DNA of 64,000 bases, from positions 18,712 through 82,711 of IMG/VR virus record IMGVR_UViG_3300035661_000037. One strand, given 5' to 3'. The notes under the pieces were generated by a model. The model had not been told where the DNA came from. It ran no database searches and saw nothing but the letters and a program-made list of their open reading frames with translations. The position numbers and the translations under genes are program-made. The DNA comes from a virus. Positions 1 to 64,000 of this stretch are shown here, one piece after another. Position 1 is the first letter of the stretch, and each line of letters begins with the position of its first letter.

Positions 1-690
1 GACGTGACTAAAGTCATCGCATCGGATTTACCACACATAGATCTCCTTATAGGAGGTAGTCCGTGCCAAGGGTTCTCTTTCGCAGGAAAACAGTTAAACT
101 TCGAAGACCCTCGAAGCAAGTTGTTCTTCGAGTTTGTACGACTGCTGAAAGAGTGTAAGCCGAAATACTTCCTGCTGGAGAATGTGGTCATGAAGCAGGA
201 GTATCAGGATGCCATTAGCGAGCACATGGGCTGCAAACCCATCAAGATAAACTCGGCCTTAGTATCGGCACAGAACCGTAACCGCTTATACTGGACTAAT
301 ATACCTAACGTTATCCAGCCAGACGATATGGGTATTAAACTAGATGATTGTTTAGAACAGGGCTGGTACTCAAGTCGCAAGAAGTCTTATTGTATTGATG
401 CCAACTATGGAAAAGGTAGCAACCTGCGTAGGTATCTATATTGTGGGAGTAGACAATTGGTATTTAAAGATGGTTTTACTATCCCGCACATAGTGACAAA
501 AGACACGGCGAATAAGTTTGGATCTGAGAATAAAGCCATGTGGCGTATGCTAACTCCACAAGAGTGTGAGAAGTTACAAACAGTACCAGAAGGATATACA
601 GACACAGCCCCAAAAGTTTGGAGATATCATATGATAGGTAACGGTTGGACAGTGGATGTAATAGCACACATTTTAAAAGGTCTCAAATGA
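1..690 (+). CDS. C5-cytosine DNA methyltransferase, 5' end missing
   Basis: Transfers a methyl group from SAM to cytosine C5 in DNA, presumably modifying phage DNA against host restriction. Seen: the catalytic motif IV GGSPCQGFSFAG near residues 17-28, motif VI LLENV, motif VIII QNRNRLYWTN, motif IX-like LTPQECEKLQ and a C-terminal motif X-like IGNGWTVDVIAHIL. The SAM-binding motif I at the N-terminus is absent because the reading frame is still open at base 1, so the gene starts outside the window. The target-recognition segment is short, resembling compact phage and Dnmt3-like enzymes. The next gene starts inside its stop codon. Confidence 0.9.
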   Translation, partial: DVTKVIASDLPHIDLLIGGSPCQGFSFAGKQLNFEDPRSKLFFEFVRLLKECKPKYFLLENVVMKQEYQDAISEHMGCKPIKINSALVSAQNRNRLYWTNIPNVIQPDDMGIKLDDCLEQGWYSSRKKSYCIDANYGKGSNLRRYLYCGSRQLVFKDGFTIPHIVTKDTANKFGSENKAMWRMLTPQECEKLQTVPEGYTDTAPKVWRYHMIGNGWTVDVIAHILKGLK

Positions 691-845
691 ACACAACAAA
701 ACTAGTATTAATCTCAGAAGGTAACGATTACAAGCGTTACGTGGGGAGTGAAATGACTAACCATATTATAAGTGATGAACGCCTACTGACACTTCAAGAG
801 ATCGAGCAGTTCAGGGCGGATCCGAAATTATTTTTGGAGGGCTGA
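687..845 (+). CDS. Small hypothetical protein (52 aa)
   Basis: Unrecognised. The ATG overlaps the methyltransferase stop as ATGA, so translation is probably coupled, and the frame ends one base before the polymerase start codon. A longer in-frame start upstream at 645 would lie inside the methyltransferase gene and is less likely. The product is acidic, with a hydrophobic N-terminal strand pattern and no motif I know. Its tight packing between two replication-related genes argues that it is real. Confidence 0.6.
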   Translation: MNTTKLVLISEGNDYKRYVGSEMTNHIISDERLLTLQEIEQFRADPKLFLEG

Positions 846-846
846 T

Positions 847-2730
847 TTGAACCTGATAACCCACGACTATGAAAGTTTTTGGTCTGCTACACACGATATT
901 AAGAAATGTGGTGGGCCTGTACGCTACATAGCGCACCCTGATACAGAAATTCAATCGTGCGCCATTAAATTTAATGACGAGCCTACATTTGTAGTATTTG
1001 GCGAAGACGAAATACGCAAGGCGCACGCATCGCTGCCCGTAAACAAGTCTATGCTAGTAGCGCATAACAACTCTGGGTTCGATGCGGTAATTAGCACCCT
1101 GCGATTTGGGCTTAGACCGCAGGCATGGGGCTGTACAGCAGCTATGGCTAGGCCGATATACGCCAAGACTGTAGGTGTCAGTCTACGAGCCGTTGCAGAG
1201 GTTCTAGGGCTTGGGCAGAAGCTATCGCTAGAAGCCACCAATACTAAAGGTAAACGCCTCGCAGACTTTACTCCACAAGAAATTGAGGATATGACCGAGT
1301 ACAATAAAGTAGATACTGACCTGTGCTACGCTATATTTAAAACGCTTGCACCACTTATAGGTAAAAAAGAACTTAAGACTATTGACTACACTATTCGCAT
1401 GTTCGCGCAACCAAAGTTTACATGCGACATCCAACTTCTTACCTACACACTAGAGCAAGTGCAGAAAGAGAAAGCGGAAACACTAGCTAGCATTACTAGA
1501 CAGTTTGGCGCGGCTAGTCCAGAGGATATGAAAAAACTTCTAGCATCTGCGCCAAAGTTCGCAAAGGTATTAGAAGAACTTGGTGTAGATGTTCCGTTGA
1601 AGATAAGCAAGACAACTGGTAAAGAAACTTTTGCGCTTGCTAAAACAGATCAAGGGTTGCTGTACCTTCAGGAGCACTCCGATGCGAGAGTACAAGCTGT
1701 AGTAGCTGCTAGACTAGATGTTAAGTCAACTATTCTTGAGACCCGTATGCAATCATTTATAGGAAATACTATACGCAGCAAAATACCTATGCCGGTTTCA
1801 TATTGTGGTGCGGATACCACAGGCAGGTGGAGCGGCTTTATCTTCAATCCGCAAAACCTTCCTCGCATAGGTAAAGACCCGAAGCACTCTGACGCGTTAC
1901 GCAAGTCGTTACGTGCTCCAGCGGGGAATAAAGTCGTAGTAGCGGATTTGTCTGGTGTGGAATTGCGCGTCAATCACTTCCTGTGGAAAGTCCAATCTAG
2001 TATGGATTTATATAGAGCCGATCCAGAAAAGGCAGATTTGTACAAAGATTTTGCGTCCAGCCTATATGATGTTCCATTCCATGAAGTAACTAAAAACCAG
2101 AGAGCAATAGGAAAAGTTTCTCATCTCGGATTAGGATTTGGCGCAGGTGCTGCGGCGTTTCAGCGCGTTGCTAAACTTATGGGAGGTGTAGATATTACGC
2201 TTGACGAATCCAAGAAGATAGTAGACAAGTGGCGGGAGCAGTACCGCGATATTGTAGCTGGTTGGAAGTCCTTCGATAGCGCAATAATATCAATAGCATC
2301 TGGGGAAGAACGCCCGATAGACTCAGACGGCCTATGCACAACCTATAAAGGTATGGTGAGGCTTCCATCTGGGAGGTTCATACGTTACCCACATCTGCGT
2401 AGAGATAGTAACGAGGAAGGTCGCCAGCAGTGGTACTACGGTGAAGGACGACACAAGGCTACCCTATATGGCGGCAAGGGCGTAGAGAACCTAGTACAGG
2501 CGATAGCAAGAGATATTATGAATGACATAAACCTGAAGTTTATTAAAGAGACAGGTAACTATCCAGCGTTGCTGGTGCATGACGAGACAGTTCTTATATC
2601 CCCAGAAGATAAGGCAGAAGAACACCTGCGGATTCTGCAAGACATTATGCGGTCACCACCAGACTGGTGGAAAGATATAGTGCTATGGTCGGAAGGCGAC
2701 ATTGCGGATTGCTACGGAGATGCTAAATAG
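847..2730 (+). CDS. Family A DNA polymerase with 3'-5' exonuclease
   Basis: Replicative phage DNA polymerase of the PolI/T7 type, 627 residues, without a 5' nuclease domain. Exonuclease motifs: DYE near residue 7, VAHNNSGFD near 71, and YNKVDTD near 152. Polymerase motifs: motif A DLSGVELR near 366, motif B with K and the LGLGFG stretch near 421, and motif C VHDE near 576. The start is TTG at 847, chosen because GGAGG lies at 836-840 with good spacing and the exonuclease Asp falls right after it. It probably works with the primase-helicase at 14.2-17.2 kb. No thioredoxin-binding loop could be judged. Confidence 0.95.
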   Translation: MNLITHDYESFWSATHDIKKCGGPVRYIAHPDTEIQSCAIKFNDEPTFVVFGEDEIRKAHASLPVNKSMLVAHNNSGFDAVISTLRFGLRPQAWGCTAAMARPIYAKTVGVSLRAVAEVLGLGQKLSLEATNTKGKRLADFTPQEIEDMTEYNKVDTDLCYAIFKTLAPLIGKKELKTIDYTIRMFAQPKFTCDIQLLTYTLEQVQKEKAETLASITRQFGAASPEDMKKLLASAPKFAKVLEELGVDVPLKISKTTGKETFALAKTDQGLLYLQEHSDARVQAVVAARLDVKSTILETRMQSFIGNTIRSKIPMPVSYCGADTTGRWSGFIFNPQNLPRIGKDPKHSDALRKSLRAPAGNKVVVADLSGVELRVNHFLWKVQSSMDLYRADPEKADLYKDFASSLYDVPFHEVTKNQRAIGKVSHLGLGFGAGAAAFQRVAKLMGGVDITLDESKKIVDKWREQYRDIVAGWKSFDSAIISIASGEERPIDSDGLCTTYKGMVRLPSGRFIRYPHLRRDSNEEGRQQWYYGEGRHKATLYGGKGVENLVQAIARDIMNDINLKFIKETGNYPALLVHDETVLISPEDKAEEHLRILQDIMRSPPDWWKDIVLWSEGDIADCYGDAK

Positions 2731-2733
2731 TAG

Positions 2734-2780
2734 TTGACCGCCAAACAAACATAAAGTATAATGATCGAACTGAAATTAAT
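2734..2780 (+). promoter_or_regulatory. sigma70-like promoter with GAACT leader motif
   Basis: TTGACC (2734-2739), 17-bp spacer, perfect TATAAT (2757-2762), then 4 nt and GAACTGAAATTAATTAA starting at 2767. It is the first member of a promoter family shared with sites near 8015, 9208, 11506 and 12028. It should drive the small-gene operon from 2796. Confidence 0.8.
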
Positions 2781-2795
2781 TAATGGAGGTTTGAG

Positions 2796-3029
2796 ATGGA
2801 AAACCCTTGGGAACAAGAACGAATTATAAAAGAAGCTAGTGAAATTGCTAAACATAATGGATTTCGACTTGAGAATCACCGTAACTATTTTGGCAAAGTA
2901 AGCCTAGTTGCTGAAAAGTCACCTTACACTAAGGACACTGTCATAGCATCTTTTGACAACTGGCGAGACTTGATTGTATTCATGTCAGGTTACGAAGCGC
3001 ATGAATTTGAGAGGGGTAATACGAAATGA
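2796..3029 (+). CDS. Hypothetical protein (77 aa)
   Basis: First gene behind the strong promoter at 2734. TGGAGG lies 6-7 nt before the ATG. The product is charged and rich in Glu, Lys and Asn, with no membrane segment and no motif I recognise. Its stop overlaps the next ATG as ATGA, which makes a coupled operon with the zinc-ribbon genes. Position suggests an early accessory protein; I cannot assign a role. Confidence 0.7.
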   Translation: MENPWEQERIIKEASEIAKHNGFRLENHRNYFGKVSLVAEKSPYTKDTVIASFDNWRDLIVFMSGYEAHEFERGNTK

Positions 3030-3232
3030 TCTGCCCTAACTGCGGCTATAAAGATATAACCTATGTGGATGATGGTGATATAGAAGGTTATCTAGGAAAC
3101 TTCTATACACTGCCTATCGAAATGGCTCAAGCGCCAACCAAGCACTCAAGATACTCGAAAAAGATAGTAAGAGTATTTGGGTGTCCTGAATGCAATAGTC
3201 TATTTATGGCGGAGGTTTTAGATGACTACTAG
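3026..3232 (+). CDS. Small zinc-ribbon protein (68 aa)
   Basis: Two CxxC knuckles are visible, CPNC at residues 3-6 and CPEC near residue 54, separated by about 47 residues with Tyr and acidic residues between them. This is the layout of a metal-binding ribbon. Start and stop overlap the neighbouring small genes, so it belongs to the operon starting at 2796. Such proteins often bind nucleic acid or other proteins, but nothing here indicates the partner. Confidence 0.7.
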   Translation: MICPNCGYKDITYVDDGDIEGYLGNFYTLPIEMAQAPTKHSRYSKKIVRVFGCPECNSLFMAEVLDDY

Positions 3233-3335
3233 CGAAACCAAACACACAACAAAAGACGGCTGGTGGCTATGCCCGTATTGCTTTGATATACACCAAGAAA
3301 ATGTACAATGCTGCGGGGGAATGCATCTAGAATAG
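3222..3335 (+). CDS. Tiny zinc-ribbon-like protein (37 aa)
   Basis: A 37-residue frame with GGAGG at 3211-3215, six bases before the ATG, overlapping the end of the previous gene by 11 nt. It carries WWLCPYCFD near residues 14-22 and a second Cys pair (QCCGG) near residue 31, so a small metal-binding knuckle is plausible. It has a good ribosome site and operon position; function unknown. Confidence 0.55.
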   Translation: MTTSETKHTTKDGWWLCPYCFDIHQENVQCCGGMHLE

Positions 3336-3354
3336 GTTACCGAGGAGGCAGAAA

Positions 3355-3555
3355 ATGATTAATACAATACTGAACAAACTAAAAATCGCTGCAGGCGTCA
3401 CCGGTATAATTATAGTGGTGGTACTTCTACTATGTATCGCACCGTGGCTGCTATTCTGGACAATTGAAACACTTTTCGGCTACCATATCGAGTTCACATT
3501 TTGGACATGGTTGGCAGCTATTGTAGGACTATCCTTAATAAGGGGCGTGAAATGA
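3355..3555 (+). CDS. Small membrane protein, two TM segments
   Basis: The 66-residue product has two strongly hydrophobic stretches, roughly residues 12-35 and 45-60, split by a short polar turn, so it is probably an inner-membrane hairpin. A purine-rich GAGGAGG ribosome site precedes the ATG. The stop overlaps the start of the secreted protein at 3552. It lies in the early region, far from the lysis block, so a holin role is less likely than superinfection exclusion or a host-envelope function. Those roles are guesses from position. Confidence 0.65.
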   Translation: MINTILNKLKIAAGVTGIIIVVVLLLCIAPWLLFWTIETLFGYHIEFTFWTWLAAIVGLSLIRGVK

Positions 3556-3953
3556 ATATTTTTAAAATTGTACTGCTAAGTTTTATCTTTTTTGCAAATT
3601 CTGTTATGGCTGATGATGGAGACCCAGATTTTTCAGCGTTCTCTAAATATACGTTGAGCGCTAAAGAGGTAGCTGCGCTTAAGAAAATTGTTGGTAGGCA
3701 AATGAAAGACCCAAAAAGCGTCGTATTTTTAGACGATACAATTAGAGTGATGATTCACAAAAAAGATAATGTTATTGGTGGATGTATTCAGTTCAACGCT
3801 AAAAATAGTTACGGCGGCTATGACAACCCATCGGTAGCTGCTTTTTTCACACCTAAGAATAGGGTTGATCTAGCAATGGTATTAGTTCTTGAAAATAAAG
3901 ATGCCGCAGAACTAGAATCGTGTGTTAAGCAATATGCGTTATGGAGTAAGTAA
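3552..3953 (+). CDS. Secreted hypothetical protein with signal peptide
   Basis: The start at 3552 overlaps the previous stop (ATGA) and gives a classic signal peptide: Lys at position 5, a hydrophobic core, then a SVMA cleavage site near residue 20 followed by an acidic mature N-terminus. The mature domain of about 113 residues has a Cys near the middle (GGCIQF) and one near the C-terminus (ESCVKQY), possibly a disulfide in the periplasm. An in-frame upstream Met at 3501 would bury the signal and is rejected. Function unknown; a phage-encoded periplasmic protein could affect superinfection. Confidence 0.7.
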   Translation: MNIFKIVLLSFIFFANSVMADDGDPDFSAFSKYTLSAKEVAALKKIVGRQMKDPKSVVFLDDTIRVMIHKKDNVIGGCIQFNAKNSYGGYDNPSVAAFFTPKNRVDLAMVLVLENKDAAELESCVKQYALWSK

Positions 3954-3955
3954 TT

Positions 3956-4120
3956 ATGAACGCCCCGTCAACCATAGGTTTGATCGTATCCACAGCATGT
4001 ATCGGCATATCAACCTACCTACTGACCGCCGGACACATGAGCTTTACACAGCAACTACTCGTATTCTTGTTGGGTATTAACTGCGTAGTATCTGCTACCA
4101 TCATTGCGATCATGTTGTGA
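3956..4120 (+). CDS. Small membrane protein (54 aa)
   Basis: The ATG follows the stop of the secreted protein by two bases, and the stop overlaps the GTG of the phosphoesterase (GTGA). Two hydrophobic helices cover about residues 7-25 and 33-53, with a short polar loop near 26-32. Together with the genes at 3355 and 3552 it forms a small envelope-directed set. No family recognised. Confidence 0.6.
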   Translation: MNAPSTIGLIVSTACIGISTYLLTAGHMSFTQQLLVFLLGINCVVSATIIAIML

Positions 4121-4866
4121 AACTTCATATACTTAGCGATCTACACCTAGAGTTTTCAGATTTTATACCACCTAAAACAGACGCAGATGTCGTCGTGCTG
4201 GCGGGGGATATAGGTAAGTCGATACAAGGTCTTGTATGGGCACGTAAGGTATTCCCTGAGAAAGAGATAGTCTATGTGGCCGGTAATCACGAGTATTATG
4301 GCATCGATATTTCAGAAACTAACTTATCTATGCGCATCACAGCTATTGAACTAGGTATTCACCTACTCGAAAACCGTTCAGTAATTATAGGCGGAACTAG
4401 GTTCATTGGAGCAACGCTATGGACTGATTTTAGACTGTTTGGGTATGATTCCGAAGAACAGGCACTACAAGTAGGGCAACGAGGGCTAAACGACTTTAGG
4501 ATAATACGCGACGATAGTAATATATTTACAGCCAAAAAGTCACAAGAGTTACATGAGATATCAATCAAGTATCTGAAGCACGAACTATCGCAGCCATTCA
4601 GTGGAAATACCGTAGTAGTTACACACCACCTACCATCTAAGTTATCAGTTGCTGACAGATTTAAGCATGATTTATTGTCTTGCTGCTTTGCGTCCAACTG
4701 TGACGACTTGTTTGGTCGTATGGATCTGTGGGTTCATGGACATACTCACGACAACATGGACTACGTTTCAGAAGGTACGCGAGTAGTTTGTAACCCTCGT
4801 GGATATGTTACAAGGTCTGGTACAGAGAATAAACAGTTTAATGAAGGGTTGGTGATTGAGTTATGA
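4117..4866 (+). CDS. Calcineurin-like metallophosphoesterase
   Basis: Two-metal phosphoesterase. Motifs in order: DLHLE near residue 8, VVLAGDIG near 27-33, GNHEYY near 55, THHLPS near 169 and HGHTHD near 206. The set is complete, so the active site should be intact. Length (249 aa) fits the single-domain family. Start is GTG at 4117, overlapping the preceding stop; MKLHILSD is the usual first strand. The substrate could be a nucleic acid end or a nucleotide. It is followed by a PD-(D/E)XK nuclease with a 4-nt overlap and a DEDD exonuclease, suggesting DNA end processing. Confidence 0.88.
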   Translation: MKLHILSDLHLEFSDFIPPKTDADVVVLAGDIGKSIQGLVWARKVFPEKEIVYVAGNHEYYGIDISETNLSMRITAIELGIHLLENRSVIIGGTRFIGATLWTDFRLFGYDSEEQALQVGQRGLNDFRIIRDDSNIFTAKKSQELHEISIKYLKHELSQPFSGNTVVVTHHLPSKLSVADRFKHDLLSCCFASNCDDLFGRMDLWVHGHTHDNMDYVSEGTRVVCNPRGYVTRSGTENKQFNEGLVIEL

Positions 4867-5558
4867 GCTACGAAGATTTTAAACTATACCCAGCTTCCTT
4901 CTCGAAACTAAACAAGTTTGATACCTGCCCTAGGCAGTTTGAGAGTCAGTATATCCGAAAAGATATTCAGTTTGTCAGCAGCCCAGCGACTGAATGGGGT
5001 AGTGCGGTTCACGAGGCATTTGATAACCGCTTCAAGACTGGGGAAGAACTAACTGGTCGCTTCGAGAGTTATGAACAGTATGCACGAATCCTAGATGCCC
5101 AGGCTGTCGGCGCAAGGCTTGAGAGTGAGTACGAGCTAGTTGTTGACATTGATGGTAATCGTTTGGCTTGGGATGACCCAGCAGCACATATGCGAGGGCG
5201 CATTGACGTAGCCATATTCTATCCAGACGGGCGGATGCTTATCGCCGATCATAAAACAGGTAACCGCAGGGTAAATGACGAACTGGAATTTTTCGCGTTA
5301 CTTAGCTTCAAGTTGCATCCAGAAGTGCAGCGAATTAAGACTGTGTTCTTATGGTATAAAACAGGTGACAAGCCAGACGTAAAGTTTTATACTCGTGAAG
5401 ATTTACCTGAAATTGAAGCGAAGTTCGCAGCGAAATGTGCTACAATTGAAAATGCTTTAGAGTTTGATAAGTTCCCAATGAAAGTTTCTGGACTATGTAA
5501 AAATTTTTGCGGTTCCAGATCGTGTAATAGATCCGGTGCATACGTTAAAATGTTTTGA
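4863..5558 (+). CDS. PD-(D/E)XK nuclease, RecB/Cas4-like, possible Fe-S
   Basis: Member of the RecB-like nuclease fold (PDDEXK_1 type). Seen: the N-terminal SKLNKFDTCPRQF near residues 14-26, the His motif WGSAVHEAF near 42-51, the catalytic GRIDVAIF near 112, IADHKTG (Asp, His, Lys) near 126-132, and a downstream QR motif. A CP cysteine near residue 21 together with three C-terminal cysteines (LCKNFCGSRSC, 211-221) matches the four-Cys pattern that holds an iron-sulfur cluster in Cas4 and AddB. It overlaps the phosphoesterase by 4 nt. Likely role is exonuclease in recombination or DNA processing. Confidence 0.85.
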   Translation: MSYEDFKLYPASFSKLNKFDTCPRQFESQYIRKDIQFVSSPATEWGSAVHEAFDNRFKTGEELTGRFESYEQYARILDAQAVGARLESEYELVVDIDGNRLAWDDPAAHMRGRIDVAIFYPDGRMLIADHKTGNRRVNDELEFFALLSFKLHPEVQRIKTVFLWYKTGDKPDVKFYTREDLPEIEAKFAAKCATIENALEFDKFPMKVSGLCKNFCGSRSCNRSGAYVKMF

Positions 5559-5568
5559 AAGGTAGATA

Positions 5569-6135
5569 ATGCAAAATATCATGTTATATTTAGAAACACT
5601 AGGAAACAGCGCAAACTCAGTAATCATCGCTATTGGAGCTGTGAAGTTTGATAGCACCGGACTTGGTGAAGAGTTTTACGAAGTAATAGATGCAGAAAGC
5701 TGTGTTCAGGACGGGCTTACTATGGAGGCGTCTACGGCTATGTGGTGGATGCAGCAATCCGACGAAGCACGTTGGGCGTTTAAACGCAGTGGCGTAACCC
5801 TCCCCCAAGTACTAGAGAAGTTTGTGAAGTTCTGCGGTTGTGACACAATCAGGATTAACGCAGACATGCGTCGCGTTGTAGACACAACTGAAAATATGAA
5901 AATCTGGGGCAATGGTGCAAGTTTCGACAACACTATCTTGAGCAATGCATACCGCAAGACGAGTATTAAACAGCCTTGGGCGTTCTGGAATGACCGTTGC
6001 TACCGCACAATGAAATCCCTGTACCCACAAGTTGTTATGGCTCGTCAGGGGACATACCATAACGCCTTAGATGATGCTAAAAGTCAGGCGGCACACATGG
6101 TTGAAATCGCTAAAGTGGCAGGTGTAACACTATGA
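5569..6135 (+). CDS. DEDD 3'-5' exonuclease (DexA-like), first catalytic Asp replaced
   Basis: Matches the phage exonuclease family related to T4 DexA and Rv2179c. Seen: MLYLETLG at residues 5-12, IIAIGAVKFD, the MWWMQQSDEAR block, GNGASFDNTIL near 111, and HNALDDAKSQA near 165. The family normally has MLDLETLG, whose Asp and Glu bind metal. Here the Asp codon is TAT (Tyr), one base from GAT, while the Glu, the middle Asp and the HxxxxD motif remain. The enzyme may be inactive or altered, or the base may be an error. It starts 10 nt after the PD-(D/E)XK nuclease and overlaps the next gene (ATGA). Confidence 0.85.
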   Translation: MQNIMLYLETLGNSANSVIIAIGAVKFDSTGLGEEFYEVIDAESCVQDGLTMEASTAMWWMQQSDEARWAFKRSGVTLPQVLEKFVKFCGCDTIRINADMRRVVDTTENMKIWGNGASFDNTILSNAYRKTSIKQPWAFWNDRCYRTMKSLYPQVVMARQGTYHNALDDAKSQAAHMVEIAKVAGVTL

Positions 6136-6431
6136 CCAAACTAGACCTACTAAAAGAATTAAGAACACTGCAAAAAGCCGAAGACACCTACATAGGCGCG
6201 CTACCATCCGATATCGTTGCTGCATTCTACGACAATGAGTACACTAACTCATTACAGAAGGCTAACTCGCTCCTGATGGTTCCGGCGTTTGGGGATTTGG
6301 CTGAGGAGGCCACATATTTCTTGTGGGAGTGGAGGCCGGGGTATAGTATCACCGAGGCTGATGGTACTGAATGGCCTATGAAGTCCGAAGAAGAATTTTA
6401 TGTATATTTCCAGAAACAATGCGACAACTGA
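6132..6431 (+). CDS. Hypothetical protein (99 aa)
   Basis: Starts inside the exonuclease stop (ATGA) and ends 13 nt before the helicase. The N-terminal half is helical and charged (TKLDLLKELRTLQ), the C-terminal half aromatic and acidic (several W, Y, E). No motif recognised and no membrane segment. Its location inside a nuclease-helicase operon hints at an accessory role in DNA processing, but that rests on position only. Confidence 0.65.
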   Translation: MTKLDLLKELRTLQKAEDTYIGALPSDIVAAFYDNEYTNSLQKANSLLMVPAFGDLAEEATYFLWEWRPGYSITEADGTEWPMKSEEEFYVYFQKQCDN

Positions 6432-6444
6432 GTAATATTTTTCA

Positions 6445-8019
6445 ATGACAATCCAAATCGATCGAAAAAGTAAGTCACTAATTCTGCCTATTGGTATGAA
6501 AGAATTCGTGAGCGATCTAAAACACAAAGTTATTGAGGATTGTGGGAAGTCGTTCGTGGCAGTGAAATACGATCTAAATTCATACAAAAAACTTAAAGAT
6601 TGTGGGCTAGACATACCACATCCGATAGACACGATATACGACTGGCCGAAACTCGCTAATCGCTACGACCCTATGCCACATCAAAAAGTGGCTGCTAGGT
6701 TTATGGTTGATAACAAACGTTGCTTCAATCTATCAGAGCCTAGAACGGGCAAGACATTCAGTATCATGCTGGCTTTTGATTACCTTAGAAAATCTGGGCA
6801 AGCTCGCCGGATGGTAATCTATTCAACACTGTCCACAGTTACAACAGTATGGCAGCAGATCGTTTGGGAGTCATTTCAAGACTACACCTGCGGGGTTATC
6901 CACGGGGGTAAAGAAAAGATTGAAGAGATGCTATCATATAATTTTGACGTACTCGTTATAAACCACGACGGCTGCAAGAACAAAGCTATTCAGAAATATA
7001 TTCAGGAGGCAAAAGACATTGACATAATCGCATGGGACGAGGCCGATGTTTTGTCCAGCGCTCAAAGTGCCATGTGGAAGACCTTCAGAGATTCTATAAA
7101 GCCACAGCATCGTTTGATACTTGCTACGGGCACACCAACTGGGGAGAACCCGCTATCAGCTTTCGCGCTTACAAAACTCGTGTCGCCAGACAATATTCCT
7201 AAATACTTCGGTGCTTGGCGAAATATGGTGATGTATCAGATCAGCCAGTTCACGTATAAAGCTCGAAAAGAAGCTAATACACTTGTACACAAGGCGATGC
7301 AACCCGCAATCTGTTTTAGAAAAAGTGAGGTATTAACCCTACCAGAACTAACAAACGTTCGTATCGAATGTGAGTTGAGTGCAGAGCAGAAAAAGATGTA
7401 TGACAGTATGCGAAAAGACATGCTGATGGAACACTCATCTGGTGATAAAGTTTTAGCATTGTCAGCAAGCGATAAAGTTTTGAAACTGCTCCAAATTGGT
7501 CTAGGGGCATATCGCACAGGTGAAAAAGAATATCAGGAACTCGACTGCCAGCCACGAATCGACGCGATTATGGAATGTATTGGAAAGACACCTCAAAAAA
7601 GTATTGTGTTCTGCCCATTCCGAGGGGCAATGGCGTTGTATTACCGAGAGATAGGCAAGCACTATAGCTGTGAAATGGTTAATGGTGACACGTCAAAGAA
7701 AGAACGCGATAGGATATTTACAGAGTTCCAAAACTCTAGCGAACCACACGTACTTTTAGCACACCCACAAATATGTGCACACGGGCTTGAGATGGCTGCG
7801 GCGGACACAATAATCTGGGCAGCACCTAGTCAGCGAGGACTACACTTCTTGCAAGCTAACGAAAGGATAGCATCGGCATTGCAGAAGCACCCCATGACGA
7901 TATTCTATATTGGCGCAACACCTATTGAGTGGAAACGCTTTGATAGTTTGATAGCTAAACGCGATGACCAGTCAGCGCTGCTTGATTTATATAAAGAGAT
8001 TCTTGCAGATAGAGTATAA
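6445..8019 (+). CDS. SNF2/DEXH-like superfamily 2 helicase
   Basis: ATP-dependent DNA translocase of the phage SNF2-like group, 524 residues. Seen: PMPHQKVAARFM (Q-like motif) near 77, Walker A SEPRTGKT near 96-103, motif II IIAWDEAD near 192-199, motif III LILATGTPTG near 225, motif IV IVFCPFRGA near 388, and a C-terminal helicase lobe ending with motif VI-like QANERIASALQ. The usual second Arg of QxxxRxxR is not obvious. Start ATG at 6445 with a weak site. It follows three nuclease or phosphoesterase genes and may remodel replication intermediates with them. Confidence 0.88.
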   Translation: MTIQIDRKSKSLILPIGMKEFVSDLKHKVIEDCGKSFVAVKYDLNSYKKLKDCGLDIPHPIDTIYDWPKLANRYDPMPHQKVAARFMVDNKRCFNLSEPRTGKTFSIMLAFDYLRKSGQARRMVIYSTLSTVTTVWQQIVWESFQDYTCGVIHGGKEKIEEMLSYNFDVLVINHDGCKNKAIQKYIQEAKDIDIIAWDEADVLSSAQSAMWKTFRDSIKPQHRLILATGTPTGENPLSAFALTKLVSPDNIPKYFGAWRNMVMYQISQFTYKARKEANTLVHKAMQPAICFRKSEVLTLPELTNVRIECELSAEQKKMYDSMRKDMLMEHSSGDKVLALSASDKVLKLLQIGLGAYRTGEKEYQELDCQPRIDAIMECIGKTPQKSIVFCPFRGAMALYYREIGKHYSCEMVNGDTSKKERDRIFTEFQNSSEPHVLLAHPQICAHGLEMAAADTIIWAAPSQRGLHFLQANERIASALQKHPMTIFYIGATPIEWKRFDSLIAKRDDQSALLDLYKEILADRV

Positions 8020-8036
8020 TATCAGAACTAAATTAA
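8015..8036 (+). promoter_or_regulatory. Promoter -10 and GAACT motif
   Basis: Perfect TATAAT (8015-8020) overlapping the helicase stop, then 4 nt and GAACTAAATTAA (8025-8036). The -35 region is poor, unlike other members of the family, so activity may need an activator or the conserved downstream motif. It precedes the gene at 8050. Confidence 0.55.
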
Positions 8037-8049
8037 AGAGCCCCTAAAA

Positions 8050-8316
8050 ATGTTAAAACCTATCTGGAAACAGGAACTGAAAATCACAGGTGAGCAGTTC
8101 GTAGAGTTACCACAAGGTTTGGAACTACTTACAGTGCAGATCCAAAATGGAAGCCCTCAGTTGTGGTTTAAGTGCGACCCTAACACACCCAAGATACTTA
8201 GGCGCATCCGAATCTATGGTACGGGTGTACCCGTATCTTTGGCAGATGAGCAGTACCTAGCAACGTTTCAGATTGCTGATGGTCAGCTTGTATTTCATGT
8301 ATTTGTAGGAGTTTAA
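8050..8316 (+). CDS. Hypothetical protein (88 aa), beta-rich
   Basis: Sits between a promoter element and the DNA ligase, whose ATG directly follows its stop. The sequence alternates hydrophobic and polar residues in short strands (LELLTVQIQNG, QLWFKCD, TFQIADGQLVFHVFVGV), which suggests a small beta sandwich. Phage proteins of this size and pattern are common, but I do not recognise the family. Cotranscription with the ligase is very likely. Confidence 0.65.
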   Translation: MLKPIWKQELKITGEQFVELPQGLELLTVQIQNGSPQLWFKCDPNTPKILRRIRIYGTGVPVSLADEQYLATFQIADGQLVFHVFVGV

Positions 8317-9204
8317 ATGTTCAAACCAATGTTAGCTTGTACTATCGAGGATGTATCAACCATTGCATTCCCAGTAATTACCTCGGCCAAATTAGATGGG
8401 CAAAGATGCCTGTGCCACAGTAATAAGGCTGTGTCACGTAACTTGAAACCTATCCGCAATACTTATGTTCGAGAGCAACTGGAAGCCAACATGGACGTTC
8501 TTAACGGCTTTGATGGCGAACTGTGTTTACAAGACCTGACAGCGAAATTTAACCAAGTGTCGTCAGCCTTGAGCACCTACGATGGTCAGCCAAAGTTCTC
8601 ATACGTTATTTTCGACTACCACGCGGAACCTTACGCAAACTATCACACGCGGTTCCTAAACAAACTTGACCAAAAGTTTCCAAATTTTGTAGTAGTTGTG
8701 CCGATGCTTATTGTTAATAATGTTGAAGAACTCATGGCGCAACACGCCGCATGGACTGAACTAGGCTTTGAAGGCACTATGTGCAGACGCTTCGATGGTA
8801 AGGATTCCTACAAGATGGGTAGGGTGACAGCATCGCAAGGATACTTGGGCAAGATCAAAGATTTCGCGGACGACGAAGGTCGCGTAGTGGGGTTTACTGA
8901 ACGCCTTGAGAACCAGAACGAAGCAACCAAAGATAACTTAGGGCATACGCACCGTTCATCGCACATCAGCAACATGGTCGGTCGTGGAGACTTAGGGGCG
9001 ATAGTTGTCAAGTCAGATAAGTTTCACGAACCATTCTCAATAGGCTCGGGTTTTGATGACGAACAGCGATTTAACATCTACGAAAATCAGTCAGAATATC
9101 TTGGGAAGTTAGTCAAGTTTCGCCACCAACCTAGTGGCGCCAAAGAAGGTGGTAGCCCTCGTTTCCCGACTTTTAGTGGCTGGCGAGACGAGGATGATGT
9201 TTAA
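8317..9204 (+). CDS. ATP-dependent DNA ligase
   Basis: Seals nicks in DNA using ATP. Seen: motif I SAKLDGQR near residues 23-30, whose Lys is adenylated; motif III GFDGELCL near 66-73; motif IV FEGTMCRR near 150-157; motif V LGKIKDF near 176-182; and a C-terminal OB-like part with VKFRHQPSGAK and a PRFPTF element. Its 295 residues match small T7-type phage ligases with only the nucleotidyltransferase and OB domains. The ATG is immediately after the stop of the 88-aa gene, so the two are probably one transcript. Role: Okazaki fragment joining and repair. Confidence 0.92.
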   Translation: MFKPMLACTIEDVSTIAFPVITSAKLDGQRCLCHSNKAVSRNLKPIRNTYVREQLEANMDVLNGFDGELCLQDLTAKFNQVSSALSTYDGQPKFSYVIFDYHAEPYANYHTRFLNKLDQKFPNFVVVVPMLIVNNVEELMAQHAAWTELGFEGTMCRRFDGKDSYKMGRVTASQGYLGKIKDFADDEGRVVGFTERLENQNEATKDNLGHTHRSSHISNMVGRGDLGAIVVKSDKFHEPFSIGSGFDDEQRFNIYENQSEYLGKLVKFRHQPSGAKEGGSPRFPTFSGWRDEDDV

Positions 9205-9207
9205 CAC

Positions 9208-9252
9208 TTGACAAAGGTATTAAACTCTTAGATAATACTCGAACTGAATTAA
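9208..9252 (+). promoter_or_regulatory. sigma70-like promoter with GAACT leader motif
   Basis: TTGACA (9208-9213), 17-bp spacer, GATAAT (9231-9236), 4 nt, GAACTGAATTAA (9241-9252). Consensus -35 and near-consensus -10. Located directly after the ligase stop and driving the DUF551 gene, whose GAGGAG site follows. Confidence 0.8.
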
Positions 9253-9270
9253 TAACCCGAGGAGATATAA

Positions 9271-9507
9271 ATGTGGATTTCTGTAACCGACCGTCTTCCA
9301 GAGATGATTAAATACGACAACTACTATGCTGAATCGCTACCAGTTATGTGCGTTATTGGAAATGATATCTACCCTACCATATGTATTCTTACACAATACG
9401 AAGACGAGAAGCCCCGCTGGAAGACACATGATAGCGAAGGGTGGGATGTTACTTATGACGTAACTCATTGGGCGCCCTGTCAAGAGCTGCCGAAACGCAC
9501 ACCATAA
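9271..9507 (+). CDS. DUF551 domain protein
   Basis: The family signature is clear: an N-terminal WISVTDRLPE and a C-terminal VTHWAPCQELP, with hydrophobic strands between. DUF551 proteins are short, common in phages and prophages of Gram-negative bacteria, and of unknown function. It lies behind its own consensus promoter with a GAGGAG ribosome site. A second DUF551-like gene is nested between nrdA and nrdB at 58843-59046, so the phage carries two. About 100 nt after this gene have no supported gene. Confidence 0.8.
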   Translation: MWISVTDRLPEMIKYDNYYAESLPVMCVIGNDIYPTICILTQYEDEKPRWKTHDSEGWDVTYDVTHWAPCQELPKRTP

Positions 9508-9607
9508 CCCCAAACAGGTTTAAATAAACTAAACCACCGTTCCACCATACTAAACGTAAATGTCCAAAGTGCAAGATTGATAATAACCACTGTATAAAGG
9601 TGAAGAA

Positions 9608-9940
9608 ATGATAACCACCCAACAACTAATAGATGCTGGCTACCGAAAATACACGGGGCAGACTGAAAAACAGTTCAGCAACGTCATGTACCAGAAGCGC
9701 GTTGACGATGAGCTAGGTAAGAAATATTTTATAAATGTCAGCGAGTGGGATAACCACGAGTACCGGCTAAGATATAGTGATATGCTTGACTTTAGTTACG
9801 AAGCTGGTGCGCAACTAACCGACGATCTAGGGACGGTATTTAACGTTGAACTGCTATGTCCTGACAATATTAAGTCGGTTGAAGCGTTCTTTGAGGGTCT
9901 TTGGGTTAGTAAACGGTGTGAATATTATGAGAAATTTTAA
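9608..9940 (+). CDS. Hypothetical protein (110 aa)
   Basis: Soluble, charged protein with many Tyr and Asp residues, ending three bases before the helicase at 9944. An AAAGGTGAAGAA ribosome site precedes the ATG. The LIDAGYRKY start and a central FINVSEWD strand look like a compact alpha/beta fold, and similar sequences are frequent among phage hypotheticals. No catalytic motif is visible. Cotranscription with the XPD/DinG-like helicase is likely. Confidence 0.7.
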   Translation: MITTQQLIDAGYRKYTGQTEKQFSNVMYQKRVDDELGKKYFINVSEWDNHEYRLRYSDMLDFSYEAGAQLTDDLGTVFNVELLCPDNIKSVEAFFEGLWVSKRCEYYEKF

Positions 9941-9943
9941 TAG

Positions 9944-11509
9944 ATGATTAGTAAATTCCCAAAAAACTTTACTCCTCGTGAGATACAAGTAAAGGCTATC
10001 ATGGCTATTGATGCTGCTGTCAAAGCCGGTAAGAAGTTTATCGTCCTCGAAGCACCTGTCGGATGCGGAAAATCACAAATCTCCATGACCGTCTCAAACT
10101 GGTCACAGGACGCATACTGCATTATGCCGCGCAAAAACCTACAAGCACAATATCAGCAGACGTTTGAGGGTGACGTGCGACTAGTTTCTGGTCGTGCTAG
10201 TCAACCATGTACCTATGGCGACCCTGTACTTAACAAGAAAGTCATACCACTAATAAAGTCTGGTGGGCATGTAGCACATCCAGAACTATCTAAGTCCTGT
10301 GCTACCGCACCATGTATGAATGTCAGACCACCGAAGCGTAAGCAGGTGTTAGACGATTGTTCGCAGTCAGGCGCTTGCCCCTATGCTACAATGCTTGAAG
10401 AAGCCTGTAAGCATGACGTGATAGTAGCTAACAACCATTCGTTTTTCTATGGAGGTGCGAACGGTAATCTACCAAAGCGCAAAGTGTTAGTAATCGACGA
10501 AGCCCATTCGTTACTGCCGATGCTTCGAGATATGATGAAGGTATCGTTTATTATTTATCGCAATGTACTTGAGACCGACTTGATAGGGTTAAAGACACCA
10601 CAACAGTTTGTGAACTGGCTGAAGTTTGATGAGCAGTTTCTCACGCTTCCAAATGACAAGAGAGAAGAGTATTTAGCTAAGTTAGAGAAATTCGAAAAAT
10701 CGGGCGAGGCTGTGTTTGGAAAGCAAGCAATTGTTAAAGTTATTCAAGACCGCTCCAAGACCACATTTGAGTTTACACCATCATATGTAGGCGGCGCAGC
10801 ACATAGTTTCTTCTTCGACTACGCTGACATTGTTGTATTGATGAGCGGAACTATTTACGATGTCGCACAGTTCTGCAACCCGCTAGGGCTAAAGTTAGAA
10901 GATGCCTCATATACTAGACTAGCTAGTGACTTCCCAGCAGCCAATAGACCTGTCGTGCGGCCACGCAATAAAACTTTAGACCTATCGCATAAGGGATGGG
11001 ATATTAACGTAGCCCAAGCCGTCGCAACGGTCAAGAGTATCATGACACACCATAAAGGTGACAAGGGACTAATTCACGCCCCTAACTATCGCCTTGCCCA
11101 ACAACTGTATACGATGCTCTACGATACAGGTAGGGTAGTTACGCACACCCCTGAGAATTTTACGCAGCAGTTGCAGATGTTTTACGCAAGCAAAGAGCCG
11201 CTAGTTCTGATTAGCCCAAGTGTACGAGAAGGAGTCGATTTTTCGCATAGTAGGGCACGTTTTCAATGTCTGATGCGACCACCTTACGCACCCGCCGATG
11301 ACCCCTATAACAAGTGGTTAATACACAATGGTCGATGGGACTTGTATTATCGTCAGGCGTTGATAGAATTTGGGCAAATTTTGGGTCGACCTGTACGCAG
11401 CAAAGAAGATTTTGGAACATCATACCTAATATCCAGCACGTTCGATAAGTTCCTAACTAAAATATGGTCACAACTCCCACAGTGGCAACGCGACGCATTT
11501 GTTGCTTGA
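9944..11509 (+). CDS. XPD/DinG-like helicase, putative Fe-S
   Basis: Superfamily 2 5'-3' helicase type. Seen: a TPREIQ start, Walker A APVGCGKS near residue 36-43, a cysteine-rich insert at about 85-160 (SQPC, KSCATAPC, DDCSQSGACPY), motif II VLVIDEAHSLL near 180, motif III VVLMSGTI, motif V-VI region PSVREGVDF and FGQILGRPVRS. The Cys insert between Walker A and the DEAH box is where XPD and DinG hold a 4Fe-4S cluster, although the spacing differs. Likely function is unwinding DNA in replication or repair, near the other recombination enzymes. 521 aa is slightly short for DinG. Confidence 0.85.
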   Translation: MISKFPKNFTPREIQVKAIMAIDAAVKAGKKFIVLEAPVGCGKSQISMTVSNWSQDAYCIMPRKNLQAQYQQTFEGDVRLVSGRASQPCTYGDPVLNKKVIPLIKSGGHVAHPELSKSCATAPCMNVRPPKRKQVLDDCSQSGACPYATMLEEACKHDVIVANNHSFFYGGANGNLPKRKVLVIDEAHSLLPMLRDMMKVSFIIYRNVLETDLIGLKTPQQFVNWLKFDEQFLTLPNDKREEYLAKLEKFEKSGEAVFGKQAIVKVIQDRSKTTFEFTPSYVGGAAHSFFFDYADIVVLMSGTIYDVAQFCNPLGLKLEDASYTRLASDFPAANRPVVRPRNKTLDLSHKGWDINVAQAVATVKSIMTHHKGDKGLIHAPNYRLAQQLYTMLYDTGRVVTHTPENFTQQLQMFYASKEPLVLISPSVREGVDFSHSRARFQCLMRPPYAPADDPYNKWLIHNGRWDLYYRQALIEFGQILGRPVRSKEDFGTSYLISSTFDKFLTKIWSQLPQWQRDAFVA

Positions 11510-11549
11510 TATTTTCTATGGTTCGTGTATAATGGTTGAACTTAATTAA
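11506..11549 (+). promoter_or_regulatory. sigma70-like promoter with GAACT leader motif
   Basis: TTGATA (11506-11511) at the very end of the helicase gene, 16-bp spacer, TATAAT (11528-11533), 4 nt, GAACTTAATTAA (11538-11549). Drives the small gene at 11570, which has an AGGGGAA-type ribosome site. Confidence 0.75.
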
Positions 11550-11569
11550 GGATAGATTAGGGGAATACG

Positions 11570-11824
11570 ATGATTAAAACTACAGGGAAAGCGTTAAAAT
11601 TATTTTTTGCAGAGCGTAGTTATTGGGTTCACGAAGACCTTAAAGTATCTATAAATGGTTCTAAAACTCATGGCAACTACCATAACGTATCCGATGATGA
11701 TGAGTTGGTAATACGAGGAGGTTTTGTTTTTAGAGGAGACCATTCTGCAATCAATACTGATTTTGAAAAGCAATATAGGACTTGGCGTATCCGTAGATAC
11801 CTACAGCGCGTGCAGAGCGTTTAA
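11570..11824 (+). CDS. Hypothetical protein (84 aa)
   Basis: First gene behind the 11506 promoter. Basic at the C-terminus (RTWRIRRYLQRVQ), with a central region rich in His, Asn and Asp. No known motif. Its stop is immediately followed by the ATG of the next gene, so the pair is cotranscribed. The Arg-rich tail could touch nucleic acid, but this is only a composition argument. Confidence 0.65.
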   Translation: MIKTTGKALKLFFAERSYWVHEDLKVSINGSKTHGNYHNVSDDDELVIRGGFVFRGDHSAINTDFEKQYRTWRIRRYLQRVQSV

Positions 11825-12055
11825 ATGAGTCAAACCAGACACATCTGCGCCAATAAAACATACTACTACAACGGCTGGGATTTCGAGTATCTATACTACG
11901 GAGGTCCGTGGCCATTGAAGAAAGACGGCGACCCTCGTAAATGTTGCGGTGAGAAGTTTTGGAAAGACATTTATGGGTTCTTAAAGTTGTCTGATGAAGA
12001 TAAGAAACAATATCAGACTGGTGAAGGTTGTATTCGGTTCTTAAGAAGTGTATAA
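11825..12055 (+). CDS. Hypothetical Tyr/Trp-rich protein (76 aa)
   Basis: Directly follows the 84-aa gene. Composition is unusual: many Tyr, Trp, Gly and Lys residues and four Cys (one near residue 8, a CC pair near 40 and one near 69), so a small metal-bound or disulfide fold is possible. The promoter for the next gene lies inside its 3' end (-35 at 12028, -10 at 12051), a compact arrangement typical of this region. Function unknown. Confidence 0.6.
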   Translation: MSQTRHICANKTYYYNGWDFEYLYYGGPWPLKKDGDPRKCCGEKFWKDIYGFLKLSDEDKKQYQTGEGCIRFLRSV

Positions 12056-12072
12056 TGGTTGAACTTAATTTA
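12028..12072 (+). promoter_or_regulatory. sigma70-like promoter with GAACT leader motif
   Basis: TTGTAT (12028-12033), 17-bp spacer, TATAAT (12051-12056), 4 nt, GAACTTAATTTA (12061-12072). The ten bases TATAATGGTT plus GAACTTAATT are identical to the 11528 copy. It lies within the end of the preceding gene and drives 12087 onward. Confidence 0.72.
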
Positions 12073-12086
12073 TAAAGAGGTGTAAA

Positions 12087-12290
12087 ATGATCCCAAAACA
12101 AGCACTAGCTAGAGGTTATACTACCGATAAGCAGGATAAAGAATTCTTAGAAAATATTATTGATTCACGAATACTTGAGGCAGCTATAACGTGGATCACA
12201 CTGGAATTTTCCCCAGAGGACCTATATGCGAAAAGTATATTAGGAGCTTGGGCAGAGAATAACGGTTACATTAAGGATGAATTAAAATGA
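12087..12290 (+). CDS. Hypothetical protein (67 aa)
   Basis: Starts MIPKQALARGY, very like the MTPKQALIDYE start of the next gene, which hints at a shared N-terminal helix or a local duplication of a few codons. The rest is acidic and helical. AAGAGGTG precedes the ATG, and the stop overlaps the next ATG as ATGA. No motif; probably an early accessory protein cotranscribed with the 199-aa gene. Confidence 0.65.
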   Translation: MIPKQALARGYTTDKQDKEFLENIIDSRILEAAITWITLEFSPEDLYAKSILGAWAENNGYIKDELK

Positions 12291-12886
12291 CCCCAAAACA
12301 AGCACTAATAGATTATGAAATCTGCCTAAAATCTATCCGCAAAGCCGAAGATGATTATGCACGTATAAAGACCGTGCTGGTATCAAAGAGGATGAAAATA
12401 GAGTCGTACCTGCTCCAGCAAGGTGTGGAGTTTGAGGCACTACCACTGATTGTCGCTGAAGATCGCCCATTCCTTAACTGGAACTTAAAGCGTAAGACTG
12501 ATGCGAGTGCCATCGAGACGCATATGCAGATTGACGACACAATGATCCCTAAACTGACGGCGAGTATTAAGGAAGAAGTAGATGCTCAAAAAGCAGCATT
12601 AGAAGTAATTGAAAACTGGACACTTGCGCGGCTGAATGAGTGCGGCGTAAATAACTTCTCTACTGACTTCGGAACTGCATCGCGCATGACAGTTAAACGT
12701 TACAGCATTGCAGACAAGAAACTATTTTTAAAAGACGCGCTAAAACACGGCTACGAGTCCGATGTCACTGTGTCAGTACGCCCGAACTCTAAGCTAATGA
12801 CGACGTTAGTAGAGGAGAATGGTGAGTTACCAGCAGGTGTGTCGATGACACAGATTTATGAGGCAAGGTTCACGAAAGGTAAGTAG
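12287..12886 (+). CDS. Phage protein with coiled-coil, next to putative SSB
   Basis: 199 residues. The N-terminal half is helical and charged (residues about 5-45 and 75-115), likely a coiled coil, followed by a small domain with FGTASRMTVKRY and a VRPNSKLM element. The order of coiled coil plus small globular domain beside an ssDNA-binding gene recalls phage Gam-like or recombination accessory proteins, but I cannot place it in that family with confidence. It ends 27 nt before the next gene, in the same operon. Confidence 0.65.
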   Translation: MTPKQALIDYEICLKSIRKAEDDYARIKTVLVSKRMKIESYLLQQGVEFEALPLIVAEDRPFLNWNLKRKTDASAIETHMQIDDTMIPKLTASIKEEVDAQKAALEVIENWTLARLNECGVNNFSTDFGTASRMTVKRYSIADKKLFLKDALKHGYESDVTVSVRPNSKLMTTLVEENGELPAGVSMTQIYEARFTKGK

Positions 12887-12913
12887 TTTATTAATTTTAA
12901 AGGAGAAACAAAG

Positions 12914-13888
12914 ATGTCGGATACAACAACACAAGTAGCAACCGTAAACCCAGCCGATATAGAACTGCTTAAACAGTTCGGACTGGCGGCAAACGTTCAG
13001 CAGGTGGAGAAGATCAATTCCATCTCTATCAAAGGTAGCAAATTTCGTTACTCAATTGACGGACAAGTAAAGACAGTTGAAATTGATGTTGACGGCGAAA
13101 AAATGGCATCTCCGTCGGTTAAGATGATCGTACTTAACCAGATCCCCGCACGGAGTTACGCACTATTTGAGGGTACGTATGAGGAAGGCTCAAACGCCGC
13201 CCCAGTATGCTATTCGCTAGAAGGTAAGCGTCCAGATGTAGATCAAGGAGCCAAGCCGCCAGAGGGCGCCACAAACTGCGCGACTTGTCCTAAGCGCATT
13301 GTTGGTTCGGCATTCAGTAATGGCGATGAGTCTAAGCCAACACGGGCATGTAAAGAATCTAAGCGACTGGCTGTTGTATTGGCGCAGGAACCTACACACA
13401 CACCGTTGAAGTTGCAACTCCCCGTTACATCGCTGTGGGAGGATAAATCATCCGCTGCGCAAAAAGAAGCAAATGGTTGGTTTTCATGGGATAATTTTGT
13501 AAAACACCTTGCCGCCAAAGGAGTGGCACATACCGCTATGGCGGAAGTTACCATGCGATTCGATGCAGATGCGTCAAGCCCGAAATTACAATTCAAATTT
13601 TCTGGCAGACTACCCGATGCAGCAATCCTGAAAGTCCTACCACTCGTCAATAGTGCAGAAGTCCAGAAGGTTCTTGGCCTGAATCGTGAACCCCGTGCAG
13701 CACAAACAGTCGTCGAACCCGTAGCACCCGTAGCACCCGCAGCTATTGCTGAAACTGTAGCACCAGCACCAGTTGTAGAAAAGGTAGTTGAAGTTGCAAA
13801 ACCTAAGCCAGCCAAGAAAGCCGCAGAGCCTGTAGTAGTTGCCGAAGCCTCACAGGCCGTGTCAGACCAGTTGGAAGAACCTTGGTAA
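12914..13888 (+). CDS. Putative ssDNA-binding protein
   Basis: 324 residues with a probable OB-type core followed by a Pro/Ala/Val-rich linker (about 255-305) and an acidic tail ending QLEEPW. An acidic, flexible, aromatic-ended tail is the hallmark of bacterial and phage SSB proteins, where it recruits partners. A Cys cluster (NCATCPKR near residue 120 and a later RACKES) may bind zinc, as in gp32-like proteins. AAAGGAGAAA precedes the ATG, suggesting high expression. It lies between recombination and primase genes. The assignment rests on architecture and context, not a clear family motif. Confidence 0.6.
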   Translation: MSDTTTQVATVNPADIELLKQFGLAANVQQVEKINSISIKGSKFRYSIDGQVKTVEIDVDGEKMASPSVKMIVLNQIPARSYALFEGTYEEGSNAAPVCYSLEGKRPDVDQGAKPPEGATNCATCPKRIVGSAFSNGDESKPTRACKESKRLAVVLAQEPTHTPLKLQLPVTSLWEDKSSAAQKEANGWFSWDNFVKHLAAKGVAHTAMAEVTMRFDADASSPKLQFKFSGRLPDAAILKVLPLVNSAEVQKVLGLNREPRAAQTVVEPVAPVAPAAIAETVAPAPVVEKVVEVAKPKPAKKAAEPVVVAEASQAVSDQLEEPW

Positions 13889-13899
13889 AGTAGTCTAGT

Positions 13900-13944
13900 A
13901 AGTTGATATGAGGTTCGTGGTTATTTTGGACTTCGTATCAACTT
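13900..13944 (+). terminator. Long stem-loop after putative SSB gene
   Basis: A 15-bp stem (13900-13914 with 13930-13944, two G.U pairs) with a 15-nt loop. No U-run follows directly; the right arm continues into AATTGATTTC. It could be a Rho-independent-like barrier, an mRNA-stabilising 3' hairpin for the SSB message, or an operator, since the inverted repeat contains AAGTTGATA. Confidence 0.55.
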
Positions 13945-13969
13945 AATTGATTTCATTGAGGGATTTAAA

Positions 13970-14143
13970 ATGACAACAGACCAAAAGGTAATTGCCTGGG
14001 CATGCGCAGCGATTGTGTTCTGCGCAAGTATAATAGTCGCATATAAAGTTTACGCTATTACTATTAGTAGAGATACTTTTTTAGAATGTCTGAAAGAAAA
14101 CATAGACTCTAGTAAGTATTTACCGACCTGTCACCAACGGTAA
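13970..14143 (+). CDS. Small single-pass membrane protein (57 aa)
   Basis: ATTGAGGGATT precedes the ATG. One hydrophobic helix at about residues 7-30 (AWACAAIVFCAS and following), then a charged tail with two Cys. It lies alone between two stem-loops, after the putative SSB gene and before the primase gene. A short N-terminus and a C-terminal tail of about 27 residues suggest an inner-membrane anchor; function unknown. Confidence 0.55.
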   Translation: MTTDQKVIAWACAAIVFCASIIVAYKVYAITISRDTFLECLKENIDSSKYLPTCHQR

Positions 14144-14163
14144 CAGCCCCGCGCTGCAAAAAC

Positions 14164-14192
14164 GCCACTTGCCATCTAAACTAGCAAGTGGT
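14164..14192 (+). other. Stem-loop upstream of primase-helicase
   Basis: CCACTTGC (14165-14172) pairs with GCAAGTGG (14184-14191), an 8-bp perfect stem extended by a G.U pair, with an 11-nt loop. No T-run follows, so a terminator is doubtful; it may regulate the 982-codon gene that starts 41 nt later. Confidence 0.45.
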
Positions 14193-14232
14193 ATCCTCCA
14201 CGCCTTACGAAGAATAGATCGAATATAAGAAG

Positions 14233-17181
14233 ATGCTAAAATTCTTGCACGCCGTGTGGCCTGATACTGGCAATTACCTTGTAGCATATCCGCTACCAAA
14301 AGATGAGTTTGGGCAAACAAAATATGCGCAGACATCTTTTTCTAATAAAGAGCTTGCGTATAATCAGGCAATACAGTGGTCTAAAGAAGGTAAGGATTCT
14401 TACTTCGCAGTAGGCTCTGTAGATAACCTTGGGCAATTTGCAAAACGCACTGGCTCAAATATGTTATCGTTTAAGGCGTTTATCGTTGATATCGACTGCG
14501 GGCAAGATAAGTTTGATAAAGGTGATGGTTATCTAACACAGGATGATGCGTTTGAAGCGCTTAAGGTTTTCCTCGTAAAACTTAACTTACCCAAACCAAT
14601 TCTTGTAAACTCTGGCTATGGCTGGCATGTGTACTGGGCGCTAACCGAGGATATACCTTCCGAGCGCTGGGTAGCGGTTTCAAAAAAGTTTAAGCAAGTT
14701 ATCTCACATTCAGGACTAATCGCAGATAAGACACGTACCGCTGACCGCGCTAGTGTTCTACGAGTGCCTAGTACCATAAACTATAAGCGTGATACGCAAG
14801 CACCCGTAACAGTCATGAAGTGGTCAGAGCCGTGTACGTTAGAAGATTTTGTACAACCTATACAAGACTATTTTGACGCCAATAACCTAGTTGAAGCAGA
14901 ATCTCAGCAGCGTGAAGTTTTATCAGAAGATGTAGCACTTCTAAAACAGTTTGGGATCGAACAAACAATTTCTGAGTATCCGCCCGCAGACTTTCAGCTA
15001 ATACTCGAAGGCTGTCAGACGATGCAGTATGCCGCTGACAACAACGAACTGCTAAACTACGACCAGTGGTGTGCAGCATTATCAGTCGCTAATGCTTGCG
15101 AAGATTTTGAAGGTGCTGTCAAGCAGCTGTCAGAAAATCATCCTGACTATAACCAGTCAGTCGCAGAGCATAAGGCAGCAGAATTCTTACCATCAACATG
15201 TGGCAGAATGCGCGACATATTTGCTAGTTGTGCTGGTTGTGAGAGGAGTAATAACTCACCTTATGGTATCGGGTTTTCTATGCCATCAGAACATACAATC
15301 GATGGGGTGTCGAAGGCGGTTAGTATTATGCCATTTGCAGGCGCTACAGTAGCCGATGAGTTTGGGGAGTTTGCAGAACAGCCTAACGGTGTGATGGTTG
15401 ATGGCTTCGATATCGAATATCCAGCACCCTACATCCTGACTACTGGGGGGATACATGTAAAAGTGGAGGGTGACAAAAGTGATTATACACTTACAATTTG
15501 CCAGTACCCTATTAGATTTGTTGCACGTACCTCAGATTTCGCACTAGGGGAAGACGTAGCAAAATTTCAGATATTGTTTCCGCAAGATGGCTGGAGAGAT
15601 TTTACGCTCAAGTTGAGGGACACAGTTGATTCAAAAGGCGGCAAGGTATGCAGCGAACTGGCGTCACAAGGGTGTATAATACCTAGTAAAGAACAAAAGT
15701 ATATGGGAGAGTTTGTGAGCGCGTATCTACAATCTATTATTAACAAAATGGCGGCGGCTAAGAACTATGCACAGCTTGGTTGGGCTGACGATGGTAACGT
15801 ATTTGTTCTGAGCGACAAGTCAGTAAATCTTGACGGTACCCATACACTGTCTGGAATGTCGTCTACTATCGCCCCTATCTCAAAAGCCATGAAGAAGAGA
15901 GGCACTCTCGAAGATTGGTTGAAGGTTATCAACGTTTATGCCCGAGACGGCTATGAACCTTACGCATTTGGGCACTCTATAGCTTATGGAAGTCTTTTAT
16001 TCCGCTTTACCGACTATGAAGGTGCCGTGGTGTCGTTGCTAGGTAACAGCGGTTCAGGCAAGTCAACAATCCTCAAGACTATCAACAGTGTGTTTGGGCA
16101 TCCGAAAGACCTTATGCTTCAGCAGCGTGATAACGAGGTTGCCAAGTTTGTACAGATAGCAGCGATGAATAATATCGCACCTTGCTATGATGAAATATCT
16201 AATATTGAGCCGAAAGAACTGTCTGACCTGTGCTACGGCATCTCGCAAGGACGTGACAAGCGCAGGGGTGCTCAGAAAGGCGGCTTACGCGATGATGAAC
16301 TAACATGGTGCTGTATCATGCCAGTAACATCAAACCACAGTCTATATGAGCGTCTAGGAACTCTTAAATCGGATGCCAGTGCGGAGGCTATGCGCGTGTT
16401 CGAGTATCATGTACGTACTGACCTGCATCAAATGGGTAAACGGGAGTCGCAAGATACGTTTGAACCCCTGTCTGATAATTATGGTCACGCTGGTGAGATA
16501 TTCGTAACTTGGTTAATGCAGAATAAAACACATGCTAAAGAACGTGTAAAATACTGGTTTAACCGTTTTGACGAAGAGGCTAACGTGCCAAGCAACGAGC
16601 GCTACTGGTCAGCGATCGTAGGTGCGACATTGGCAGGTGCTGAAATGTCTGCGAAACTTGGTCTAAATACCTTCGATGTTGAAAAGCTATTCAAGTTTTC
16701 ATTGGAGCAAGTCGTAGTTGCCCGTGGCTCAGTCAACGATAATAAACGTTCACCATCGGCGCTATTAGTAGACTTTATGAACAGCCAGATACGCTCTACA
16801 ATCGTCTTGGGTGGGGGTACAGTCGATAAAGGTAAGGACTCCCCGTTATGGGTTAAGCAAGAGCCTAGCAATGGCTTACAGGTACGTATAGAGATCGACA
16901 AGAACGTTGCATACGTCTCACGCGCGGCAATCAGGCGGTGGATAACTGAAGGTGGTGGCGACTATTTCGGAATCAGGGCTGAGTTGATGAACAAGAAGAT
17001 ACTGCTCAGTGAGAAGACTGATAAAGTGTTGTCGGCAGGATCTCAGACACTCAAGACTGGTCAGTTACCGTGCTGGTTAATTGACCTGAACCATAGAGAG
17101 ATGAGTGGCGGCGCACAGTTGCAGGTTATTAAACTTAGGCAGACTGATGAGAAAGTAGTTGCTAATGGCGATCCGTTTTGA
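14233..17181 (+). CDS. Primase-helicase (AEP-like N-terminus, DUF927-type ATPase)
   Basis: Large replication protein (982 aa). The N-terminal third resembles the archaeo-eukaryotic primase fold: FIVDIDCGQ near residue 85, then VNSGYGWHVYWAL near 128, and ADRASVLRVPSTINYKR near 175. A cysteine cluster (ASCAGCERS) lies near 335. The C-terminal half is a DUF927-type helicase with Walker A LGNSGSGKST near 600-609, an acidic YDEISN motif near 655, and PVTSNHS near 700. It ends with EKVVANGDPF, an ending shared exactly with the downstream methyltransferase. It should prime and unwind the fork for the family A polymerase. Confidence 0.82.
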   Translation: MLKFLHAVWPDTGNYLVAYPLPKDEFGQTKYAQTSFSNKELAYNQAIQWSKEGKDSYFAVGSVDNLGQFAKRTGSNMLSFKAFIVDIDCGQDKFDKGDGYLTQDDAFEALKVFLVKLNLPKPILVNSGYGWHVYWALTEDIPSERWVAVSKKFKQVISHSGLIADKTRTADRASVLRVPSTINYKRDTQAPVTVMKWSEPCTLEDFVQPIQDYFDANNLVEAESQQREVLSEDVALLKQFGIEQTISEYPPADFQLILEGCQTMQYAADNNELLNYDQWCAALSVANACEDFEGAVKQLSENHPDYNQSVAEHKAAEFLPSTCGRMRDIFASCAGCERSNNSPYGIGFSMPSEHTIDGVSKAVSIMPFAGATVADEFGEFAEQPNGVMVDGFDIEYPAPYILTTGGIHVKVEGDKSDYTLTICQYPIRFVARTSDFALGEDVAKFQILFPQDGWRDFTLKLRDTVDSKGGKVCSELASQGCIIPSKEQKYMGEFVSAYLQSIINKMAAAKNYAQLGWADDGNVFVLSDKSVNLDGTHTLSGMSSTIAPISKAMKKRGTLEDWLKVINVYARDGYEPYAFGHSIAYGSLLFRFTDYEGAVVSLLGNSGSGKSTILKTINSVFGHPKDLMLQQRDNEVAKFVQIAAMNNIAPCYDEISNIEPKELSDLCYGISQGRDKRRGAQKGGLRDDELTWCCIMPVTSNHSLYERLGTLKSDASAEAMRVFEYHVRTDLHQMGKRESQDTFEPLSDNYGHAGEIFVTWLMQNKTHAKERVKYWFNRFDEEANVPSNERYWSAIVGATLAGAEMSAKLGLNTFDVEKLFKFSLEQVVVARGSVNDNKRSPSALLVDFMNSQIRSTIVLGGGTVDKGKDSPLWVKQEPSNGLQVRIEIDKNVAYVSRAAIRRWITEGGGDYFGIRAELMNKKILLSEKTDKVLSAGSQTLKTGQLPCWLIDLNHREMSGGAQLQVIKLRQTDEKVVANGDPF
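17148..17181 (+). repeat. 34-bp perfect direct repeat, copy 1
   Basis: Forms the last codons and stop of the primase-helicase gene. It is identical to 17889-17922, exactly 741 bp downstream. Both copies are read in frame and encode the same C-terminal tail (EKVVANGDPF). The repeats bracket the methyltransferase gene. Confidence 0.95.
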
Positions 17182-17922
17182 GTACATTTAAGCTAAAACA
17201 AGGCGACACCCTTGAACTGATGGCTACACTACCTGATAAGTGTGTTGATATGATTCTGTGCGACCTACCGTATGGTACAACTGCATGTAAGTGGGACACT
17301 GTGATACCATTTGAACCATTGTGGGAGCAGTATAAGCGGCTATGCAAAGGGAGTATTGTTTTATTTTCATCGCAGCCATTCACTACAGAACTCATACATT
17401 CTAATTTGGGGGGGCTATAGATACTCTTGGGTCTGGAATAAGAATTTTTCCACTAATTTTTTACACGCCTCAAGAATGCCCCTGCGTAATACCGAGGACA
17501 TTTGTATATTCGGGAAAGGTACTTACAATCCTCAAAAGACTGACGGGCACATACCCACACAATCGGCAATAGGGGCATCCAATGGCGTACTCTACCACGG
17601 AAAAAATAAGCGTAACTATGTTGGAGGAGATACCACCAGATTCCCTACAACACTTTTAGAATTTGATGCGCACGACCCAAAAAATAGACAACACCCAACC
17701 CAAAAGCCCGTACCTCTCTGCGAGTATCTTATCAAGACCTACACCAACGCAGGCGAGTGGGTGCTAGATAACACAATGGGCAGTGGTACAACTGGCGTGG
17801 CTTGCATGAATACCGGAAGGAACTTCATCGGCATCAAGCGAGACGACAAGTATTTTGAGATTGCTAAGGCACGGATAACGGAAGCAAGTGAGAAAGTAGT
17901 TGCTAATGGCGATCCGTTTTGA
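17178..17922 (+). pseudogene. N6/N4 DNA methyltransferase, frameshifted at a G7 tract
   Basis: Beta-class amino-methyltransferase. The first part (17178-17420, TTG start overlapping the primase stop) has the catalytic DLPYGTT near residue 30. The frame then hits TAG at 17418 just after seven Gs (17408-17414). The rest of the enzyme continues in the +1 frame, with YSWVWNKN, the LRNTEDICIFGKG region, HPTQKPVPLCEYLI and the SAM motif NTMGSGTTG. With six Gs the protein would be continuous, about 247 aa. Causes could be mutation, phase variation, ribosomal slippage or sequencing error. The 3' end is a copy of the primase end (34-bp repeat), so the gene looks inserted. Confidence 0.85.
17889..17922 (+). 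repeat. 34-bp perfect direct repeat, copy 2
   Basis: Second copy of the repeat at 17148-17181, forming the last codons and TGA of the methyltransferase. The upstream and downstream flanks of the two copies differ, so the identity stops sharply at 34 bp. Confidence 0.95.
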
Positions 17923-17965
17923 TAAGATTGAAATGTTAGTAAATTTTAGTAAAGTTTGATAGTTT

Positions 17966-18042
17966 TGCTGGTATCCCGATTAGGTAGCTCGGCATGAGCG
18001 TAAGTTTCCAAATTAGTCTATTATAGGCCATACCAGCACCCA
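17966..18042 (+). ncRNA. tRNA-like fold, degenerate or other small RNA
   Basis: A closing stem of 9 bp pairs TGCTGGTAT (17966-17974) with ATACCAGCA (18030-18038), followed by CCCA. Inside, CCGA and TCGG form a D-arm-like hairpin whose loop contains GGTAG. A 17-nt T-arm-like hairpin with C53-G61 type closing can be drawn, but no proper anticodon arm exists (only 3 of 5 pairs, no U33). Overall length is that of a tRNA. It may be a decayed tRNA or an unrelated structured RNA. It lies just before the UCA tRNA. Confidence 0.35.
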
Positions 18043-18047
18043 TTTAA

Positions 18048-18121
18048 GACTTGTTAGCACAAGGGTAGTGCGGCGGCGTTCAAAGTCGTTTATCGCAGTT
18101 CGATTCTGTGGCTCGTCTCCA
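18048..18121 (+). tRNA. Probable tRNA with anticodon UCA (reads UGA)
   Basis: Cloverleaf read by hand. D-stem GCAC/GTGC with loop AAGGGTA. Anticodon stem GCGGC/GTCGT (two G.U pairs) with loop GTTCAAA, anticodon TCA at 18080-18082, and A36-A37-A38 as expected for a U-starting codon. Four-nt variable loop, T-stem CGCAG/CTGTG with canonical loop TTCGATT, and encoded CCA. The acceptor stem (GACTTGT with GCTCGTC) has two mismatches at pairs 4 and 5, and the discriminator base is T. UCA would decode the opal stop. The amino acid identity is not clear. Confidence 0.55.
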
Positions 18122-18156
18122 ATTTTTCTGTGTAGTGTTAAGGAAGTCACCTACCA

Positions 18157-18375
18157 CTATTTACTCAAGCAAGCCCTGCGACACTCACGGTACTGCCCAC
18201 CAAGTTCCTGAACCTTCAAGATATGCCCGCCGAATGTAGCATCGGTTAGCGGAGTAGGTTCAGGGCAAGAAACAGTAGACAACGACTTATCAACACAGTC
18301 GAGCTGAGTAGGGGATTTTAGGAACCACCCCCCGCCAAAGCCCAATGCCAATGATAATAACAATATTATTTCCAT
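18157..18375 (-). CDS. Spanin-related small membrane protein
   Basis: Last gene of the lysis block (72 aa). It has an N-terminal hydrophobic segment (residues about 2-20) and a periplasmic tail with several Cys, ending QYRECRRACLSK. The YREC element also occurs in the upstream spanin-like gene and is typical of Rz-like proteins, where the Cys cross-links. No lipobox is present near the N-terminus, so it is not a standard o-spanin. The start overlaps the previous gene by 10 nt. It could be a second i-spanin-type subunit or an accessory. Confidence 0.55.
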   Translation of the reverse strand: MEIILLLSLALGFGGGWFLKSPTQLDCVDKSLSTVSCPEPTPLTDATFGGHILKVQELGGQYRECRRACLSK

Positions 18376-18668
18376 GCTGCCCCCATTATAGCTTTATTGG
18401 TCAAGTCCATCATCGTAGTATCGGCAGCACATTCACGATATTGTACTTCTGTATTAATTTTCTCAAGAGTTTTATTATATATCGTCTTGTTCTCAACTTT
18501 TATCTTAGCTATCTCAGTTGCCGCCGAAGCCGCTGCAACGTCTCGAACACGCTCTAGTTTTAGGTCTACACTGTCTTCGTAAAGTCCTCTTGTGTACCAT
18601 CCAGAGGCTACTAGAAGGAGTATCAAAGCTAACCCTAGCACATATTTTATTTGCTCGGTCACGATCAA
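18366..18668 (-). CDS. Rz-like inner-membrane spanin
   Basis: 100 residues: a short cytoplasmic start, one TM helix at about residues 9-25 (YVLGLALILLLVASG), then a long charged helical region with Ala-rich heptads and a QYRECA motif near residue 77. This is the i-spanin plan: an inner-membrane anchor with a periplasmic coiled coil that fuses inner and outer membranes at lysis. It overlaps the upstream membrane gene by 4 nt and the downstream gene by 10 nt. Presence of a spanin points to a Gram-negative host. Confidence 0.7.
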   Translation of the reverse strand: MIVTEQIKYVLGLALILLLVASGWYTRGLYEDSVDLKLERVRDVAAASAATEIAKIKVENKTIYNKTLEKINTEVQYRECAADTTMMDLTNKAIMGAAWK

Positions 18669-19009
18669 CCTTTTGGATTATTGCCTTCAGAATCGAAAGC
18701 ATAGCCGACAGCTATAAACATACCCGCCATTAGTAGAGCTTCTATATTTATAGAGTTGCTATTAGCAAATTGTTGCCACAATACTTGAGGATTTACCCAA
18801 TCACCAATACCGGCCTGACATGTCAGAAGTGTTGAGCCGAATATACCGAATAATTTAGCACCCTGCTTCTTTTTATCACCGAATACAAGATATGTAAAGA
18901 ATGAAACCCCAGTGCGCTTTGAGCTTCTTAAATTAAACCAGTGGCGTAGTACGCCAATGTACTGTAGAGCTAGAACAATCAGAAACGATACTATACTTAT
19001 GTCTTTCAT
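18665..19009 (-). CDS. Putative holin
   Basis: 114 residues from the ATG at 19009, which overlaps the DUF5675 stop (ATGA); a longer frame to 19033 exists. Hydrophobic stretches are visible at about residues 5-22 (SIVSFLIVLALQYIGVL), 50-65 (LFGIFGSTLLTCQAG) and 85-103 (ALLMAGMFIAVGYAF), so 2-3 TM segments, with basic residues between. Location between the candidate endolysin and the spanin genes is the classical holin position. The assignment is from topology and context. Confidence 0.6.
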   Translation of the reverse strand: MKDISIVSFLIVLALQYIGVLRHWFNLRSSKRTGVSFFTYLVFGDKKKQGAKLFGIFGSTLLTCQAGIGDWVNPQVLWQQFANSNSINIEALLMAGMFIAVGYAFDSEGNNPKG

Positions 19010-19452
19010 TTTGGCAAACCTTCCACAGTCCAATAAATATGCTCACCACGACTAGCAGCTTGCTCCATTTTCTCATAGAGCGCATCCCGTGCAGTACGAC
19101 TTCCTGACACCTCGCCATGAGTTTCGTCTCGTTCTTTGCCTGTTATAAGGCAGCCTTCTGTATCGTGGGAAGTATTCCCTGGATGAATCCGAATACCAGC
19201 ATACCCCGCAACATTAGTAACCTCCCACATCAACTGAGACCACCTACCACTCCAAGTTTTCTTGACTTCATAAGTACCTACAGGGATTGCAGTCTCATTC
19301 TTAACCTTCCACTGAGCAACGGGGGTACCTGTAATTTCCCTGACCGTATCTTCAAGAATATATGGGCAGCCTTTAAACCACACATCATCTATAAATAGTT
19401 TACTTAGTGTGAAGTCTTGTCCAAAGTTATAGCGGGTTTGAGTAATTTTCAT
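19006..19452 (-). CDS. DUF5675 protein, candidate endolysin
   Basis: 148 residues from the Met at 19452, which begins the domain (MKITQTRYNFG). Family features: an N-terminal FTLSKLFIDD strand, YILEDTVREI, AIPVGTYEV and a conserved IRIHPGN...DTEGCLITG block near residue 95-112. The His followed some residues later by a Gly-Cys resembles the catalytic arrangement of YkuD-type L,D-transpeptidases, so a Cys-dependent peptidoglycan enzyme is possible, but that is inference. It heads the lysis block, with holin-like and spanin genes next to it and no other endolysin visible in the window. Confidence 0.72.
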   Translation of the reverse strand: MKITQTRYNFGQDFTLSKLFIDDVWFKGCPYILEDTVREITGTPVAQWKVKNETAIPVGTYEVKKTWSGRWSQLMWEVTNVAGYAGIRIHPGNTSHDTEGCLITGKERDETHGEVSGSRTARDALYEKMEQAASRGEHIYWTVEGLPK

Positions 19453-19555
19453 TTTTTTTGTCACAATGTGATTTATCGAAAGGGGTGAGTCAATTTTTGC
19501 GGAACTACTGTGAAAACCAGTGGATCCATACTTATGTCTGAAATTATTATATTTG

Positions 19556-20050
19556 TTACCATACCACAGCTTGAACCGCTGCCGCTGTTGTAGCTTCATT
19601 TATGGTAGTCACCAGATCAAGCAACTTCGCGGATAAGGATTGATAAGTAGTTGCACCATCAACTAAAACCTGCTTGATTTGCGCTGCTGTGTGTAGGGGT
19701 CTGCTCCAAACTCCGGCAGTATCTTTAGCCCAGAACTTAACAGGAAGTCCTGAAGCAACCGCACCAATTAAATTAGTTTGGTCGTTGTGTTTGCTTGGAT
19801 AAGTGTAACCTGCACCAAGGGCGATTGATGTAAAACCTGAGAGAATTTCAGCCCCACACGCGGCTGTCAAGATTGCTATCTGTGTAGCTTTGATATCATC
19901 CAGTGTTGGAACGTCAACGGGTATTGGTATGTAGCCGTCTGATAGCAAAGTAAGGTATTCTCGGTAATCACTATTCGCTGGGTCAGTTGGAATGCTTGCG
20001 TTATCTGATAGACGGGTGATTGTTGTTGAGTTTTGGTTTAGCTTGTACAT
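19556..20050 (-). CDS. DUF4376 tail-fibre-associated protein
   Basis: 164 residues. The C-terminal half shows the DUF4376 pattern: an Ala-rich helix (ATQIAILTAACGAEILSG), FTSIALG, YPSKHNDQTNL, then a helix after WSRPLHTAAQIKQVL. The N-terminal part resembles the start of phage tail fibre assembly proteins (DNASIPTDPANSDYREYL). Such proteins follow tail fibre genes and often act as assembly factors or short fibre components. It is 9 nt downstream of the fibre gene at 20060. About 100 nt to the next gene hold no supported ORF. Confidence 0.75.
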   Translation of the reverse strand: MYKLNQNSTTITRLSDNASIPTDPANSDYREYLTLLSDGYIPIPVDVPTLDDIKATQIAILTAACGAEILSGFTSIALGAGYTYPSKHNDQTNLIGAVASGLPVKFWAKDTAGVWSRPLHTAAQIKQVLVDGATTYQSLSAKLLDLVTTINEATTAAAVQAVVW

Positions 20051-20059
20051 GATGTGTCC

Positions 20060-21232
20060 TTATAGTTCCGAAGACGCGTCCCAATCAAAGTCGTTTGTGG
20101 ACTGATTTGGACCGGACCCTGCGGCCGCGACAATAAAGCTAAACTGAGATATTGTAGCAGATATACCAGATACTGCTGGCGCAGACCCTGCGACATTGAT
20201 AACATTAGCGGTTCCCGCCCTCCACACCCTAACTGTAGGCGCCGCTCTTTTTACAACCTTATATGATTGGAAAAAATTGTTAATAGCCCCAAGAGTATAC
20301 GACCCACTTGAAAAACCCGCCGCCGCTGCTTGCAAATAAGTATTTGTACCAGATGTTTCATAATATCTCTGACACAAAGTAAGCTCTAACCCATAAGGTC
20401 GTTGCTCAAATGTAGTAGCAAGAGGCCCCGCTTCAATCTGCACCCCTGTTAGATAAAAAGTCGCTCCAGAAGTTCCGACAATAGATACGCACCCAGAAGA
20501 ACCCTGCCAGTTATTAGTTGACCACGAACCAGAAGTACCAGTATTACCGGAACCAATCCCAAGACCGAAACGTAATTGAAGCCCAACACCTGTAGATGAG
20601 TCATAAGCAGTAGCACCAGTATCGCCCGGAATAGTTATTGTTTTAAACTCCCAAGTGTTAGCCGCCGATATTGTATATGCTTGCGGGTAGCTCCTAACGT
20701 TACCACTAGAGCTACCCCCTACTAATGCAAAGCTATGGGAGCCTGTTATGCTGGAATAAACCCAAAATGATACAGTTACGGTTTTAGCACCAGATGTACC
20801 GAAAGCTAAATCTGCTATGGCATACCCCTCTACTGGCTGCTTAACCAAAAAAATGTCTGATGATATGACGCTGTAACTTGACAGCGATGTCATCCCCATA
20901 TATTTTGAGAACCCCACAGGAGGGGTTACTGCACCAGCATTCTGCCCTATTTTAAATTTACTAGCAGTGGTTAGAGTAGCTTGCCACCTGTCAAGGTAAT
21001 ATGCTGACGATACGGCGGGGTTAATCTCTACCCCAGAATTCCTCTGGTCAATAACCATACCAGCATTAATAACCTTATTCCGAAACCCAAACAATTGAGA
21101 GCCTGCTATGGCTTGGGTTTGCGAAGTCGCTGCTGCTACTGAGAATTGTTTAGTAGTATCCCCACTAAAGTTAGCATCCAACTCATCCCAAGTAAGGTTA
21201 GAGCCTTTTACTGCGCGTGATGTTACTGCCAT
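20060..21232 (-). CDS. Tail fibre protein with carbohydrate-binding-like domain
   Basis: 390 residues. A short N-terminal attachment region with WDELDANFSGDT is followed by FRNKVINAGMVIDQRNSG and YYLDRWQAT near residue 60-85, a signature of phage tail fibres. A jelly-roll-like beta domain follows (GAKTVTVSFWVYSS, FYLTGVQIEAG, TTFEQRPYGLEL). The LTLCQRYYE end is the usual fibre trimer-tip sequence. It probably binds host surface sugar. It follows the fibre with NANLTG repeats and precedes the DUF4376 gene. Confidence 0.85.
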   Translation of the reverse strand: MAVTSRAVKGSNLTWDELDANFSGDTTKQFSVAAATSQTQAIAGSQLFGFRNKVINAGMVIDQRNSGVEINPAVSSAYYLDRWQATLTTASKFKIGQNAGAVTPPVGFSKYMGMTSLSSYSVISSDIFLVKQPVEGYAIADLAFGTSGAKTVTVSFWVYSSITGSHSFALVGGSSSGNVRSYPQAYTISAANTWEFKTITIPGDTGATAYDSSTGVGLQLRFGLGIGSGNTGTSGSWSTNNWQGSSGCVSIVGTSGATFYLTGVQIEAGPLATTFEQRPYGLELTLCQRYYETSGTNTYLQAAAAGFSSGSYTLGAINNFFQSYKVVKRAAPTVRVWRAGTANVINVAGSAPAVSGISATISQFSFIVAAAGSGPNQSTNDFDWDASSEL

Positions 21233-21304
21233 AGTTATCTTTCTTTACAATTATAATTACATTGTGTATAATGTGTACTCTTACAGGGGGTGTCTATGAA
21301 AACT

Positions 21305-22927
21305 TTAGTATGTATAAGATATCCCGACATTCCCAGAAAGGGCCACTGACCCAGCAAGCGTAGTTATCGTGATCGATGATAATTCACCTACGTCTGGCGA
21401 TTTTCCGACATAGCGATCAATGTACAAAGTTCCAGTGCTGGTTACTTTGGTTCCATTCATCTGCCACGTACCATCAAATGTATTTTTTTCTAGTATCATC
21501 ATTCCATGCCAAGTAAAGCCAGTACCACAGAGCATATTAAACCCATTTGTAGCAGTTTCGTTAGCGACACCTATAATTTCCCAAACCGAGAAATACCCAC
21601 TAGTTACCCCATTCAGCCTGATTCTGTAACTAGTGTCAACGCCAGACGCAGTAAGCCCTGAGAAGGACAATGCGACCTTCTTCGGCCCTAAGCCTGACTC
21701 TGAGTTAACAGAAAGAGAGAACTGTACAGATGCACTGCCACCAAGCGGCCCTGAAGTGTATCGCGTGCTGGGGTTAGTACCAGAGTAAACACGCTGATTG
21801 CCATCAAATATTGGACCAGCTTTTATTGACCCATCAGACGATCTGATGGTGACGTTTGCAGACGAATAAATGGTATTATCGCCGCCAGCCTTGTTATTCC
21901 AGCAAGTCTGATAGTAGGCCGTATCGGTTCTGTTTGGGATGGATATTACGCCACTTGCAGTAGTGGCAGTAGTAGCAGTAGTAGCATTACCGCCAATGCT
22001 TAACCCTGCTGCTGTACCAGTAAAATTAGTACCAACCAATGCTGGCGTGTCGTTTGCATAAACTGCGTCACCATCTGAAATGGCAGTGTTCAACTGCGCT
22101 TTAGTAAACGATCCGAGAATAGTAGCATTGCCTGTAGAGGTTACATGCCCTGTCAAGTTAGCATTAGTCACCACCGTCGCAGCGTTACCTACCGAAGTCA
22201 CGCCACCCGTCAAGTTAGCATTAGTAACTACAGTAGCCGCATTACCGACCGAAGTCACGCCACCAGTTAAGTTAGCATTGGTCACCACAGTCGCTGCATT
22301 ACCAACCGAAGTCACGCCCCCCGTCAAGTTAGCATTTGTTGTTACCGTAGCTGCTCTACCAGAAGTGCTTATAGCCCAAGTAGTTGTCAAACCACTTAGA
22401 TATGCCTCCATCGTTGTTTTAATGTTCGCCCACGTAGTGCTTCTGAGCAACGTACTAACCGTGTCCCACATACCAAACTTATCGGTATCTACTGGGGTAG
22501 TCTTGCCAGTAGCGGCAGCAATATCGGCAGCAATATCGGCAGGGGCGGCTGACAAACTTATCTGCCATGTTCCGATAGTACCGCTTCCGCGAGAACTTTT
22601 ACTACTTACAACAAGAGATGTTCCGCTGTAAGTAGTAACCTGTACCACCATTGAGTTTGTAGCTGGGGCGGTGGTGTCAGCAAAAACTAAGTACATACCA
22701 GGCAGGAAAGATTTACCCGCTGTCACCACAAATGTTTTGGTCCCCAAACCTATTAAAACGCTAGACGAACTTGAGTCCGTCGTGCTGTTTAAATCTAAGG
22801 CCGCTGCGGTAGCGTTAAGCTCCGACTGAAATACAGGAAGCGCACCTAAGAACGCATCTGCCGCAGTTACAAACGCCTCACTGGTCATTGATCTTGCTGG
22901 CGGTGTTGGTAGTGGTGTAATTGCCAT
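21305..22927 (-). CDS. Tail fibre with NANLTG repeats
   Basis: 540 residues. The N-terminus (MAITPLPTPPARSM) and a helix with FVTAADAFLGALP are typical of virion attachment domains of fibres. Four tandem 19-residue repeats of the form TNANLTGGVTSVGNAA (residues about 190-270) make a fibrous shaft; this motif is common in phage tail fibres. The C-terminal half is beta-rich and likely the receptor-facing part. A promoter with -10 TATATA lies 23-51 nt upstream of the start. Confidence 0.85.
   Translation of the reverse strand: MAITPLPTPPARSMTSEAFVTAADAFLGALPVFQSELNATAAALDLNSTTDSSSSSVLIGLGTKTFVVTAGKSFLPGMYLVFADTTAPATNSMVVQVTTYSGTSLVVSSKSSRGSGTIGTWQISLSAAPADIAADIAAATGKTTPVDTDKFGMWDTVSTLLRSTTWANIKTTMEAYLSGLTTTWAISTSGRAATVTTNANLTGGVTSVGNAATVVTNANLTGGVTSVGNAATVVTNANLTGGVTSVGNAATVVTNANLTGHVTSTGNATILGSFTKAQLNTAISDGDAVYANDTPALVGTNFTGTAAGLSIGGNATTATTATTASGVISIPNRTDTAYYQTCWNNKAGGDNTIYSSANVTIRSSDGSIKAGPIFDGNQRVYSGTNPSTRYTSGPLGGSASVQFSLSVNSESGLGPKKVALSFSGLTASGVDTSYRIRLNGVTSGYFSVWEIIGVANETATNGFNMLCGTGFTWHGMMILEKNTFDGTWQMNGTKVTSTGTLYIDRYVGKSPDVGELSSITITTLAGSVALSGNVGISYTY
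22125..22352 (-). repeat. Four tandem 57-bp units in fibre gene
   Basis: Four in-frame 57-bp units encode the 19-residue NANLTG shaft repeat. The middle units are the most alike, and the outer ones carry substitutions (H for G, T for V). Copy number could change by recombination and alter fibre length. Confidence 0.8.
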
Positions 22928-22949
22928 ATAGCCCTCTTAAATTACCTAC

Positions 22950-22978
22950 TATATATCATGTATATTTTATTATGTCAA
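22950..22978 (-). promoter_or_regulatory. sigma70-like promoter
   Basis: On the - strand TTGACA (22978-22973), 17-bp spacer ending in ATGA, then TATATA (22955-22950). It overlaps the stop codon of the gene at 22970 and serves the fibre gene starting at 22927. Confidence 0.7.
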
Positions 22979-24427
22979 GCCTTCTATTTCCAAAGAGCAT
23001 ATTGAAAGAGTCGGATAACTTATATCCACGCTAAAATCTTTGTAAAATCCATATATTATACTAGATTGATAATCATCTGCCCCAATGTACACGCATGGGG
23101 TAGCTCTGTATTTTGAAAGGATAGCTACTGTAGGGTCTACGGAAGAAGCTGGCATTTGCACAGTAAATGTACCTCGCCTACTAAAAGATCTTTCTAGTAC
23201 ACTATAGTTTCCAAAATCGTCTCGTTGTTTTACAGAATAATCAACGATACCGACACTAGCCCCATATTGAGTAAGACCAAGGTCTCTTACGGTGCCTAAC
23301 ACTACTCCGCCGCACTTAGCATTGTTACCATCACTTCTTATTTCGATAGTTATTAATAAGTTTGCATATAGCGGGAGAGACGATGTGTACCAGTAGGATC
23401 TGAAATTTATAGGTTCAAAAAAGTATGTGTACCAGTCGCTAACTGTAGATGTGTCAATCAAAGAATTTGTTATCGGGCCATACACCAGCCCTTCAATTGA
23501 GTCATAGGCCGATATAGTGACCGTCCCTGCCTCAACGTTAAGCAGCGCTACAGAATCAATTCTACCGGTAGTTTGTACAGAGAACTCAATAGAGTTTGCA
23601 TTTATGGAAGATGATGTAATAGAATCGTCGAAGACTCTCCATCTATTATTATCCTTTAGGTCTAGCCATTTAGATGCGTTTTTATGTGGTGTAAACCCTA
23701 TATTAGACGAGGTTAGAGACTGGTAAGTCTTATGATATTGTACGGCAGCATAAAATGTACCTGTACCGCTACTGGTCGTAACAACCCCTCCACCACCCGA
23801 TGATAGGGCTACTTGGAAGCTATCAGTGGAAACCGCAGTAATGTAGTAAGATACCCCCGCAGACAGTCCTGTAGGCATAGACCCAGTAGAGTATAATGTA
23901 ACCCTATCGTCATCTAAAAACCCATGGCCTACCCAAGTAATATTGGCGCCACCTACAAAAGCAGTCTCTACATACCCACTCACTACATACCCGTCTACAA
24001 CGTAAGATGTGTAAGATAGCGATATACCAACAACAGAAGACACTGGGGATAACAGTGAGAACAATGAATGTATCCCCGATTGAGTGCCACTAGTAGCTAT
24101 TGCGGCACCACCAGAAGTAAGGCTAATTTGTAAAGTATTAGTGGCAGCGTTCACAACGTAGTATATTATATTAGCAGATATTCCAGTTGGTAATACTCCA
24201 GTAGTTCTAAATACTATGGGGGTATTGTTAGGGAGGCTATGCGTAGTTGAAGTTACTACCGTAGGGCTTCCTATAGATATAGTAGCAGATAATAGTTTGT
24301 TGGCTACAGTTACATACTCCCCAGATCCGTATGTCGTACTAGACAGCCAGACAGGATAATCGTCCTCTGGTATGTTACACGACACTAAAGATTGGTCAGT
24401 TATTTTGAATGGGCGTATAATCTTCAT
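22970..24427 (-). CDS. Tail tip/baseplate-type structural protein
   Basis: 485 residues, downstream of the tape measure, where distal tail or tip proteins are encoded. The N-terminus MKIIRPFKITD leads to a Ser/Thr-rich region with two copies of a small beta module of the form YY(V/I)...T..(L/F)Q(I/V)(S/A)LSSGG (near residues 85-130 and 190-230). The C-terminal half (RWRVFDDS, then VGIVDYSVKQRDDFGNYSVLERSFSRRG) resembles phage tail or hub proteins with a carbohydrate-binding fold. It sits 13 nt before the tape measure stop and is probably part of the tail tip. Confidence 0.7.
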   Translation of the reverse strand: MKIIRPFKITDQSLVSCNIPEDDYPVWLSSTTYGSGEYVTVANKLLSATISIGSPTVVTSTTHSLPNNTPIVFRTTGVLPTGISANIIYYVVNAATNTLQISLTSGGAAIATSGTQSGIHSLFSLLSPVSSVVGISLSYTSYVVDGYVVSGYVETAFVGGANITWVGHGFLDDDRVTLYSTGSMPTGLSAGVSYYITAVSTDSFQVALSSGGGGVVTTSSGTGTFYAAVQYHKTYQSLTSSNIGFTPHKNASKWLDLKDNNRWRVFDDSITSSSINANSIEFSVQTTGRIDSVALLNVEAGTVTISAYDSIEGLVYGPITNSLIDTSTVSDWYTYFFEPINFRSYWYTSSLPLYANLLITIEIRSDGNNAKCGGVVLGTVRDLGLTQYGASVGIVDYSVKQRDDFGNYSVLERSFSRRGTFTVQMPASSVDPTVAILSKYRATPCVYIGADDYQSSIIYGFYKDFSVDISYPTLSICSLEIEGLT

Positions 24428-24440
24428 AGGTAACCTTTAA

Positions 24441-27400
24441 TTAGGCAGAAACAAGTCTTGTTTCTGGTAAACCGTCACTATCAAACTGCTTCAATAATTT
24501 AGCGGTTATTTTTGTATTTTGTACTAGCGGTATGCCTATAGCACGTAGCTCTTCTCGTAACGCCTCAAGTAAGTTATTTGTTTCAGCCCGCTCACCACGC
24601 TCTTTATCAACATACACGCGCGGGGTTACCTGCTCCCCTTGGTGTAGTTGTGCCATCATATCTGTAGGGATATAGTTTGACCCTACAGCGAAACTAGGTA
24701 CTGGTGGGACTGCTATGACAGTCGTACTTAATAAACCAAGCGATGTTACTAGTGTAGCTATGTTATTAGCTGTTGCGGCTGTGTTGGTGGTTATAGATTT
24801 AAGAAATGTGTTTGACGCTAGTGTAGCAGATAGTGTCGCATCAGCGGAGCTTACAGTAGCCTCGATACCACTCGCGGTTGCTTCAAGCGCATTTTTAACA
24901 TATGCAGTGGCCCTGTCAACATCAGACTGTGTTCTAGCCCCAGCTGTAGCCGCTGCTATATAACCAGTGGCGGCATTACTGAGCTTTCCTTGAGCAGACG
25001 TATCTCCGCTAGCAGCTAACGTATTAATAACGTCGAAACTCTCGAGCAAGCTAGATACTGTAGATCTACCCAACGAGGCTATTAATTCTCTGATAGATAC
25101 AGCAACAGCCTTGAGACTATCAGATGCAGATTTGGATGCGTCATAGGCAGTCTGAGCAGATGCAACTTTGGCATCTGTTTCAGCTTTTATAGCCGCTGCA
25201 GAACTTTCCAACGCTGTTTTCTGCTTATCTACAGCGGCGATGTATGCCTGTATAGCCGGTTGGTTATTTAAAATTGCGCTGCGCTGATCTTCGTTAGATG
25301 ATTGCAGCAAATCCCACCAGCTCTGGGTAGTTGTTAGCAGGTCTAGGTTTGTAAACCCTAGTTGCTTCAACGCGTTTGTAGTATTCGACACTACAACGTC
25401 TAATGGGGCGAAGCCATCTGTGAACGATTTTACCAAACTAGCTAACGCATCCGCTGCGGTAGCGGATGCTGCTGCGGCATCTGAGGTAGCTTGAGTCTGC
25501 TTATCTATAGCGGCGATGTATGCCTGTATGGCAGGTTGGTTATTTAAAATTGCGTTGCGCTGATCTTCATTTGATGATTGCAGCAAATCCCACCAGCTCT
25601 GGGTAGTTGTTAGTAGGTCTAGGTTTGTAAACCCTAATTGCTTCAGCGCGTCTGTAGTATTCGACACTACAACGTCTAGTGGGGCGAAGCCGTCTGTGAA
25701 CGATTTTATCAAACCAGCTAGCGCATCCGCTGCGGCGGCCGAAGCTGCAGTCGCCTGTGAGGTAGCTTGCGTCTGCATAGTCGTGGCGGATATATAGGCT
25801 TGTATCGCAGGGATATTATTTAGTATAGCAACTAATTGGTCGTCAGTGGCCATCTGTTGAAACGCCCACCACTGCTCAGTTGTGGTTAACGTTTCTAAGT
25901 TAGTAAACCCAAGAGCTTGTAGCGCACTAGTGGCATTAGCGAGAGTAACGTCTAACGGTGCAAAACCATCTAAGAATGCCCTATACTTACTTGTAGCGGA
26001 TGCTATACCCCCTAGTTTTTGCGTTAGCGCATCAGCACGTTCGGCGGTAATGTTTGCTTCTCTGCCAAGAGACTTGAAAAAATAGTTTAGGTTATCTACT
26101 TCTTGTGCAACCCTAACAACTGTCTGGAAAAGCCCTTCTCCAGCCAATTGAAAATGTACAAATGATGGGAATAACTCAGCCGCTAATAGGTCTGCGTCCT
26201 TACTTATAGCGGCGTTAAGTGCCTTTATCTTACCTTCTGCACTAAGCCCCTCTAAGCTAAGTTTTCCAATAGAAGTTTGAAATTTATTTATAGTATCTGT
26301 GACACCGGATCCATCTTGTCCAAAACTAACCGCCAATGTAGTTAGCGAGTCCGCTATATTTGAGTATATGCTACCAATAGCTTCAGCTAGCCCGCCAGTA
26401 ACGTTTGAGGTATTAGTAAATGTAGTGTCGTTTGATCGCAGACCTCCAAGTGACTGCGTTGTTGTTATTCCAGAAACATATTGCGATATACCATTTCCAG
26501 CTCGTAATGCCTCAATTGTACCTTGGATTATCAGACCTGTATCACTGACTTTAGACTTCGATGAGCCAAGTAAAAAATCGGTTATTTTCCCTGCTAGTTT
26601 AGGCCCCCCAAAGAATTCTGCTAGACCAAATGTTATTATATCTAGCCCAGCTCTAAACCCTTGGTCGACCGTAGTTTGCAGAGTAAGATCAAACTCACTT
26701 TTTCCGTCAGCGTACCTCCCAGTAGATGCTCTAGGTACATTTAGATTTTTCGCTATATCTCCCCCCAAAGTTATAGCTGCTATGGCAATAAACCCAGCCG
26801 TAGAAGCCTCTATAGATTTCAAACTTTTAGCCATGCTTGCCGAGTACTTGCTGGTAACTAACGTATTTTCTTGCAAACTAGTAAGTGAGTTTGATATAGA
26901 CATTGACTGCTCAGTAAGACTGCCTAGCACAGTCCCTGTACCTTGTAGTTTTTGGACTTCGCTAGCAGTAACGGATGCTATCTCAGCCACTGAGGCAGAA
27001 CTAGATAATAAATTAGACGCAATACCTATACCCAATGTAACAAGGTCTGTACCGCTTATATCCTTACCATTTACAATGCTTGTAACAGCACTGCTAAGGG
27101 ACGTATTTATGGCTGCAGATAATGCTTTGCCGAAGTTATTAACAATGTTAGTAAGTATATCGGTACCAGGCGTAAGTACCCCCGTAAAAAGTGCGGATGA
27201 TATTTTGGCTACGTTGGCTTGGAATTTTGCCAATTCTAGCTCACTTGGTAAAAGAGTAGATCTATTCTCAGACGCATTAGCAGCGGCTATCAGTGCCTTA
27301 TCTCTAGCAGCTTTCTGGTCGTCCCCTCTAAACTTAGGATTATTTACAATATCTAATAATTCTTTTTCTAGTGCTACAGCTTCCTTGCGGAGTGCTAATG

Positions 27401-30197
27401 CTATTTCGGCATTGGCGTTTTCTACACCAAACAGATTGTTGCTAATAGTGTACAAACTATTTTCAAATTGTTTTTGCTCCGCCGTATCTTTCTGGAGTAA
27501 GTTTATATTACTTATTATTTTTTCTGATTCTAAATTGGCTTCTGTGATATCTTTTGTTTGTGCAGATATCTGCGCCAATTCGTAGTTAGCCGTCTCAAGT
27601 GCTTTTTGCTGCGGCGTTAGGTTCTTCCATACATCTTTCTCGTTTATTTTTGCCCACTCTACTTCAACCCTAGTCAAGTTTACGCCATACTTATCAAAAG
27701 AATCCTGCCTAGCAGTTATTTCTGCGTTTAGCTGACCTAACTTAGACTTATAGTTATCTTTTTCTACTTTTTCAAGCTCGTTTGCCTTTTTAATAAGGAA
27801 GTCGTAATATTTTGTAGCCTCGGTAAGCAGTTTGTCGGCCTCCGCACGAGTTATTTTGCCGCTAGTTAGCTTTCCGCCAACCTCATTACCAACATTGGTC
27901 AGTAGCTTATTAGCTTCTGCAATAGCAGCTTCTTTTTTCGAAGTAGGGTTTATTTTATCGTACGCCGCTTTCAATTCCTCTAATGCGGGCTTCAATTTAC
28001 CAGTTACCTCATTCAAGTCTACTTGACTTTGTATTTTTTCTTTATATATTTCTAAAGTCTCAACTTCTATAGCTAGTTGCGCTGCCCTTTCATCTCTAAT
28101 ACGGCTATCAACAGTACTGAATCTATATTTACTACCGGCGTCTTCAACTTCCTTTTGCTTCTGTAGCACACCTAATTTTTCTTTATCTATAGATAGTAGT
28201 CTATCCGCAGCTGCTACTTGCTGCTCTAAAGAATCTTTACCGGAACTATTAAGCCCCAGTGCATCTAAAGCCGACGAACTCGTAACCGCCGCCTCGCGTG
28301 ACTTCTGACGACTAGCCTGTTCTGCTATAGCATCATTTATAAACCCCCCTGCTGCCCCAGCACCAGCAAGATTTTTTAATTTTCGTATGCGGGACTCCTG
28401 AGTATTAAAAAAGTCACCTAGTTTATTACTTATTGAGTCAATCCACCCGAGGTGGTCTGCGAGAACATAAGCACCAAGCACAACCGCACCAATTACACCG
28501 CCAGCACCAAGCAACCCAACAGCCCCCTTTGCTGCGCGACCTACCTTTTCTATGCCCGTTAGTTGCGCTGTATATGCGACTACGTGAGCATCGGCTTGTG
28601 CTAGTGTAGCTGCGGTGTCAGCAACCTTAACTACTGTATTACCTACTATTATACCCCGCAGAGATAGCAATGCCTCACCTAGTTTAGTTACTTGAGATAT
28701 TGCTGCATCGGCTAAAAATAGCCCGACCCACAATCCAGCGATTATAGTTATCGGGGTTATTAGTTTAGAGATTAGCCTGTCTAGTGCTACAAATATTGGA
28801 GCTAACGCCCCTACGATAGTAAACACAACTTGGAACGCACTGCCAATAGCTTTTATTACTGACCAATATGCTTCCACAGCTTTTGACACTTCTGGGTTTA
28901 ACTTTAGTGTACCGTCTACATCTACTGTACCTAAATAGTTGGCAAGATCTATAACTGCTGATTTTATCGCCCCGAACCCCTCCTTGTCTGATAACAGTAA
29001 CCCCAGCCTTGATTGAAGGACATCCCACGCTCCTGTTAGCGTCTTAGTTCTAACTTCTTCCGCAACTACTATGAAACCCTGTAGTCTTTCAGTTAGCATC
29101 TTAACAAGAACGTCGGGGCCTTCATTTGTCCACTGTTTAAGTATCGCATCAGTAACACCTATAGATCTAGCCAAGGTACTTGAGGCAGGTTGAATTCCGC
29201 CAGAAATAAGATCCCTTACCTCTTGTACATACTGCTGCGAGCTAAGTCCAAGTGAGGAGACCGCGATAGCACCAGCAGTAGCAACTTGACGTATTTGCGT
29301 AAGGTTCAGGTGTGCTGTAAGACCGCCAGAAATTGCGGCTTGGTTCACCTCAGTAAGTCTTCCAAGCTCAATACCGTACTTTAAAGAGTCTTTTTGGATC
29401 TCCTTAACATACTGCCCAGATACCTGCCATGCTTGACCGAATGTAAGTGCTTCTCCATTTAGTGTTGCCATTGAAAGTAATATCCCAGCTATACCAGTCT
29501 GCGCATCCTCTATACGCTTCAACGATGCTATACCAAATAAAGCTGGGCCGCCTATAAGTGCGACGAGAGCAGTAAATCCATATATTGCACCAGTAACCTC
29601 AAATGTCAGAGACGCAAGGGATGCCGCAAGTTTTTGTACTTCACCACGGCCTCTAGCATTACCGGTCTCAAACAATTTAACAGCTGTAGCAGCCTTATCA
29701 AATACGACTCCAGAACGGATTCCTTGGGCTTCAAGCTGTGCTAAATTGTCTTTGGCGATGCGTAAGCCGGCATTGTGGCTTTCTAGTAACCCAGCTACAC
29801 GGGCTTGCGGGGAAGATGCGTTAGCTGCTTGCAGTTGTGCTGCTGCGGTTTTAGCATCTTGAGTTCTGATAGCTAGTTCCGATTTATACGCGCGTGTGTA
29901 CTCTCTATCCAGCGACATCATCGCAGATATTTTTGCTTTTTGATTTGATATCTCTTGTTTACTATAGTTGTCAGAATTAGTAACCATCTGCAACAACTTT
30001 TCTTTTTGTGCTAATATGTCAGACTGTGCTATAGCCTTGTTAGCGGCGGACGACATGGTGGCTTTGCGTGCTTGGGACTTCTCAAATATATCATCCGCTG
30101 TGCGAGTAATCGTGCCGATAGCCGCAACCATCTGCGCTTGAGCCTTAGATGGGTCAATTACTATCGAAATCTCTAATTCGTTATTTGTGCCAGCCAT
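24441..30197 (-). CDS. Tail tape measure protein
   Basis: 1918 residues. By its length and helical, Ala/Gln/Lys-rich composition it sets tail length; at about 1.5 A per residue it would imply a tail near 290 nm. Hydrophobic segments occur near residues 195-225 (FTALVALIGGPALFG), 475-495 and 560-580 (GVIGAVVLGAYVL), typical of tape measures that enter the host membrane. Three related modules of about 92 residues near 1400-1660 (FTDGFAPLDVVVSNTT ... SWWDLLQSSN) are repeats. AGAGG precedes the ATG and a promoter lies at 30225-30253. It follows the tail chaperone genes, as in most siphophages. Confidence 0.92.
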   Translation of the reverse strand: MAGTNNELEISIVIDPSKAQAQMVAAIGTITRTADDIFEKSQARKATMSSAANKAIAQSDILAQKEKLLQMVTNSDNYSKQEISNQKAKISAMMSLDREYTRAYKSELAIRTQDAKTAAAQLQAANASSPQARVAGLLESHNAGLRIAKDNLAQLEAQGIRSGVVFDKAATAVKLFETGNARGRGEVQKLAASLASLTFEVTGAIYGFTALVALIGGPALFGIASLKRIEDAQTGIAGILLSMATLNGEALTFGQAWQVSGQYVKEIQKDSLKYGIELGRLTEVNQAAISGGLTAHLNLTQIRQVATAGAIAVSSLGLSSQQYVQEVRDLISGGIQPASSTLARSIGVTDAILKQWTNEGPDVLVKMLTERLQGFIVVAEEVRTKTLTGAWDVLQSRLGLLLSDKEGFGAIKSAVIDLANYLGTVDVDGTLKLNPEVSKAVEAYWSVIKAIGSAFQVVFTIVGALAPIFVALDRLISKLITPITIIAGLWVGLFLADAAISQVTKLGEALLSLRGIIVGNTVVKVADTAATLAQADAHVVAYTAQLTGIEKVGRAAKGAVGLLGAGGVIGAVVLGAYVLADHLGWIDSISNKLGDFFNTQESRIRKLKNLAGAGAAGGFINDAIAEQASRQKSREAAVTSSSALDALGLNSSGKDSLEQQVAAADRLLSIDKEKLGVLQKQKEVEDAGSKYRFSTVDSRIRDERAAQLAIEVETLEIYKEKIQSQVDLNEVTGKLKPALEELKAAYDKINPTSKKEAAIAEANKLLTNVGNEVGGKLTSGKITRAEADKLLTEATKYYDFLIKKANELEKVEKDNYKSKLGQLNAEITARQDSFDKYGVNLTRVEVEWAKINEKDVWKNLTPQQKALETANYELAQISAQTKDITEANLESEKIISNINLLQKDTAEQKQFENSLYTISNNLFGVENANAEIALALRKEAVALEKELLDIVNNPKFRGDDQKAARDKALIAAANASENRSTLLPSELELAKFQANVAKISSALFTGVLTPGTDILTNIVNNFGKALSAAINTSLSSAVTSIVNGKDISGTDLVTLGIGIASNLLSSSASVAEIASVTASEVQKLQGTGTVLGSLTEQSMSISNSLTSLQENTLVTSKYSASMAKSLKSIEASTAGFIAIAAITLGGDIAKNLNVPRASTGRYADGKSEFDLTLQTTVDQGFRAGLDIITFGLAEFFGGPKLAGKITDFLLGSSKSKVSDTGLIIQGTIEALRAGNGISQYVSGITTTQSLGGLRSNDTTFTNTSNVTGGLAEAIGSIYSNIADSLTTLAVSFGQDGSGVTDTINKFQTSIGKLSLEGLSAEGKIKALNAAISKDADLLAAELFPSFVHFQLAGEGLFQTVVRVAQEVDNLNYFFKSLGREANITAERADALTQKLGGIASATSKYRAFLDGFAPLDVTLANATSALQALGFTNLETLTTTEQWWAFQQMATDDQLVAILNNIPAIQAYISATTMQTQATSQATAASAAAADALAGLIKSFTDGFAPLDVVVSNTTDALKQLGFTNLDLLTTTQSWWDLLQSSNEDQRNAILNNQPAIQAYIAAIDKQTQATSDAAAASATAADALASLVKSFTDGFAPLDVVVSNTTNALKQLGFTNLDLLTTTQSWWDLLQSSNEDQRSAILNNQPAIQAYIAAVDKQKTALESSAAAIKAETDAKVASAQTAYDASKSASDSLKAVAVSIRELIASLGRSTVSSLLESFDVINTLAASGDTSAQGKLSNAATGYIAAATAGARTQSDVDRATAYVKNALEATASGIEATVSSADATLSATLASNTFLKSITTNTAATANNIATLVTSLGLLSTTVIAVPPVPSFAVGSNYIPTDMMAQLHQGEQVTPRVYVDKERGERAETNNLLEALREELRAIGIPLVQNTKITAKLLKQFDSDGLPETRLVSA
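25217..25990 (-). repeat. Repeated 276-bp modules in tape measure gene
   Basis: Two near-identical 276-bp units (92 residues each, with FAPLDVVVSNTT and TTTQSWWDLLQSSNEDQR) lie next to each other, and a third, diverged copy follows on the left of the protein order. This is a recent in-frame duplication; each copy would lengthen the tail by about 14 nm if it acts as ruler sequence. Confidence 0.8.
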
Positions 30198-30224
30198 AAA
30201 ATTAGCCTCTGATAAATTACCACG

Positions 30225-30253
30225 CTTATATCACATATTTATTGATTTGACAA
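30225..30253 (-). promoter_or_regulatory. sigma70-like promoter before tape measure
   Basis: TTGTCA (30253-30248), 17-bp spacer ending GTGA, TATAAG (30230-30225) then CG. Same layout as the other - strand promoters. Lies between the stem-loop at 30272 and the tape measure ATG. Confidence 0.7.
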
Positions 30254-30271
30254 ACATTTTAAAACGTGAAA

Positions 30272-30297
30272 AACCACCCTATAAGTTTAGGGTGGTT
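30272..30297 (-). terminator. Stem-loop upstream of tape measure
   Basis: A perfect 10-bp stem (AACCACCCTA with TAGGGTGGTT) and a 6-nt loop follow the stop of the 67-aa gene. On the - strand the next bases are T-rich but broken (TTTTCACGTTTT). Probably a partial terminator between the chaperone genes and the tape measure, followed by a new promoter. Confidence 0.65.
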
Positions 30298-30314
30298 GGC
30301 AGGAGTGTTCAAGG

Positions 30315-30518
30315 TTAAGCCGACTTATAAATCTTCATACCCTCAACAACTTTTGCGCACTTATAACGGGTCTCTAAACCTTGGCGCTTACATGTTTGGT
30401 TCCGCGCAAATACAAGCTGCCTAGCAAACTTGTACCCTGCGCCATGCTCGGCCTCAGTAAGTGTAAAACTATCCCCAACATTGACGAGGCTTCCCCAATC
30501 GTATTTATTTCGCTGCAT
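30315..30518 (-). CDS. Hypothetical protein (67 aa) before tape measure
   Basis: Basic 67-residue protein, start overlapping the end of the chaperone extension by 14 nt. It has WGSLVNVGDSFTL at the front, then ARQLVFARNQTCKRQG and RYKCAKVVEGMKIY, a pattern seen in small phage proteins that look like winged or beta-hairpin nucleic acid binders. Two Cys residues. A terminator-like hairpin follows. The position between tail chaperone and tape measure is unusual for a DNA-binding protein; function unknown. Confidence 0.6.
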   Translation of the reverse strand: MQRNKYDWGSLVNVGDSFTLTEAEHGAGYKFARQLVFARNQTCKRQGLETRYKCAKVVEGMKIYKSA

Positions 30519-30858
30519 TTGACTTCCTTTCTGATTCTTCGTAACGCATATTCAAATAGTCTCTATCAACCGCCAAGAGTATTTGTTCATACATCTCTGG
30601 GTCATCATCACCTACATGTTTGGCACGTTGCGTTATCCGTGTAACAGGTATCGCACCTTCTGACATTGCGTTGACACGTTCTGTACCTAATGTATAAAAC
30701 TCACTTAAGTAGTAGGCATCTAGCAATCCAATCTCAGGCTTTGTGTTTAGCACATCTGGTCGCCTATAGGTAGGTTCATCTTTAAATAACTCATACGCTT
30801 CCTGAGCCAGTTTATAAGATGGCCCATACTTTATAGACCATTCCAGATGCGCACTCAG
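30505..30858 (-). CDS. Tail assembly chaperone, -1 frame extension (T part of G-T)
   Basis: Read by -1 slippage at the A AAA AAC site at the end of the upstream gene. The frame is open from the slip point through to 30505, adding 117 residues (LSAHLEWSIKYGPSYKL... then LNTKPEIGLLDAYY) and giving a 247-aa fusion. It also has an internal GTG that could start an 82-aa product at 30753, but no ribosome site supports it. Position, lengths and slippery site match the lambda G/GT system, in which the T part binds the tape measure. Confidence 0.82.
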   Translation of the reverse strand: MSAHLEWSIKYGPSYKLAQEAYELFKDEPTYRRPDVLNTKPEIGLLDAYYLSEFYTLGTERVNAMSEGAIPVTRITQRAKHVGDDDPEMYEQILLAVDRDYLNMRYEESERKSNAAK

Positions 30859-31247
30859 TTTTTTACAACTTCCTCAATCGTTTCCTTGCGGAATGTTTCA
30901 GGCTCTTCTGCCAAGTTCTCAATAAGTTTACGTAGATCAACATATTCTTTATCTAGCATGAGTTCTACGGCGGTTTCTTTGGTGAATGGTAGATCCGCAC
31001 CATCCTTAGTGAACCCAGCCCAGCCCAGCAAAACTGTACCACAGTAACACTCCATAACTACGCGCTCTAGCTTATCGTTGTCCAAACTTTTGAAAGAGGT
31101 GCCAAATTTTTTGGCAACAATGCGAAGAGATTTATTAAATTTTTCGTTGCCAGCACGCGCCACAGTTACAGATGCGCCATCACCAATATCTACTGTAGTT
31201 CCTTCTTGGCTCATCTTACCGTCTGTTTTAAACTTGTTCAAATTCAT
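30855..31247 (-). CDS. Tail assembly chaperone (G-like)
   Basis: 130 residues, lying between the tail tube gene and the tape measure, the standard siphophage position for lambda gpG-like chaperones. Its 3' end carries the slippery heptamer A AAA AAC directly before TGA, so a minority of ribosomes make the G-T fusion. The protein has an N-terminal beta part (TTVDIGDGASVTVARAG) and a helical C-terminus (LRKLIENLAEEPETFRKE). GGAG precedes the ATG. It should coat the tape measure during tube assembly and be absent from the virion. Confidence 0.82.
   Translation of the reverse strand: MNLNKFKTDGKMSQEGTTVDIGDGASVTVARAGNEKFNKSLRIVAKKFGTSFKSLDNDKLERVVMECYCGTVLLGWAGFTKDGADLPFTKETAVELMLDKEYVDLRKLIENLAEEPETFRKETIEEVVKN
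30858..30864 (-). other. -1 ribosomal frameshift site (A AAA AAC)
   Basis: On the - strand the codons GTA AAA AAC TGA contain the canonical heptamer A AAA AAC, the most efficient class of -1 slippery sequence. Slipping back one base bypasses the TGA and opens the 117-codon extension down to 30505. Confidence 0.85.
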
Positions 31248-31289
31248 TTGTGAAGCTCCTTAAATTATGGGTATGGTGAAACAGCCATG

Positions 31290-31319
31290 TTTATACATCA
31301 TATAATTATACGCTGTCAA
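31290..31319 (-). promoter_or_regulatory. sigma70-like promoter before tail chaperone
   Basis: TTGACA (31319-31314), 18-bp spacer, TATAAA (31295-31290). It lies between the terminator of the tail tube gene and the chaperone ATG at 31247. Confidence 0.65.
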
Positions 31320-31329
31320 GAACTATTTA

Positions 31330-31360
31330 CACAAAATAAAAGACCCTCCTCGGAGGGTCT
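31330..31360 (-). terminator. Rho-independent terminator after tail tube gene
   Basis: A 9-bp GC-rich stem (AGACCCTCC with GGAGGGTCT, 31341-31360) followed on the - strand by TTTTATTTTG. A typical strong terminator, 20 bp after the tail tube stop. It closely resembles the one after the capsid gene at 52457-52476. Confidence 0.88.
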
Positions 31361-31379
31361 AATCTTAGACATATCAAGT

Positions 31380-32756
31380 TTACATAACAGATAGTTGCAG
31401 CATATAGTTAGGTGAGTATGTTGTGCTAATCAACGCTGTAGCAGTCATATCCACGAGAGTGTCGGTGTTCAGACTAGCTGCGGAACGTGTACCAGCAGAA
31501 AATTTAACTTTTGGCATATCTACGATGAGGTAATTTCCGCTACTGTCTTGCAATACATATTCTACGCTAGTTGCGGTATTATTCAAAAATTTTGCCAGTA
31601 GCATAGGCTCATTAAAGTATGCGGATATAGTTAAAGTTGCTCCAAATGTTCCGTTTTGGGTATCTACACTATACAAACTACCTATAGCGTCCAGCGAGCG
31701 AAGGTTATTTGTAGTTGATAGATTTAGTGTTTTAAACAATGTAGTAGTTGATGCCGAACCACCCTCAAAGATACCAGATGATGCGACGTTAGCTTGCGCA
31801 GACAAGATGGGGTTGTTGGTAGACGCAGTGGCGGCTGTGTTATCGCCGAACCCAGGAGCTGCTGTTATCGTTGTAGATGTCACAGTCTGTGACGCGCTCA
31901 CCGTGTAGGTACCAGTGCCTCCCGTACCAGTCAAGAATGCCGTAATTGTAGTGCCTGCGGTTACACCAGTTCCAGAAATAACGTCACCAACACTCAAACT
32001 TGCTACAGCGGCCACAGTCACCGTAAGCACGGTAGTTGCGATAGAACCCGTGCAGATTATAGAGCCTCTAGTGTCTCTGCCGATCATGGCGGCGGTAGCT
32101 GTAACTAGCGCACCGGAAGCAACGTTAAGCGCTAAAGTATTAACGGAAAGACCTTTACTAACATACGAAATATTAGGGAGGTCGGTGTATTCTACCTGCA
32201 TAGAGAACGATGGCTGTAAGACACCATTACGATAATTTTTGCTACTTATTGTTGTTGACGCACTTGCCGTGTCGGTAACTAATGTTTTTCGGCTAACTAC
32301 AATTTTACCGGTTGTTGCTGAAACAATCTTAGCAACCCCGTTATTTGCGTTGTTAGTTGCGCCTACGATCTTAACCCACCCACCTAGAGGTAAGCTGTTT
32401 ATAGTAAAACCAGAAGCTGCACTGTTGATAGAGTTGTCGGCTGAAGCAAAACTAATATCTGCGGCAGTCAATGTATACAGCGTTACAGGGGCGCAGCCAA
32501 GCGCTGACTCAATCAATGGGTCATACTCGGCATGGCTATACTCGAATGCTACATCGCCTGATGTAGATGCTCCAGTCGGTACAAGATCGGATACTCCACG
32601 GTCACTACGAACCTCTGTAGAGGATACAGTAGTAATAGCAGGGTTAATATTTACTGAAGTCTTCCGCAAGGCGATTTTCTTGCTAGTAGGCGTAACACCT
32701 TCAGTAACTTCGCGTAAGTATGATAGATTTGTAAGATTACCTTGTGCATTTGCCAT
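31380..32756 (-). CDS. Major tail tube protein with Ig-like insertion
   Basis: 458 residues. The N-terminal [20 protein letters not shown] and [15 protein letters not shown] with [15 protein letters not shown] are the usual start of lambda-type tail tube proteins. A later part ([29 protein letters not shown]) closes the tube fold. Between them lies a Gly/Thr-rich module with [17 protein letters not shown] and [16 protein letters not shown], an add-on domain also found in other virion proteins that probably decorates the tail surface. AAAGGAG precedes the ATG, and a strong terminator follows, consistent with high independent expression. Confidence 0.85.
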
Positions 32757-32773
32757 GTTAAAACTCCTTTAAT

Positions 32774-33199
32774 TTAAACTACAATATCATGAAAATATGG
32801 TATCGCCACAATCATCTGGTACCATTGGGTAGTGCTCTGAACACCGTTAATACTAAAATACTGCTCACCAATCCTGCGAACATCAGGCTCTTCAAACGTT
32901 ATCCCAGATACTTGTTTGTCCCTAAAGATATCCTGCACTGAATCTGCCAAGTCACGAGCTGCCCTAGAACCTTTATTTATCGGTGTATAAATATTTACAA
33001 ACACCGTGCCTGTGGATCTGCGTAACTGCGCACCTGAACCTATTGACGCTTTGCTTGACACGCCATCCCAGCACTCTATACTTACCCAAGACACCGCTGG
33101 GACTGTAAAAGGGGCGTTGTCATACTTTATATCGGTAGTGGCTGCCCAGCCAGTTGCGAACAAGTTTTCAATAGCAATGTTTATCGCGGAAGTAGCCAT
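32774..33199 (-). CDS. Tail terminator / completion protein
   Basis: 141 residues from the Met at 33199 (a GTG six codons upstream is possible). Located between the neck gene at 33244 and the tail tube. The helical start (ATSAINIAIENLF) followed by beta strands with VFVNIYTPINKG and a C-terminal WYQMIVAIPYFHD fits the tail terminator fold (gpU/DUF4128-like), which caps the finished tail. No good ribosome site is visible; a promoter-like sequence overlaps its leader. Confidence 0.7.
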   Translation of the reverse strand: MATSAINIAIENLFATGWAATTDIKYDNAPFTVPAVSWVSIECWDGVSSKASIGSGAQLRRSTGTVFVNIYTPINKGSRAARDLADSVQDIFRDKQVSGITFEEPDVRRIGEQYFSINGVQSTTQWYQMIVAIPYFHDIVV

Positions 33200-33205
33200 G
33201 TGTAG

Positions 33206-33234
33206 TGTGTACCACACAATAGCTTACATGTCAA
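33206..33234 (-). promoter_or_regulatory. Possible promoter before tail terminator gene
   Basis: TTGACA (33234-33229) with a 17-bp spacer and a weak TACACA (33211-33206). The -35 is perfect, the -10 is poor, and the predicted RNA start is nearly at the ATG (leaderless or very short leader). Confidence 0.4.
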
Positions 33235-33243
33235 GAGGTACAG

Positions 33244-33666
33244 CTAGAATAGTTTAAACTTTTGTAGTGCTTGATTCTTTGCGTAAGCTGCAATCATCCA
33301 ACCACCTTGCGGGTGGGTTCTTGTACCTTCATACTCAACCTTATAGGCATGTTTGGCGGTATTGCTTACATATATAGGTGTAAATGGAGCTTGGTAATAA
33401 GGCTCCTGAAATTTGTTATAGGGTGGTTGGTAGGTAATATCAGGCTTTCCAAACTTAACTGATGGGGCGGCTAACACGCGATCACTAGGTTTACCTATAG
33501 CTATATCCCAAGAGGCATTATATAACCCTGACCAGCGCGGCTCGTCTTGGTGTATCGCAGCATTATATGCCACTGATGCGGTAATGGCAGTAGCCTCGGC
33601 AACCTTGCGACCTATTGCAACCTCAAGGTTCTTAAGTGATTCGGGATTTATTTTGAAGGATATCAT
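33244..33666 (-). CDS. Neck protein, HK97 gp10-like
   Basis: 140 residues. The N-terminal helix (NPESLKNLEVAIGRKVAEA) and a YNASWDIAIG / PPYNKFQEPYY / HAYKVEYEGT region, with a final helix, match the HK97 gp10-like tail-completion family that sits at the head-tail junction. Position between a head-closure candidate and the tail terminator supports this. The start is 3 nt after the upstream stop. Confidence 0.7.
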   Translation of the reverse strand: MISFKINPESLKNLEVAIGRKVAEATAITASVAYNAAIHQDEPRWSGLYNASWDIAIGKPSDRVLAAPSVKFGKPDITYQPPYNKFQEPYYQAPFTPIYVSNTAKHAYKVEYEGTRTHPQGGWMIAAYAKNQALQKFKLF

Positions 33667-33669
33667 ACA

Positions 33670-34038
33670 TCACGGAGAACGTAACTGAAATGTCCAGATA
33701 GCCCCTGAAGGGTCTGGGTTAAAGTTGACAATGTTGTATGTTTTGGCTGTGGTAACTACAGTATCTAGGGCTATGTTAGGTGATACGTTTAGCGATGATT
33801 GCTGAACGATCATTTTAACATCTGAAATTTGTAGTCCGACATTGTTAGATAGCTCCAGCTCTGTAAACCTTAGAAATATCACTTTAGCTAATAGGGTATC
33901 AGCATTAGTTGAGGTATTTGTACCTGTCGCCGGTACGTATACTGTAGTAGTTCTCCGATAAGTCGCTGACGTAGGTATATCCCCTAGTGCTAAGAAGGCG
34001 GAGTTTACAGCAGCAGCAATTGTTCCTCGAAGCCCCAT
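33670..34038 (-). CDS. Head-closure/neck protein candidate
   Basis: 122 residues, beta-rich, with TTTVYVPATGTNT, then KVIFLRFTELELS and a YNIVNFNPDPSGAIWTFQLR end. Size, beta composition and location between the connector-like gene and the gp10-like gene fit a head-closure protein (SPP1 gp16-like), but the sequence alone does not prove it. Its start overlaps the upstream stop by one base. Confidence 0.65.
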   Translation of the reverse strand: MGLRGTIAAAVNSAFLALGDIPTSATYRRTTTVYVPATGTNTSTNADTLLAKVIFLRFTELELSNNVGLQISDVKMIVQQSSLNVSPNIALDTVVTTAKTYNIVNFNPDPSGAIWTFQLRSP

Positions 34039-34568
34039 TACACCCTCACAATCGTAGCTTGATATGGGTTACTGTTTATAACATAGCGCCATATAATATT
34101 TTTAACTGAGTTGTTTAGCCATGACGGTCTATCATTCTTATCTAGTTTAAGTTCCACTGTATCAACTCGTAGGGCTGAAATACCAGCAGTATCAGAAGTC
34201 TTAGTAGGATCTGCGGCAATCAACCACATCGCAGCCTCTGCGGTAGCATCGGCAAGAAATGTAGGTATCGTTGCAGGATCGAACATATAGGTATTATACA
34301 GGGCATCTGCGCCGTACCAATAGTCCCCACCATCAATAAACAATCCTGTACGCGGGAACTCGTGTGACTGGTTGACAACTGTTCTAGCGCCCCGCCATTG
34401 TAACGAATCAAAGTTACGGGTAGCCCAGATTAGTGCTGCTTCTTTGGTAGCGGTTAGCGCACCTGTCCATGATGTATTGTGTAGGCGGGTAGCATGGTAT
34501 GCGTCAGCAGCCGCGACACTTGAAAAACTATTAAATCCTGCCAACGATGGGTCAGAAACTAGTGCCAT
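34038..34568 (-). CDS. Head-tail connector, DnaT-like family
   Basis: 176 residues. It begins LVSDPSLAGFNSFSSVAAADAYHATR and includes ALIWATRNFDSLQWRG, LIDGG-like and WLIAADPTKTS elements, then a C-terminal IIWRYVI. This pattern belongs to the phage family named after DnaT-like ssDNA-binding proteins (DnaT_2), found at the adaptor position of siphophages. It is most likely the adaptor that docks under the portal, not a replication protein, given the neighbours. Confidence 0.75.
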   Translation of the reverse strand: MALVSDPSLAGFNSFSSVAAADAYHATRLHNTSWTGALTATKEAALIWATRNFDSLQWRGARTVVNQSHEFPRTGLFIDGGDYWYGADALYNTYMFDPATIPTFLADATAEAAMWLIAADPTKTSDTAGISALRVDTVELKLDKNDRPSWLNNSVKNIIWRYVINSNPYQATIVRV

Positions 34569-34570
34569 GA

Positions 34571-34792
34571 TTAGCCGCCGTAGGTATTATGCCATTTCCA
34601 ACCACGTACCCAACCTTCGTCGGTCTTTGCCGCCAGACCTTCAGCCATTAGGCGTTCACCTATAGCATCGTCAATCAGTGTCGGGCGACCTTGTAACAAG
34701 CGACCTACTGCGCGATCACGGGAAGTGTCTACTACCAGCGTATCTTGTGTATCTTGGGTCTCTGACACTTCAAGTTTTTGATATTTTGCCAT
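34571..34792 (-). CDS. Hypothetical protein (73 aa)
   Basis: Located between a small membrane protein and the connector gene, 2 nt from the latter. It begins acidic and polar (EVSETQDTQDTLVVD), followed by a helical part (RAVGRLLQGRPTLIDDAIGERLMAEGL) and a C-terminal Trp/Gly-rich end. No family assigned. Cotranscribed with the neck genes, so a virion or assembly role is possible. Confidence 0.6.
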   Translation of the reverse strand: MAKYQKLEVSETQDTQDTLVVDTSRDRAVGRLLQGRPTLIDDAIGERLMAEGLAAKTDEGWVRGWKWHNTYGG

Positions 34793-34802
34793 TGTATTTC
34801 CC

Positions 34803-35060
34803 CTATTGCTTATCTTGTTTACCGTCTAGCTTAGATTCTATACGGTCTAACTTTTTAAATAATGCGTCTTCAAATCCCTTTAGCTCTATGCGGGTAACAT
34901 ACTGACCTGCTACAAGTAGTTCAATACCTTGAACTTTATCCGCCAAACTGGTGTCAGTGGCTTTAAGTTCTTTCATAGAGTCCGATAGCCCTCTAACCCA
35001 AATACCCCCAAAGAATGCGGTAAGACCCATTAGTATGTTAATCATCGTTTGGTTATCCAT
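34803..35060 (-). CDS. Small membrane protein with coiled coil
   Basis: 85 residues: one TM segment at about residues 5-25 (MINILMGLTAFFGGIWV), then a charged helical tail with heptad-like spacing (FEDALFKKLDRIESKLDG). This plan is seen in phage XhlA-like and other accessory membrane proteins. It is far from the lysis block, so a holin role is uncertain. The start overlaps a 15-codon frame at 35053-35100. Confidence 0.6.
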   Translation of the reverse strand: MDNQTMINILMGLTAFFGGIWVRGLSDSMKELKATDTSLADKVQGIELLVAGQYVTRIELKGFEDALFKKLDRIESKLDGKQDKQ

Positions 35061-35100
35061 CGACTATTTCCGATTCTTTTTTCTTTGATTTACAAGCCAT
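35053..35100 (-). CDS. Possible 15-aa peptide (leader)
   Basis: A 15-codon frame, MACKSKKKESEIVDG, with AAGGGGA seven bases before the ATG. It ends inside the start of the next gene. The good ribosome site and overlap suggest a coupling leader or a very small basic protein. It is short enough to be chance. Confidence 0.35.
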   Translation of the reverse strand: MACKSKKKESEIVDG

Positions 35101-35125
35101 ATGATCCCCTTAAATAGTTATGGTG

Positions 35126-35154
35126 CTTGTATCATAGTGTTTGTGGTTTGTCAA
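35126..35154 (-). promoter_or_regulatory. sigma70-like promoter at end of HNH gene
   Basis: TTGACA (35154-35149), 17-bp spacer ending ATGA, TACAAG (35131-35126), then CACC. The -35 and spacer lie inside the last codons of the HNH gene, so the neck operon downstream keeps its promoter next to the endonuclease. Confidence 0.68.
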
Positions 35155-36019
35155 CTTGATTCGCCATTTCTGATAACCATTTGTAATACTTCAACTCGTG
35201 TTTATCTTGGGTGGTGTAGATAGGCATGTCAGGCCAGTGGTGATTACCTTTTGATATGTTCACACTAGCTGGTATCACGCTCAAGTTACCCTCCCAATGC
35301 AGCCCACTAACATAATTACTAATCAGTGGGACTATGTGGTCAACGTGCCATGAAAACCCAGTAGATATTGTGCGCAACGTGCATAGGTCGTCTATCTCTG
35401 CTAGTATGAAATCGTCAGCCCAGCTTACAAAGGCTTTGCTCATCGAATTTTTACGCTTTATTTTATACTTACGTTTGGTGGCTTTTACTTTTGATGGCAT
35501 TCCTTTGGAACACCTAGCCCGCCTATTGTGTTTATCTTCTTTAGATAAACTAGCGTAAACCCCTCGGCTCTTTTCTATAAGCATGTCTCTATTTTTAGCA
35601 TAGTACTTAGCCTTATACACGCTACGCTTATCTTTATCCCGCAAACGCTTAGAAATTAATTCATGCTTATTGTTTGCAGCATACACTTTTGCATAATCCG
35701 CCGAACATAGCTTGCATATAGACTCCACCGAGTACCTTCCCAATAGTGCTGGATAATACTCCCCAATAACTTTAGGTATTTTGCAGGTAGTGCAAGTCTT
35801 AAATGTTTCTGGACTGTATTCTGCTGGCGTTTTCGCTAATACCTTTTCCTTGTATGCCGCAGATGCTTTATTATATTTAGGTTTGTCAGCAACATATCTT
35901 CTAGCTGCTCCGAGCGACGCGCATAACTTACACCCAGAACCTATTTTATATACATAGCCGCACGTGGTGCACTTCCTAACAGAATAGCTTATGGGGTTTC
36001 TCATTGGTTTACGCAGCAT
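35132..36019 (-). CDS. Homing-type HNH endonuclease with zinc knuckles
   Basis: 295 residues. Several CxxC pairs lie in the first half (CTTCG near residue 17, CKLC near 30, CTTCK near 76, CKLC near 102), then a basic Lys/Arg-rich middle, and a C-terminal HNH domain WHVDHIVPL...LHWEGNLSVIPASVN...KGNHH near residues 222-260. This is a typical free-standing phage homing endonuclease. It interrupts the late operon between the phosphoesterase and the neck genes. It overlaps the upstream stop; an alternative ATG at 36004 avoids the overlap. Neither has a good ribosome site. Confidence 0.85.
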   Translation of the reverse strand: MLRKPMRNPISYSVRKCTTCGYVYKIGSGCKLCASLGAARRYVADKPKYNKASAAYKEKVLAKTPAEYSPETFKTCTTCKIPKVIGEYYPALLGRYSVESICKLCSADYAKVYAANNKHELISKRLRDKDKRSVYKAKYYAKNRDMLIEKSRGVYASLSKEDKHNRRARCSKGMPSKVKATKRKYKIKRKNSMSKAFVSWADDFILAEIDDLCTLRTISTGFSWHVDHIVPLISNYVSGLHWEGNLSVIPASVNISKGNHHWPDMPIYTTQDKHELKYYKWLSEMANQVDKPQTL

Positions 36020-37190
36020 AAACCATTTTCGGAGATATTGTTATTCTCGCTACTTCCCCATATTCTTTATGGTAGGTTATTACCTTAGCATCTCGACCAG
36101 AAGAATAACCACTACGAGATGAGTAAGAGTCTTTGGCAGTCAATGTACGGTGCTGTTCAACTACCATCAGATTAGACTCTTTAACTCGTGCGTGGTGGTA
36201 GTGCCCCATATGAGCATATGAGTATTTGGTACGTCCGAAAACTTCACGGAACTTAGATACCATCACGTCATCAATGCTGTCAAACTTTACTCGGTGGCCA
36301 TGGTGTACAAAGAGCGATGTGAGTCCGTGCTCGTAGCAGTAGAAAATATCGGGTGAGTCGTTGACACTGACGCGAGGCTCATTAGCATATAAGGAAGCCA
36401 TCATTTCCCGCATCCATACAGATGACGCAATATCGTGATTACCTTCCGCGATAATGATATTTAGGTGTTGGTGTTTCTGCAACAGCATAGAAATAATCCT
36501 ACGTAAACTACGTATTGCTACACGTACAACAAGCTGGAAGCGCGCGTCGCTATCCAGAAGGTTCTTACCAGTAGGTGTTTGTGATTCTAGCCCATCAGTA
36601 TGTAGCTGATCGCCCATAATTGCTAGGCATCCAGTAGATGCGTCTGGTGACTGCCTGACAGCGGTTGCAAACCAATTTACAAGTAAGTCCTCAGCTATCT
36701 TCAAGTCCCAATCTTCTCCACATTCTATTGACCAACTTTTAGATCCGAGATGAAAATCCGTGATAGGATAAAAGTTAAGTAGAGTATCATCAGTATGCGG
36801 AATAATCTTGATAGGTTTTTCAGGCGGGATACTTTCCGAAAACGCTTTTGCAGCCTCTTTCAAAAGTTCCTGATACTTGGCATCGTCTAAGGTCGCCTTA
36901 ACCCACTGAGCCGATACACCCCCCTCAGCATTGTAAAGTGTTGAGATGCCCTTGGCGATAAACGCATTTGCTACAGGGTGCGTCATGCTATGATCTGGTG
37001 AGAAACCTTTAGATTCCGCACGGGCTTTGATGCGCTCCATACCTTTGCGAACACTTCTCTCGTTGACACTCAGTAGTTCCTCACAGGCTCTCCAAGATAG
37101 TCCATCAGCACGTGCTCTAACAAACGATTCTTCACGTTCTGTCACACAAAATGGTAGGTACTGTAGCAGTTCTTTAGTTGTCAATGACAT
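36009..37190 (-). CDS. HTH plus metallophosphoesterase protein
   Basis: 393 residues. The N-terminal part (EREESFVRARADGLSWRACEELL...NERSVRKGMERIKARAE, residues 15-60) is a helix-turn-helix of the sigma-factor or terminase-like type. The rest is a two-metal phosphoesterase with DFHLG near 145, GDQ near 195, GNHD near 248, HHGH near 297 and GHYHH near 332. Phages carry this fusion near small-terminase genes. It overlaps the upstream gene by 17 nt. It may cut or process DNA during packaging; this is inference from the domain pairing. Confidence 0.82.
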   Translation of the reverse strand: MSLTTKELLQYLPFCVTEREESFVRARADGLSWRACEELLSVNERSVRKGMERIKARAESKGFSPDHSMTHPVANAFIAKGISTLYNAEGGVSAQWVKATLDDAKYQELLKEAAKAFSESIPPEKPIKIIPHTDDTLLNFYPITDFHLGSKSWSIECGEDWDLKIAEDLLVNWFATAVRQSPDASTGCLAIMGDQLHTDGLESQTPTGKNLLDSDARFQLVVRVAIRSLRRIISMLLQKHQHLNIIIAEGNHDIASSVWMREMMASLYANEPRVSVNDSPDIFYCYEHGLTSLFVHHGHRVKFDSIDDVMVSKFREVFGRTKYSYAHMGHYHHARVKESNLMVVEQHRTLTAKDSYSSRSGYSSGRDAKVITYHKEYGEVARITISPKMVYAA

Positions 37191-37656
37191 TTATATCTTT
37201 CATAAGTGGTTGAAGGACTGGGGCTTGGGTTAATGTGATGTGGATCGTGGGTATGATAGCTTGCTGACCTTCGATAGTTTTCGCGTTCTCTTGCAATACT
37301 TTACCAGTCTTGCCGAGTAGCGTGTAAATCTTAACTTTCTCTGCGAGCGCTGCATCAGGATTCGCCATTACCATTGGCACCCAGTCGTCGGTGTACAGCT
37401 CAAACAAACTCTTGGCTTTGGTCTCTATAGCCCCTGAACCTTTTTTAAGTTCGGATACCGCCATAGTTACAGCTTTGGCAAACTTCTTTGATTGTTTTAA
37501 GAGTTGTAGTTGCCCGATGTCAATGTCAAACTGTTCGCATAACTCGCTCTCAGTCCATGGTTTGTTGAGCATAGCTACACGATTCTCTGCCATCGCGTAG
37601 GCTAACATTTGATCGAATGGGATGTCTTCGGTAGATAGGGGGAGTTGTTCAGTCAT
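37174..37656 (-). CDS. Small terminase-like DNA-binding protein
   Basis: 160 residues, with a helix-turn-helix-like front (PWTESELCEQFDIDIGQLQLLKQ, residues about 33-55) and helical middle part (SELKKGSGAIETKAKSLFELY, VKIYTLLGKTG) like phage small terminase subunits. The C-terminal tail is beta-like (IHITLTQAPV). TerL itself is 19 kb away at 56.2-57.6 kb, so if this is TerS the two subunits are separated. It overlaps the HTH-phosphoesterase gene, supporting a shared DNA task. Confidence 0.55.
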   Translation of the reverse strand: MTEQLPLSTEDIPFDQMLAYAMAENRVAMLNKPWTESELCEQFDIDIGQLQLLKQSKKFAKAVTMAVSELKKGSGAIETKAKSLFELYTDDWVPMVMANPDAALAEKVKIYTLLGKTGKVLQENAKTIEGQQAIIPTIHITLTQAPVLQPLMKDINVIDN

Positions 37657-37700
37657 TTAGGGTGTTTGTGTAACGTGAACGGCATGGCGTTGGGAACATT

Positions 37701-38012
37701 TTAGATTAGTTCCCTGTATTTTAGCCACGCCTCAAACTCGGCAAGGTCTTCGGCACAAGATATTACAATCGCATACCCGTTGTTAGCTGTTATAGTGTCT
37801 AAAAACTTCTGTTGGTTAGCGGTAACGTTCTTACGCTTCCCCTCAGCCTTTATCTCCAATGCTACGAACAACCCCGTCTTAGTGATGCAAATAATATCTG
37901 CAAGTCCAGTCGTAGCGCCAAAAGCTGAAGGTATTATACTCCAGTTTGGGATGTTGTGTAACTTTAGAAACGCCTTGGTGAGAAGTTTAATTTTTCCTTC
38001 AGGAGTTGCCAT
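37701..38012 (-). CDS. VRR-NUC domain nuclease
   Basis: 103 residues, a stand-alone VRR-NUC (PD-(D/E)XK) domain. Seen: the leading Glu (PEGKIKLLTKAFL), the catalytic GLADIICITKTGLFVALEIKA with Asp, Glu and Lys near residues 37-56, and TANQQKFLDTITANNGYAIVIS near 65-86. Such small phage nucleases act on branched DNA, like Holliday junction resolvases, and often assist packaging or recombination. The promoter is at 38044-38072. Confidence 0.85.
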   Translation of the reverse strand: MATPEGKIKLLTKAFLKLHNIPNWSIIPSAFGATTGLADIICITKTGLFVALEIKAEGKRKNVTANQQKFLDTITANNGYAIVISCAEDLAEFEAWLKYRELI

Positions 38013-38043
38013 AATTAAAAAGCCCTCTATTTAGTTAAGAGAG

Positions 38044-38072
38044 CTTATACCACTGTTTTATATGTTGTGCAA
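38044..38072 (-). promoter_or_regulatory. sigma70-like promoter for VRR-NUC operon
   Basis: TTGCAC (38072-38067), 17-bp spacer, TATAAG (38049-38044), then CT. It lies between the virion gene at 38076 and the VRR-NUC ATG at 38012. Confidence 0.65.
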
Positions 38073-38075
38073 CTG

Positions 38076-38681
38076 TTACGTTAGTGAGGTATGCTCGTAC
38101 CACTCTGCTCTAAAGTTACAGAGGTTACCTGTAGTGCCACTTGTTATTCGTATGATGTATTTAGTATTCTGTTTGAGTATTCTTTCAGTCCCGTACACGC
38201 CTGCGCCATCTGACTTGCTGCTACCTGAAGCTGTTCCGCTAGAGTAGACAAATAGTCTAGTACCATCTGTAGTACCTCCAGAGACGGCTTTGTGTATTGT
38301 CAAGCCCGCAGTATTCGTAGAGTTTTCATTGGCGTTGAATGTAGCCTGCAATGTGGTACCTACTTTGTTAGTAGCTCTGAACACCTCTACAGTAGTTATA
38401 GCTGTGCCGTCCACAGAGAATGTGAAGTGAGGCCAGCTTGTGGTATCAGCAACCGTAAGCAAATAATCTTGAATGGCCGCTGCACCAAGTGTCACAGAGT
38501 CTGCGTATCTATAGGCATCGCCATCATGAACCTCGTGGTGCCCATGGTCTATGGTCATCATCGAATTAGTGACGGTATCTACACGAACGTTTCTAGGTAC
38601 TCCTGATGAATCCGTACCTTGCAGCAGCGAGTGTGCCCCACCATCTGTAAACTTCCGTAAACCTGTGTCTATCAATGCCAT
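38076..38681 (-). CDS. Virion protein with GDAYRYAD motif
   Basis: 201 residues, soluble and beta-rich. A central MTIDHGHHEVHDGDAYRY element (residues about 43-60) and repeated Ser/Thr/Gly strands look like virion proteins conserved in several phage groups near head decoration genes. The start overlaps the stop of the previous gene by one base. Last gene of the 51-38 kb array. Exact virion location is unknown. Confidence 0.65.
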   Translation of the reverse strand: MALIDTGLRKFTDGGAHSLLQGTDSSGVPRNVRVDTVTNSMMTIDHGHHEVHDGDAYRYADSVTLGAAAIQDYLLTVADTTSWPHFTFSVDGTAITTVEVFRATNKVGTTLQATFNANENSTNTAGLTIHKAVSGGTTDGTRLFVYSSGTASGSSKSDGAGVYGTERILKQNTKYIIRITSGTTGNLCNFRAEWYEHTSLT

Positions 38682-39229
38682 TATTTCAGCCCTATGAACT
38701 GCGTTTTAGTAAGTGCCTTAGACAACTTGGCATCGAGGTTCAAAATAATCGCGGCCAGCTCTGGTGATATTTCTGCCCGAACAGCCGTAGCATTTTGAGC
38801 CGCCGAAGGTATTGTAGCTAGGTCACCTGTTATGATATTCTGCGTATTTGTAACCGTGTTGACAAGGGCTGCGACCTGTGCCGGATATTGCTGCACTATA
38901 GCAGGTGTGAAATAGGCTGATGGGTAATCATCTGAGAACAGGACACCTGCGACCGATACCTTACTAAGATCAATAAGCAGCTTCCAGCCATTTATCAGAA
39001 AGTAAGTATCCCCAGTAAAACCGCCGGGTATGATGTCTAGCCCTGTATAGCGCATAGCAGGATAGTACGAGGTATTGTGTTCAACCACCAACCATCGCAC
39101 CCATGCTGAATAAAGTTCAGACCTGATATTTAAGGACGTGACTTCATCGTTGACAGTGATTGTTTTATTTTCACCGTCAAAGGTTACTTTCTGATACAGC
39201 CCCCAGTAATCCCAAAACGCGTAAGCCAT
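38681..39229 (-). CDS. Virion structural protein (182 aa)
   Basis: Beta-rich N-terminal domain with KVTFDGENKTITVNDEV, IRSELYSAWVRWLV and PGGFTGDTYFLINGW, then a helical C-terminus (ELAAIILNLDAKLSKAL). This sequence type recurs among tailed phages, always near other virion or decoration genes; I recognise the pattern but not a function. The helical tail could form a trimer stalk. It is 3 nt from the upstream gene. Confidence 0.7.
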   Translation of the reverse strand: MAYAFWDYWGLYQKVTFDGENKTITVNDEVTSLNIRSELYSAWVRWLVVEHNTSYYPAMRYTGLDIIPGGFTGDTYFLINGWKLLIDLSKVSVAGVLFSDDYPSAYFTPAIVQQYPAQVAALVNTVTNTQNIITGDLATIPSAAQNATAVRAEISPELAAIILNLDAKLSKALTKTQFIGLK

Positions 39230-39232
39230 TGA

Positions 39233-40825
39233 TTAAGCCCTAACCTCATCCCAATTGAAAACTACTGTGACCGTGCCGCCAGCACCGGCAGAAAGTAGCT
39301 TTGCGGTAAATGCCAATTCTACCCACTCCGCGATATTTGCCTTACGCCTAATACCGCTACGATTTTCTTTGAATGTTTTTAAATCAATCTGCTTGGACTC
39401 ACCTGCACCTACGATTGTAGAAAACCTGCTTTTTCCGCCAGATATGCCTGTCAATGTTTTATTAATGTCAGCTACCGAGTCCCCTCCGTGGGAAACCCAT
39501 GATCCTGCGGCGGCTGTTACACCCCTCCATTGTTCAAACAATATTGGCCCAGAAGATGCACCATTGTATATAGTGAAACTATTAGGGTATATCGTCGATC
39601 GGTTATTGATAGAATTGAATGTCTGCGATGCACGAATAGCCATTATTGGAGTTGCGGTTGTCGTTGTAACACTAGCCGATGAGTTATCTGTAAATGCAGC
39701 TGTGGCTGGGGTGAATGCCCCTTCGGTTTTTACTACTGAGGAAAATACGCTCATCTCGCTTGTAGATGCTGATGTGCCTGTATTTATTTGTTCGTACCTT
39801 ATAGGCAACGACCCCGTACTAATGTAGGACTGGGTACGATTATTATCAGTACCTAACTCGTGGCAAACAATACGCACGCCATCTATGATAATACCAAAAC
39901 GGACAGCCCCTGCTCCTAGGCACTGGTAATCCATCCAGTAGATGTTATTCTTCGTTGGATTTACCATAAATCCAGATAGATTATGCGCATCCCCTATACC
40001 ATCCAGACGGTCACCATCCCACGTGGTTGACGCGAATCTTTCTTCGACTACAGTGCCTGTTGCTTTTGAACGCAATCCGATGTTGAACGTTGTGCCTTGC
40101 ATCTCGAAAAATTCGCCATTATCGTCGTCATATAAGCCAAAGCGACGTGTCACGTTATCTTTGCCAGTGTCACCGAGAGCTGCTGTGAATTCGATTAAAT
40201 GCGATACCCCCGCTTGGCACACATGATACTCATCGGTTGTGCGTTGCACTGAATCCCCAGATGCTGTGCCACAAGATAGGCGTACACCAGACACGTTTGG
40301 CAGGTGTGTAAGCGAACCAGCACCCGTTAATACAGTACTAAAGTCGTTCGGTAATGTATCGTAATGGGGGATGTATTCCGCCAATTTGTGTTGTTGGCTC
40401 ACCTGTAATTTGCCGAAGGCATCAAACTGTGGAGAACCTTCGGCGAACCTTACGAATGCTGCCCCTATGTTATCTACCGACTGACCATATTTAGGATTAT
40501 TGCCGCCGACAATGACTACGTTCTGGTCATATATAGCGGTGCCAGTTCCAGAAGTCAGCGCATTTGTGACAGCATTTACTTGTAATGCTTCACCACTATT
40601 GACAGCCGCAGGGGAGCCACTCTCTAAAAGGATGTAAACCGTCCCTGTAGAAGCGCTACCAGTTACCTTTATAACCTCACCAGAAACCCCTGTAGACGGC
40701 GTTGTCACTGTATCACCAACTACAAATGGTATCGTTCCACTTGTAAAGTCGATATCCATATATGCTGTATGTGCTACACGCTTGCCGGTGCTGTCCGGTG
40801 GGAATCTTAGATTTTGGTCAGCCAT
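39233..40825 (-). CDS. Virion protein, possible carbohydrate-binding fold
   Basis: 530 residues with a jelly-roll or lectin-like middle (SHLIEFTAALG, RRFGLYDDDNGEFFEMQG, NNIYWMDYQCLG) and C-terminal strands ending VTVVFNWDEVR. An N-terminal module (GDTVTTPSTGVSGEVIKVTG) recurs in phage structural proteins. Located within the array of appendage-like genes, it may bind sugars on the host or decorate the head. Assignment is by fold impression and context. Confidence 0.65.
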   Translation of the reverse strand: MADQNLRFPPDSTGKRVAHTAYMDIDFTSGTIPFVVGDTVTTPSTGVSGEVIKVTGSASTGTVYILLESGSPAAVNSGEALQVNAVTNALTSGTGTAIYDQNVVIVGGNNPKYGQSVDNIGAAFVRFAEGSPQFDAFGKLQVSQQHKLAEYIPHYDTLPNDFSTVLTGAGSLTHLPNVSGVRLSCGTASGDSVQRTTDEYHVCQAGVSHLIEFTAALGDTGKDNVTRRFGLYDDDNGEFFEMQGTTFNIGLRSKATGTVVEERFASTTWDGDRLDGIGDAHNLSGFMVNPTKNNIYWMDYQCLGAGAVRFGIIIDGVRIVCHELGTDNNRTQSYISTGSLPIRYEQINTGTSASTSEMSVFSSVVKTEGAFTPATAAFTDNSSASVTTTTATPIMAIRASQTFNSINNRSTIYPNSFTIYNGASSGPILFEQWRGVTAAAGSWVSHGGDSVADINKTLTGISGGKSRFSTIVGAGESKQIDLKTFKENRSGIRRKANIAEWVELAFTAKLLSAGAGGTVTVVFNWDEVRA

Positions 40826-40849
40826 TTGTTGCTCCTAAGTCATTGGTTT

Positions 40850-42514
40850 TTAAATGAAAGCTCTGTCGGTCTCGCTAACCGCAGAGATACTAATTGTTTT
40901 CGATGCTGTCAAGCCGCCAGCCGCACTGGTGGCTACCACAACTGGTTTGGCAAATCCTGAGTGTCCCGCCACAAGAGTTACCGCTGTATCTGTACCGCCA
41001 GTACGCTTCCCAGATTCTGTCTGCCCACTATAGTCATAGTTAAACGCGATTGCAGATGAGCCGATTGTACCAGAAATATCTATGTTACTCTTATTTCTTA
41101 CGATAACTGCCGTAGATGTGCCCCAGTCATTCGTGCTAGTAAGATCTGAGTAATACAGCACGTACCAACCGCCAACTAAGTTACTTGAGAAGTTAAGTAC
41201 ACCGGCGGAAGCATAAGGGTATTCGCGCAGCACCGCAGTATTGTCGTAGAACTGAATGGTGTTGATATCCGCATCCGTCACACCTTCGACGCATACCCCT
41301 GTACCGCCTCCAGCAGGGTTTGTTGGGGCATATACGCCGCATACTAACTTCGCTGTCCAGTTCATCAGCAGCGATGCAGTCTTCCCGATAACGCTAGTCG
41401 CTTGTGAGTTGATAGTTGTTGGCTGCAATAACTTCGCTTGGACAAAAGAGTAAATCTGGCGTAGCGTAGCTGTTGACGGTGTTGCTGGATTAAGCGTAAA
41501 ACTTGCACCAGATGCAGCAGGGACTGAACCGGTAAGTGTCACCGTACCCGCTGCCGGAGTACCACTGATTGTGTATGTTCCAGCACCTGCACCACTATGC
41601 ACAACCAACGTACCGCCAGTAAAGTTTGCACCGGTGATACCGGCTGCGGCTGTTGTAAACGATGTCGTGCCGTTTGATACGCCATCTATGCCTGAGTGAG
41701 TACCGATGTCTACAACAATACCATAGTGGTTGACAGAACCTGCTACGCCTGCCCCATCAACGTTCTTGATGAAGCCAGATGTGAAGTAGTTAATACGCAT
41801 CTTGTCGTAAGGTGCGATAGGCGTTGTGATAATGTCTGCATATACACCAGTTGCATCTAAATCGTCTGAGTTAGCCAGCAGTAAGTTAATCAAATACGCG
41901 CCAGTAGTAGATTTACCAGTATCGGCTAGAACCGAGCTAGAATATTTCTTACCGTAGACACGGCAGAAACCTTGTAAGTAGTTTGCATTAGCTAAGTTAC
42001 CGTGGGTTGCATCCCCATAAACCTGTACGCCTAAGTTAGCCGCATCTGTGTAGGTGAAGTTAATAGCTGCGCCAAGTGCCGAATCTTTCTGGTAGTATAG
42101 TTGTGCCGCAGTTGACACAGCACCCAGAGATACTACACCAGCGTAAGTTGAGTTTACAGTACCTGATGCTGATGTACCATCTGCTCCTGGGGTTGTTGCG
42201 GTGTATTCGTTCCAGCCGCCATCTCGTAGATACAAACGTGTACTACCTGCGAATGTCCATGTATTGTATCGCGTACCATCAAAGCCAATATTAAACTGCC
42301 CTGATAGCGCGTCAATAGTGTAGAAAGGTGGTGGGAAAGCGTTGTAGGTGCTTGACTCCCATAGTTGAATTATTTTAGAGTACAAACTTTGCCAAGTGCA
42401 CCCCTCCTTCGCAGTGAGGTTGCCCGCCACGTTCAAGGTTATCTCGCGGGTTGTTGTATTTACTGTCAGCTCTGTACCGACGTTCAAACTGCTTTTGTTC
42501 GTGATTTTCGCCAT
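40850..42514 (-). CDS. Virion structural protein (554 aa)
   Basis: Beta-rich throughout. Recognisable pieces are TWQSLYSKIIQLWESSTYNAF near residue 40, FTGGTLVVHSGAGAGTYTI (an Ig-like or turret module) near 290, and an extended Gly/Ser/Thr-rich C-terminus. Family resemblance to virion proteins in other phages with similar appendage arrays, but the exact role is not known. GGAG precedes the ATG (overlapping the small upstream gene's end). Confidence 0.65.
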   Translation of the reverse strand: MAKITNKSSLNVGTELTVNTTTREITLNVAGNLTAKEGCTWQSLYSKIIQLWESSTYNAFPPPFYTIDALSGQFNIGFDGTRYNTWTFAGSTRLYLRDGGWNEYTATTPGADGTSASGTVNSTYAGVVSLGAVSTAAQLYYQKDSALGAAINFTYTDAANLGVQVYGDATHGNLANANYLQGFCRVYGKKYSSSVLADTGKSTTGAYLINLLLANSDDLDATGVYADIITTPIAPYDKMRINYFTSGFIKNVDGAGVAGSVNHYGIVVDIGTHSGIDGVSNGTTSFTTAAAGITGANFTGGTLVVHSGAGAGTYTISGTPAAGTVTLTGSVPAASGASFTLNPATPSTATLRQIYSFVQAKLLQPTTINSQATSVIGKTASLLMNWTAKLVCGVYAPTNPAGGGTGVCVEGVTDADINTIQFYDNTAVLREYPYASAGVLNFSSNLVGGWYVLYYSDLTSTNDWGTSTAVIVRNKSNIDISGTIGSSAIAFNYDYSGQTESGKRTGGTDTAVTLVAGHSGFAKPVVVATSAAGGLTASKTISISAVSETDRAFI

Positions 42515-42516
42515 GA

Positions 42517-42696
42517 TTAATTCTCCTTAACATCTATAATATAATTGCTTGTGATGAGTCGGTAATTCTCAGACCCCAACTCTATGATTGATTCTGGTGT
42601 AAACTCTAATCCGTTCGGCAATATGATGGGGTAGCTATCCGTAAATGACGCCCCAACGAACTGTCTATCTGTAGTGACCATTATTGTAAGGTTCAT
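42517..42696 (-). CDS. Small protein (59 aa) between virion genes
   Basis: The ATG overlaps the stop of the 859-aa gene (ATGA) and the stop is 2 nt before the next ATG, so it is packed into the operon. The sequence has a short beta start (LTIMVTTDRQFV) and a Glu/Ile-rich C-terminal half. No family recognised. The overlaps make it more believable than length alone. Confidence 0.6.
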   Translation of the reverse strand: MNLTIMVTTDRQFVGASFTDSYPIILPNGLEFTPESIIELGSENYRLITSNYIIDVKEN

Positions 42697-45272
42697 TGAT
42701 ATGCCCGATCAATAGTTTGTGAAATTGGGAGAGACGAGTCAACCGTAGTTAGCGACAAGTCATAAATAACATACGGTACATATCCCGCCTTGATTATCTT
42801 CACATCGACTATTTGCGCTCCAGAATAAACATACCCCCAACTCGTAGGTGTTGTTTGATCTATGCTACCAACTACTGTGTTTGTATCGCTTGTCGTTATA
42901 GTTACATCAGAACCTGCAATCAACCCAGTAAAAGTAAGAGTATTTGTATCTAATGGGTACTGATAAGCCTGCGTTGTGGCAGTGCTAGTCGTAAGCACAT
43001 AGACGCTGGTGATTGCCGTTGTATTGGTCGTGCTGGTTGTAATCTTGATCTTTAGCTTGAATCCGTTTACGGCTGAGATAGCGGCAATACCGCTCAAGGC
43101 TGTGCCGAGTGTAGTAGCGGTGTACGCACTACTTGTCAACGTTGAAAATCCATTGCCATCATTCTTGTCAATGGCATATTCGTAGGTGTAGTTGGTTGCT
43201 GTACCCCCTGCCATAACTAGTGCCGAGTTTGTAAATCCTGTATGCCCTATAATATACTCAGGCATCTCGAACGTAGCAGAATAACCAATAACCGGCATGT
43301 ATAGCCCGCCAGCAGAGGTGAATGCTGCACCATTAGCGAGTGTTACCTGTGCTGTCGTGAGCGACGTTGGCTCATTCATCTGAATGGCAATACGACCTGC
43401 CGTTGTACTAGTATGTGCGTCATAGAAGTGTGTCCCATAGACAGACACTTGTCCCGTCAGCGCACCAGTTCCGCCCATACCCTTGCGTTTCATATTCAGG
43501 ATTGCCATCACGTCTACGGCGTCAGCGTAGTCCCCCCACACATTTTCTTCCGTGACTTCATGGCTTGAGTTATCTCCAGACATTATACCAGTACGGGTAG
43601 AAGACACATAAACCCGCTGAATCTTGATGCTGGAACAGTTGGATGCAACCGCGTAGACGATACCGCAAATATTCGCGCTACCCATCGTCAGTGGTGTAGC
43701 GTAGGTACCGATGTTGCGCAGTTTAATCCTAGAGCATCCAGTTGCCGCTGACATAATACCAGCGTAGGCATGTGTGTTTGCCACCGGCCATGTAAGTCCT
43801 GAGAATGTGCAGTCAATACTCGTTAGCGATAGGTTCCATACATAGGTCGCGTAGGTTGTAACCGTAGTACCAGACGGCGCACTACAATAAATGGTATCCG
43901 TAACCGAAATCGTGTCACAGGTTATAAAGTTCATCATGCCTAGAATGTTTGTAGGCGTTGTCCAAGTGCAATTCTTCGCCCGTGTGATACTGTGCGAAAA
44001 AGCACTCACACTGCCTATAATTACCATCGACTGTGTTTTTTCGCGGATAAAGGTAAATCCAGCAATATCCGTGATGGTGACAACCTGACCCGACGCTGCC
44101 CCAGATACCTTCTGCCAAACACAATCGGTAAATGTGCCGCCAGAGTAACAATATTGAAGAGTGAGGGCGGCGGTGGCCAGCGCAGTAGTCGGCTTGTTAC
44201 CTACCCCAGCTTTAGTGATAGTCATAGCAGATGCAGTCTCAGACAGAAGTATCGCATCCGAGAACCCACTGTTACTTATATTAACTGAGTATGCTTGTGA
44301 GCAGGATAAGTACCACCCCATTGAACACTTATCGATATTTACAACCCCACCGCCGGTTGTGGTGAAGTCATATCTGGTGGCTAGGGTTGCGTTCGGTATG
44401 ACGTTGGCGGTTAGGGTTGTAACCACATTGTTGAAGAACACATTACCAATTACCACACGCAACCCAGTGACAGGTGTGTATCCGTTAGTGGCTGCTCCTG
44501 AGTTTCCGATACGCACAAGACCCGTAGTGTCTATCCATACCACCTTGCCTCGCGTTGCCTCCACACCGGTTGTGGTATTCACACCGTTGTTTGGGTAAAA
44601 CTCAAACACCCCCGAACTGGCAGAGGTTTCAATGAATACGCCAGGGTGCCAACAAGTTAATCCGTTATTAGGAATCTGCATGGTCTGGTTAGATACACCA
44701 TTGGTAGTTCCAACCTCGTACCATTCGCCCGTGATATTAACCGAACCAAGGCGGTTTGCGTTAATCGTGGCAGCTTCAAGCCCATTAACTTCAATGAAGC
44801 CTACAACGGATGCCCCTGTTATAGTGAACGTAAATCCAGCTTGTGTGTAACTACCTGATGTAGGGAAAGCGACGCTGTTCCAGTTTGTTACTTTTATCCA
44901 CCCACTTGCGGCCGTAGTGACAGGTGCCGTTGTCAGAGAAGAATAGATACCGATAACGTTAGCCGTTGCAGAGCCTACTGTGATAGATGTTCCAAGTGTA
45001 ATAGTACCAGACCCCGTATTAAATGGGATCATGCGCACATAGCGCCCGTCGAAGTTAAGTTGCCCACCTTTCGTTGTGTTGATAGTGAGCGTTGACCATA
45101 TCGCACTGGTGTTCCCACTTAATCCATAGCGACTGTCTTGGTCCTGTGTAAAGTTGAAACCGTTGGTATCGATGGTATCACCAGTAGTCCCACGAGCCGT
45201 CGCCACACCCCAGATAGCGGCGTTACCGATATCCCGAAGTGTTCCAGAACCTGCTAAAGTATAGGCTGTCAT
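42693..45272 (-). CDS. Large virion protein, beta-helix-like
   Basis: 859 residues rich in Thr, Ser, Gly and Asn, with short alternating strands across the whole length (INTTKGGQLNFDGRYVRMIP, MTITKAGVG, SIDCTFSGLTWPV), consistent with a right-handed beta-helix appendage or tailspike-like shaft. The C-terminal 200 residues look like a small Ig-like or carbohydrate module. It probably forms a surface fibre or decoration. No catalytic motif is obvious. Confidence 0.68.
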   Translation of the reverse strand: MTAYTLAGSGTLRDIGNAAIWGVATARGTTGDTIDTNGFNFTQDQDSRYGLSGNTSAIWSTLTINTTKGGQLNFDGRYVRMIPFNTGSGTITLGTSITVGSATANVIGIYSSLTTAPVTTAASGWIKVTNWNSVAFPTSGSYTQAGFTFTITGASVVGFIEVNGLEAATINANRLGSVNITGEWYEVGTTNGVSNQTMQIPNNGLTCWHPGVFIETSASSGVFEFYPNNGVNTTTGVEATRGKVVWIDTTGLVRIGNSGAATNGYTPVTGLRVVIGNVFFNNVVTTLTANVIPNATLATRYDFTTTGGGVVNIDKCSMGWYLSCSQAYSVNISNSGFSDAILLSETASAMTITKAGVGNKPTTALATAALTLQYCYSGGTFTDCVWQKVSGAASGQVVTITDIAGFTFIREKTQSMVIIGSVSAFSHSITRAKNCTWTTPTNILGMMNFITCDTISVTDTIYCSAPSGTTVTTYATYVWNLSLTSIDCTFSGLTWPVANTHAYAGIMSAATGCSRIKLRNIGTYATPLTMGSANICGIVYAVASNCSSIKIQRVYVSSTRTGIMSGDNSSHEVTEENVWGDYADAVDVMAILNMKRKGMGGTGALTGQVSVYGTHFYDAHTSTTAGRIAIQMNEPTSLTTAQVTLANGAAFTSAGGLYMPVIGYSATFEMPEYIIGHTGFTNSALVMAGGTATNYTYEYAIDKNDGNGFSTLTSSAYTATTLGTALSGIAAISAVNGFKLKIKITTSTTNTTAITSVYVLTTSTATTQAYQYPLDTNTLTFTGLIAGSDVTITTSDTNTVVGSIDQTTPTSWGYVYSGAQIVDVKIIKAGYVPYVIYDLSLTTVDSSLPISQTIDRAYQ

Positions 45273-45279
45273 TTATCAA

Positions 45280-45861
45280 TCACGAATAAGAAACTGTTAA
45301 ATGGTCAGCCCAAGCATTTGTAAACGTATCTGTTCCCAATGCCCAAGTAGTTACAATGTCCCCATCAACCGCAAAAGTTGTCTTAGCGATACGCCACACA
45401 GCACTAGACTCAGCCGACCCTACTGCTGCCTCTCCCTTGTAGAGTATTGTATCGCCTATAAAGTCAACCCTAGTCGTGTATGTCACTGAGTCCCCGCCTG
45501 CTAAAATGTTTAGTATTGCTCTGTTGCTAAGTCCAGCGAAACTTGCGTTCCCCTGATACTCAAGCACGTTAATATCTCGGTATATAGATGTACCTTTCAG
45601 CACGGTCAAACCATTTCCTGCATCGCACAAACCTGTGTTACTTGATACCCCGATGCAGTCTCTGACGTTGTAGCCTAGCGTCTCAACTGTATCAGCATTT
45701 ACTGATAGTCCAACACTTCCTGCGTAAAATAAACACGAAGGCGACACGCTATAACTATATGTACTTACACCTATACAGTCTGCGGTGTAAGTTACCCCTG
45801 CTGAAATCCCCCCGCCATCAGGGGTAAGTATTTGAGGTACTACACTCCATTCCCAGAACAT
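45280..45861 (-). CDS. Virion protein (193 aa)
   Basis: The start is set at the ATG at 45861, just after the stop of the upstream gene; a GTG at 45915 would overlap it by 53 nt. Beta-rich with many Gly/Ser/Thr and a C-terminal WRIAKTTFAVDGD, TWALGTDTFTNAW element. Likely a small virion component in the appendage array. No family named with confidence. Confidence 0.6.
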   Translation of the reverse strand: MFWEWSVVPQILTPDGGGISAGVTYTADCIGVSTYSYSVSPSCLFYAGSVGLSVNADTVETLGYNVRDCIGVSSNTGLCDAGNGLTVLKGTSIYRDINVLEYQGNASFAGLSNRAILNILAGGDSVTYTTRVDFIGDTILYKGEAAVGSAESSAVWRIAKTTFAVDGDIVTTWALGTDTFTNAWADHLTVSYS

Positions 45862-45862
45862 A

Positions 45863-46246
45863 TTAGTCTGAAACGCGCAATATAACGGTTCCCACCGCTT
45901 GTTGGTAAATATCACCAGTGCGTACTGTGCGTGTTGTAGCCACCCCAGACTGCGTTAGCTGTCCGTGAGCAATCAAGGCACCACCAACGACTCTAACGCC
46001 CCAGTGTGACGCTGTAGCCCAGTCGCTAGATGCTTGCGGGAATGTGACCAGTGCTGTGTTTGCGATCTGTGTACCACCACTGACGACTGTATTAGCACCG
46101 AATGTTGCTGACTGACGCGCATAACTGCCGCCAGCGATTTCAGTACCTATATCTGAGGCTGTAGGGTCAGTCGAGTACAGCGCCAACTCTAGCGCATGTG
46201 TTTTAATTTCTGTGAGAATTATGGCTTGCTGTGTGCGACTGAACAT
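45863..46246 (-). CDS. Virion protein of the LALYSTDPTA type (127 aa)
   Basis: Recognisable as a small phage structural protein: LELALYSTDPTASDIGTEIAGGSYARQ near residues 18-45, VTFPQASSDWATASHWGVRV near 65-85, and a final LTQSGVATTRTV strand. This compact jelly-roll-like family accompanies tail-fibre or decoration genes in many phages and is thought to be a virion component. Starts 1 nt before the previous gene ends. Confidence 0.7.
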   Translation of the reverse strand: MFSRTQQAIILTEIKTHALELALYSTDPTASDIGTEIAGGSYARQSATFGANTVVSGGTQIANTALVTFPQASSDWATASHWGVRVVGGALIAHGQLTQSGVATTRTVRTGDIYQQAVGTVILRVSD

Positions 46247-46247
46247 A

Positions 46248-46562
46248 TTAAGCTACCTGTGTCGCACGGAATAAACCATCCGCTGCGCCTGCTGATTTTA
46301 TTATAGAAACTCGTATACCTGTTCCGATAGTCAGGCACCGTTCGCCAGGCATGAATAAGGTCGCTGCGGCGGTCGCTGGTGTACCTGCGGTGCTCGTAAG
46401 TATGTGCAGTGGTACACTATTTGCGATGTGGTAAGTACCTGCATTGATTACTCCAGATGTGCTCGCGCCCACAAGGGCATCTAAGGCGATGACTGTTGGT
46501 GTAAGTACTAAGGTGGTAATGGAGACATTGAAAGAGTCCCCTAGCGCGGAAATGACAGCCAT
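46248..46562 (-). CDS. Small virion protein (104 aa)
   Basis: The start at the ATG at 46562 is favoured over a TTG at 46574. Beta-rich protein with TSGVINAGTYHIANSVPLHIL and GERCLTIGTGIRVSII, resembling a single beta-barrel decoration domain. The promoter at 46590-46618 puts the mRNA start near 46583, so the leader is only about 20 nt and has no clear ribosome site. Confidence 0.6.
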   Translation of the reverse strand: MAVISALGDSFNVSITTLVLTPTVIALDALVGASTSGVINAGTYHIANSVPLHILTSTAGTPATAAATLFMPGERCLTIGTGIRVSIIKSAGAADGLFRATQVA

Positions 46563-46589
46563 GACAAAATCCAAGTAAAAGTTAGGTCG

Positions 46590-46618
46590 CTTTTATCACT
46601 AATACAGGAGTGTGTCAA
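46590..46618 (-). promoter_or_regulatory. sigma70-like promoter in repeat cassette
   Basis: TTGACA (46618-46613), 17-bp spacer ending GTGA, then TAAAAG (46595-46590) followed by CG. The -10 is weak compared with the other sites but identical in the second cassette, suggesting selection. Confidence 0.6.
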
Positions 46619-46632
46619 GTGTTAAAATACTT

Positions 46633-46662
46633 AAACCCCATAACATTACTGTAATAGGGTTT
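46633..46662 (-). terminator. Terminator-like hairpin, cassette 1
   Basis: AAACCCCAT pairs with ATAGGGTTT (one wobble), followed on the - strand by AAGTATTTT. Lies after the stop of the gene at 46699. Confidence 0.65.
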
Positions 46663-46698
46663 CGGGTACTACGCCTACACTTGGTAGGTGCGACTAGG

Positions 46699-46998
46699 CT
46701 ACTGCTCCTTAATAACCAGCCTAAAAGACCTCTCATCAATACGTCCACTAGATGTTGTTATATTATTGTTGATCCTGTACTCAGTTCCGATGATTCCCCC
46801 CGCTATAAACGTTGTTGTCAGCGTACCCCCAGTGATTGATGGTGATGTCAGCGTCACGCCTGTGTCTCCGGCCCACGTACTGATAATGACTATATCGCCA
46901 GCAGGCAGCCATGATGACCAGTCATTAGAGTAGTCAAGGTTTGCTTGTGGGTCTTTAAATATGTAGTACCCTTTTTCATCTTGTATGTAAGTGCCCAT
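46699..46998 (-). CDS. Virion protein, Ig-like (99 aa)
   Basis: Begins with YIQDEKGYYIFKDPQANLDYSND, then WSSWLPAGDIVIIS and a beta sandwich with TSPSITGGTLTTTF and SSGRIDERSFRLVI. This looks like an immunoglobulin-like module of the kind that decorates phage heads and tails. It lies 2 nt from the beta-solenoid gene and ends right before the terminator-promoter cassette, as the last gene of that transcription unit. Confidence 0.65.
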   Translation of the reverse strand: MGTYIQDEKGYYIFKDPQANLDYSNDWSSWLPAGDIVIISTWAGDTGVTLTSPSITGGTLTTTFIAGGIIGTEYRINNNITTSSGRIDERSFRLVIKEQ

Positions 46999-47000
46999 CG

Positions 47001-49241
47001 TTAATCTCCGCGTATTATATTTGTTCGGTTGCTTGGTTCTATGGTAGATACCCTTGTCTGCGCCTCTGCTTTCAATACTCTGTTTTCTGAATCTACTTTG
47101 CGCGTACCCAGCAATCTAGCTACAAAGGATGACAAATTGGCAGCTATATTCAGCAGTCCAGACAATGACAATACCCCAGAGATAGTTTTTGCTACAAGTT
47201 TCGTGGTGACTCCAGAAATGCTAAGTACCCCCAAAGATATTTTAGCTGTAACTTTTGTAATTGCGCCTGCCATCACCAATGAACCTGCAACCACTATATA
47301 CTTTATGCGTGATACAGTAGTGTTTCCAACAAACACTAGACCCGCGGCTATGCTCCGTGAAGTTGTTTTTAAAATTTGCGATGATACTGAAATAACGCCC
47401 GATACATATTTCGAGACCCGCTTATTTGTTGCCCCGCTAAACCCGATAACCCCTCCGATAGAGATTATACGTGCACGAAGACTAGATAGCGTTCCTGAAA
47501 AAGCTGTGTTACCTGACACGACCTTGGTACTCTGCTTTATAACAACGCCTATGGACGATACTAAACCTGAAATACTTCTAGCCGACGATTTTGATATACC
47601 TCCGGCCATTCCGTAAGTGCCTGTAATTAGCTTGTTACTATATTTTCTAACAGCCCCAACAAACCCGATAACACCGCCAACTGCCTGCGTATATACGACA
47701 GCCCCAGATTGCTTAATCCCGCCAAGAATTCCAGATACTGATATGGACGCTATTATATTCTTCGATGTTGCTTTAACTATGCTGCCGGTAACTACAAGAC
47801 TAGATGATAATTGTTTGTAGGTCGCCTTAACTATACTGCCAGTAACTACAAGACTAGACGATAATTTTTTGTAGGTTGATTTAACTATACTACCAGTAAC
47901 TACAAGATTAGATGATAATTGTTTGTAGGTTGCTTTAACTGTACTGCCAGTAACTACCAGATTAGATGATAATTGTTTGTAGGTTGCTTTAACTATACTG
48001 CCAGTAACTACCAGATTAGAAGATAGTTGTTTGTAGGTCGCCTTAACTATACTGCCAGTAACTACCAGATTAGAAGATAGTTTTTTATAGGTTGCTTTAA
48101 CTATACTACCAGTAACTACCAGAGTAGACGATAATTGTTTGTAGGTAGATTTGATAATTTGCCCACTAAACGAAATAGAACCTTGTATATATTTTTTGCT
48201 GGTGCGAAGAGACGCTCCAGCAAAACTAATCCCTGCAACAATACTTTTGCCTATGCTCCTTGGTAAAACTGCAGAAAGAGTTAGCGTACCACTTACTGTT
48301 TTTAGGAACTGAACCCCACCTGCTACAACCCTTTCAAATGCCCCTATGTCGTACAGAGATCCTTGCGGCCTTGCGGTGCCTTTGATGTCATCTGTTACTG
48401 AGGCGAGTGTAGCACCAGCTTCAACCAGAGCATTTGTCCCAGTCTTCAGAGTAAAATCTTCTGCACCTGCAGTAACGCTCGTAAATACTGCCGAGCCTGC
48501 GACACTATTAATACTTGACGTAAACCTCGCTGTCGCGCTGGTATCACTAGATGCGTTATTGTTTCCGGTCGGCGTACCCCCAGACCAGTAATCATCTGCC
48601 CCAGCAGTTGACGCCCCAGAATATGCATTCTTGCATACTAGTTCCGTACTTGAGACAAGTCCAAGTTGTGCGGCGTGCCGCCAGAATGTATTATTCGATG
48701 CTACTACGCTGGCTGCATTCCTTGTATCCCATGACCTCTGATAGCCGTAAACTATGTTATCTATAAATGTTAGTGATAGGTTAGCCGCGCCTGCTGTAAT
48801 TGTGTATCCGGTACCAACGATCGTGTCATGTATAATACAATGATTGATCTGGTGATCGTTACCCCCAGAGGTGAATGACCCACCAAGCTGATAATCCACT
48901 ACCGTAGCGGATGTTGCACTCCCAACGATTTCTAGCCCCTCTAACCTGACATGGTTTACCGACCCATAACGTATTGGGGTGGCCCCTGTATTCGCGGTCA
49001 ACCTAAAACCAGTACCTGATACAGCCCTTGATCGCCCATCATGCCGTTCAGCTGGGGGGGTATAAATCCTGATATAGTTTGTGGCAGACGTTGTGCTACC
49101 AGAGATTGCAACATCATCGGTTAAAGCAAAGTTGTAACACTCAGCAGTTTCAACTTCCGTCAATGTGGCGGGTAATGACGCTTCCCACGCCGACAAGGTG
49201 GTGTAGTCCCCGCCAGATGCTTTTATCGTCTTGAGCGCCAT
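47001..49241 (-). CDS. Beta-solenoid virion protein with 18-residue repeats
   Basis: 746 residues. The first 300 form a beta-helix-like domain (SGGDYTTLSAWEASLP, VRLEGLEIVGSA, INHCIIHDT, IDNIVYGYQRSW), a pattern used by phage appendages and polysaccharide-binding proteins. Residues about 305-715 are a long run of degenerate 18-residue repeats; seven near-identical units (KATYKQLSSNLVVTGSIV) lie in the middle. An 18-residue period with alternating hydrophobics suggests a beta-solenoid shaft. Likely an extended fibre. The 54-bp tandem copies could vary in number. Confidence 0.75.
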   Translation of the reverse strand: MALKTIKASGGDYTTLSAWEASLPATLTEVETAECYNFALTDDVAISGSTTSATNYIRIYTPPAERHDGRSRAVSGTGFRLTANTGATPIRYGSVNHVRLEGLEIVGSATSATVVDYQLGGSFTSGGNDHQINHCIIHDTIVGTGYTITAGAANLSLTFIDNIVYGYQRSWDTRNAASVVASNNTFWRHAAQLGLVSSTELVCKNAYSGASTAGADDYWSGGTPTGNNNASSDTSATARFTSSINSVAGSAVFTSVTAGAEDFTLKTGTNALVEAGATLASVTDDIKGTARPQGSLYDIGAFERVVAGGVQFLKTVSGTLTLSAVLPRSIGKSIVAGISFAGASLRTSKKYIQGSISFSGQIIKSTYKQLSSTLVVTGSIVKATYKKLSSNLVVTGSIVKATYKQLSSNLVVTGSIVKATYKQLSSNLVVTGSTVKATYKQLSSNLVVTGSIVKSTYKKLSSSLVVTGSIVKATYKQLSSSLVVTGSIVKATSKNIIASISVSGILGGIKQSGAVVYTQAVGGVIGFVGAVRKYSNKLITGTYGMAGGISKSSARSISGLVSSIGVVIKQSTKVVSGNTAFSGTLSSLRARIISIGGVIGFSGATNKRVSKYVSGVISVSSQILKTTSRSIAAGLVFVGNTTVSRIKYIVVAGSLVMAGAITKVTAKISLGVLSISGVTTKLVAKTISGVLSLSGLLNIAANLSSFVARLLGTRKVDSENRVLKAEAQTRVSTIEPSNRTNIIRGD
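47770..48150 (-). repeat. 54-bp tandem repeats (7 near-identical units)
   Basis: Seven 54-bp units encode the 18-residue repeat K(A/S)TYK(Q/K)LSS(N/S)LVVTGS(I/T)V. Unit differences are mostly silent or conservative, implying recent expansion. Degenerate copies extend on both sides. Confidence 0.85.
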
Positions 49242-49645
49242 TACAACACCTTGGTCTTAATCACATCTTGCACTGCGGCATTTCCCCACGATAAGGTAAG
49301 GTGCCTGATCTGCTGCCATAATGCAACATCACTAGTATTTAGAAGTGCCATAGCCGCCGCTATATCAACACCATATTTTCTGCGCACAACTATTTCCGTA
49401 TCTATCGTTCCGTCTAAATATATAGATTCTAAATATGGTTGCGCCAAGGCTGTGTCAAGCCCAGTAAACTCAATGATACCAAACACATCCGGCCATAAGG
49501 TTGGGTCTAGCCCTTCTGCCACCCATTGCTCTTTGCTTTCATACCTGCCCCACACATGCTCGTCATCCACAATGCAAATAATGTCACCTGAGGTATATCG
49601 TTGCGGATTTTCAGCGGGGGCCAGACGGATTAAAAATTTAGCCAT
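49241..49645 (-). CDS. Virion-associated protein (134 aa)
   Basis: Starts MAKFLIRLAPAENPQRY followed by GDIICIVDDEHVWGRYE, a small alpha/beta protein seen next to appendage genes in other phages. The C-terminus has a helix (IAAAMALLNTSDVALWQQIRHLTL). There is no ribosome site before its ATG; a 13-codon leader with GGGA overlaps the start, so translation may be coupled. It overlaps the next gene by one base. Confidence 0.6.
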   Translation of the reverse strand: MAKFLIRLAPAENPQRYTSGDIICIVDDEHVWGRYESKEQWVAEGLDPTLWPDVFGIIEFTGLDTALAQPYLESIYLDGTIDTEIVVRRKYGVDIAAAMALLNTSDVALWQQIRHLTLSWGNAAVQDVIKTKVL

Positions 49646-49679
49646 TGCTAGCCAGCGTGACTTGGTGCTCTGGTATCAT
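49638..49679 (-). CDS. Possible 13-aa leader peptide
   Basis: The frame MIPEHQVTLASNG has AAAGGGAAATT before its ATG, and its stop overlaps the start of the 134-aa gene, which lacks its own ribosome site. This makes a coupled leader plausible, but the frame is very short. Confidence 0.3.
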   Translation of the reverse strand: MIPEHQVTLASNG

Positions 49680-49723
49680 ATAATTTCCCTTTGTTTGGCG
49701 CGTGATATAACAAATATAGTGTA

Positions 49724-50323
49724 TCAACCACCGTCAGAAATAGTCAGGTTATATGTAAATTGGATAGAGTCCCCAGACGCAGTAGTTATTGCAGCAAATA
49801 CTGTACGGTCAAGTAAAATCCCTGCGGTAGTGGTATTAAATATACCATGCTCAGTTACCGCTGCTACACCATCGAATGTTATGGTACCTACGGAGGTATA
49901 CGTTTTTCCAACGGAGCCAACTTGCGTACCTACTGCTCTAGTAGAATCTGGGTTAAGTACAGTTGTGCATGGTGTGCCAAGCGCTGTATCTGTAATAGCT
50001 TCAGCAGCTACACCTGTTCCGCATTCATGGTATTTGAAAGTAGACACGTCGGCGGCACCGGCTGCGTTGTTCATGTCATCACGTAAGTAGTTTACAAACG
50101 CTGTAGTAACTACGCGCCTACCAACACACCCTAAGTCTAGTTTAGAACCATTTGCACGAGTGATGACCGCTGATAGCTCCCCGTACGCTCGCGTACGGCC
50201 CTCATAGCCGGAAGCGAGCAACTTAGCCATACCATCTTCAAGCCAGACATATGAACCATAGTAAAACGCCCTCCAATGGGCTCTCCAGTTGCGTATACTG
50301 TACATAAGTTTGGCAATATTCAT
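49724..50323 (-). CDS. Virion protein (199 aa)
   Basis: A helical, Trp- and Arg-rich start (IRNWRAHWRAFYYGSYVWLEDG), then a beta domain with NYLRDDMNNAAGAADVSTFKYHECGTG and TITFDGVAAVTEHGIFNT. This protein type is found near capsid and fibre genes in several phages. It may attach an appendage to the head. AAAGGAAAA precedes the ATG, and the cassette promoter at 50356 drives it. Confidence 0.65.
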   Translation of the reverse strand: MNIAKLMYSIRNWRAHWRAFYYGSYVWLEDGMAKLLASGYEGRTRAYGELSAVITRANGSKLDLGCVGRRVVTTAFVNYLRDDMNNAAGAADVSTFKYHECGTGVAAEAITDTALGTPCTTVLNPDSTRAVGTQVGSVGKTYTSVGTITFDGVAAVTEHGIFNTTTAGILLDRTVFAAITTASGDSIQFTYNLTISDGG

Positions 50324-50355
50324 GGCTTATTTTTCCTTTTATTTGTGTTAGGTCG

Positions 50356-50384
50356 CTTTTAGCATGAATATGCGATTGTGTCAA
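50356..50384 (-). promoter_or_regulatory. sigma70-like promoter in repeat cassette
   Basis: TTGACA (50384-50379), 17-bp spacer, TAAAAG (50361-50356), then CGACC. Same as the copy at 46590. Confidence 0.6.
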
Positions 50385-50397
50385 GCGTTAAAAGACT

Positions 50398-50429
50398 GAA
50401 ACCCCATAACATTACTGTCATAGGGTTTC
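50398..50429 (-). terminator. Terminator hairpin, cassette 2
   Basis: A 10-bp stem (GAAACCCCAT with ATAGGGTTTC, one wobble) followed on the - strand by AGTCTTTT. Follows the stop of the 228-aa gene. Confidence 0.7.
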
Positions 50430-50464
50430 GGATGCTACACCTACACTTGGTAGGTAAGACTAGA

Positions 50465-51151
50465 TTACGATACGGTCGCAGTTCCGGCAGTCTTTACCCA
50501 AGCCCCTGCGATATATCTTAGTTCAACCCACATACCGGAAGCGTTAAAAGTTATAATAGTTCCGCCTGTAACTGATGATGGCACCACTACTAAATTACCT
50601 GCGCCTGAGCGAGTATTGACATATATCAGTTTTTGCTGCGCTTCGTCACCTGCTGCCAACGTCACTCGTTGATCCACTGCCTGAGTAAGCGTCATTCTCG
50701 TAGGTTCAGTAGATATATCAGCGACACCTAAATCTTGCCCCCCAGTCAGTGTTGCAGCAGACGGTGTTGCAACTGAGGCAGCGAGAGTAAATAGATTACC
50801 TGCGGCCACATAGGTGTCATATGTAGTTGTCAGTATTGTGGCATTCGAGGTATACGTAGCTACTGATATATTTGCCAGTACGCTAGCATTCAAAACTGTT
50901 GCTGTGTTTGAAAGTGTGGTAGTTAGGTCAACACCGATATTCACTTGGTTACCAGTCGCACCCGCAGCTACAAAGGTAAACACTGTACCATTCATGGTTA
51001 TCGTCGCGGCTGCTGTAGGATTCAGCGCGAACGTGATGGTTCCTGTGGCTTTTACACCGCCTGAAGTTAAACTATCCAACTCACCAGTCTTACCTGCGCG
51101 TAATTCTGGGAATGGAGATGTACCAAACTCTTCGCCAATACCTTGTGCCAT
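50465..51151 (-). CDS. Virion decoration-type protein (228 aa)
   Basis: Begins with a conserved-looking head signature (GEEFGTSPFPELRAGKTGE), then a beta domain with ATGTITF, TITMNGTVFTFVAAGATGNQVNIG, which resembles phage decoration or tube add-on domains, and a C-terminal strand set (VTLAAGDEAQQKLIYVNTRS). AAAGGAG precedes the ATG. It lies 16 nt after the 97-aa gene, downstream of the capsid genes, and is probably a head-surface component. Confidence 0.65.
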   Translation of the reverse strand: MAQGIGEEFGTSPFPELRAGKTGELDSLTSGGVKATGTITFALNPTAAATITMNGTVFTFVAAGATGNQVNIGVDLTTTLSNTATVLNASVLANISVATYTSNATILTTTYDTYVAAGNLFTLAASVATPSAATLTGGQDLGVADISTEPTRMTLTQAVDQRVTLAAGDEAQQKLIYVNTRSGAGNLVVVPSSVTGGTIITFNASGMWVELRYIAGAWVKTAGTATVS

Positions 51152-51167
51152 TCGCTGCTCCTTTTAT

Positions 51168-51461
51168 TTATTTATTTTTTGCTGCTTTTGTACGACCGTC
51201 AACTTTTACAAGTTGTTCTGATGGTACTTGCAAGTCTTCAAGTGTTTCTCCAGGCATAACAATCGTTTCAGCGACTGATTCCATAGGGGGCATAGTATCT
51301 TCAACTCGTACACGTCCACCAGCCACTTCGATGTCGTACAAGTCTTGGGGAATCTCAGCCCAGACTTCGTTATTCTCTTTGACGACCGTTGGATAGCCGT
51401 AGTGTGACCCAATAGTTCCGACAGCTTCGTGGGACTGGACATTGTGTAATTTTGCGAACAT
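51168..51461 (-). CDS. Hypothetical protein (97 aa)
   Basis: Acidic protein with MPPMESVAETIVMPGETLEDLQVPSE in the second half and a basic Lys-rich C-terminus. AAAGGAG precedes the ATG, with a strong promoter at 51488-51516. No family recognised. Its position between capsid and decoration genes suggests a head-related role. Confidence 0.6.
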   Translation of the reverse strand: MFAKLHNVQSHEAVGTIGSHYGYPTVVKENNEVWAEIPQDLYDIEVAGGRVRVEDTMPPMESVAETIVMPGETLEDLQVPSEQLVKVDGRTKAAKNK

Positions 51462-51487
51462 TAAAAGGCTCCTTTAGGTTTATGGTG

Positions 51488-51516
51488 CTTATATCATAGT
51501 ATTTTTGGGGTGTCAA
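51488..51516 (-). promoter_or_regulatory. sigma70-like promoter
   Basis: TTGACA (51516-51511), 17-bp spacer ending ATGA, TATAAG (51493-51488), then CACC. One of the best matches to the - strand family. Confidence 0.78.
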
Positions 51517-51526
51517 GCGTTTGCGA

Positions 51527-51946
51527 TTACTCCCAAGAATAGTACATCTTTTCTGCGTCTGCAACCATCGCCACGTTATTTTCTATGGTTTTTGATAGCT
51601 CCAGTAGTTTTGCGAGATATTTTTGCTGGTCTAAGCTGTCTTTATTCTCGTGGGTACGTGGTCTAATGCCTAGTTTCTTACTTACACTTCTGATATATTT
51701 GTTAGAACTTTTTTCCTGCTCCAGCATCTTTGTAGCCAGTGCGTAACGAAACTCTATAGTCGGTAGATGGGAGCTAGCCTTTCCAGTTCTAACATCCTCC
51801 AGTACTCTCAAAGATTCGGTCAGTTCGGTTAGTAGTTTTCTAACGTCGTCCTCCGCAAGGGTGATTTCTGTACGGAAACTACCGGATTGAAATTTAATTT
51901 TTGCGGCTCCCCCTATCACCCCACAATTCACCAGTTCATTGCTCAT
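51527..51946 (-). CDS. Hypothetical protein (139 aa)
   Basis: Begins with a beta hairpin (AAKIKFQSGSFRTEITLAED), then long charged helices (LLTELTESLRVLEDVR, LAKLLELSKTIENN), likely a helical bundle or coiled coil. AAAGGA precedes the ATG. No family recognised. It lies between FmdB-like and virion genes in the head region. Confidence 0.6.
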   Translation of the reverse strand: MSNELVNCGVIGGAAKIKFQSGSFRTEITLAEDDVRKLLTELTESLRVLEDVRTGKASSHLPTIEFRYALATKMLEQEKSSNKYIRSVSKKLGIRPRTHENKDSLDQQKYLAKLLELSKTIENNVAMVADAEKMYYSWE

Positions 51947-51961
51947 TTGGCATCCTTTAGT

Positions 51962-52222
51962 TTAAGCGTTTGCGTTTGCATCGTCGGTTAGTCCTAAATC
52001 TGAGTCGAGTTCTGCGTCTGACATTTTTAGAAACTTATCGGGTATCTTCTGCTCTTTTCTTGGGCCCCACCCACCGCCTTTTAGTACGAACGTCGTCGCA
52101 TCTATTTGTTTTTCTGATAGTTCTCCACACTTTGGGCAGGGTTCTTGGCGTAGCATCTCGGACATCTTTTTGAAGGTGGTAAATAGTTTGTGAGTTTGGC
52201 ATTTGTAGGTATAGGTAGGCAT
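51962..52222 (-). CDS. FmdB-type zinc ribbon protein (86 aa)
   Basis: The start is at 52222, giving the typical MPTYTYKCQTH N-terminus of the FmdB zinc-ribbon family, with CPKCG near residue 29; the earlier Cys near residue 8 completes the ribbon. The C-terminal half is acidic (MSDAELDSDLGL) and carries GGGWGP. These small proteins occur in many phages, possibly regulating transcription. GGAG precedes the ATG. Confidence 0.75.
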   Translation of the reverse strand: MPTYTYKCQTHKLFTTFKKMSEMLRQEPCPKCGELSEKQIDATTFVLKGGGWGPRKEQKIPDKFLKMSDAELDSDLGLTDDANANA

Positions 52223-52456
52223 TACGGTTTTCTCCAGATATAAGCTGCATTCCCACAATCATATACTTTATTATAGTTTGCCGCAAGCATGTTCTCTGAC
52301 TCAGACTTTGATGCTCCTCCCACAGCAACTATGCCGAGTTTTGACGATATCCCATTCTGTAGAGTTTGAAAATGTTATCGGCTGCATAAGTTCATCGTCT
52401 TGATACAGTAATTATAGATACGCTTTGATAAATATAAAGTGCTTACCCAAAATAAA
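52223..52456 (-). other. Intergenic region, no supported gene
   Basis: A 234-nt stretch between the capsid terminator and the FmdB gene. A TATAAT-like box lies near 52403-52408 (- strand), so a promoter for the FmdB gene may be here. Short frames of about 30 codons exist but lack ribosome sites. Confidence 0.5.
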
Positions 52457-52476
52457 AGACCCTCCGAAGAGGGTCT
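52449..52476 (-). terminator. Rho-independent terminator after major capsid gene
   Basis: An 8-bp stem (AGACCCTC with GAGGGTCT, 52457-52476) with a 4-nt loop, followed on the - strand by TTTTATTTT. Near-identical to the terminator after the tail tube gene. Confidence 0.88.
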
Positions 52477-52495
52477 AGTCTAAGCTAAACTAATC

Positions 52496-53428
52496 TTAGT
52501 TATTGATGCTTGGTAGGCGTGCGAGGCCTTTGCGATTGAAGTTACAGAAGTTTGCGTACTGTTTCACTCGAACGATGTCGTTGTCACGTGCTTCTTGTTT
52601 ACCGATCATCTCAATTTGAATACCGGCGGGCACTGCAATTGGGTGAATACCTGCTACACCAATCTTTTCGCTGCCGTCATCAAAGTTTCCTGCCCATACA
52701 GATGCCAGCGCGCCACCTGACAATGCTGCGCCGTTAGCGGTTTCCACAACACTCAAGAAAGAGTTCTTGAAAATTGGGATGCCCTCATAACCGATTACTT
52801 GACGGCCATCTGGCAGTGAGAGTACCTCCGTTGCGCTTGTGCCGCCGAGTGCGCGAAGTAATATTTTGTAGCTTCGGATAGTACGCGCAGGCATCATCAG
52901 CCAATCAACATCACCGTTCTTAGACAGAACCAAGTCGAGTAACTCGTCAAGCAATGCGAAACTCAGTGCCTGTCCAGCAGAAGCAGTTGTAAATTGTCCT
53001 GAATCTACGAGAGAGTGCAGGGAATTCATTTGCGGGGATGTACCTGTACCTGTTGCGATACCTTGCTGGAACAGACGACCTACTGCTTTTGCCTTGCTAG
53101 AAATTTCTACAGCCAGTTGGTCTACGCCACCTCCAACAGATTGGGCTTGTACCAGACCGTCCAACTCAACGTCGCCGATAAGTTTAGTTGAGGTGAAAGG
53201 TACTTGGGTGAATGTTGCAGCCGCTTTATTGGTGATGGTCGCATCAACTGCGTACAGACCTGCATCGCCAAGGGCGTTCTCCCTATTTACCAAAATCGCC
53301 TGTCCAGAATATCCTGCAAATGGCAGCAGAGAGTACATCGGATTAATATCGATGATATCTTGAACAACCCCCATTATCAGTTGGTCCTGTACGAGTTTCT
53401 TTGCTTCGGCTAGTGTTTGTGATGCCAT
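52496..53428 (-). CDS. Major capsid protein
   Basis: 310 residues with an HK97-like layout: an N-terminal helix (TLAEAKKLVQDQLIMGVVQDII), a loop, then VPFTSTKLIGDVELDGLVQAQSVGG, and a C-terminal P-domain-like part (KIGVAGIHPIAVPAGIQIEMIGKQEARDNDI). AGGAG precedes the ATG. Position after the scaffold and portal genes and a strong terminator after it support the call. No separate delta domain or decoration protein gene is directly adjacent. Confidence 0.85.
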   Translation of the reverse strand: MASQTLAEAKKLVQDQLIMGVVQDIIDINPMYSLLPFAGYSGQAILVNRENALGDAGLYAVDATITNKAAATFTQVPFTSTKLIGDVELDGLVQAQSVGGGVDQLAVEISSKAKAVGRLFQQGIATGTGTSPQMNSLHSLVDSGQFTTASAGQALSFALLDELLDLVLSKNGDVDWLMMPARTIRSYKILLRALGGTSATEVLSLPDGRQVIGYEGIPIFKNSFLSVVETANGAALSGGALASVWAGNFDDGSEKIGVAGIHPIAVPAGIQIEMIGKQEARDNDIVRVKQYANFCNFNRKGLARLPSINN

Positions 53429-53532
53429 GTTAGTTCTCCTAAAAGTTATAAATTAAATCAACAATGTTGTCCGTCGAGCCTAACCCAACTTCCAAGAGAG
53501 CCTTACGGCATCCCCGCTACTTCTTTACTACT

Positions 53533-54306
53533 TTAAACGCGTCCGCGCTGTCTTAGTCCTTCAGCAATAAGCTGTGTGCTGGATGCCTTCGAAGCGTCAA
53601 ACCCTCGCGTACCCCCCTTAGCCGGTGCAGCACCAGAACCTTTGCTAGCACGTCGCAGATATGTTTTCTTCTCTGCTAGACCTTCAAGCCATTCTTTAGC
53701 ACTCAGCGGGGTACGACCGTCCTTGCCCATACGCAACACGCCGTCAGAATCTCGTGGTGCTACGTTACCCTCGTCATCCATATGGAACATTGTACGGGCT
53801 TGCAAAAGGATATCATCCAGTGCTGCCGGTTCAAAGTCTAGTTCCGCATAAGCTGATCGAATATTTCCGTCAATTGCCAAGGATTTCAGACGCTCATCTT
53901 TAGCCTTAATAACTGATTCATACTCATTCAACTTTGTATCTCGTGCCTGAAGTTGCGCCGCTACATCGCGGTCACGCGCTTCCGTACGCTTCTTCATCAC
54001 TTCTTCAAGTTTACCTTCTGCTAGAAGTTTCATTTCTTCATTAGCTTCTATGTTCTTCTTCATTTCCAACAACTTCTCATATTCAGCCTGTTCCAGTTTC
54101 GGGGCTTTCTGCAACTTACCAATCAGTTCTTGATTCTTTGCTTTCAATCCTGCGACTTCCGCATCAATCGCCGCTTGCATAGCTGCTTTGATTACTGGGT
54201 TATTCATGTCAATTGTGGCTGAACCACCTGCTCCTGAACCACCTTCGTCACCATTTTCTTCCGCTTGAAACTTGAAACAAAACGCCTTGCGTTTTCCTAC
54301 TAACAT
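53533..54306 (-). CDS. Scaffold protein
   Basis: 257 residues, dominated by charged helices (EYEKLLEMKKNIEANEEMKL, DTKLNEYESVIKAKDERL) with a Gly/Ser-rich acidic N-terminal tail and a basic C-terminus. This is the scaffold signature, and it sits between portal and capsid. AGGAG precedes the ATG, and the promoter is at 54354-54382. It should direct procapsid assembly and leave before DNA enters. Confidence 0.82.
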   Translation of the reverse strand: MLVGKRKAFCFKFQAEENGDEGGSGAGGSATIDMNNPVIKAAMQAAIDAEVAGLKAKNQELIGKLQKAPKLEQAEYEKLLEMKKNIEANEEMKLLAEGKLEEVMKKRTEARDRDVAAQLQARDTKLNEYESVIKAKDERLKSLAIDGNIRSAYAELDFEPAALDDILLQARTMFHMDDEGNVAPRDSDGVLRMGKDGRTPLSAKEWLEGLAEKKTYLRRASKGSGAAPAKGGTRGFDASKASSTQLIAEGLRQRGRV

Positions 54307-54353
54307 ATTAAAACTCCTAGAGTTGTTGAAAAATTTGTAATGCCACTACCTTG

Positions 54354-54382
54354 CATATACTACATAAACTTTATCGTGTCAA
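54354..54382 (-). promoter_or_regulatory. sigma70-like promoter for scaffold and capsid
   Basis: TTGACA (54382-54377), 17-bp spacer, TATATG (54359-54354). The -35 overlaps the end of the portal gene, giving the head proteins their own promoter. Confidence 0.7.
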
Positions 54383-55836
54383 GCATTATTTACATTCTGT
54401 GTTGCTAAATTCTGGGCGGTCGTGCCTGTATTGGGAGGCGGCATAGCATCTTGGGCAGCTTTGGCAATGGCTGCTGCTTGCTCATCCATACGTTTTTTTA
54501 TGCTCGCAAATTCTTTTTCAAACGTGCTATCAATACCATACATGTTAGACTCGTTCATGTTCTTATATAGTGTCTCAGCGGATATAGTACCCTTAAGATA
54601 GCCTCCAAATAAAGCGTTTACCATGTTGGCGTCTAGGTTACTGCGTACTAAATCTTTGTTCAACTTGATAGACACTTCTTCAGGTTTAGCGCCTTCCCAT
54701 TCAGCGCATATCTTAGCCCCCCAGTTTAACAGCGATTCAGTAACTACCAAGATACTTGATAGCATCTCAGTTGCTTGATTCTCGCGGATTTCAGAACCTT
54801 TAGCTGTTTCTACACCTGTGGAAATCTTGGACTGGCTGACGAAGCGAGCGCCGATGCTTAGAGCTGTCTGCTCTAGTCTATCCAGCATATTTTCAGCGTG
54901 TTGCAGAGACTTGCCATCTACCTCTACAAAACCTACCTGCGATCCTTCTGGGAGAACCCAAGCTGTTTTTGCACCTAAGTTAAATGTTAGTTCCCCGTTA
55001 TCGTTATTGAGGTTAGCAGCAATCCACGGCGTAGGAAAACATAATGTGTGTACCGCATCTGAATAGCTGGAACTGTACATATAATGCTTCCAGTTGACAG
55101 ATGCCAAATCATATAGTGGTGACTTTACTATACTAAAAGACAGTCCGTCAGGACTTGCACACGCAAAAGGAATATATGTGAGTGGGCGACCGCCTTTAGT
55201 AGGCTTGATAGTATCTACTATTTCCCAAACATTTTTACGAGTCTTTTTATCTTTAACTTCCTGATGAATATTTACAATGTATTCGCCACTTGCGTCAAGC
55301 ATTAATTCCCGATATTGTTCTTTTTGTTCTAAACTATATTTATCTTTAGGGTCTCTGACAAATATCTCTTCTTCAAGGACTATAAATTTCTCAGTATCTT
55401 GGGTATCCCAGTTAGTTATATCATCACCATCATAGACTACTAAATAAGGTGCGCCACCATCCGCTGGGCGATCTACCAATAGCCCAACTCGTCCATACTC
55501 CAATAAACTCTTCACAACTTGTGTGGCAAGATCGGACATTGACGATCCATCTGAAGTTGCCTTCTGTTCTAGGTAAGAAATACGTAGTGGGAGGGTAACT
55601 TCTGGCGGTTTATAGAACACAGCGCCCAATAATCCTGCGCAGGTCTTAGACGTTACCGGAAAAAATATTGTACGGTTTTTAATTGCTTGGTATTGAGGTT
55701 CAGTCTGACCTGATAAGCGCGGTAAGTAGGTCTCATTCGCAGCCTTGACTTCCTGCTCACCGTCAGTGAAGTCTGATACCAGGTCCCACATTGACTCAGC
55801 TTCTACATAACTTGGGTGCTTTGTGGCGATACTCAT
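54379..55836 (-). CDS. Portal protein (DUF4055-type)
   Basis: 485 residues. Recognisable portal features include the front HPSYVEAESMWDLVSDFTDG, the wing region GLLGAVFYKPPEVTLP, VVKSLLEYGRVGLLVDRP, and the stem/clip region LLNWGAKICAEWEG..., matching DUF4055-type portals of siphophages. The C-terminus is helical and Ala/Gln-rich. ATG overlaps the previous gene by 3 nt (ATGA). Confidence 0.85.
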   Translation of the reverse strand: MSIATKHPSYVEAESMWDLVSDFTDGEQEVKAANETYLPRLSGQTEPQYQAIKNRTIFFPVTSKTCAGLLGAVFYKPPEVTLPLRISYLEQKATSDGSSMSDLATQVVKSLLEYGRVGLLVDRPADGGAPYLVVYDGDDITNWDTQDTEKFIVLEEEIFVRDPKDKYSLEQKEQYRELMLDASGEYIVNIHQEVKDKKTRKNVWEIVDTIKPTKGGRPLTYIPFACASPDGLSFSIVKSPLYDLASVNWKHYMYSSSYSDAVHTLCFPTPWIAANLNNDNGELTFNLGAKTAWVLPEGSQVGFVEVDGKSLQHAENMLDRLEQTALSIGARFVSQSKISTGVETAKGSEIRENQATEMLSSILVVTESLLNWGAKICAEWEGAKPEEVSIKLNKDLVRSNLDANMVNALFGGYLKGTISAETLYKNMNESNMYGIDSTFEKEFASIKKRMDEQAAAIAKAAQDAMPPPNTGTTAQNLATQNVNNA

Positions 55837-55982
55837 TTCTTTTTAGCCTTGGCCTTGGCTTTACGCGCAGTTGATAGGGCGATAGCTACCGCCTGAGCTT
55901 GGGTCATCTGTGGATGCTTCTTCAGCTCCATAGAAATATTTTTGCTTACTGACTTTTTTGAGTATCCTGCGATTAAGGGCAT
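55833..55982 (-). CDS. Small basic helical protein, DUF6496-like (49 aa)
   Basis: AAGGAG precedes the ATG at 55982. The product has a GYSKKSVSKNISMELKKHP start, a QAVAIALSTARKA helix and an extreme Lys/Ala tail (KAKAKAKKK). This matches the short DUF6496-like phage proteins found by portal genes. The basic tail suggests DNA or nucleoprotein contact. It is too short for most gene finders. The stop overlaps the portal ATG. Confidence 0.72.
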   Translation of the reverse strand: MPLIAGYSKKSVSKNISMELKKHPQMTQAQAVAIALSTARKAKAKAKKK

Positions 55983-56009
55983 AGTTGGACTCCTTATAGG
56001 TATGCTGTG

Positions 56010-56038
56010 CTTATATCAGGTTTTTTTGGCTGTGTCAA
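56010..56038 (-). promoter_or_regulatory. sigma70-like promoter for portal operon
   Basis: TTGACA (56038-56033), 17-bp spacer ending CTGA, TATAAG (56015-56010), then CACAG. Consensus member of the - strand family, driving the DUF6496-like and portal genes. Confidence 0.78.
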
Positions 56039-56221
56039 CTAAAGTCCAAATATATCTTTAGCCGCCTGAAAGTCGTCACGTTCTTTAGGGTTGCAAGAAC
56101 TTGCATCATGGTGCTTAACTAGCGCCACAGCATCCCTAGAATTCTGGACGCTTGGGTTATTGAATCCGTTTATGACCTCGTTGGTTCTGGCGTAGGCGGC
56201 TTGTATTTCTGGTGGGGTCAT
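56039..56221 (-). CDS. Hypothetical protein (60 aa)
   Basis: Short soluble protein overlapping the TerL stop by 4 nt (ATGA), so coupled to it. A helical start (PPEIQAAYARTNEVING) and two acidic/basic helices follow. No motif recognised; it may be a packaging accessory because of its place. Confidence 0.55.
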   Translation of the reverse strand: MTPPEIQAAYARTNEVINGFNNPSVQNSRDAVALVKHHDASSCNPKERDDFQAAKDIFGL

Positions 56222-57639
56222 ATACCGGTTACTTGGATAGTCCCTATGGTATTTACCTTAGATGAGATGCCATAACGGCATGCGTCCGCACAATGGTCAT
56301 TTACCCCAGTCGTTATACAATCGTCTGGCTTGTTAGGGTCTACAGGTAAATCCGGTATTGTTGCGATGCAGTGCAGACAATCTTCGGTAAACAGTAGTGC
56401 TGGTTTCTCAACCACAGTCGCATGTGCTTGCAACATCAGGTCACACATCCGTGACCAGCCGACAGATCGAGAACTACTAGACTTCCAAGGGCGTTTAAAC
56501 TTTACGCCAAATTTTGCCATTTCGTCGCCTATGCTACCATCTCCACTTTTACGGTCATATACGTCACCGCAGCCTATCTGTACTCTACCTTTGATACCCC
56601 AAATTTCTTCTTTGCCTAATATTCCCTCAGCCAGTTCTCGCTCTGACAGTTTTAGTCCTTCATCTGGGGCGTCGTGTTTGCACGTAACCCATTCTTTAAC
56701 AATAACCTTAGTGCCTCGCGGGAACGATTTCGTCGCCCCATTGCTCATCTCGAACTCTCGCGTATCCTCAAGCTCCCCAAGCCATATACAAGCGCTTGGG
56801 CTAGACCACCCATAGTCAAAATGCCTAGATATCCTAAACCATTTTAACTGGTCTTTTGTAAAAGGTTTGCATACATTGTAGTCTCTATTGAAGGCATAGC
56901 CCATCAGTGTATTCCCAGCAGCATCCCAATCACCCAACGCCAACTGCTTATACTTTACTGGGTCTCCCATCGAGCGTAGCTGCCTCTCATAGGCTTCGTA
57001 GTCTACATGCGGATTCTCTCTAGCCCCAAAAGGTATGAATAGTTTTCGTACCCCGTTAGCATCTATAAACTCTTTGCCCGGTGTTGCTGGGTCAATATAC
57101 GTCTGTTTTAAATAGGTATGCGATATACCTGAAGGATTCGAAGTTAGCTGAAGGCGTGGTAGGCGATCCTTCCAAAATTGGTTTTCTATCTTAAGAGAAC
57201 CAATTCTTAAACGGGACTTTGCGTGGTTTATAATCTTGGAATCCAGCAAAGAACATTCATCTCCGATTATGCACACAAATTCTAAACCAGTCAAATTTTC
57301 TATTGTGGATTCAACATGTTCTGCGTGCATGAAGTGAATTGCTGACCCAGACTCCCAAGTAATTACCAAGTCCGTATAGTTAATTTTTACTAATCCGGCC
57401 TTAATATGCTCCCTCAAAATTGCGGGCATACTCATCGCACCCATAAAGTAATTTTTCTTAAGGTTCTTTGATGTGTTACGCAGTATTGCTATCTGGGCAC
57501 CAGGAACTTGTTCTGCAATCGTCATAGCTAGCACTTTATTTAAAAAAGTCTTACCTCCGCTAGCAGACCCCCCTCCAAAAACCTCGTTGGCTGTAGTGTT
57601 AAACATAAGCGTCTGCTTTTCAGTCAGGGTTATATCCAT
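56218..57639 (-). CDS. terL: Terminase large subunit
   Basis: 473 residues. ATPase: Walker A GGGSASGGKT near residues 17-26, an adenine-binding Q (EKQTLMFN) before it, and Walker B FVCIIGDEC near 122-130, with a coupling TSNPSG near 165. Nuclease part: an Asp in FDYGWSSPSA near 270, a later GCGDVYDRKSGDG, and a C-terminal ITTGVNDHCADACRYG. Order and length fit phage terminases that fill the prohead. The start overlaps the previous stop by 1 base. No small terminase is adjacent. Confidence 0.9.
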   Translation of the reverse strand: MDITLTEKQTLMFNTTANEVFGGGSASGGKTFLNKVLAMTIAEQVPGAQIAILRNTSKNLKKNYFMGAMSMPAILREHIKAGLVKINYTDLVITWESGSAIHFMHAEHVESTIENLTGLEFVCIIGDECSLLDSKIINHAKSRLRIGSLKIENQFWKDRLPRLQLTSNPSGISHTYLKQTYIDPATPGKEFIDANGVRKLFIPFGARENPHVDYEAYERQLRSMGDPVKYKQLALGDWDAAGNTLMGYAFNRDYNVCKPFTKDQLKWFRISRHFDYGWSSPSACIWLGELEDTREFEMSNGATKSFPRGTKVIVKEWVTCKHDAPDEGLKLSERELAEGILGKEEIWGIKGRVQIGCGDVYDRKSGDGSIGDEMAKFGVKFKRPWKSSSSRSVGWSRMCDLMLQAHATVVEKPALLFTEDCLHCIATIPDLPVDPNKPDDCITTGVNDHCADACRYGISSKVNTIGTIQVTGI

Positions 57640-57827
57640 TACGCGTTATCCTCCTCATCCATCACCAACTGCTCCAACGTACAAAATAACAGGAACGACG
57701 CTAAAGATGCCTGTAGCGCATACACAGCGCAGTCATTATTCTCGCCATACTCAGCACACATGGTGTCGTGCATCGCGTCTGCGGCATCCATGAGGGTCTT
57801 GGCTTGCTTTACTAGGGTATTAGGCAT
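57639..57827 (-). CDS. Hypothetical protein (62 aa)
   Basis: Helical, acidic protein with two Cys, starting behind a consensus-like promoter and AAAAGGAACG ribosome site. It precedes TerL with a 1-base overlap. A middle hydrophobic run (YALQASLASFLLFCTL) suggests a buried helix. Size and place could fit a very small TerS-type protein, but no HTH is seen. Function unknown. Confidence 0.6.
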   Translation of the reverse strand: MPNTLVKQAKTLMDAADAMHDTMCAEYGENNDCAVYALQASLASFLLFCTLEQLVMDEEDNA

Positions 57828-57859
57828 TAGCCGTTCCTTTTAAATTACATCTTAGACCA

Positions 57860-57887
57860 ATTATACCTATAAGAATATAATTTGCAA
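57860..57887 (-). promoter_or_regulatory. sigma70-like promoter before terminase genes
   Basis: TTGCAA (57887-57882), 16-bp spacer, perfect TATAAT (57865-57860). Lies between the stop of nrdB and the first packaging gene and marks the start of the virion gene block. Confidence 0.68.
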
Positions 57888-57890
57888 GGG

Positions 57891-58922
57891 CTAATGTCCT
57901 GCCCATACGTCCCCCCAAGTACCTGTCAACGCACCTTTAGCGTAATCAGTAACTCTATTCTCGAAGAAGTTCCCATGAATAGGGGCATTAATCATCTCAT
58001 CAATCCAAGGCAGCGTATTTTTCTTTTGCTTGAATATACCTTTGAGACCTAGCTGGATCAACCTGCGATCTGCGATATACCTTATATACTTTTTCAAATC
58101 TAGTTTATCAAGCCCCTCAAACTCACATTGGCCAAAGCACAAGTCAATGAACGCATCTTCTAGTTCGACCATCTTCTCAGCCGTAGCATAAATCTGCTGT
58201 TTTAACTCATCGTTCCAAACTTTTCGGTTTTCTTCTACCAATGTTCTGAACAGTTTGACCATCCCTTCAACGTGCATAGACTCATCGAGAATCGACCATG
58301 TTATTATCTGCCCCATACCTTGCATCTTACCGTGGCGGGGGAAGTTCAGCAGCATAGCAAAACTTGAGAACAGTTGCAATCCTTCAGTAAACGCGGAAAT
58401 TGCGGCAATCTGTTGCAATACGTTTTTATCTGACAGGTTCTTAAACTGTTCAAAGTAGTCGTGTTTGTCTGACATCTCTTTATATTTTAGAAACTCGTCG
58501 TAGATTGTTTCTGGCATACCTAATGTTTCAATAAGATGCGAATACGCAACCACATGAACCGACTCCCTAGCTGCAAATGACAGCAGCATCATCCTAACTT
58601 CCGGCTGTGGGAAATACGGTAGGTAGTTTTTAACATACCCCTCGGATACGTCAATATCCCCTTGAGTAAAAAATCTGAAAATATTGGTCAGAAAATCTTT
58701 CTCATTTACTGATAGTTTATGCTTCCAATCTTTTGTGTCTTCATGTAACGGGACTTCTTTGGGTAGCCAGTGCGCCGACTCGTGCTGCTCCCATAAATCG
58801 AATGCCCAAGGGTAGTTGAATGGTTTATACGACTTTCGCTCATCAGTTAGTTTCAAGTTTAGTTCTCTCTTTAAGTTGTTTAGATACTTTTGGAAGTGGC
58901 ATCCACAGTAAGCAGTCTTCAT
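57891..58922 (-). CDS. nrdB: Ribonucleotide reductase beta subunit (class I)
   Basis: Radical-generating small subunit of aerobic RNR. Metal ligand motifs: WEQHESAHW near residues 44-52, RESVHVVAYSHL near 118, TEGLQLFSSF near 175, and DESMHVEGM near 212. The first in-frame ATG is at 58922, but it overlaps the DUF551-like gene by 80 nt; a TTG at 58856 gives a more typical KLTDERKSYKPFNYPW start (321 aa), so that may be the true start. Works with nrdA to make dNTPs for phage replication. Confidence 0.9.
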   Translation of the reverse strand: MKTAYCGCHFQKYLNNLKRELNLKLTDERKSYKPFNYPWAFDLWEQHESAHWLPKEVPLHEDTKDWKHKLSVNEKDFLTNIFRFFTQGDIDVSEGYVKNYLPYFPQPEVRMMLLSFAARESVHVVAYSHLIETLGMPETIYDEFLKYKEMSDKHDYFEQFKNLSDKNVLQQIAAISAFTEGLQLFSSFAMLLNFPRHGKMQGMGQIITWSILDESMHVEGMVKLFRTLVEENRKVWNDELKQQIYATAEKMVELEDAFIDLCFGQCEFEGLDKLDLKKYIRYIADRRLIQLGLKGIFKQKKNTLPWIDEMINAPIHGNFFENRVTDYAKGALTGTWGDVWAGH

Positions 58923-59046
58923 CGCGCCAATGACCTATGTGCGCGATACCTGATTTAAGGTATATAAGTATCTTAACATTGGTTGGCGGCTTACTATCTT
59001 TTGGGTGCTGCCACATACTAGCTACCACAGGCAATGCACTCTTCAT
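58843..59046 (-). CDS. DUF551-like protein nested between nrdA and nrdB
   Basis: 67 residues. The pattern KPPTNVKILIYLKSG...HIGHWRDEDCLLWMPLPK matches the second half of DUF551 and ends with the typical W(M/A)PLP. It overlaps the end of nrdA by 29 nt and the 5' end of the longest nrdB frame. A second DUF551 protein occurs at 9271. Function of DUF551 is unknown; its place in the nucleotide operon might hint at a link. Confidence 0.65.
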   Translation of the reverse strand: MKSALPVVASMWQHPKDSKPPTNVKILIYLKSGIAHIGHWRDEDCLLWMPLPKVSKQLKERTKLETN

Positions 59047-60775
59047 CTAGCTTAACCCTCTCAACTTTTTGACTAATCTTGTCACCCTTTTTTATCTTAT
59101 CACTACGGCAGTAATACAAAGATTTTAATCCTTTCTTCCAAGCACTGAAGTGTGCTTTATGAAGTTCAGCAATACTTGTATTAGGCATGAAAAACAGGTT
59201 TACTGACTGCCCCTGATCTATCAACTGCGCCCTAGCAGCGGCCATCTCAATAATATACGCCTGGTCTATCTCCATCGCTGTCTTGAATACGTCTTTCTCC
59301 CAATCACTTAAACACGTTAGCGATTGCGCAGAGCCGTTGTCAGTCGTTATAGTCGCCCAAGCCGTGGCATACTCCTCATCAGATAACTTAGATTTTAGTA
59401 GCTTATCAAGGTGCTTATTTTTCTGAAAATAGCTCCCACTAAGTGTATCTTGCCTATAACCATTGGCCCGATACGGCTCTATAGAAGGCGATGTGTTGCC
59501 CATTATAATACTACTCGAAGCGGTTGGCGCCACAGCCATAGTATGTGAAAATCTATGTCCATATCCAACAGCATCGGGCGCTTCTCCTCGTTCTTCCGCA
59601 AGTGCTTTACTAGCTTGTTTTAGCTTATCGTTAATTAGTTTAAAGCTATTAAGATTAATTCCAAATGCCATCGGTGACTCAAATGGGATACCTTTAGATT
59701 GTAGATAACTATGGAATCCAAGAACACCTACTCCAATACTGCGTTCGTGTTTCGCCGAATTTACTGCCTTCCATAGCGGTTCACCTGCGTCCTCACAGAA
59801 AACGTCCAACACATTATCCAGCATCTCGGCCACATCTTTAATAAACTGAGAATCATCTTTCCAAGCATCATAGTAGTCCATATTCAGACTAGACAAGCAA
59901 CATACCGCTGTCCTAGTAGAACTTACTGGTAGCTCGATCTCAGCACATAGATTAGAGTTTTTAATCTTCAACCCTTTATCTTTCAGCCATACCGGCAACG
60001 CAGCATTAGCGGTATCAATGAAATGCAAATATGGCTCCCCTGTCTGCATTCTTGTCTCAAGAATCATCTGCCATAGGTATTTCGCAGATACAGTATTCAC
60101 AACAACACTTGAGGCGGGGTCATGCAGAGACCAAGAGTCGTCAAAATCTGGGTCGCGCATACAGTTTTCAATTATCTTCATAAAATCATCTGTAATATTG
60201 ATACCGTGATGAAGATTTGTACACCTTACATTCTGATCCCCAGTAGGTTTACGCATCTCAATAAACTGTAGGATATCTGGGTGGTTGATGTCTAGGTAAG
60301 ATGCGTAGGATCCCCTCCTTGTTGTGCCTTGCTTGTAGGCCAAACAATGAAAGTCATATACCTTCAGATGGGGCATTACACCAACCGACTTATCATCAGA
60401 TGATCTAATACCTACGTAAGTCCCTACCCCACCACCCGTTACAGACAGCCACGCTGTTTCAGACATCGTGTTAATAAGCCCTTCGGTCGTATCTTCCATA
60501 GAGTTAAGGAAGCAACTGATAGGTAACCCCTTCTTACTACGCCCATAAGAAAGTATCGGCGTAGAATAAGATAGCCAATGGCTACTTGAATAATCATAAA
60601 GCCGTTGGGCATGGTCTTGGTCAGACGCAAATTTAGAACTCACGAATGCATACCGTTCTTGCGGAGATACTTCACTAGGAAGCATATAAGACTCTTTTAG
60701 GCGTTTTAGACCTAGCTCGTCGAACAAGGCATCTCTTGACACATCTATTTTTATATCGTACTTCACTGGTATCAC
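59018..60775 (-). CDS. nrdA: Ribonucleotide reductase alpha subunit (class I)
   Basis: 585 residues, without an N-terminal ATP-cone. Catalytic core features: LPISCFLNSM near residue 85 (first redox Cys), VTGGGVGTYVG near 105, NSNLCAEIELP near 275 (active-site Cys) and TRTAVCCLSSLN near 290. Also seen is VNLFFMPNTSI near 520, and the C-terminal CIACGS pair, which passes electrons to the active site. Short compared with host NrdA, typical for phage enzymes. Makes dNTPs with nrdB. It sits 46 nt downstream of thyX. Confidence 0.92.
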   Translation of the reverse strand: MIPVKYDIKIDVSRDALFDELGLKRLKESYMLPSEVSPQERYAFVSSKFASDQDHAQRLYDYSSSHWLSYSTPILSYGRSKKGLPISCFLNSMEDTTEGLINTMSETAWLSVTGGGVGTYVGIRSSDDKSVGVMPHLKVYDFHCLAYKQGTTRRGSYASYLDINHPDILQFIEMRKPTGDQNVRCTNLHHGINITDDFMKIIENCMRDPDFDDSWSLHDPASSVVVNTVSAKYLWQMILETRMQTGEPYLHFIDTANAALPVWLKDKGLKIKNSNLCAEIELPVSSTRTAVCCLSSLNMDYYDAWKDDSQFIKDVAEMLDNVLDVFCEDAGEPLWKAVNSAKHERSIGVGVLGFHSYLQSKGIPFESPMAFGINLNSFKLINDKLKQASKALAEERGEAPDAVGYGHRFSHTMAVAPTASSSIIMGNTSPSIEPYRANGYRQDTLSGSYFQKNKHLDKLLKSKLSDEEYATAWATITTDNGSAQSLTCLSDWEKDVFKTAMEIDQAYIIEMAAARAQLIDQGQSVNLFFMPNTSIAELHKAHFSAWKKGLKSLYYCRSDKIKKGDKISQKVERVKLDEECIACGS

Positions 60776-60821
60776 CTGTTGTAGTTTGAATTAATATTAT
60801 ACCATCTATTTCGAGGATGTG

Positions 60822-61628
60822 CTACATCTCTTCAAGATATTTACGATACTGTTTCCAGCCTCGGAAGTTTGCGTAGAACTTGTCGTCTATTCTCGACTGA
60901 GCTTGGTGCTCAACAGGCGACATATGCGCGGGCTTAGACAGTACTAATTTATCATGTAGTTCAATGTCTTTATAAGGTGTTGGCGATGACTGGTCATGGT
61001 TCAAATAACTTACACGGGCACAACGAGCTGCTGAGAATTTTAAGCAGTCTTTTACAGAATACTCGACAATTTCTGACGTGCTGACGTAGGGTATGTGCCA
61101 CTCCCCCTCCGCGAGTTGTGTTGGGGTGCTTGCATCATGTGCGGCTCGCATTACTTTCGCCAATACTTGAATCTCTGGTTGCGCGTCAGGATGGTCGCGG
61201 AGTTCGTAGAAGTTATCCCACTCGGTGGACGTTACTACCACGTGCATCCACTGGAACGGCTCCAAAATTCTGTTGACAATCTGCTTATGACAGTTCTCCT
61301 TGACCATGTTCTGTGCTGTAGCTGATGCTAACTGTGCTGCGGTTCTCCAATAGTGCTGAGAATATTCTAGGCTGGTACCAGACAGTTCCTCACGCGCCTG
61401 CATCCCTGCTTGGTTCTTGCCCCAGTGTACTGGCGTGGCAGGATCAGTTAGAACTTGCTCAATCATCTTTGCTACAGGGATTGCGCGGGAAGATGCTGCA
61501 TTTCTCGAAAACACCCTGTGCGTCATAACTTCGCTATGGATGAACCTATGGTACTTTAACTGCATCGTAGTGATGCGTACTCCGTTAGTATTTACGCTGT
61601 CTAAGATAATTTTGGCTTCGATTGTCAT
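60822..61628 (-). CDS. thyX: FAD-dependent thymidylate synthase
   Basis: 268 residues. The ThyX signature RHRxxSxNxxSxR is seen as THRVFSRNAASSR near residues 36-48. Other family pieces are a long helical region and LKFSAARCARVSYL near 200. Converts dUMP to dTMP using folate and FAD, independent of host ThyA. The ATG overlaps the HExxH gene stop (ATGA). A weak -10 (TATAAT) lies near the downstream nrdA gene. The first signature Arg is Thr here. Confidence 0.85.
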   Translation of the reverse strand: MTIEAKIILDSVNTNGVRITTMQLKYHRFIHSEVMTHRVFSRNAASSRAIPVAKMIEQVLTDPATPVHWGKNQAGMQAREELSGTSLEYSQHYWRTAAQLASATAQNMVKENCHKQIVNRILEPFQWMHVVVTSTEWDNFYELRDHPDAQPEIQVLAKVMRAAHDASTPTQLAEGEWHIPYVSTSEIVEYSVKDCLKFSAARCARVSYLNHDQSSPTPYKDIELHDKLVLSKPAHMSPVEHQAQSRIDDKFYANFRGWKQYRKYLEEM

Positions 61629-62044
61629 GCTTTATCCTTTATCGTTTCTTGAGGCGTTATTATACCAGACTTATTCTTCTTAGGTAGTGCAAAAACTTTC
61701 TCGGTTACTTTAGCATACAAGAACTCGATCAAATATGCCAGCGTTTCGACCTTGTCATCCGTCGGGTTGATACTCGCACGTTTTAGGATGAACACGGAAG
61801 TGTGTACTACCTCATGTAGAATAGTTGACGAATTGTTGTCAAATACGCCTAAAAGGTACACAACTTCTTCGTTACTGTGTACTTCTTCACAAGCTAGTCC
61901 AGCAGCGTCCTCGGTATTTTCAGGGTAATCTTCGCCGTGTATGTGCTTGTAAGTCCTCTCAAAGGTCTTTCGATCTCTGCATATGTATAGAACGCCCCCA
62001 AATAGTGGTATCGGTATCTTTGATACTGTACGAGGCAGTGTCAT
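61625..62044 (-). CDS. HExxH zinc-peptidase-like protein
   Basis: 139 residues. A clear HEVVH motif (ILHEVVHTS, near residue 77) with a downstream Glu (VETLAYLIEF, near 99) fits the gluzincin type of zinc site. The rest is a small alpha/beta protein with LFGGVLYICRDRKTFERTY. It lacks a signal peptide and is embedded in the nucleotide metabolism operon by 4-nt overlaps. It could be a protease or a de-metallated relative. No family name is certain. Confidence 0.65.
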   Translation of the reverse strand: MTLPRTVSKIPIPLFGGVLYICRDRKTFERTYKHIHGEDYPENTEDAAGLACEEVHSNEEVVYLLGVFDNNSSTILHEVVHTSVFILKRASINPTDDKVETLAYLIEFLYAKVTEKVFALPKKNKSGIITPQETIKDKA

Positions 62045-62424
62045 TTAACAATTACATTGACACAAGCAGCTGTGCCAGATATCGGCGGCGTTGCAGCGCT
62101 TATCTTACGCTCGTAGCGATCAGTACAATGTGGTGTACCACAGGTCTTTACATCTGTAGGTATCCATACAAGATTACTAACTGCGTCGCATCCTCCGCAA
62201 GCTAGTGGGATGACATGGTTTATCTGCCAGCCTTCGCAGTTGCCAGAACTCTGCGTAGTCGCTGGGCATGGGTGTATCCGCTTAAATGCTGTTAAAACAT
62301 CAGATCGTCTAGTGATTACACCTGAACTATCTCGTAATGGTGCCCCACAGTAACGTGTTTCCAAGAGTGCTTGATCGGCGTAGGCGGGGATGCTTAGAGT
62401 AAGTAGCAGTATAAATTTAAACAT
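62041..62424 (-). CDS. Secreted HNH-type endonuclease
   Basis: 127 residues. The N-terminus is a signal peptide (MFKFILLLTLSIPAYA, then D), followed by a Cys-rich domain with the HNH core WQINHVIPLACGGCDAVSNLVWIP near residues 66-90. Several Cys pairs are consistent with a periplasmic or secreted nuclease. Phages carry such exported HNH proteins rarely; the export suggests a role outside the cytoplasm, for example degrading foreign DNA or affecting superinfection. The start overlaps the preceding stop. Confidence 0.75.
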   Translation of the reverse strand: MFKFILLLTLSIPAYADQALLETRYCGAPLRDSSGVITRRSDVLTAFKRIHPCPATTQSSGNCEGWQINHVIPLACGGCDAVSNLVWIPTDVKTCGTPHCTDRYERKISAATPPISGTAACVNVIVK

Positions 62425-62581
62425 TGGTAGTCTCCTGTTTAGTATTGTAATCTAACATATGCAGCATATTATCATAGGTGATGGCTACTTCTAACTGGTT
62501 ATAGTAAGCACACATTAACCCCCAAGCGTTGCAGGTAGTCATGAGTACTTGGTGTAGTTTTAGGTGATTACTGTCACTCAT
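62417..62581 (-). CDS. Small hypothetical protein (54 aa)
   Basis: The ATG at 62581 lies by the stop of the previous small gene, and its stop runs 8 nt into the HNH gene. The product is acidic and helical (HLKLHQVLMTTCNAWGLMC), with several Met and Cys residues. No motif recognised. Overlaps on both sides make it a likely operon member despite its size. Confidence 0.55.
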   Translation of the reverse strand: MSDSNHLKLHQVLMTTCNAWGLMCAYYNQLEVAITYDNMLHMLDYNTKQETTNV

Positions 62582-62732
62582 GGAAGTCGCGGGTATCTAC
62601 ATAAAACATTATAGCTGTTGCCCATGCTATCGCTTCCCAGTATCGCTCGGTGTATACAGCATATACAGCGCTACCTACCAGACTTACGATGACTATGGCT
62701 TTGTAATACTTATTATGCTGTACGTTATTCAT
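62574..62732 (-). CDS. Small membrane protein (52 aa)
   Basis: A 52-residue frame with GGAG before the ATG and overlaps with both neighbours. It has two hydrophobic stretches, residues about 10-26 (KAIVIVSLVGSAVYAVY) and 31-43, so probably a short membrane hairpin or one TM helix and one amphipathic helix. Function unknown. Confidence 0.55.
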   Translation of the reverse strand: MNNVQHNKYYKAIVIVSLVGSAVYAVYTERYWEAIAWATAIMFYVDTRDFHE

Positions 62733-62970
62733 CTTTATTCTCCACGATTAGTATAGCAGCTTTTACACCGCCTTGGAACAGCGCTTGACGTGTTTCGGGT
62801 GACAGCCACAACATAAACTGAGGCATCAGGTCTTCGTGGATCTCGGTGAAGCTGTTGCGACCTACGCCACCTGATCGCATCTTGGATGAGTCTAGGCGCT
62901 TGTTATCCTTAAAATGACCTGCCTGCTTCTTATACTTCTTGCAGATTTTTGTTATATTTATATAGTTCAT
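62725..62970 (-). CDS. KilA-N-like small DNA-binding protein, paralog 2
   Basis: 81 residues, start NYINITKICKKYKKQAGHFKDN, a short form of the KilA-N DNA-binding domain, followed by IHEDLMPQFMLWLSPETRQAL. It is clearly related to the gene at 63015 (shared ICK and HFKDN and LWLS elements). GAGG precedes the ATG, and the promoter is at 62997-63025. Probably an early regulator or a DNA-binding host takeover protein. Confidence 0.65.
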   Translation of the reverse strand: MNYINITKICKKYKKQAGHFKDNKRLDSSKMRSGGVGRNSFTEIHEDLMPQFMLWLSPETRQALFQGGVKAAILIVENKDE

Positions 62971-62996
62971 TTGCTGTCCTCAAAAATGTATGATAT

Positions 62997-63025
62997 ATTA
63001 TCGCTTAATTAAGGTTATTTGTCAA
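62997..63025 (-). promoter_or_regulatory. sigma70-like promoter for KilA-N paralog 2
   Basis: TTGACA (63025-63020), 17-bp spacer, GATAAT (63002-62997). Overlaps the end of the upstream paralog. Confidence 0.72.
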
Positions 63026-63278
63026 CTGGTTTCTTATATGTTTTAGCAAATGCTAGGGTGGCTTCGATTCCTTGGGTGGCTAACATGATTCGTAACTTTG
63101 GTTCAGTGAACGACAGCCATTGTAAGAAGTCTATAAGCAGGTCTTCAGAGATCTCAGTATGTATCTTCTTACCGTTTTTAACTATCTTAAACCCTGACTT
63201 GTCCGCATAGTTATCTTTGAAGTGTGCTGGGAGTTTTCCAAATCTCTTGCATATTTCTGTTATGTTTGTTGGGTTCAT
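63015..63278 (-). CDS. KilA-N-like small DNA-binding protein, paralog 1
   Basis: 87 residues, NPTNITEICKRFGKLPAHFKDN at the front and EISEDLLIDFLQWLS in the middle, the compact KilA-N form of phage regulators. GAGG precedes the ATG, with the promoter at 63304-63332. Two tandem paralogs, each with its own promoter, suggest a duplication with separated regulation. Function unknown beyond likely DNA binding. Confidence 0.65.
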   Translation of the reverse strand: MNPTNITEICKRFGKLPAHFKDNYADKSGFKIVKNGKKIHTEISEDLLIDFLQWLSFTEPKLRIMLATQGIEATLAFAKTYKKPVDK

Positions 63279-63303
63279 TTGTTACCTCATTTAAGTTACG
63301 ACT

Positions 63304-63332
63304 ATTATATATCTGTTTATGGATAGTGTCAA
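63304..63332 (-). promoter_or_regulatory. Near-consensus sigma70 promoter
   Basis: TTGACA (63332-63327), 17-bp spacer, TATAAT (63309-63304). Consensus at both boxes; the best match in the window on the - strand. Drives the KilA-N-like genes. Confidence 0.85.
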
Positions 63333-63410
63333 ACGGTATTTAACTATCTAAAATCGGATAGTAATGAGTGGTAGGTTGTGGCGTATGGTTGAGTATACCG
63401 CCGCGTAGCC

Positions 63411-63434
63411 AAAAAATAGGGGGGATACGCCCCA
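63411..63434 (-). terminator. Possible Rho-independent terminator
   Basis: On the - strand GGGG-CGTAT-CCCC followed by CCTATTTTTT. The stem is only 4 bp (strong GC), and the T-run is good. It ends the small genes at 63477-63987. The 200-nt region from 63279 otherwise holds only this site and a promoter. Confidence 0.6.
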
Positions 63435-63476
63435 CTAATTTTAGACGGATTAATACCCCAACGAAGGGGCGGTACA

Positions 63477-63524
63477 TTATTTATTACGTTTAAATGCCAA
63501 CAATAAAAATATAATCAAACTCAT
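63477..63524 (-). CDS. Possible 15-aa membrane peptide
   Basis: The frame MSLIIFLLLAFKRNK starts in an ATGA overlap with the stop of the 83-aa gene. It is a hydrophobic run with a basic end, like a tiny TM peptide. Low certainty because of the length; the coupling and sequence make it interesting. Confidence 0.3.
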   Translation of the reverse strand: MSLIIFLLLAFKRNK

Positions 63525-63772
63525 ACTAGCCCCCTTGCATATTGTTGAGCCGCTTTGTATGTAGGAAATGTCAGCCATCTTGTGCGTTGTTTCATTGTCA
63601 AAAATTGTCTATCTAATGGACTAACAAAAGATAGTAGGTAGCTATCTTGGGCAAGTACCCGCTCATAGGGTGCGTGTATTTCCATAAGCGGGTTGTCGCA
63701 GGTATCATCGCCCTTTACCCACACCTTGCGCCCGACCATTGCGTAATCTTTACTTTGTTTGAAGTTGCTCAT
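63521..63772 (-). CDS. Hypothetical protein (83 aa)
   Basis: Soluble basic protein with VGRKVWVKGDDTCDNPLMEIHAPYERV in the first half and TRWLTFPTYKAAQQYARG at the end. GGAGGTGAC precedes the ATG, and it overlaps the upstream gene by 4 nt. No family recognised; its early-type location suggests a host takeover or regulatory function. Confidence 0.6.
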   Translation of the reverse strand: MSNFKQSKDYAMVGRKVWVKGDDTCDNPLMEIHAPYERVLAQDSYLLSFVSPLDRQFLTMKQRTRWLTFPTYKAAQQYARGLV

Positions 63773-63987
63773 TTTGTCACCTCCTTAATTGTTACGCTAC
63801 CCATTTTCGACAACCTCTTTCGGATAATTAATTGTTCGTGACTATATTTTGCGCAAATAGCTGCATAATGCTTGCCCAATTGTACACACTGATCTACCTC
63901 ACTAGGGTCGACTGCCTTGCGTGTATTATCCAGATAATACCTTGGATGTAGTTCGCAATGCTGGTCATCTATGGTATACCCCGCCAA
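63769..63987 (-). CDS. Hypothetical protein (72 aa)
   Basis: Last gene in the window, starting 13 nt from the right edge, so its start or operon upstream may lie beyond. It has a short helical domain with DPSEVDQCVQLGKHYAAICAKYSHEQL. The stop overlaps the next gene (ATGA). No motif recognised. Confidence 0.55.
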   Translation of the reverse strand: MAGYTIDDQHCELHPRYYLDNTRKAVDPSEVDQCVQLGKHYAAICAKYSHEQLIIRKRLSKMGSVTIKEVTK

Positions 63988-64000
63988 TCCATAACGGGCT

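What the first reader, a model, noticed from the sequence alone, without database searches (positions are those of the whole stretch)
62041..62424. Exported HNH endonuclease in the nucleotide operon
A signal peptide is followed by an HNH domain with multiple Cys. Phage HNH nucleases are normally cytoplasmic homing enzymes. Export would place it in the periplasm, where it could cut incoming DNA of competing phages or serve nucleotide scavenging next to nrdA, nrdB and thyX.
Basis: partly seen in the sequence, partly recalled or inferred. Interest (0 to 1): 0.55.

Follow-up and report, generated by a model that had tools for sequence, protein, structure and literature searches.

The report
Phage-encoded exported HNH nuclease
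This phage carries a small DNA-cutting-type enzyme that looks built to work outside the cell's interior, and its relatives in other phages often sit beside the genes that burst the host, which suggests a job on DNA outside the cytoplasm rather than gene homing.

Summary
ORF 62041-62424(-), 127 aa, has a Sec-type signal peptide by motif (MFKFILLLTLSIPAYA|D), a diverged HNH nuclease domain and 8 Cys, and lies in an overlapping operon above thyX, nrdA and nrdB. SignalP could not be run. Family evidence supports export: in 104 representatives (window included) the Cys number of the mature part is even in 98, against 52.0 +/- 5.0 on permuting columns, and Cys pairs come and go together, as disulfides would. 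Signal-peptide-like N-termini occur in 53 of 71 viral relatives against 195 of 1659 neighbouring genes. The protein falls in a mainly viral clade (47 of 51 rows). Of 50 kin records, 30 hold a searched lysis gene, and the nuclease lies within 2 kb of it in 20 (5.3 +/- 2.0 expected). None of 69 thyX loci of other viral contigs holds it, so the nucleotide setting looks particular to this genome. Best reading: an exported DNase, gated by disulfides, acting on DNA outside the cytoplasm, often at lysis. Superinfection exclusion remains open; scavenging and homing are weakly supported. Exported prophage DNases are known in Gram-positives: a new variant of a known kind.

The parts
62041..62424 (-). 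Exported HNH nuclease gene, 127 aa; TGA stop inside the ATGA overlap with the next gene
62377..62424 (-). Predicted Sec signal peptide, residues 1-16 (MFKFILLLTLSIPAYA), AxA motif before D17
   Evidence: sequence; heuristic, control; SignalP not run; the exact site is my reading
62044..62376 (-). Predicted mature protein, residues 17-127, 8 Cys (26, 53, 63, 76, 79, 95, 100, 121)
   Evidence: even Cys number and covarying pairs in relatives
62107..62229 (-). HNH core, residues 66-106: N69-H70, D80, N84, W87, D102, E105; strand-strand-helix in the model
62432..62436 (-). Shine-Dalgarno-like AGGAG, 7 nt before the ATG
63304..63332 (-). Sigma-70-type promoter-like site, TTGACA-17-TATAAT (12 of 12), upstream of the gene row
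   Evidence: 12/12: mean 0.025 per 64 kb in 40 first-order Markov sequences
62997..63025 (-). Second sigma-70-type promoter-like site, TTGACA-17-GATAAT (11 of 12), in front of the KilA-N gene
62725..62970 (-). KilA-N domain protein, 81 aa, first gene after the second promoter-like site
   Evidence: 25.0 bits, cut-off 23.8
62574..62732 (-). 52 aa ORF, overlaps its neighbours by 8 nt
62417..62581 (-). 54 aa ORF, overlaps the nuclease gene by 8 nt
61625..62044 (-). 139 aa protein (phrog_1365, E 3.6e-19; HEVVH motif by eye), 4-nt overlap with the nuclease gene
60822..61628 (-). thyX
   Evidence: PF02511, E 1.3e-8
59018..60775 (-). nrdA
   Evidence: PF02867, E 5.7e-107
57891..58922 (-). nrdB
   Evidence: PF00268, E 4.4e-76

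Best explanation
The gene encodes a small HNH-type nuclease made as a Sec precursor. Signal peptidase cuts after A16 and up to four disulfides form outside the inner membrane. If folding depends on these disulfides, the enzyme stays inactive in the reducing cytoplasm, where the phage's own unpackaged DNA lies, and becomes active in the periplasm or after release. It then cuts DNA outside the cytoplasm, most likely host DNA spilled at lysis, which frees progeny from a viscous mesh while virion DNA is shielded by capsids. The same pool could also cut incoming DNA of other phages. In this phage the gene is cargo in a gene row behind strong host-type promoter-like sites, not part of nucleotide metabolism. 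Shown here: the gene, the family, the signal-peptide enrichment, the covarying Cys, the mainly viral clade and its lysis-gene linkage. Inferred: cleavage, disulfide gating, DNase activity and target. My odds: exported 0.85; active nuclease 0.75; role at lysis or on released DNA 0.4; superinfection exclusion 0.25.
For: Signal-peptide-like N-termini in 53 of 71 viral and 57 of 81 genome-contig relatives against 195 of 1659 neighbour genes. Even Cys number in 98 of 104 representatives (51 of 52 viral rows with the window, 47 of 52 genome rows) against a permutation mean of 52.0, sd 5.0, highest 68 in 5000 permutations. Cys pairs 95/100 (phi 0.97), 53/63 (0.89), 26/79 (0.77). HNH family and fold. 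Clade of 51 rows, support 100/99, 47 viral with the window and 4 rows from three bacterial contigs. Lysis linkage: 20 of 30 records within 2 kb, null 5.3 +/- 2.0, none of 20,000 random placements as many; 11 of 19 clusters at 80% identity have a near member, rough binomial P 1e-4. By eye, the nuclease lies between an endolysin-like and spanin-like genes in L012 and beside a lysozyme in L023 (the lysozyme is a Pfam hit), and beside amidase-like genes in the bacterial contigs L089 and L090.
Against: In this window the gene is not in a lysis cassette: the lysis-like genes that I see by eye lie about 42 kb away (18157-19599, not searched). The nearest tree row, L010, sits among genes that look like replication genes by eye. 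The window protein departs from the viral consensus at 5 of 38 conserved positions, among them N69 (D in 61 of 68 other viral rows), V86 (Q in 64) and T101 (K in 60); 18 of 68 viral rows depart at 5 or more, so this is not extreme, but activity is not certain. 18 of 71 viral relatives fail the signal-peptide rule with the chosen start; 10 of 71 fail a laxer rule that has no control. 20 of the 50 records showed none of the six searched lysis families, L012 among them. Only 18 of 27 records remain near if three matches below Pfam cut-offs are dropped. In genome-contig rows the 26/79 pair does not hold (both 3, one alone 10, none 39), and C76 has no single clear partner. One viral row has an odd Cys number, by my reading L010. 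No biochemical data.
Confidence: 0.45

Rival explanations
1. Superinfection exclusion: the periplasmic nuclease cuts DNA of competing phages as it crosses the envelope.
For: Export evidence. In this window the gene follows two near-perfect host-type promoter-like sites, so it may be made before lysis.
Against: Kin are linked to lysis genes. Sites of 11/12 also occur on the structural-gene strand here (31319, 51516, 56038), so timing is not settled. No PADLOC match for the window protein and 1 of 65 for the family at E<=0.001.
Confidence: 0.25
2. Nucleotide scavenging: it degrades external or host DNA to feed nrdA, nrdB and thyX.
For: Overlapping gene row with thyX, then nrdA and nrdB.
Against: 0 of 69 thyX loci from other viral contigs hold a family member in the flanks searched. 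An exported endonuclease alone gives oligonucleotides, which need further enzymes and uptake (general knowledge).
Confidence: 0.07
3. Free-standing homing endonuclease beside nrd genes, with a chance hydrophobic N-terminus.
For: HNH domain; homing genes often sit beside nrd and thymidylate synthase genes in phages and are sporadic (general knowledge), so absence from other thyX loci does not exclude it.
Against: Family-wide signal-peptide-like N-termini and even Cys numbers; kin are linked to lysis genes; about 110 aa leaves little room for a separate DNA-recognition domain.
Confidence: 0.05
4. Packaging-associated HNH like HK97 gp74, next to terminase.
For: Among neighbours within three genes, several terminase large-subunit families are matched by 2 of 95 downstream proteins each, and phrog_15 by 1 of 102 upstream proteins (only the first 25 families are shown).
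Against: Packaging is cytoplasmic (general knowledge) and this family looks built for export; lysis linkage is commoner.
Confidence: 0.03
5. Ordinary secreted bacterial HNH nuclease picked up as cargo, now decayed or without benefit to the phage.
For: A branch on bacterial contigs with signal-peptide-like N-termini exists. The window copy has changes at conserved sites.
Against: It keeps H70, D80, N84, W87, D102, E105 and 8 Cys in an intact frame. Its clade is mainly viral.
Confidence: 0.15

Closest known systems
Prophage-encoded secreted DNases of streptococci (Spd1, Sda1)
   Same: Phage-borne, exported nucleases; [quoted passage not shown]
   Different: Gram-positive hosts; Spd1 28 kDa; no sequence comparison made, none fetched
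HNH proteins on bacterial contigs (genome branch, 47 of 51 rows on that side of the tree)
   Same: Same domain, many signal-peptide-like N-termini, shared Cys pair 53/63
   Different: Mostly GG-A-D rather than GG-C-D, and mostly without Cys pairs 26/79 and 95/100; other side of the tree, at a weakly supported root
HK97 gp74-type packaging HNH
   Same: HNH domain, phage gene
   Different: Needed for cos cleavage (PMC8928760, passages), a cytoplasmic step (general knowledge); export features not described there
HNH domains of Cas8-HNH (type I-F HNH) and McrA
   Same: Best fold matches: 8ydb_J Foldseek E 0.033; 9siu_A Z 5.5, rmsd 7.8 over 80; 8w1p_G Z 5.4, rmsd 3.7 over 72; 6ghc_A Z 4.2, rmsd 3.9 over 68
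   Different: Domains of larger proteins or machines; weak similarity

Membership tests
HNH / beta-beta-alpha-metal nucleases | HNH profile match | tested here: met
   35 of 65 members hit PF01844 and 40-48 of 65 hit each of four PHROG HNH or endonuclease VII families at E<=0.1; the window protein alone is below Pfam cut-offs
HNH / beta-beta-alpha-metal nucleases | Strand-strand-helix fold with conserved His and Asn | tested here: met
   Model pLDDT 90.3 with E65-69, E84-88, H100-107 in numbering without Met1; H70 in 144 of 144 and N84 in 143 of 144 rows
HNH / beta-beta-alpha-metal nucleases | Metal-dependent DNA cleavage | not testable with these tools
   needs an assay
Sec-exported proteins | Signal peptide with AxA site | tested here: met
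   heuristic only; family enrichment
Sec-exported proteins | Cleavage and extracytoplasmic location | not testable with these tools
   Cys covariation is indirect support
Phage lysis-cassette genes | Position beside endolysin or holin | tested here: inconclusive
   within 2 kb in 20 of the 30 kin records that hold a searched lysis gene; not so in this window as far as seen by eye
Free-standing homing endonucleases | Recurrence beside one target gene | tested here: inconclusive
   0 of 69 thyX loci hold it, but such genes are sporadic; nrd loci were not searched on their own
Known anti-phage defence nucleases | PADLOC model match | tested here: not met
   0 matches for the window protein; 1 of 65 members at E<=0.001

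The most novel reading that the evidence does not exclude
A distinct phage clade of exported, disulfide-gated HNH nucleases is a further component of Gram-negative phage lysis: a 'lysis DNase' kept off during replication by the reducing cytoplasm and released with the endolysin and spanins to clear host DNA, or to cut the DNA of competitors. This phage has moved it to a gene row with host-type promoters for earlier use.
Probability: 0.3. Interest if true: 0.75.

Novelty: new variant of a known kind. Interest (0 to 1): 0.5.

Why it matters
Gram-negative phage lysis is described with holins, endolysins and spanins (general knowledge). A recurrent exported nuclease in the same cassettes would add a step aimed at DNA and a simple way to protect the phage's own genome: activation by disulfides outside the cytoplasm. 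It is directly testable with one small protein. The family is nearly unseen in the phage records searched: three members used as tblastn queries at E<=1e-5 each hit the same 1 of 50,697 records, over 43-45% of the query, which may be why it has gone unnoticed.

Tried and rejected
Pfam, PHROG, NCBIfam and PDB sequence searches with the window protein alone gave only weak HNH matches. Phage and plasmid records gave 1 of 50,697 and 2 of 72,556 matches. A conserved partner or immunity gene was sought by clustering up to five neighbours on each side: the largest cluster spans 6 loci, and none of the nine window neighbours tested had a homologue among them. Opal recoding was considered because of a UCA tRNA, but TGA ends 12 of 33 checked ORFs, with read-through of 2-30 codons in 11; the nuclease ORF would run 48 codons on, over the overlapping next gene. 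A host could not be fixed; in the 15 rows listed of 1373 records the portal protein is nearest to Xp15 and Dinoroseobacter phages (32-35% identity). Literature: seven searches (one search found no paper) and passages of PMC8951688, PMC3765740, PMC8928760, PMC9294136, PMC10367356, PMC3629212 and PMC11437467 showed no description of an exported HNH in Gram-negative lysis cassettes; PMC10367356 tells of signal-peptide genes of unknown function in Porphyromonas phages. Only listings and passages were seen, no whole paper.

Limits of the counts: 9 of 152 distinct relatives were dropped from the Cys alignment because my motif anchor did not match. Searches kept 80 of 123 and 80 of 88 loci. The lysis-gene set counts 3 matches below Pfam cut-offs (L027, L061, L065), two of them among the 20 near cases. 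The 50 records were chosen among those of about 13.5 kb or more; shorter ones, near copies, and L045, L046, L050, L070, L084, L085 and L087 were left out. Random placement ignores gene density and relatedness; the cluster count allows for the latter only roughly. The 69 thyX loci include near copies and some flanks are cut by contig ends. The laxer signal-peptide count has anchor errors and no control; an earlier any-start count gave 50 of 71 and 64 of 81, also with anchor errors. My structure input lacked Met1, so its numbering is one lower than in this report.

Full report
Observation. The ORF 62041-62424 (-) is real, 127 aa, with an AGGAG ribosome-binding site 7 nt before the ATG and overlaps of 8 and 4 nt with its neighbours. 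The window is bases 18712-82711 of an 82,711-base virus record. The product has a Sec-type N-terminus and 8 Cys in the predicted mature part.

Is it HNH? Alone it hits Pfam HNH_5 and HNH only weakly. Its family does so clearly: of 65 aligned members, 35 hit Pfam HNH and 48, 46, 42 and 40 hit phrog_6050, phrog_1035, phrog_333 and phrog_7785 at E<=0.1. AlphaFold2 with 65 sequences gives pLDDT 90.3, pTM 0.77 and a strand-strand-helix core. The best solved matches are HNH domains of Cas8-HNH and McrA, at modest scores; the best viral model is A0A6J5R773, an HNHc protein, E 7.1e-6. The window copy keeps H70, D80, N84, W87, D102 and E105 and has N69, V86 and T101 where most viral rows have D, Q and K; 18 of 68 other viral rows depart from consensus as much or more.

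Family. One protein query found 6 viral loci; a profile found 123 viral loci (80 kept) and 88 genome-contig loci (80 kept). After removing repeats there are 71 viral and 81 genome-contig ORFs besides the window's. A tree of 104 representatives puts the window protein in a clade of 51 rows, support 100/99: 47 viral rows, the window among them, and 4 rows from three bacterial contigs; nearest rows by path are L010 and L009. The tree rests on 88 columns and the bootstrap had not settled.

Export. With starts chosen by ribosome-binding site and codon, 53 of 71 viral and 57 of 81 genome-contig ORFs pass a signal-peptide rule; 195 of 1659 neighbour genes do, 112 of 1016 among those of at most 170 aa. 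Stronger is the Cys pattern: in the part after the signal the number of Cys is even in 98 of 104 representatives, while independent permutation of columns within the viral and the genome set gives 52.0, sd 5.0, highest 68 in 5000. Pairs 95/100, 53/63 and 26/79 are mostly kept or lost together (phi 0.97, 0.89, 0.77); the 26/79 pair holds in viral rows (41 both, 2 single, 9 none) but not in genome rows (3 both, 10 single, 39 none). Disulfides form in the periplasm and not, as a rule, in the cytoplasm (general knowledge), so this is evidence for export that does not use the N-terminus. Paired metal-binding Cys could give evenness too, but pairs that are lost independently fit disulfides better than four-Cys zinc sites (inference).

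Context in kin. Five cell-wall hydrolase families and one holin family of Pfam were sought in 50 kin records. Thirty records hold at least one; in 20 the nuclease lies within 2 kb, in 22 within 3 kb, all 22 on the same strand; random placement gives 5.3, sd 2.0, within 2 kb. Counting clusters at 80% identity, 11 of 19 have a near member and 9 have only near members, rough P 1e-4 for the 11. Three matches are below Pfam cut-offs, two of them near; without them it is 18 of 27. In the bacterial contigs L089 and L090 the gene follows an amidase-like gene (by eye).

Context here. In this window the gene is the fourth of a row that begins with a KilA-N gene, behind a 12/12 and an 11/12 sigma-70-type site, with no terminator-like site reported on that strand between them and the gene; phrog_1365, thyX, nrdA and nrdB follow. 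None of 69 thyX loci of other viral contigs, the nearest at 70% identity, holds a family member in the flanks searched. So the nucleotide genes say little about its role.

Mechanism. I favour an exported nuclease that becomes active only where disulfides form, which spares the phage's replicating DNA and turns it on DNA outside the cytoplasm, at lysis above all. Superinfection exclusion is the main rival and could use the same protein; the host-type promoter-like sites in this phage leave it open. Scavenging, homing and packaging are weaker. Cleavage, gating, activity and target are all inferred.

Known or new. Exported prophage DNases are known in streptococci (PMC9294136, passages), so the principle is not new. 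An HNH clade of this kind tied to lysis genes, in phages whose hosts appear to be Gram-negative (the bacterial rows of the clade are Nitrosomonas and Rubrivivax contigs), was not found in the seven paper searches listed. Verdict: a new variant of a known kind, interest 0.5.

Noticed in passing
18048-18121 (+): A 74-base tRNA with a UCA anticodon, called tRNA-SeC by ARAGORN, perhaps an opal suppressor; TGA is nevertheless a common stop here (12 of 33 ORFs checked).
   Followed up: partly
63304-63332 and 62997-63025 (-); nine more sites in the window: Eleven sigma-70-like sites of 11/12 or better against a mean of 1.65 in Markov sequences; the only 12/12 site lies in front of this gene row. The phage may rely on host-type promoters.
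   Followed up: partly
61625-62044 (-): phrog_1365 protein of unknown function with an HEVVH motif and a weak Peptidase_Mx1 match; may be a small metallopeptidase, coupled by 4-nt overlaps to the nuclease and thyX genes.
   Followed up: no
62725-62970 and 63015-63278 (-): Two neighbouring small proteins that resemble each other, one with a KilA-N match: perhaps a tandem duplicate, each with its own strong promoter-like site.
   Followed up: no
L090:644-976 and L090:3185-3541; L057:4902-5294 (+) and a second ORF (-): One Nitrosomonas MAG contig and one viral contig each hold two different family members.
   Followed up: no
L010:4986-5402: The nearest kin protein has LLAC-S near its N-terminus, which looks like a lipoprotein signal by eye; it may be membrane-anchored.
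   Followed up: no
L168:7147-7851: In the closest thyX relative, an ORF that looks like a GIY-YIG homing endonuclease (by eye) follows a long nrdA-like ORF.
   Followed up: no
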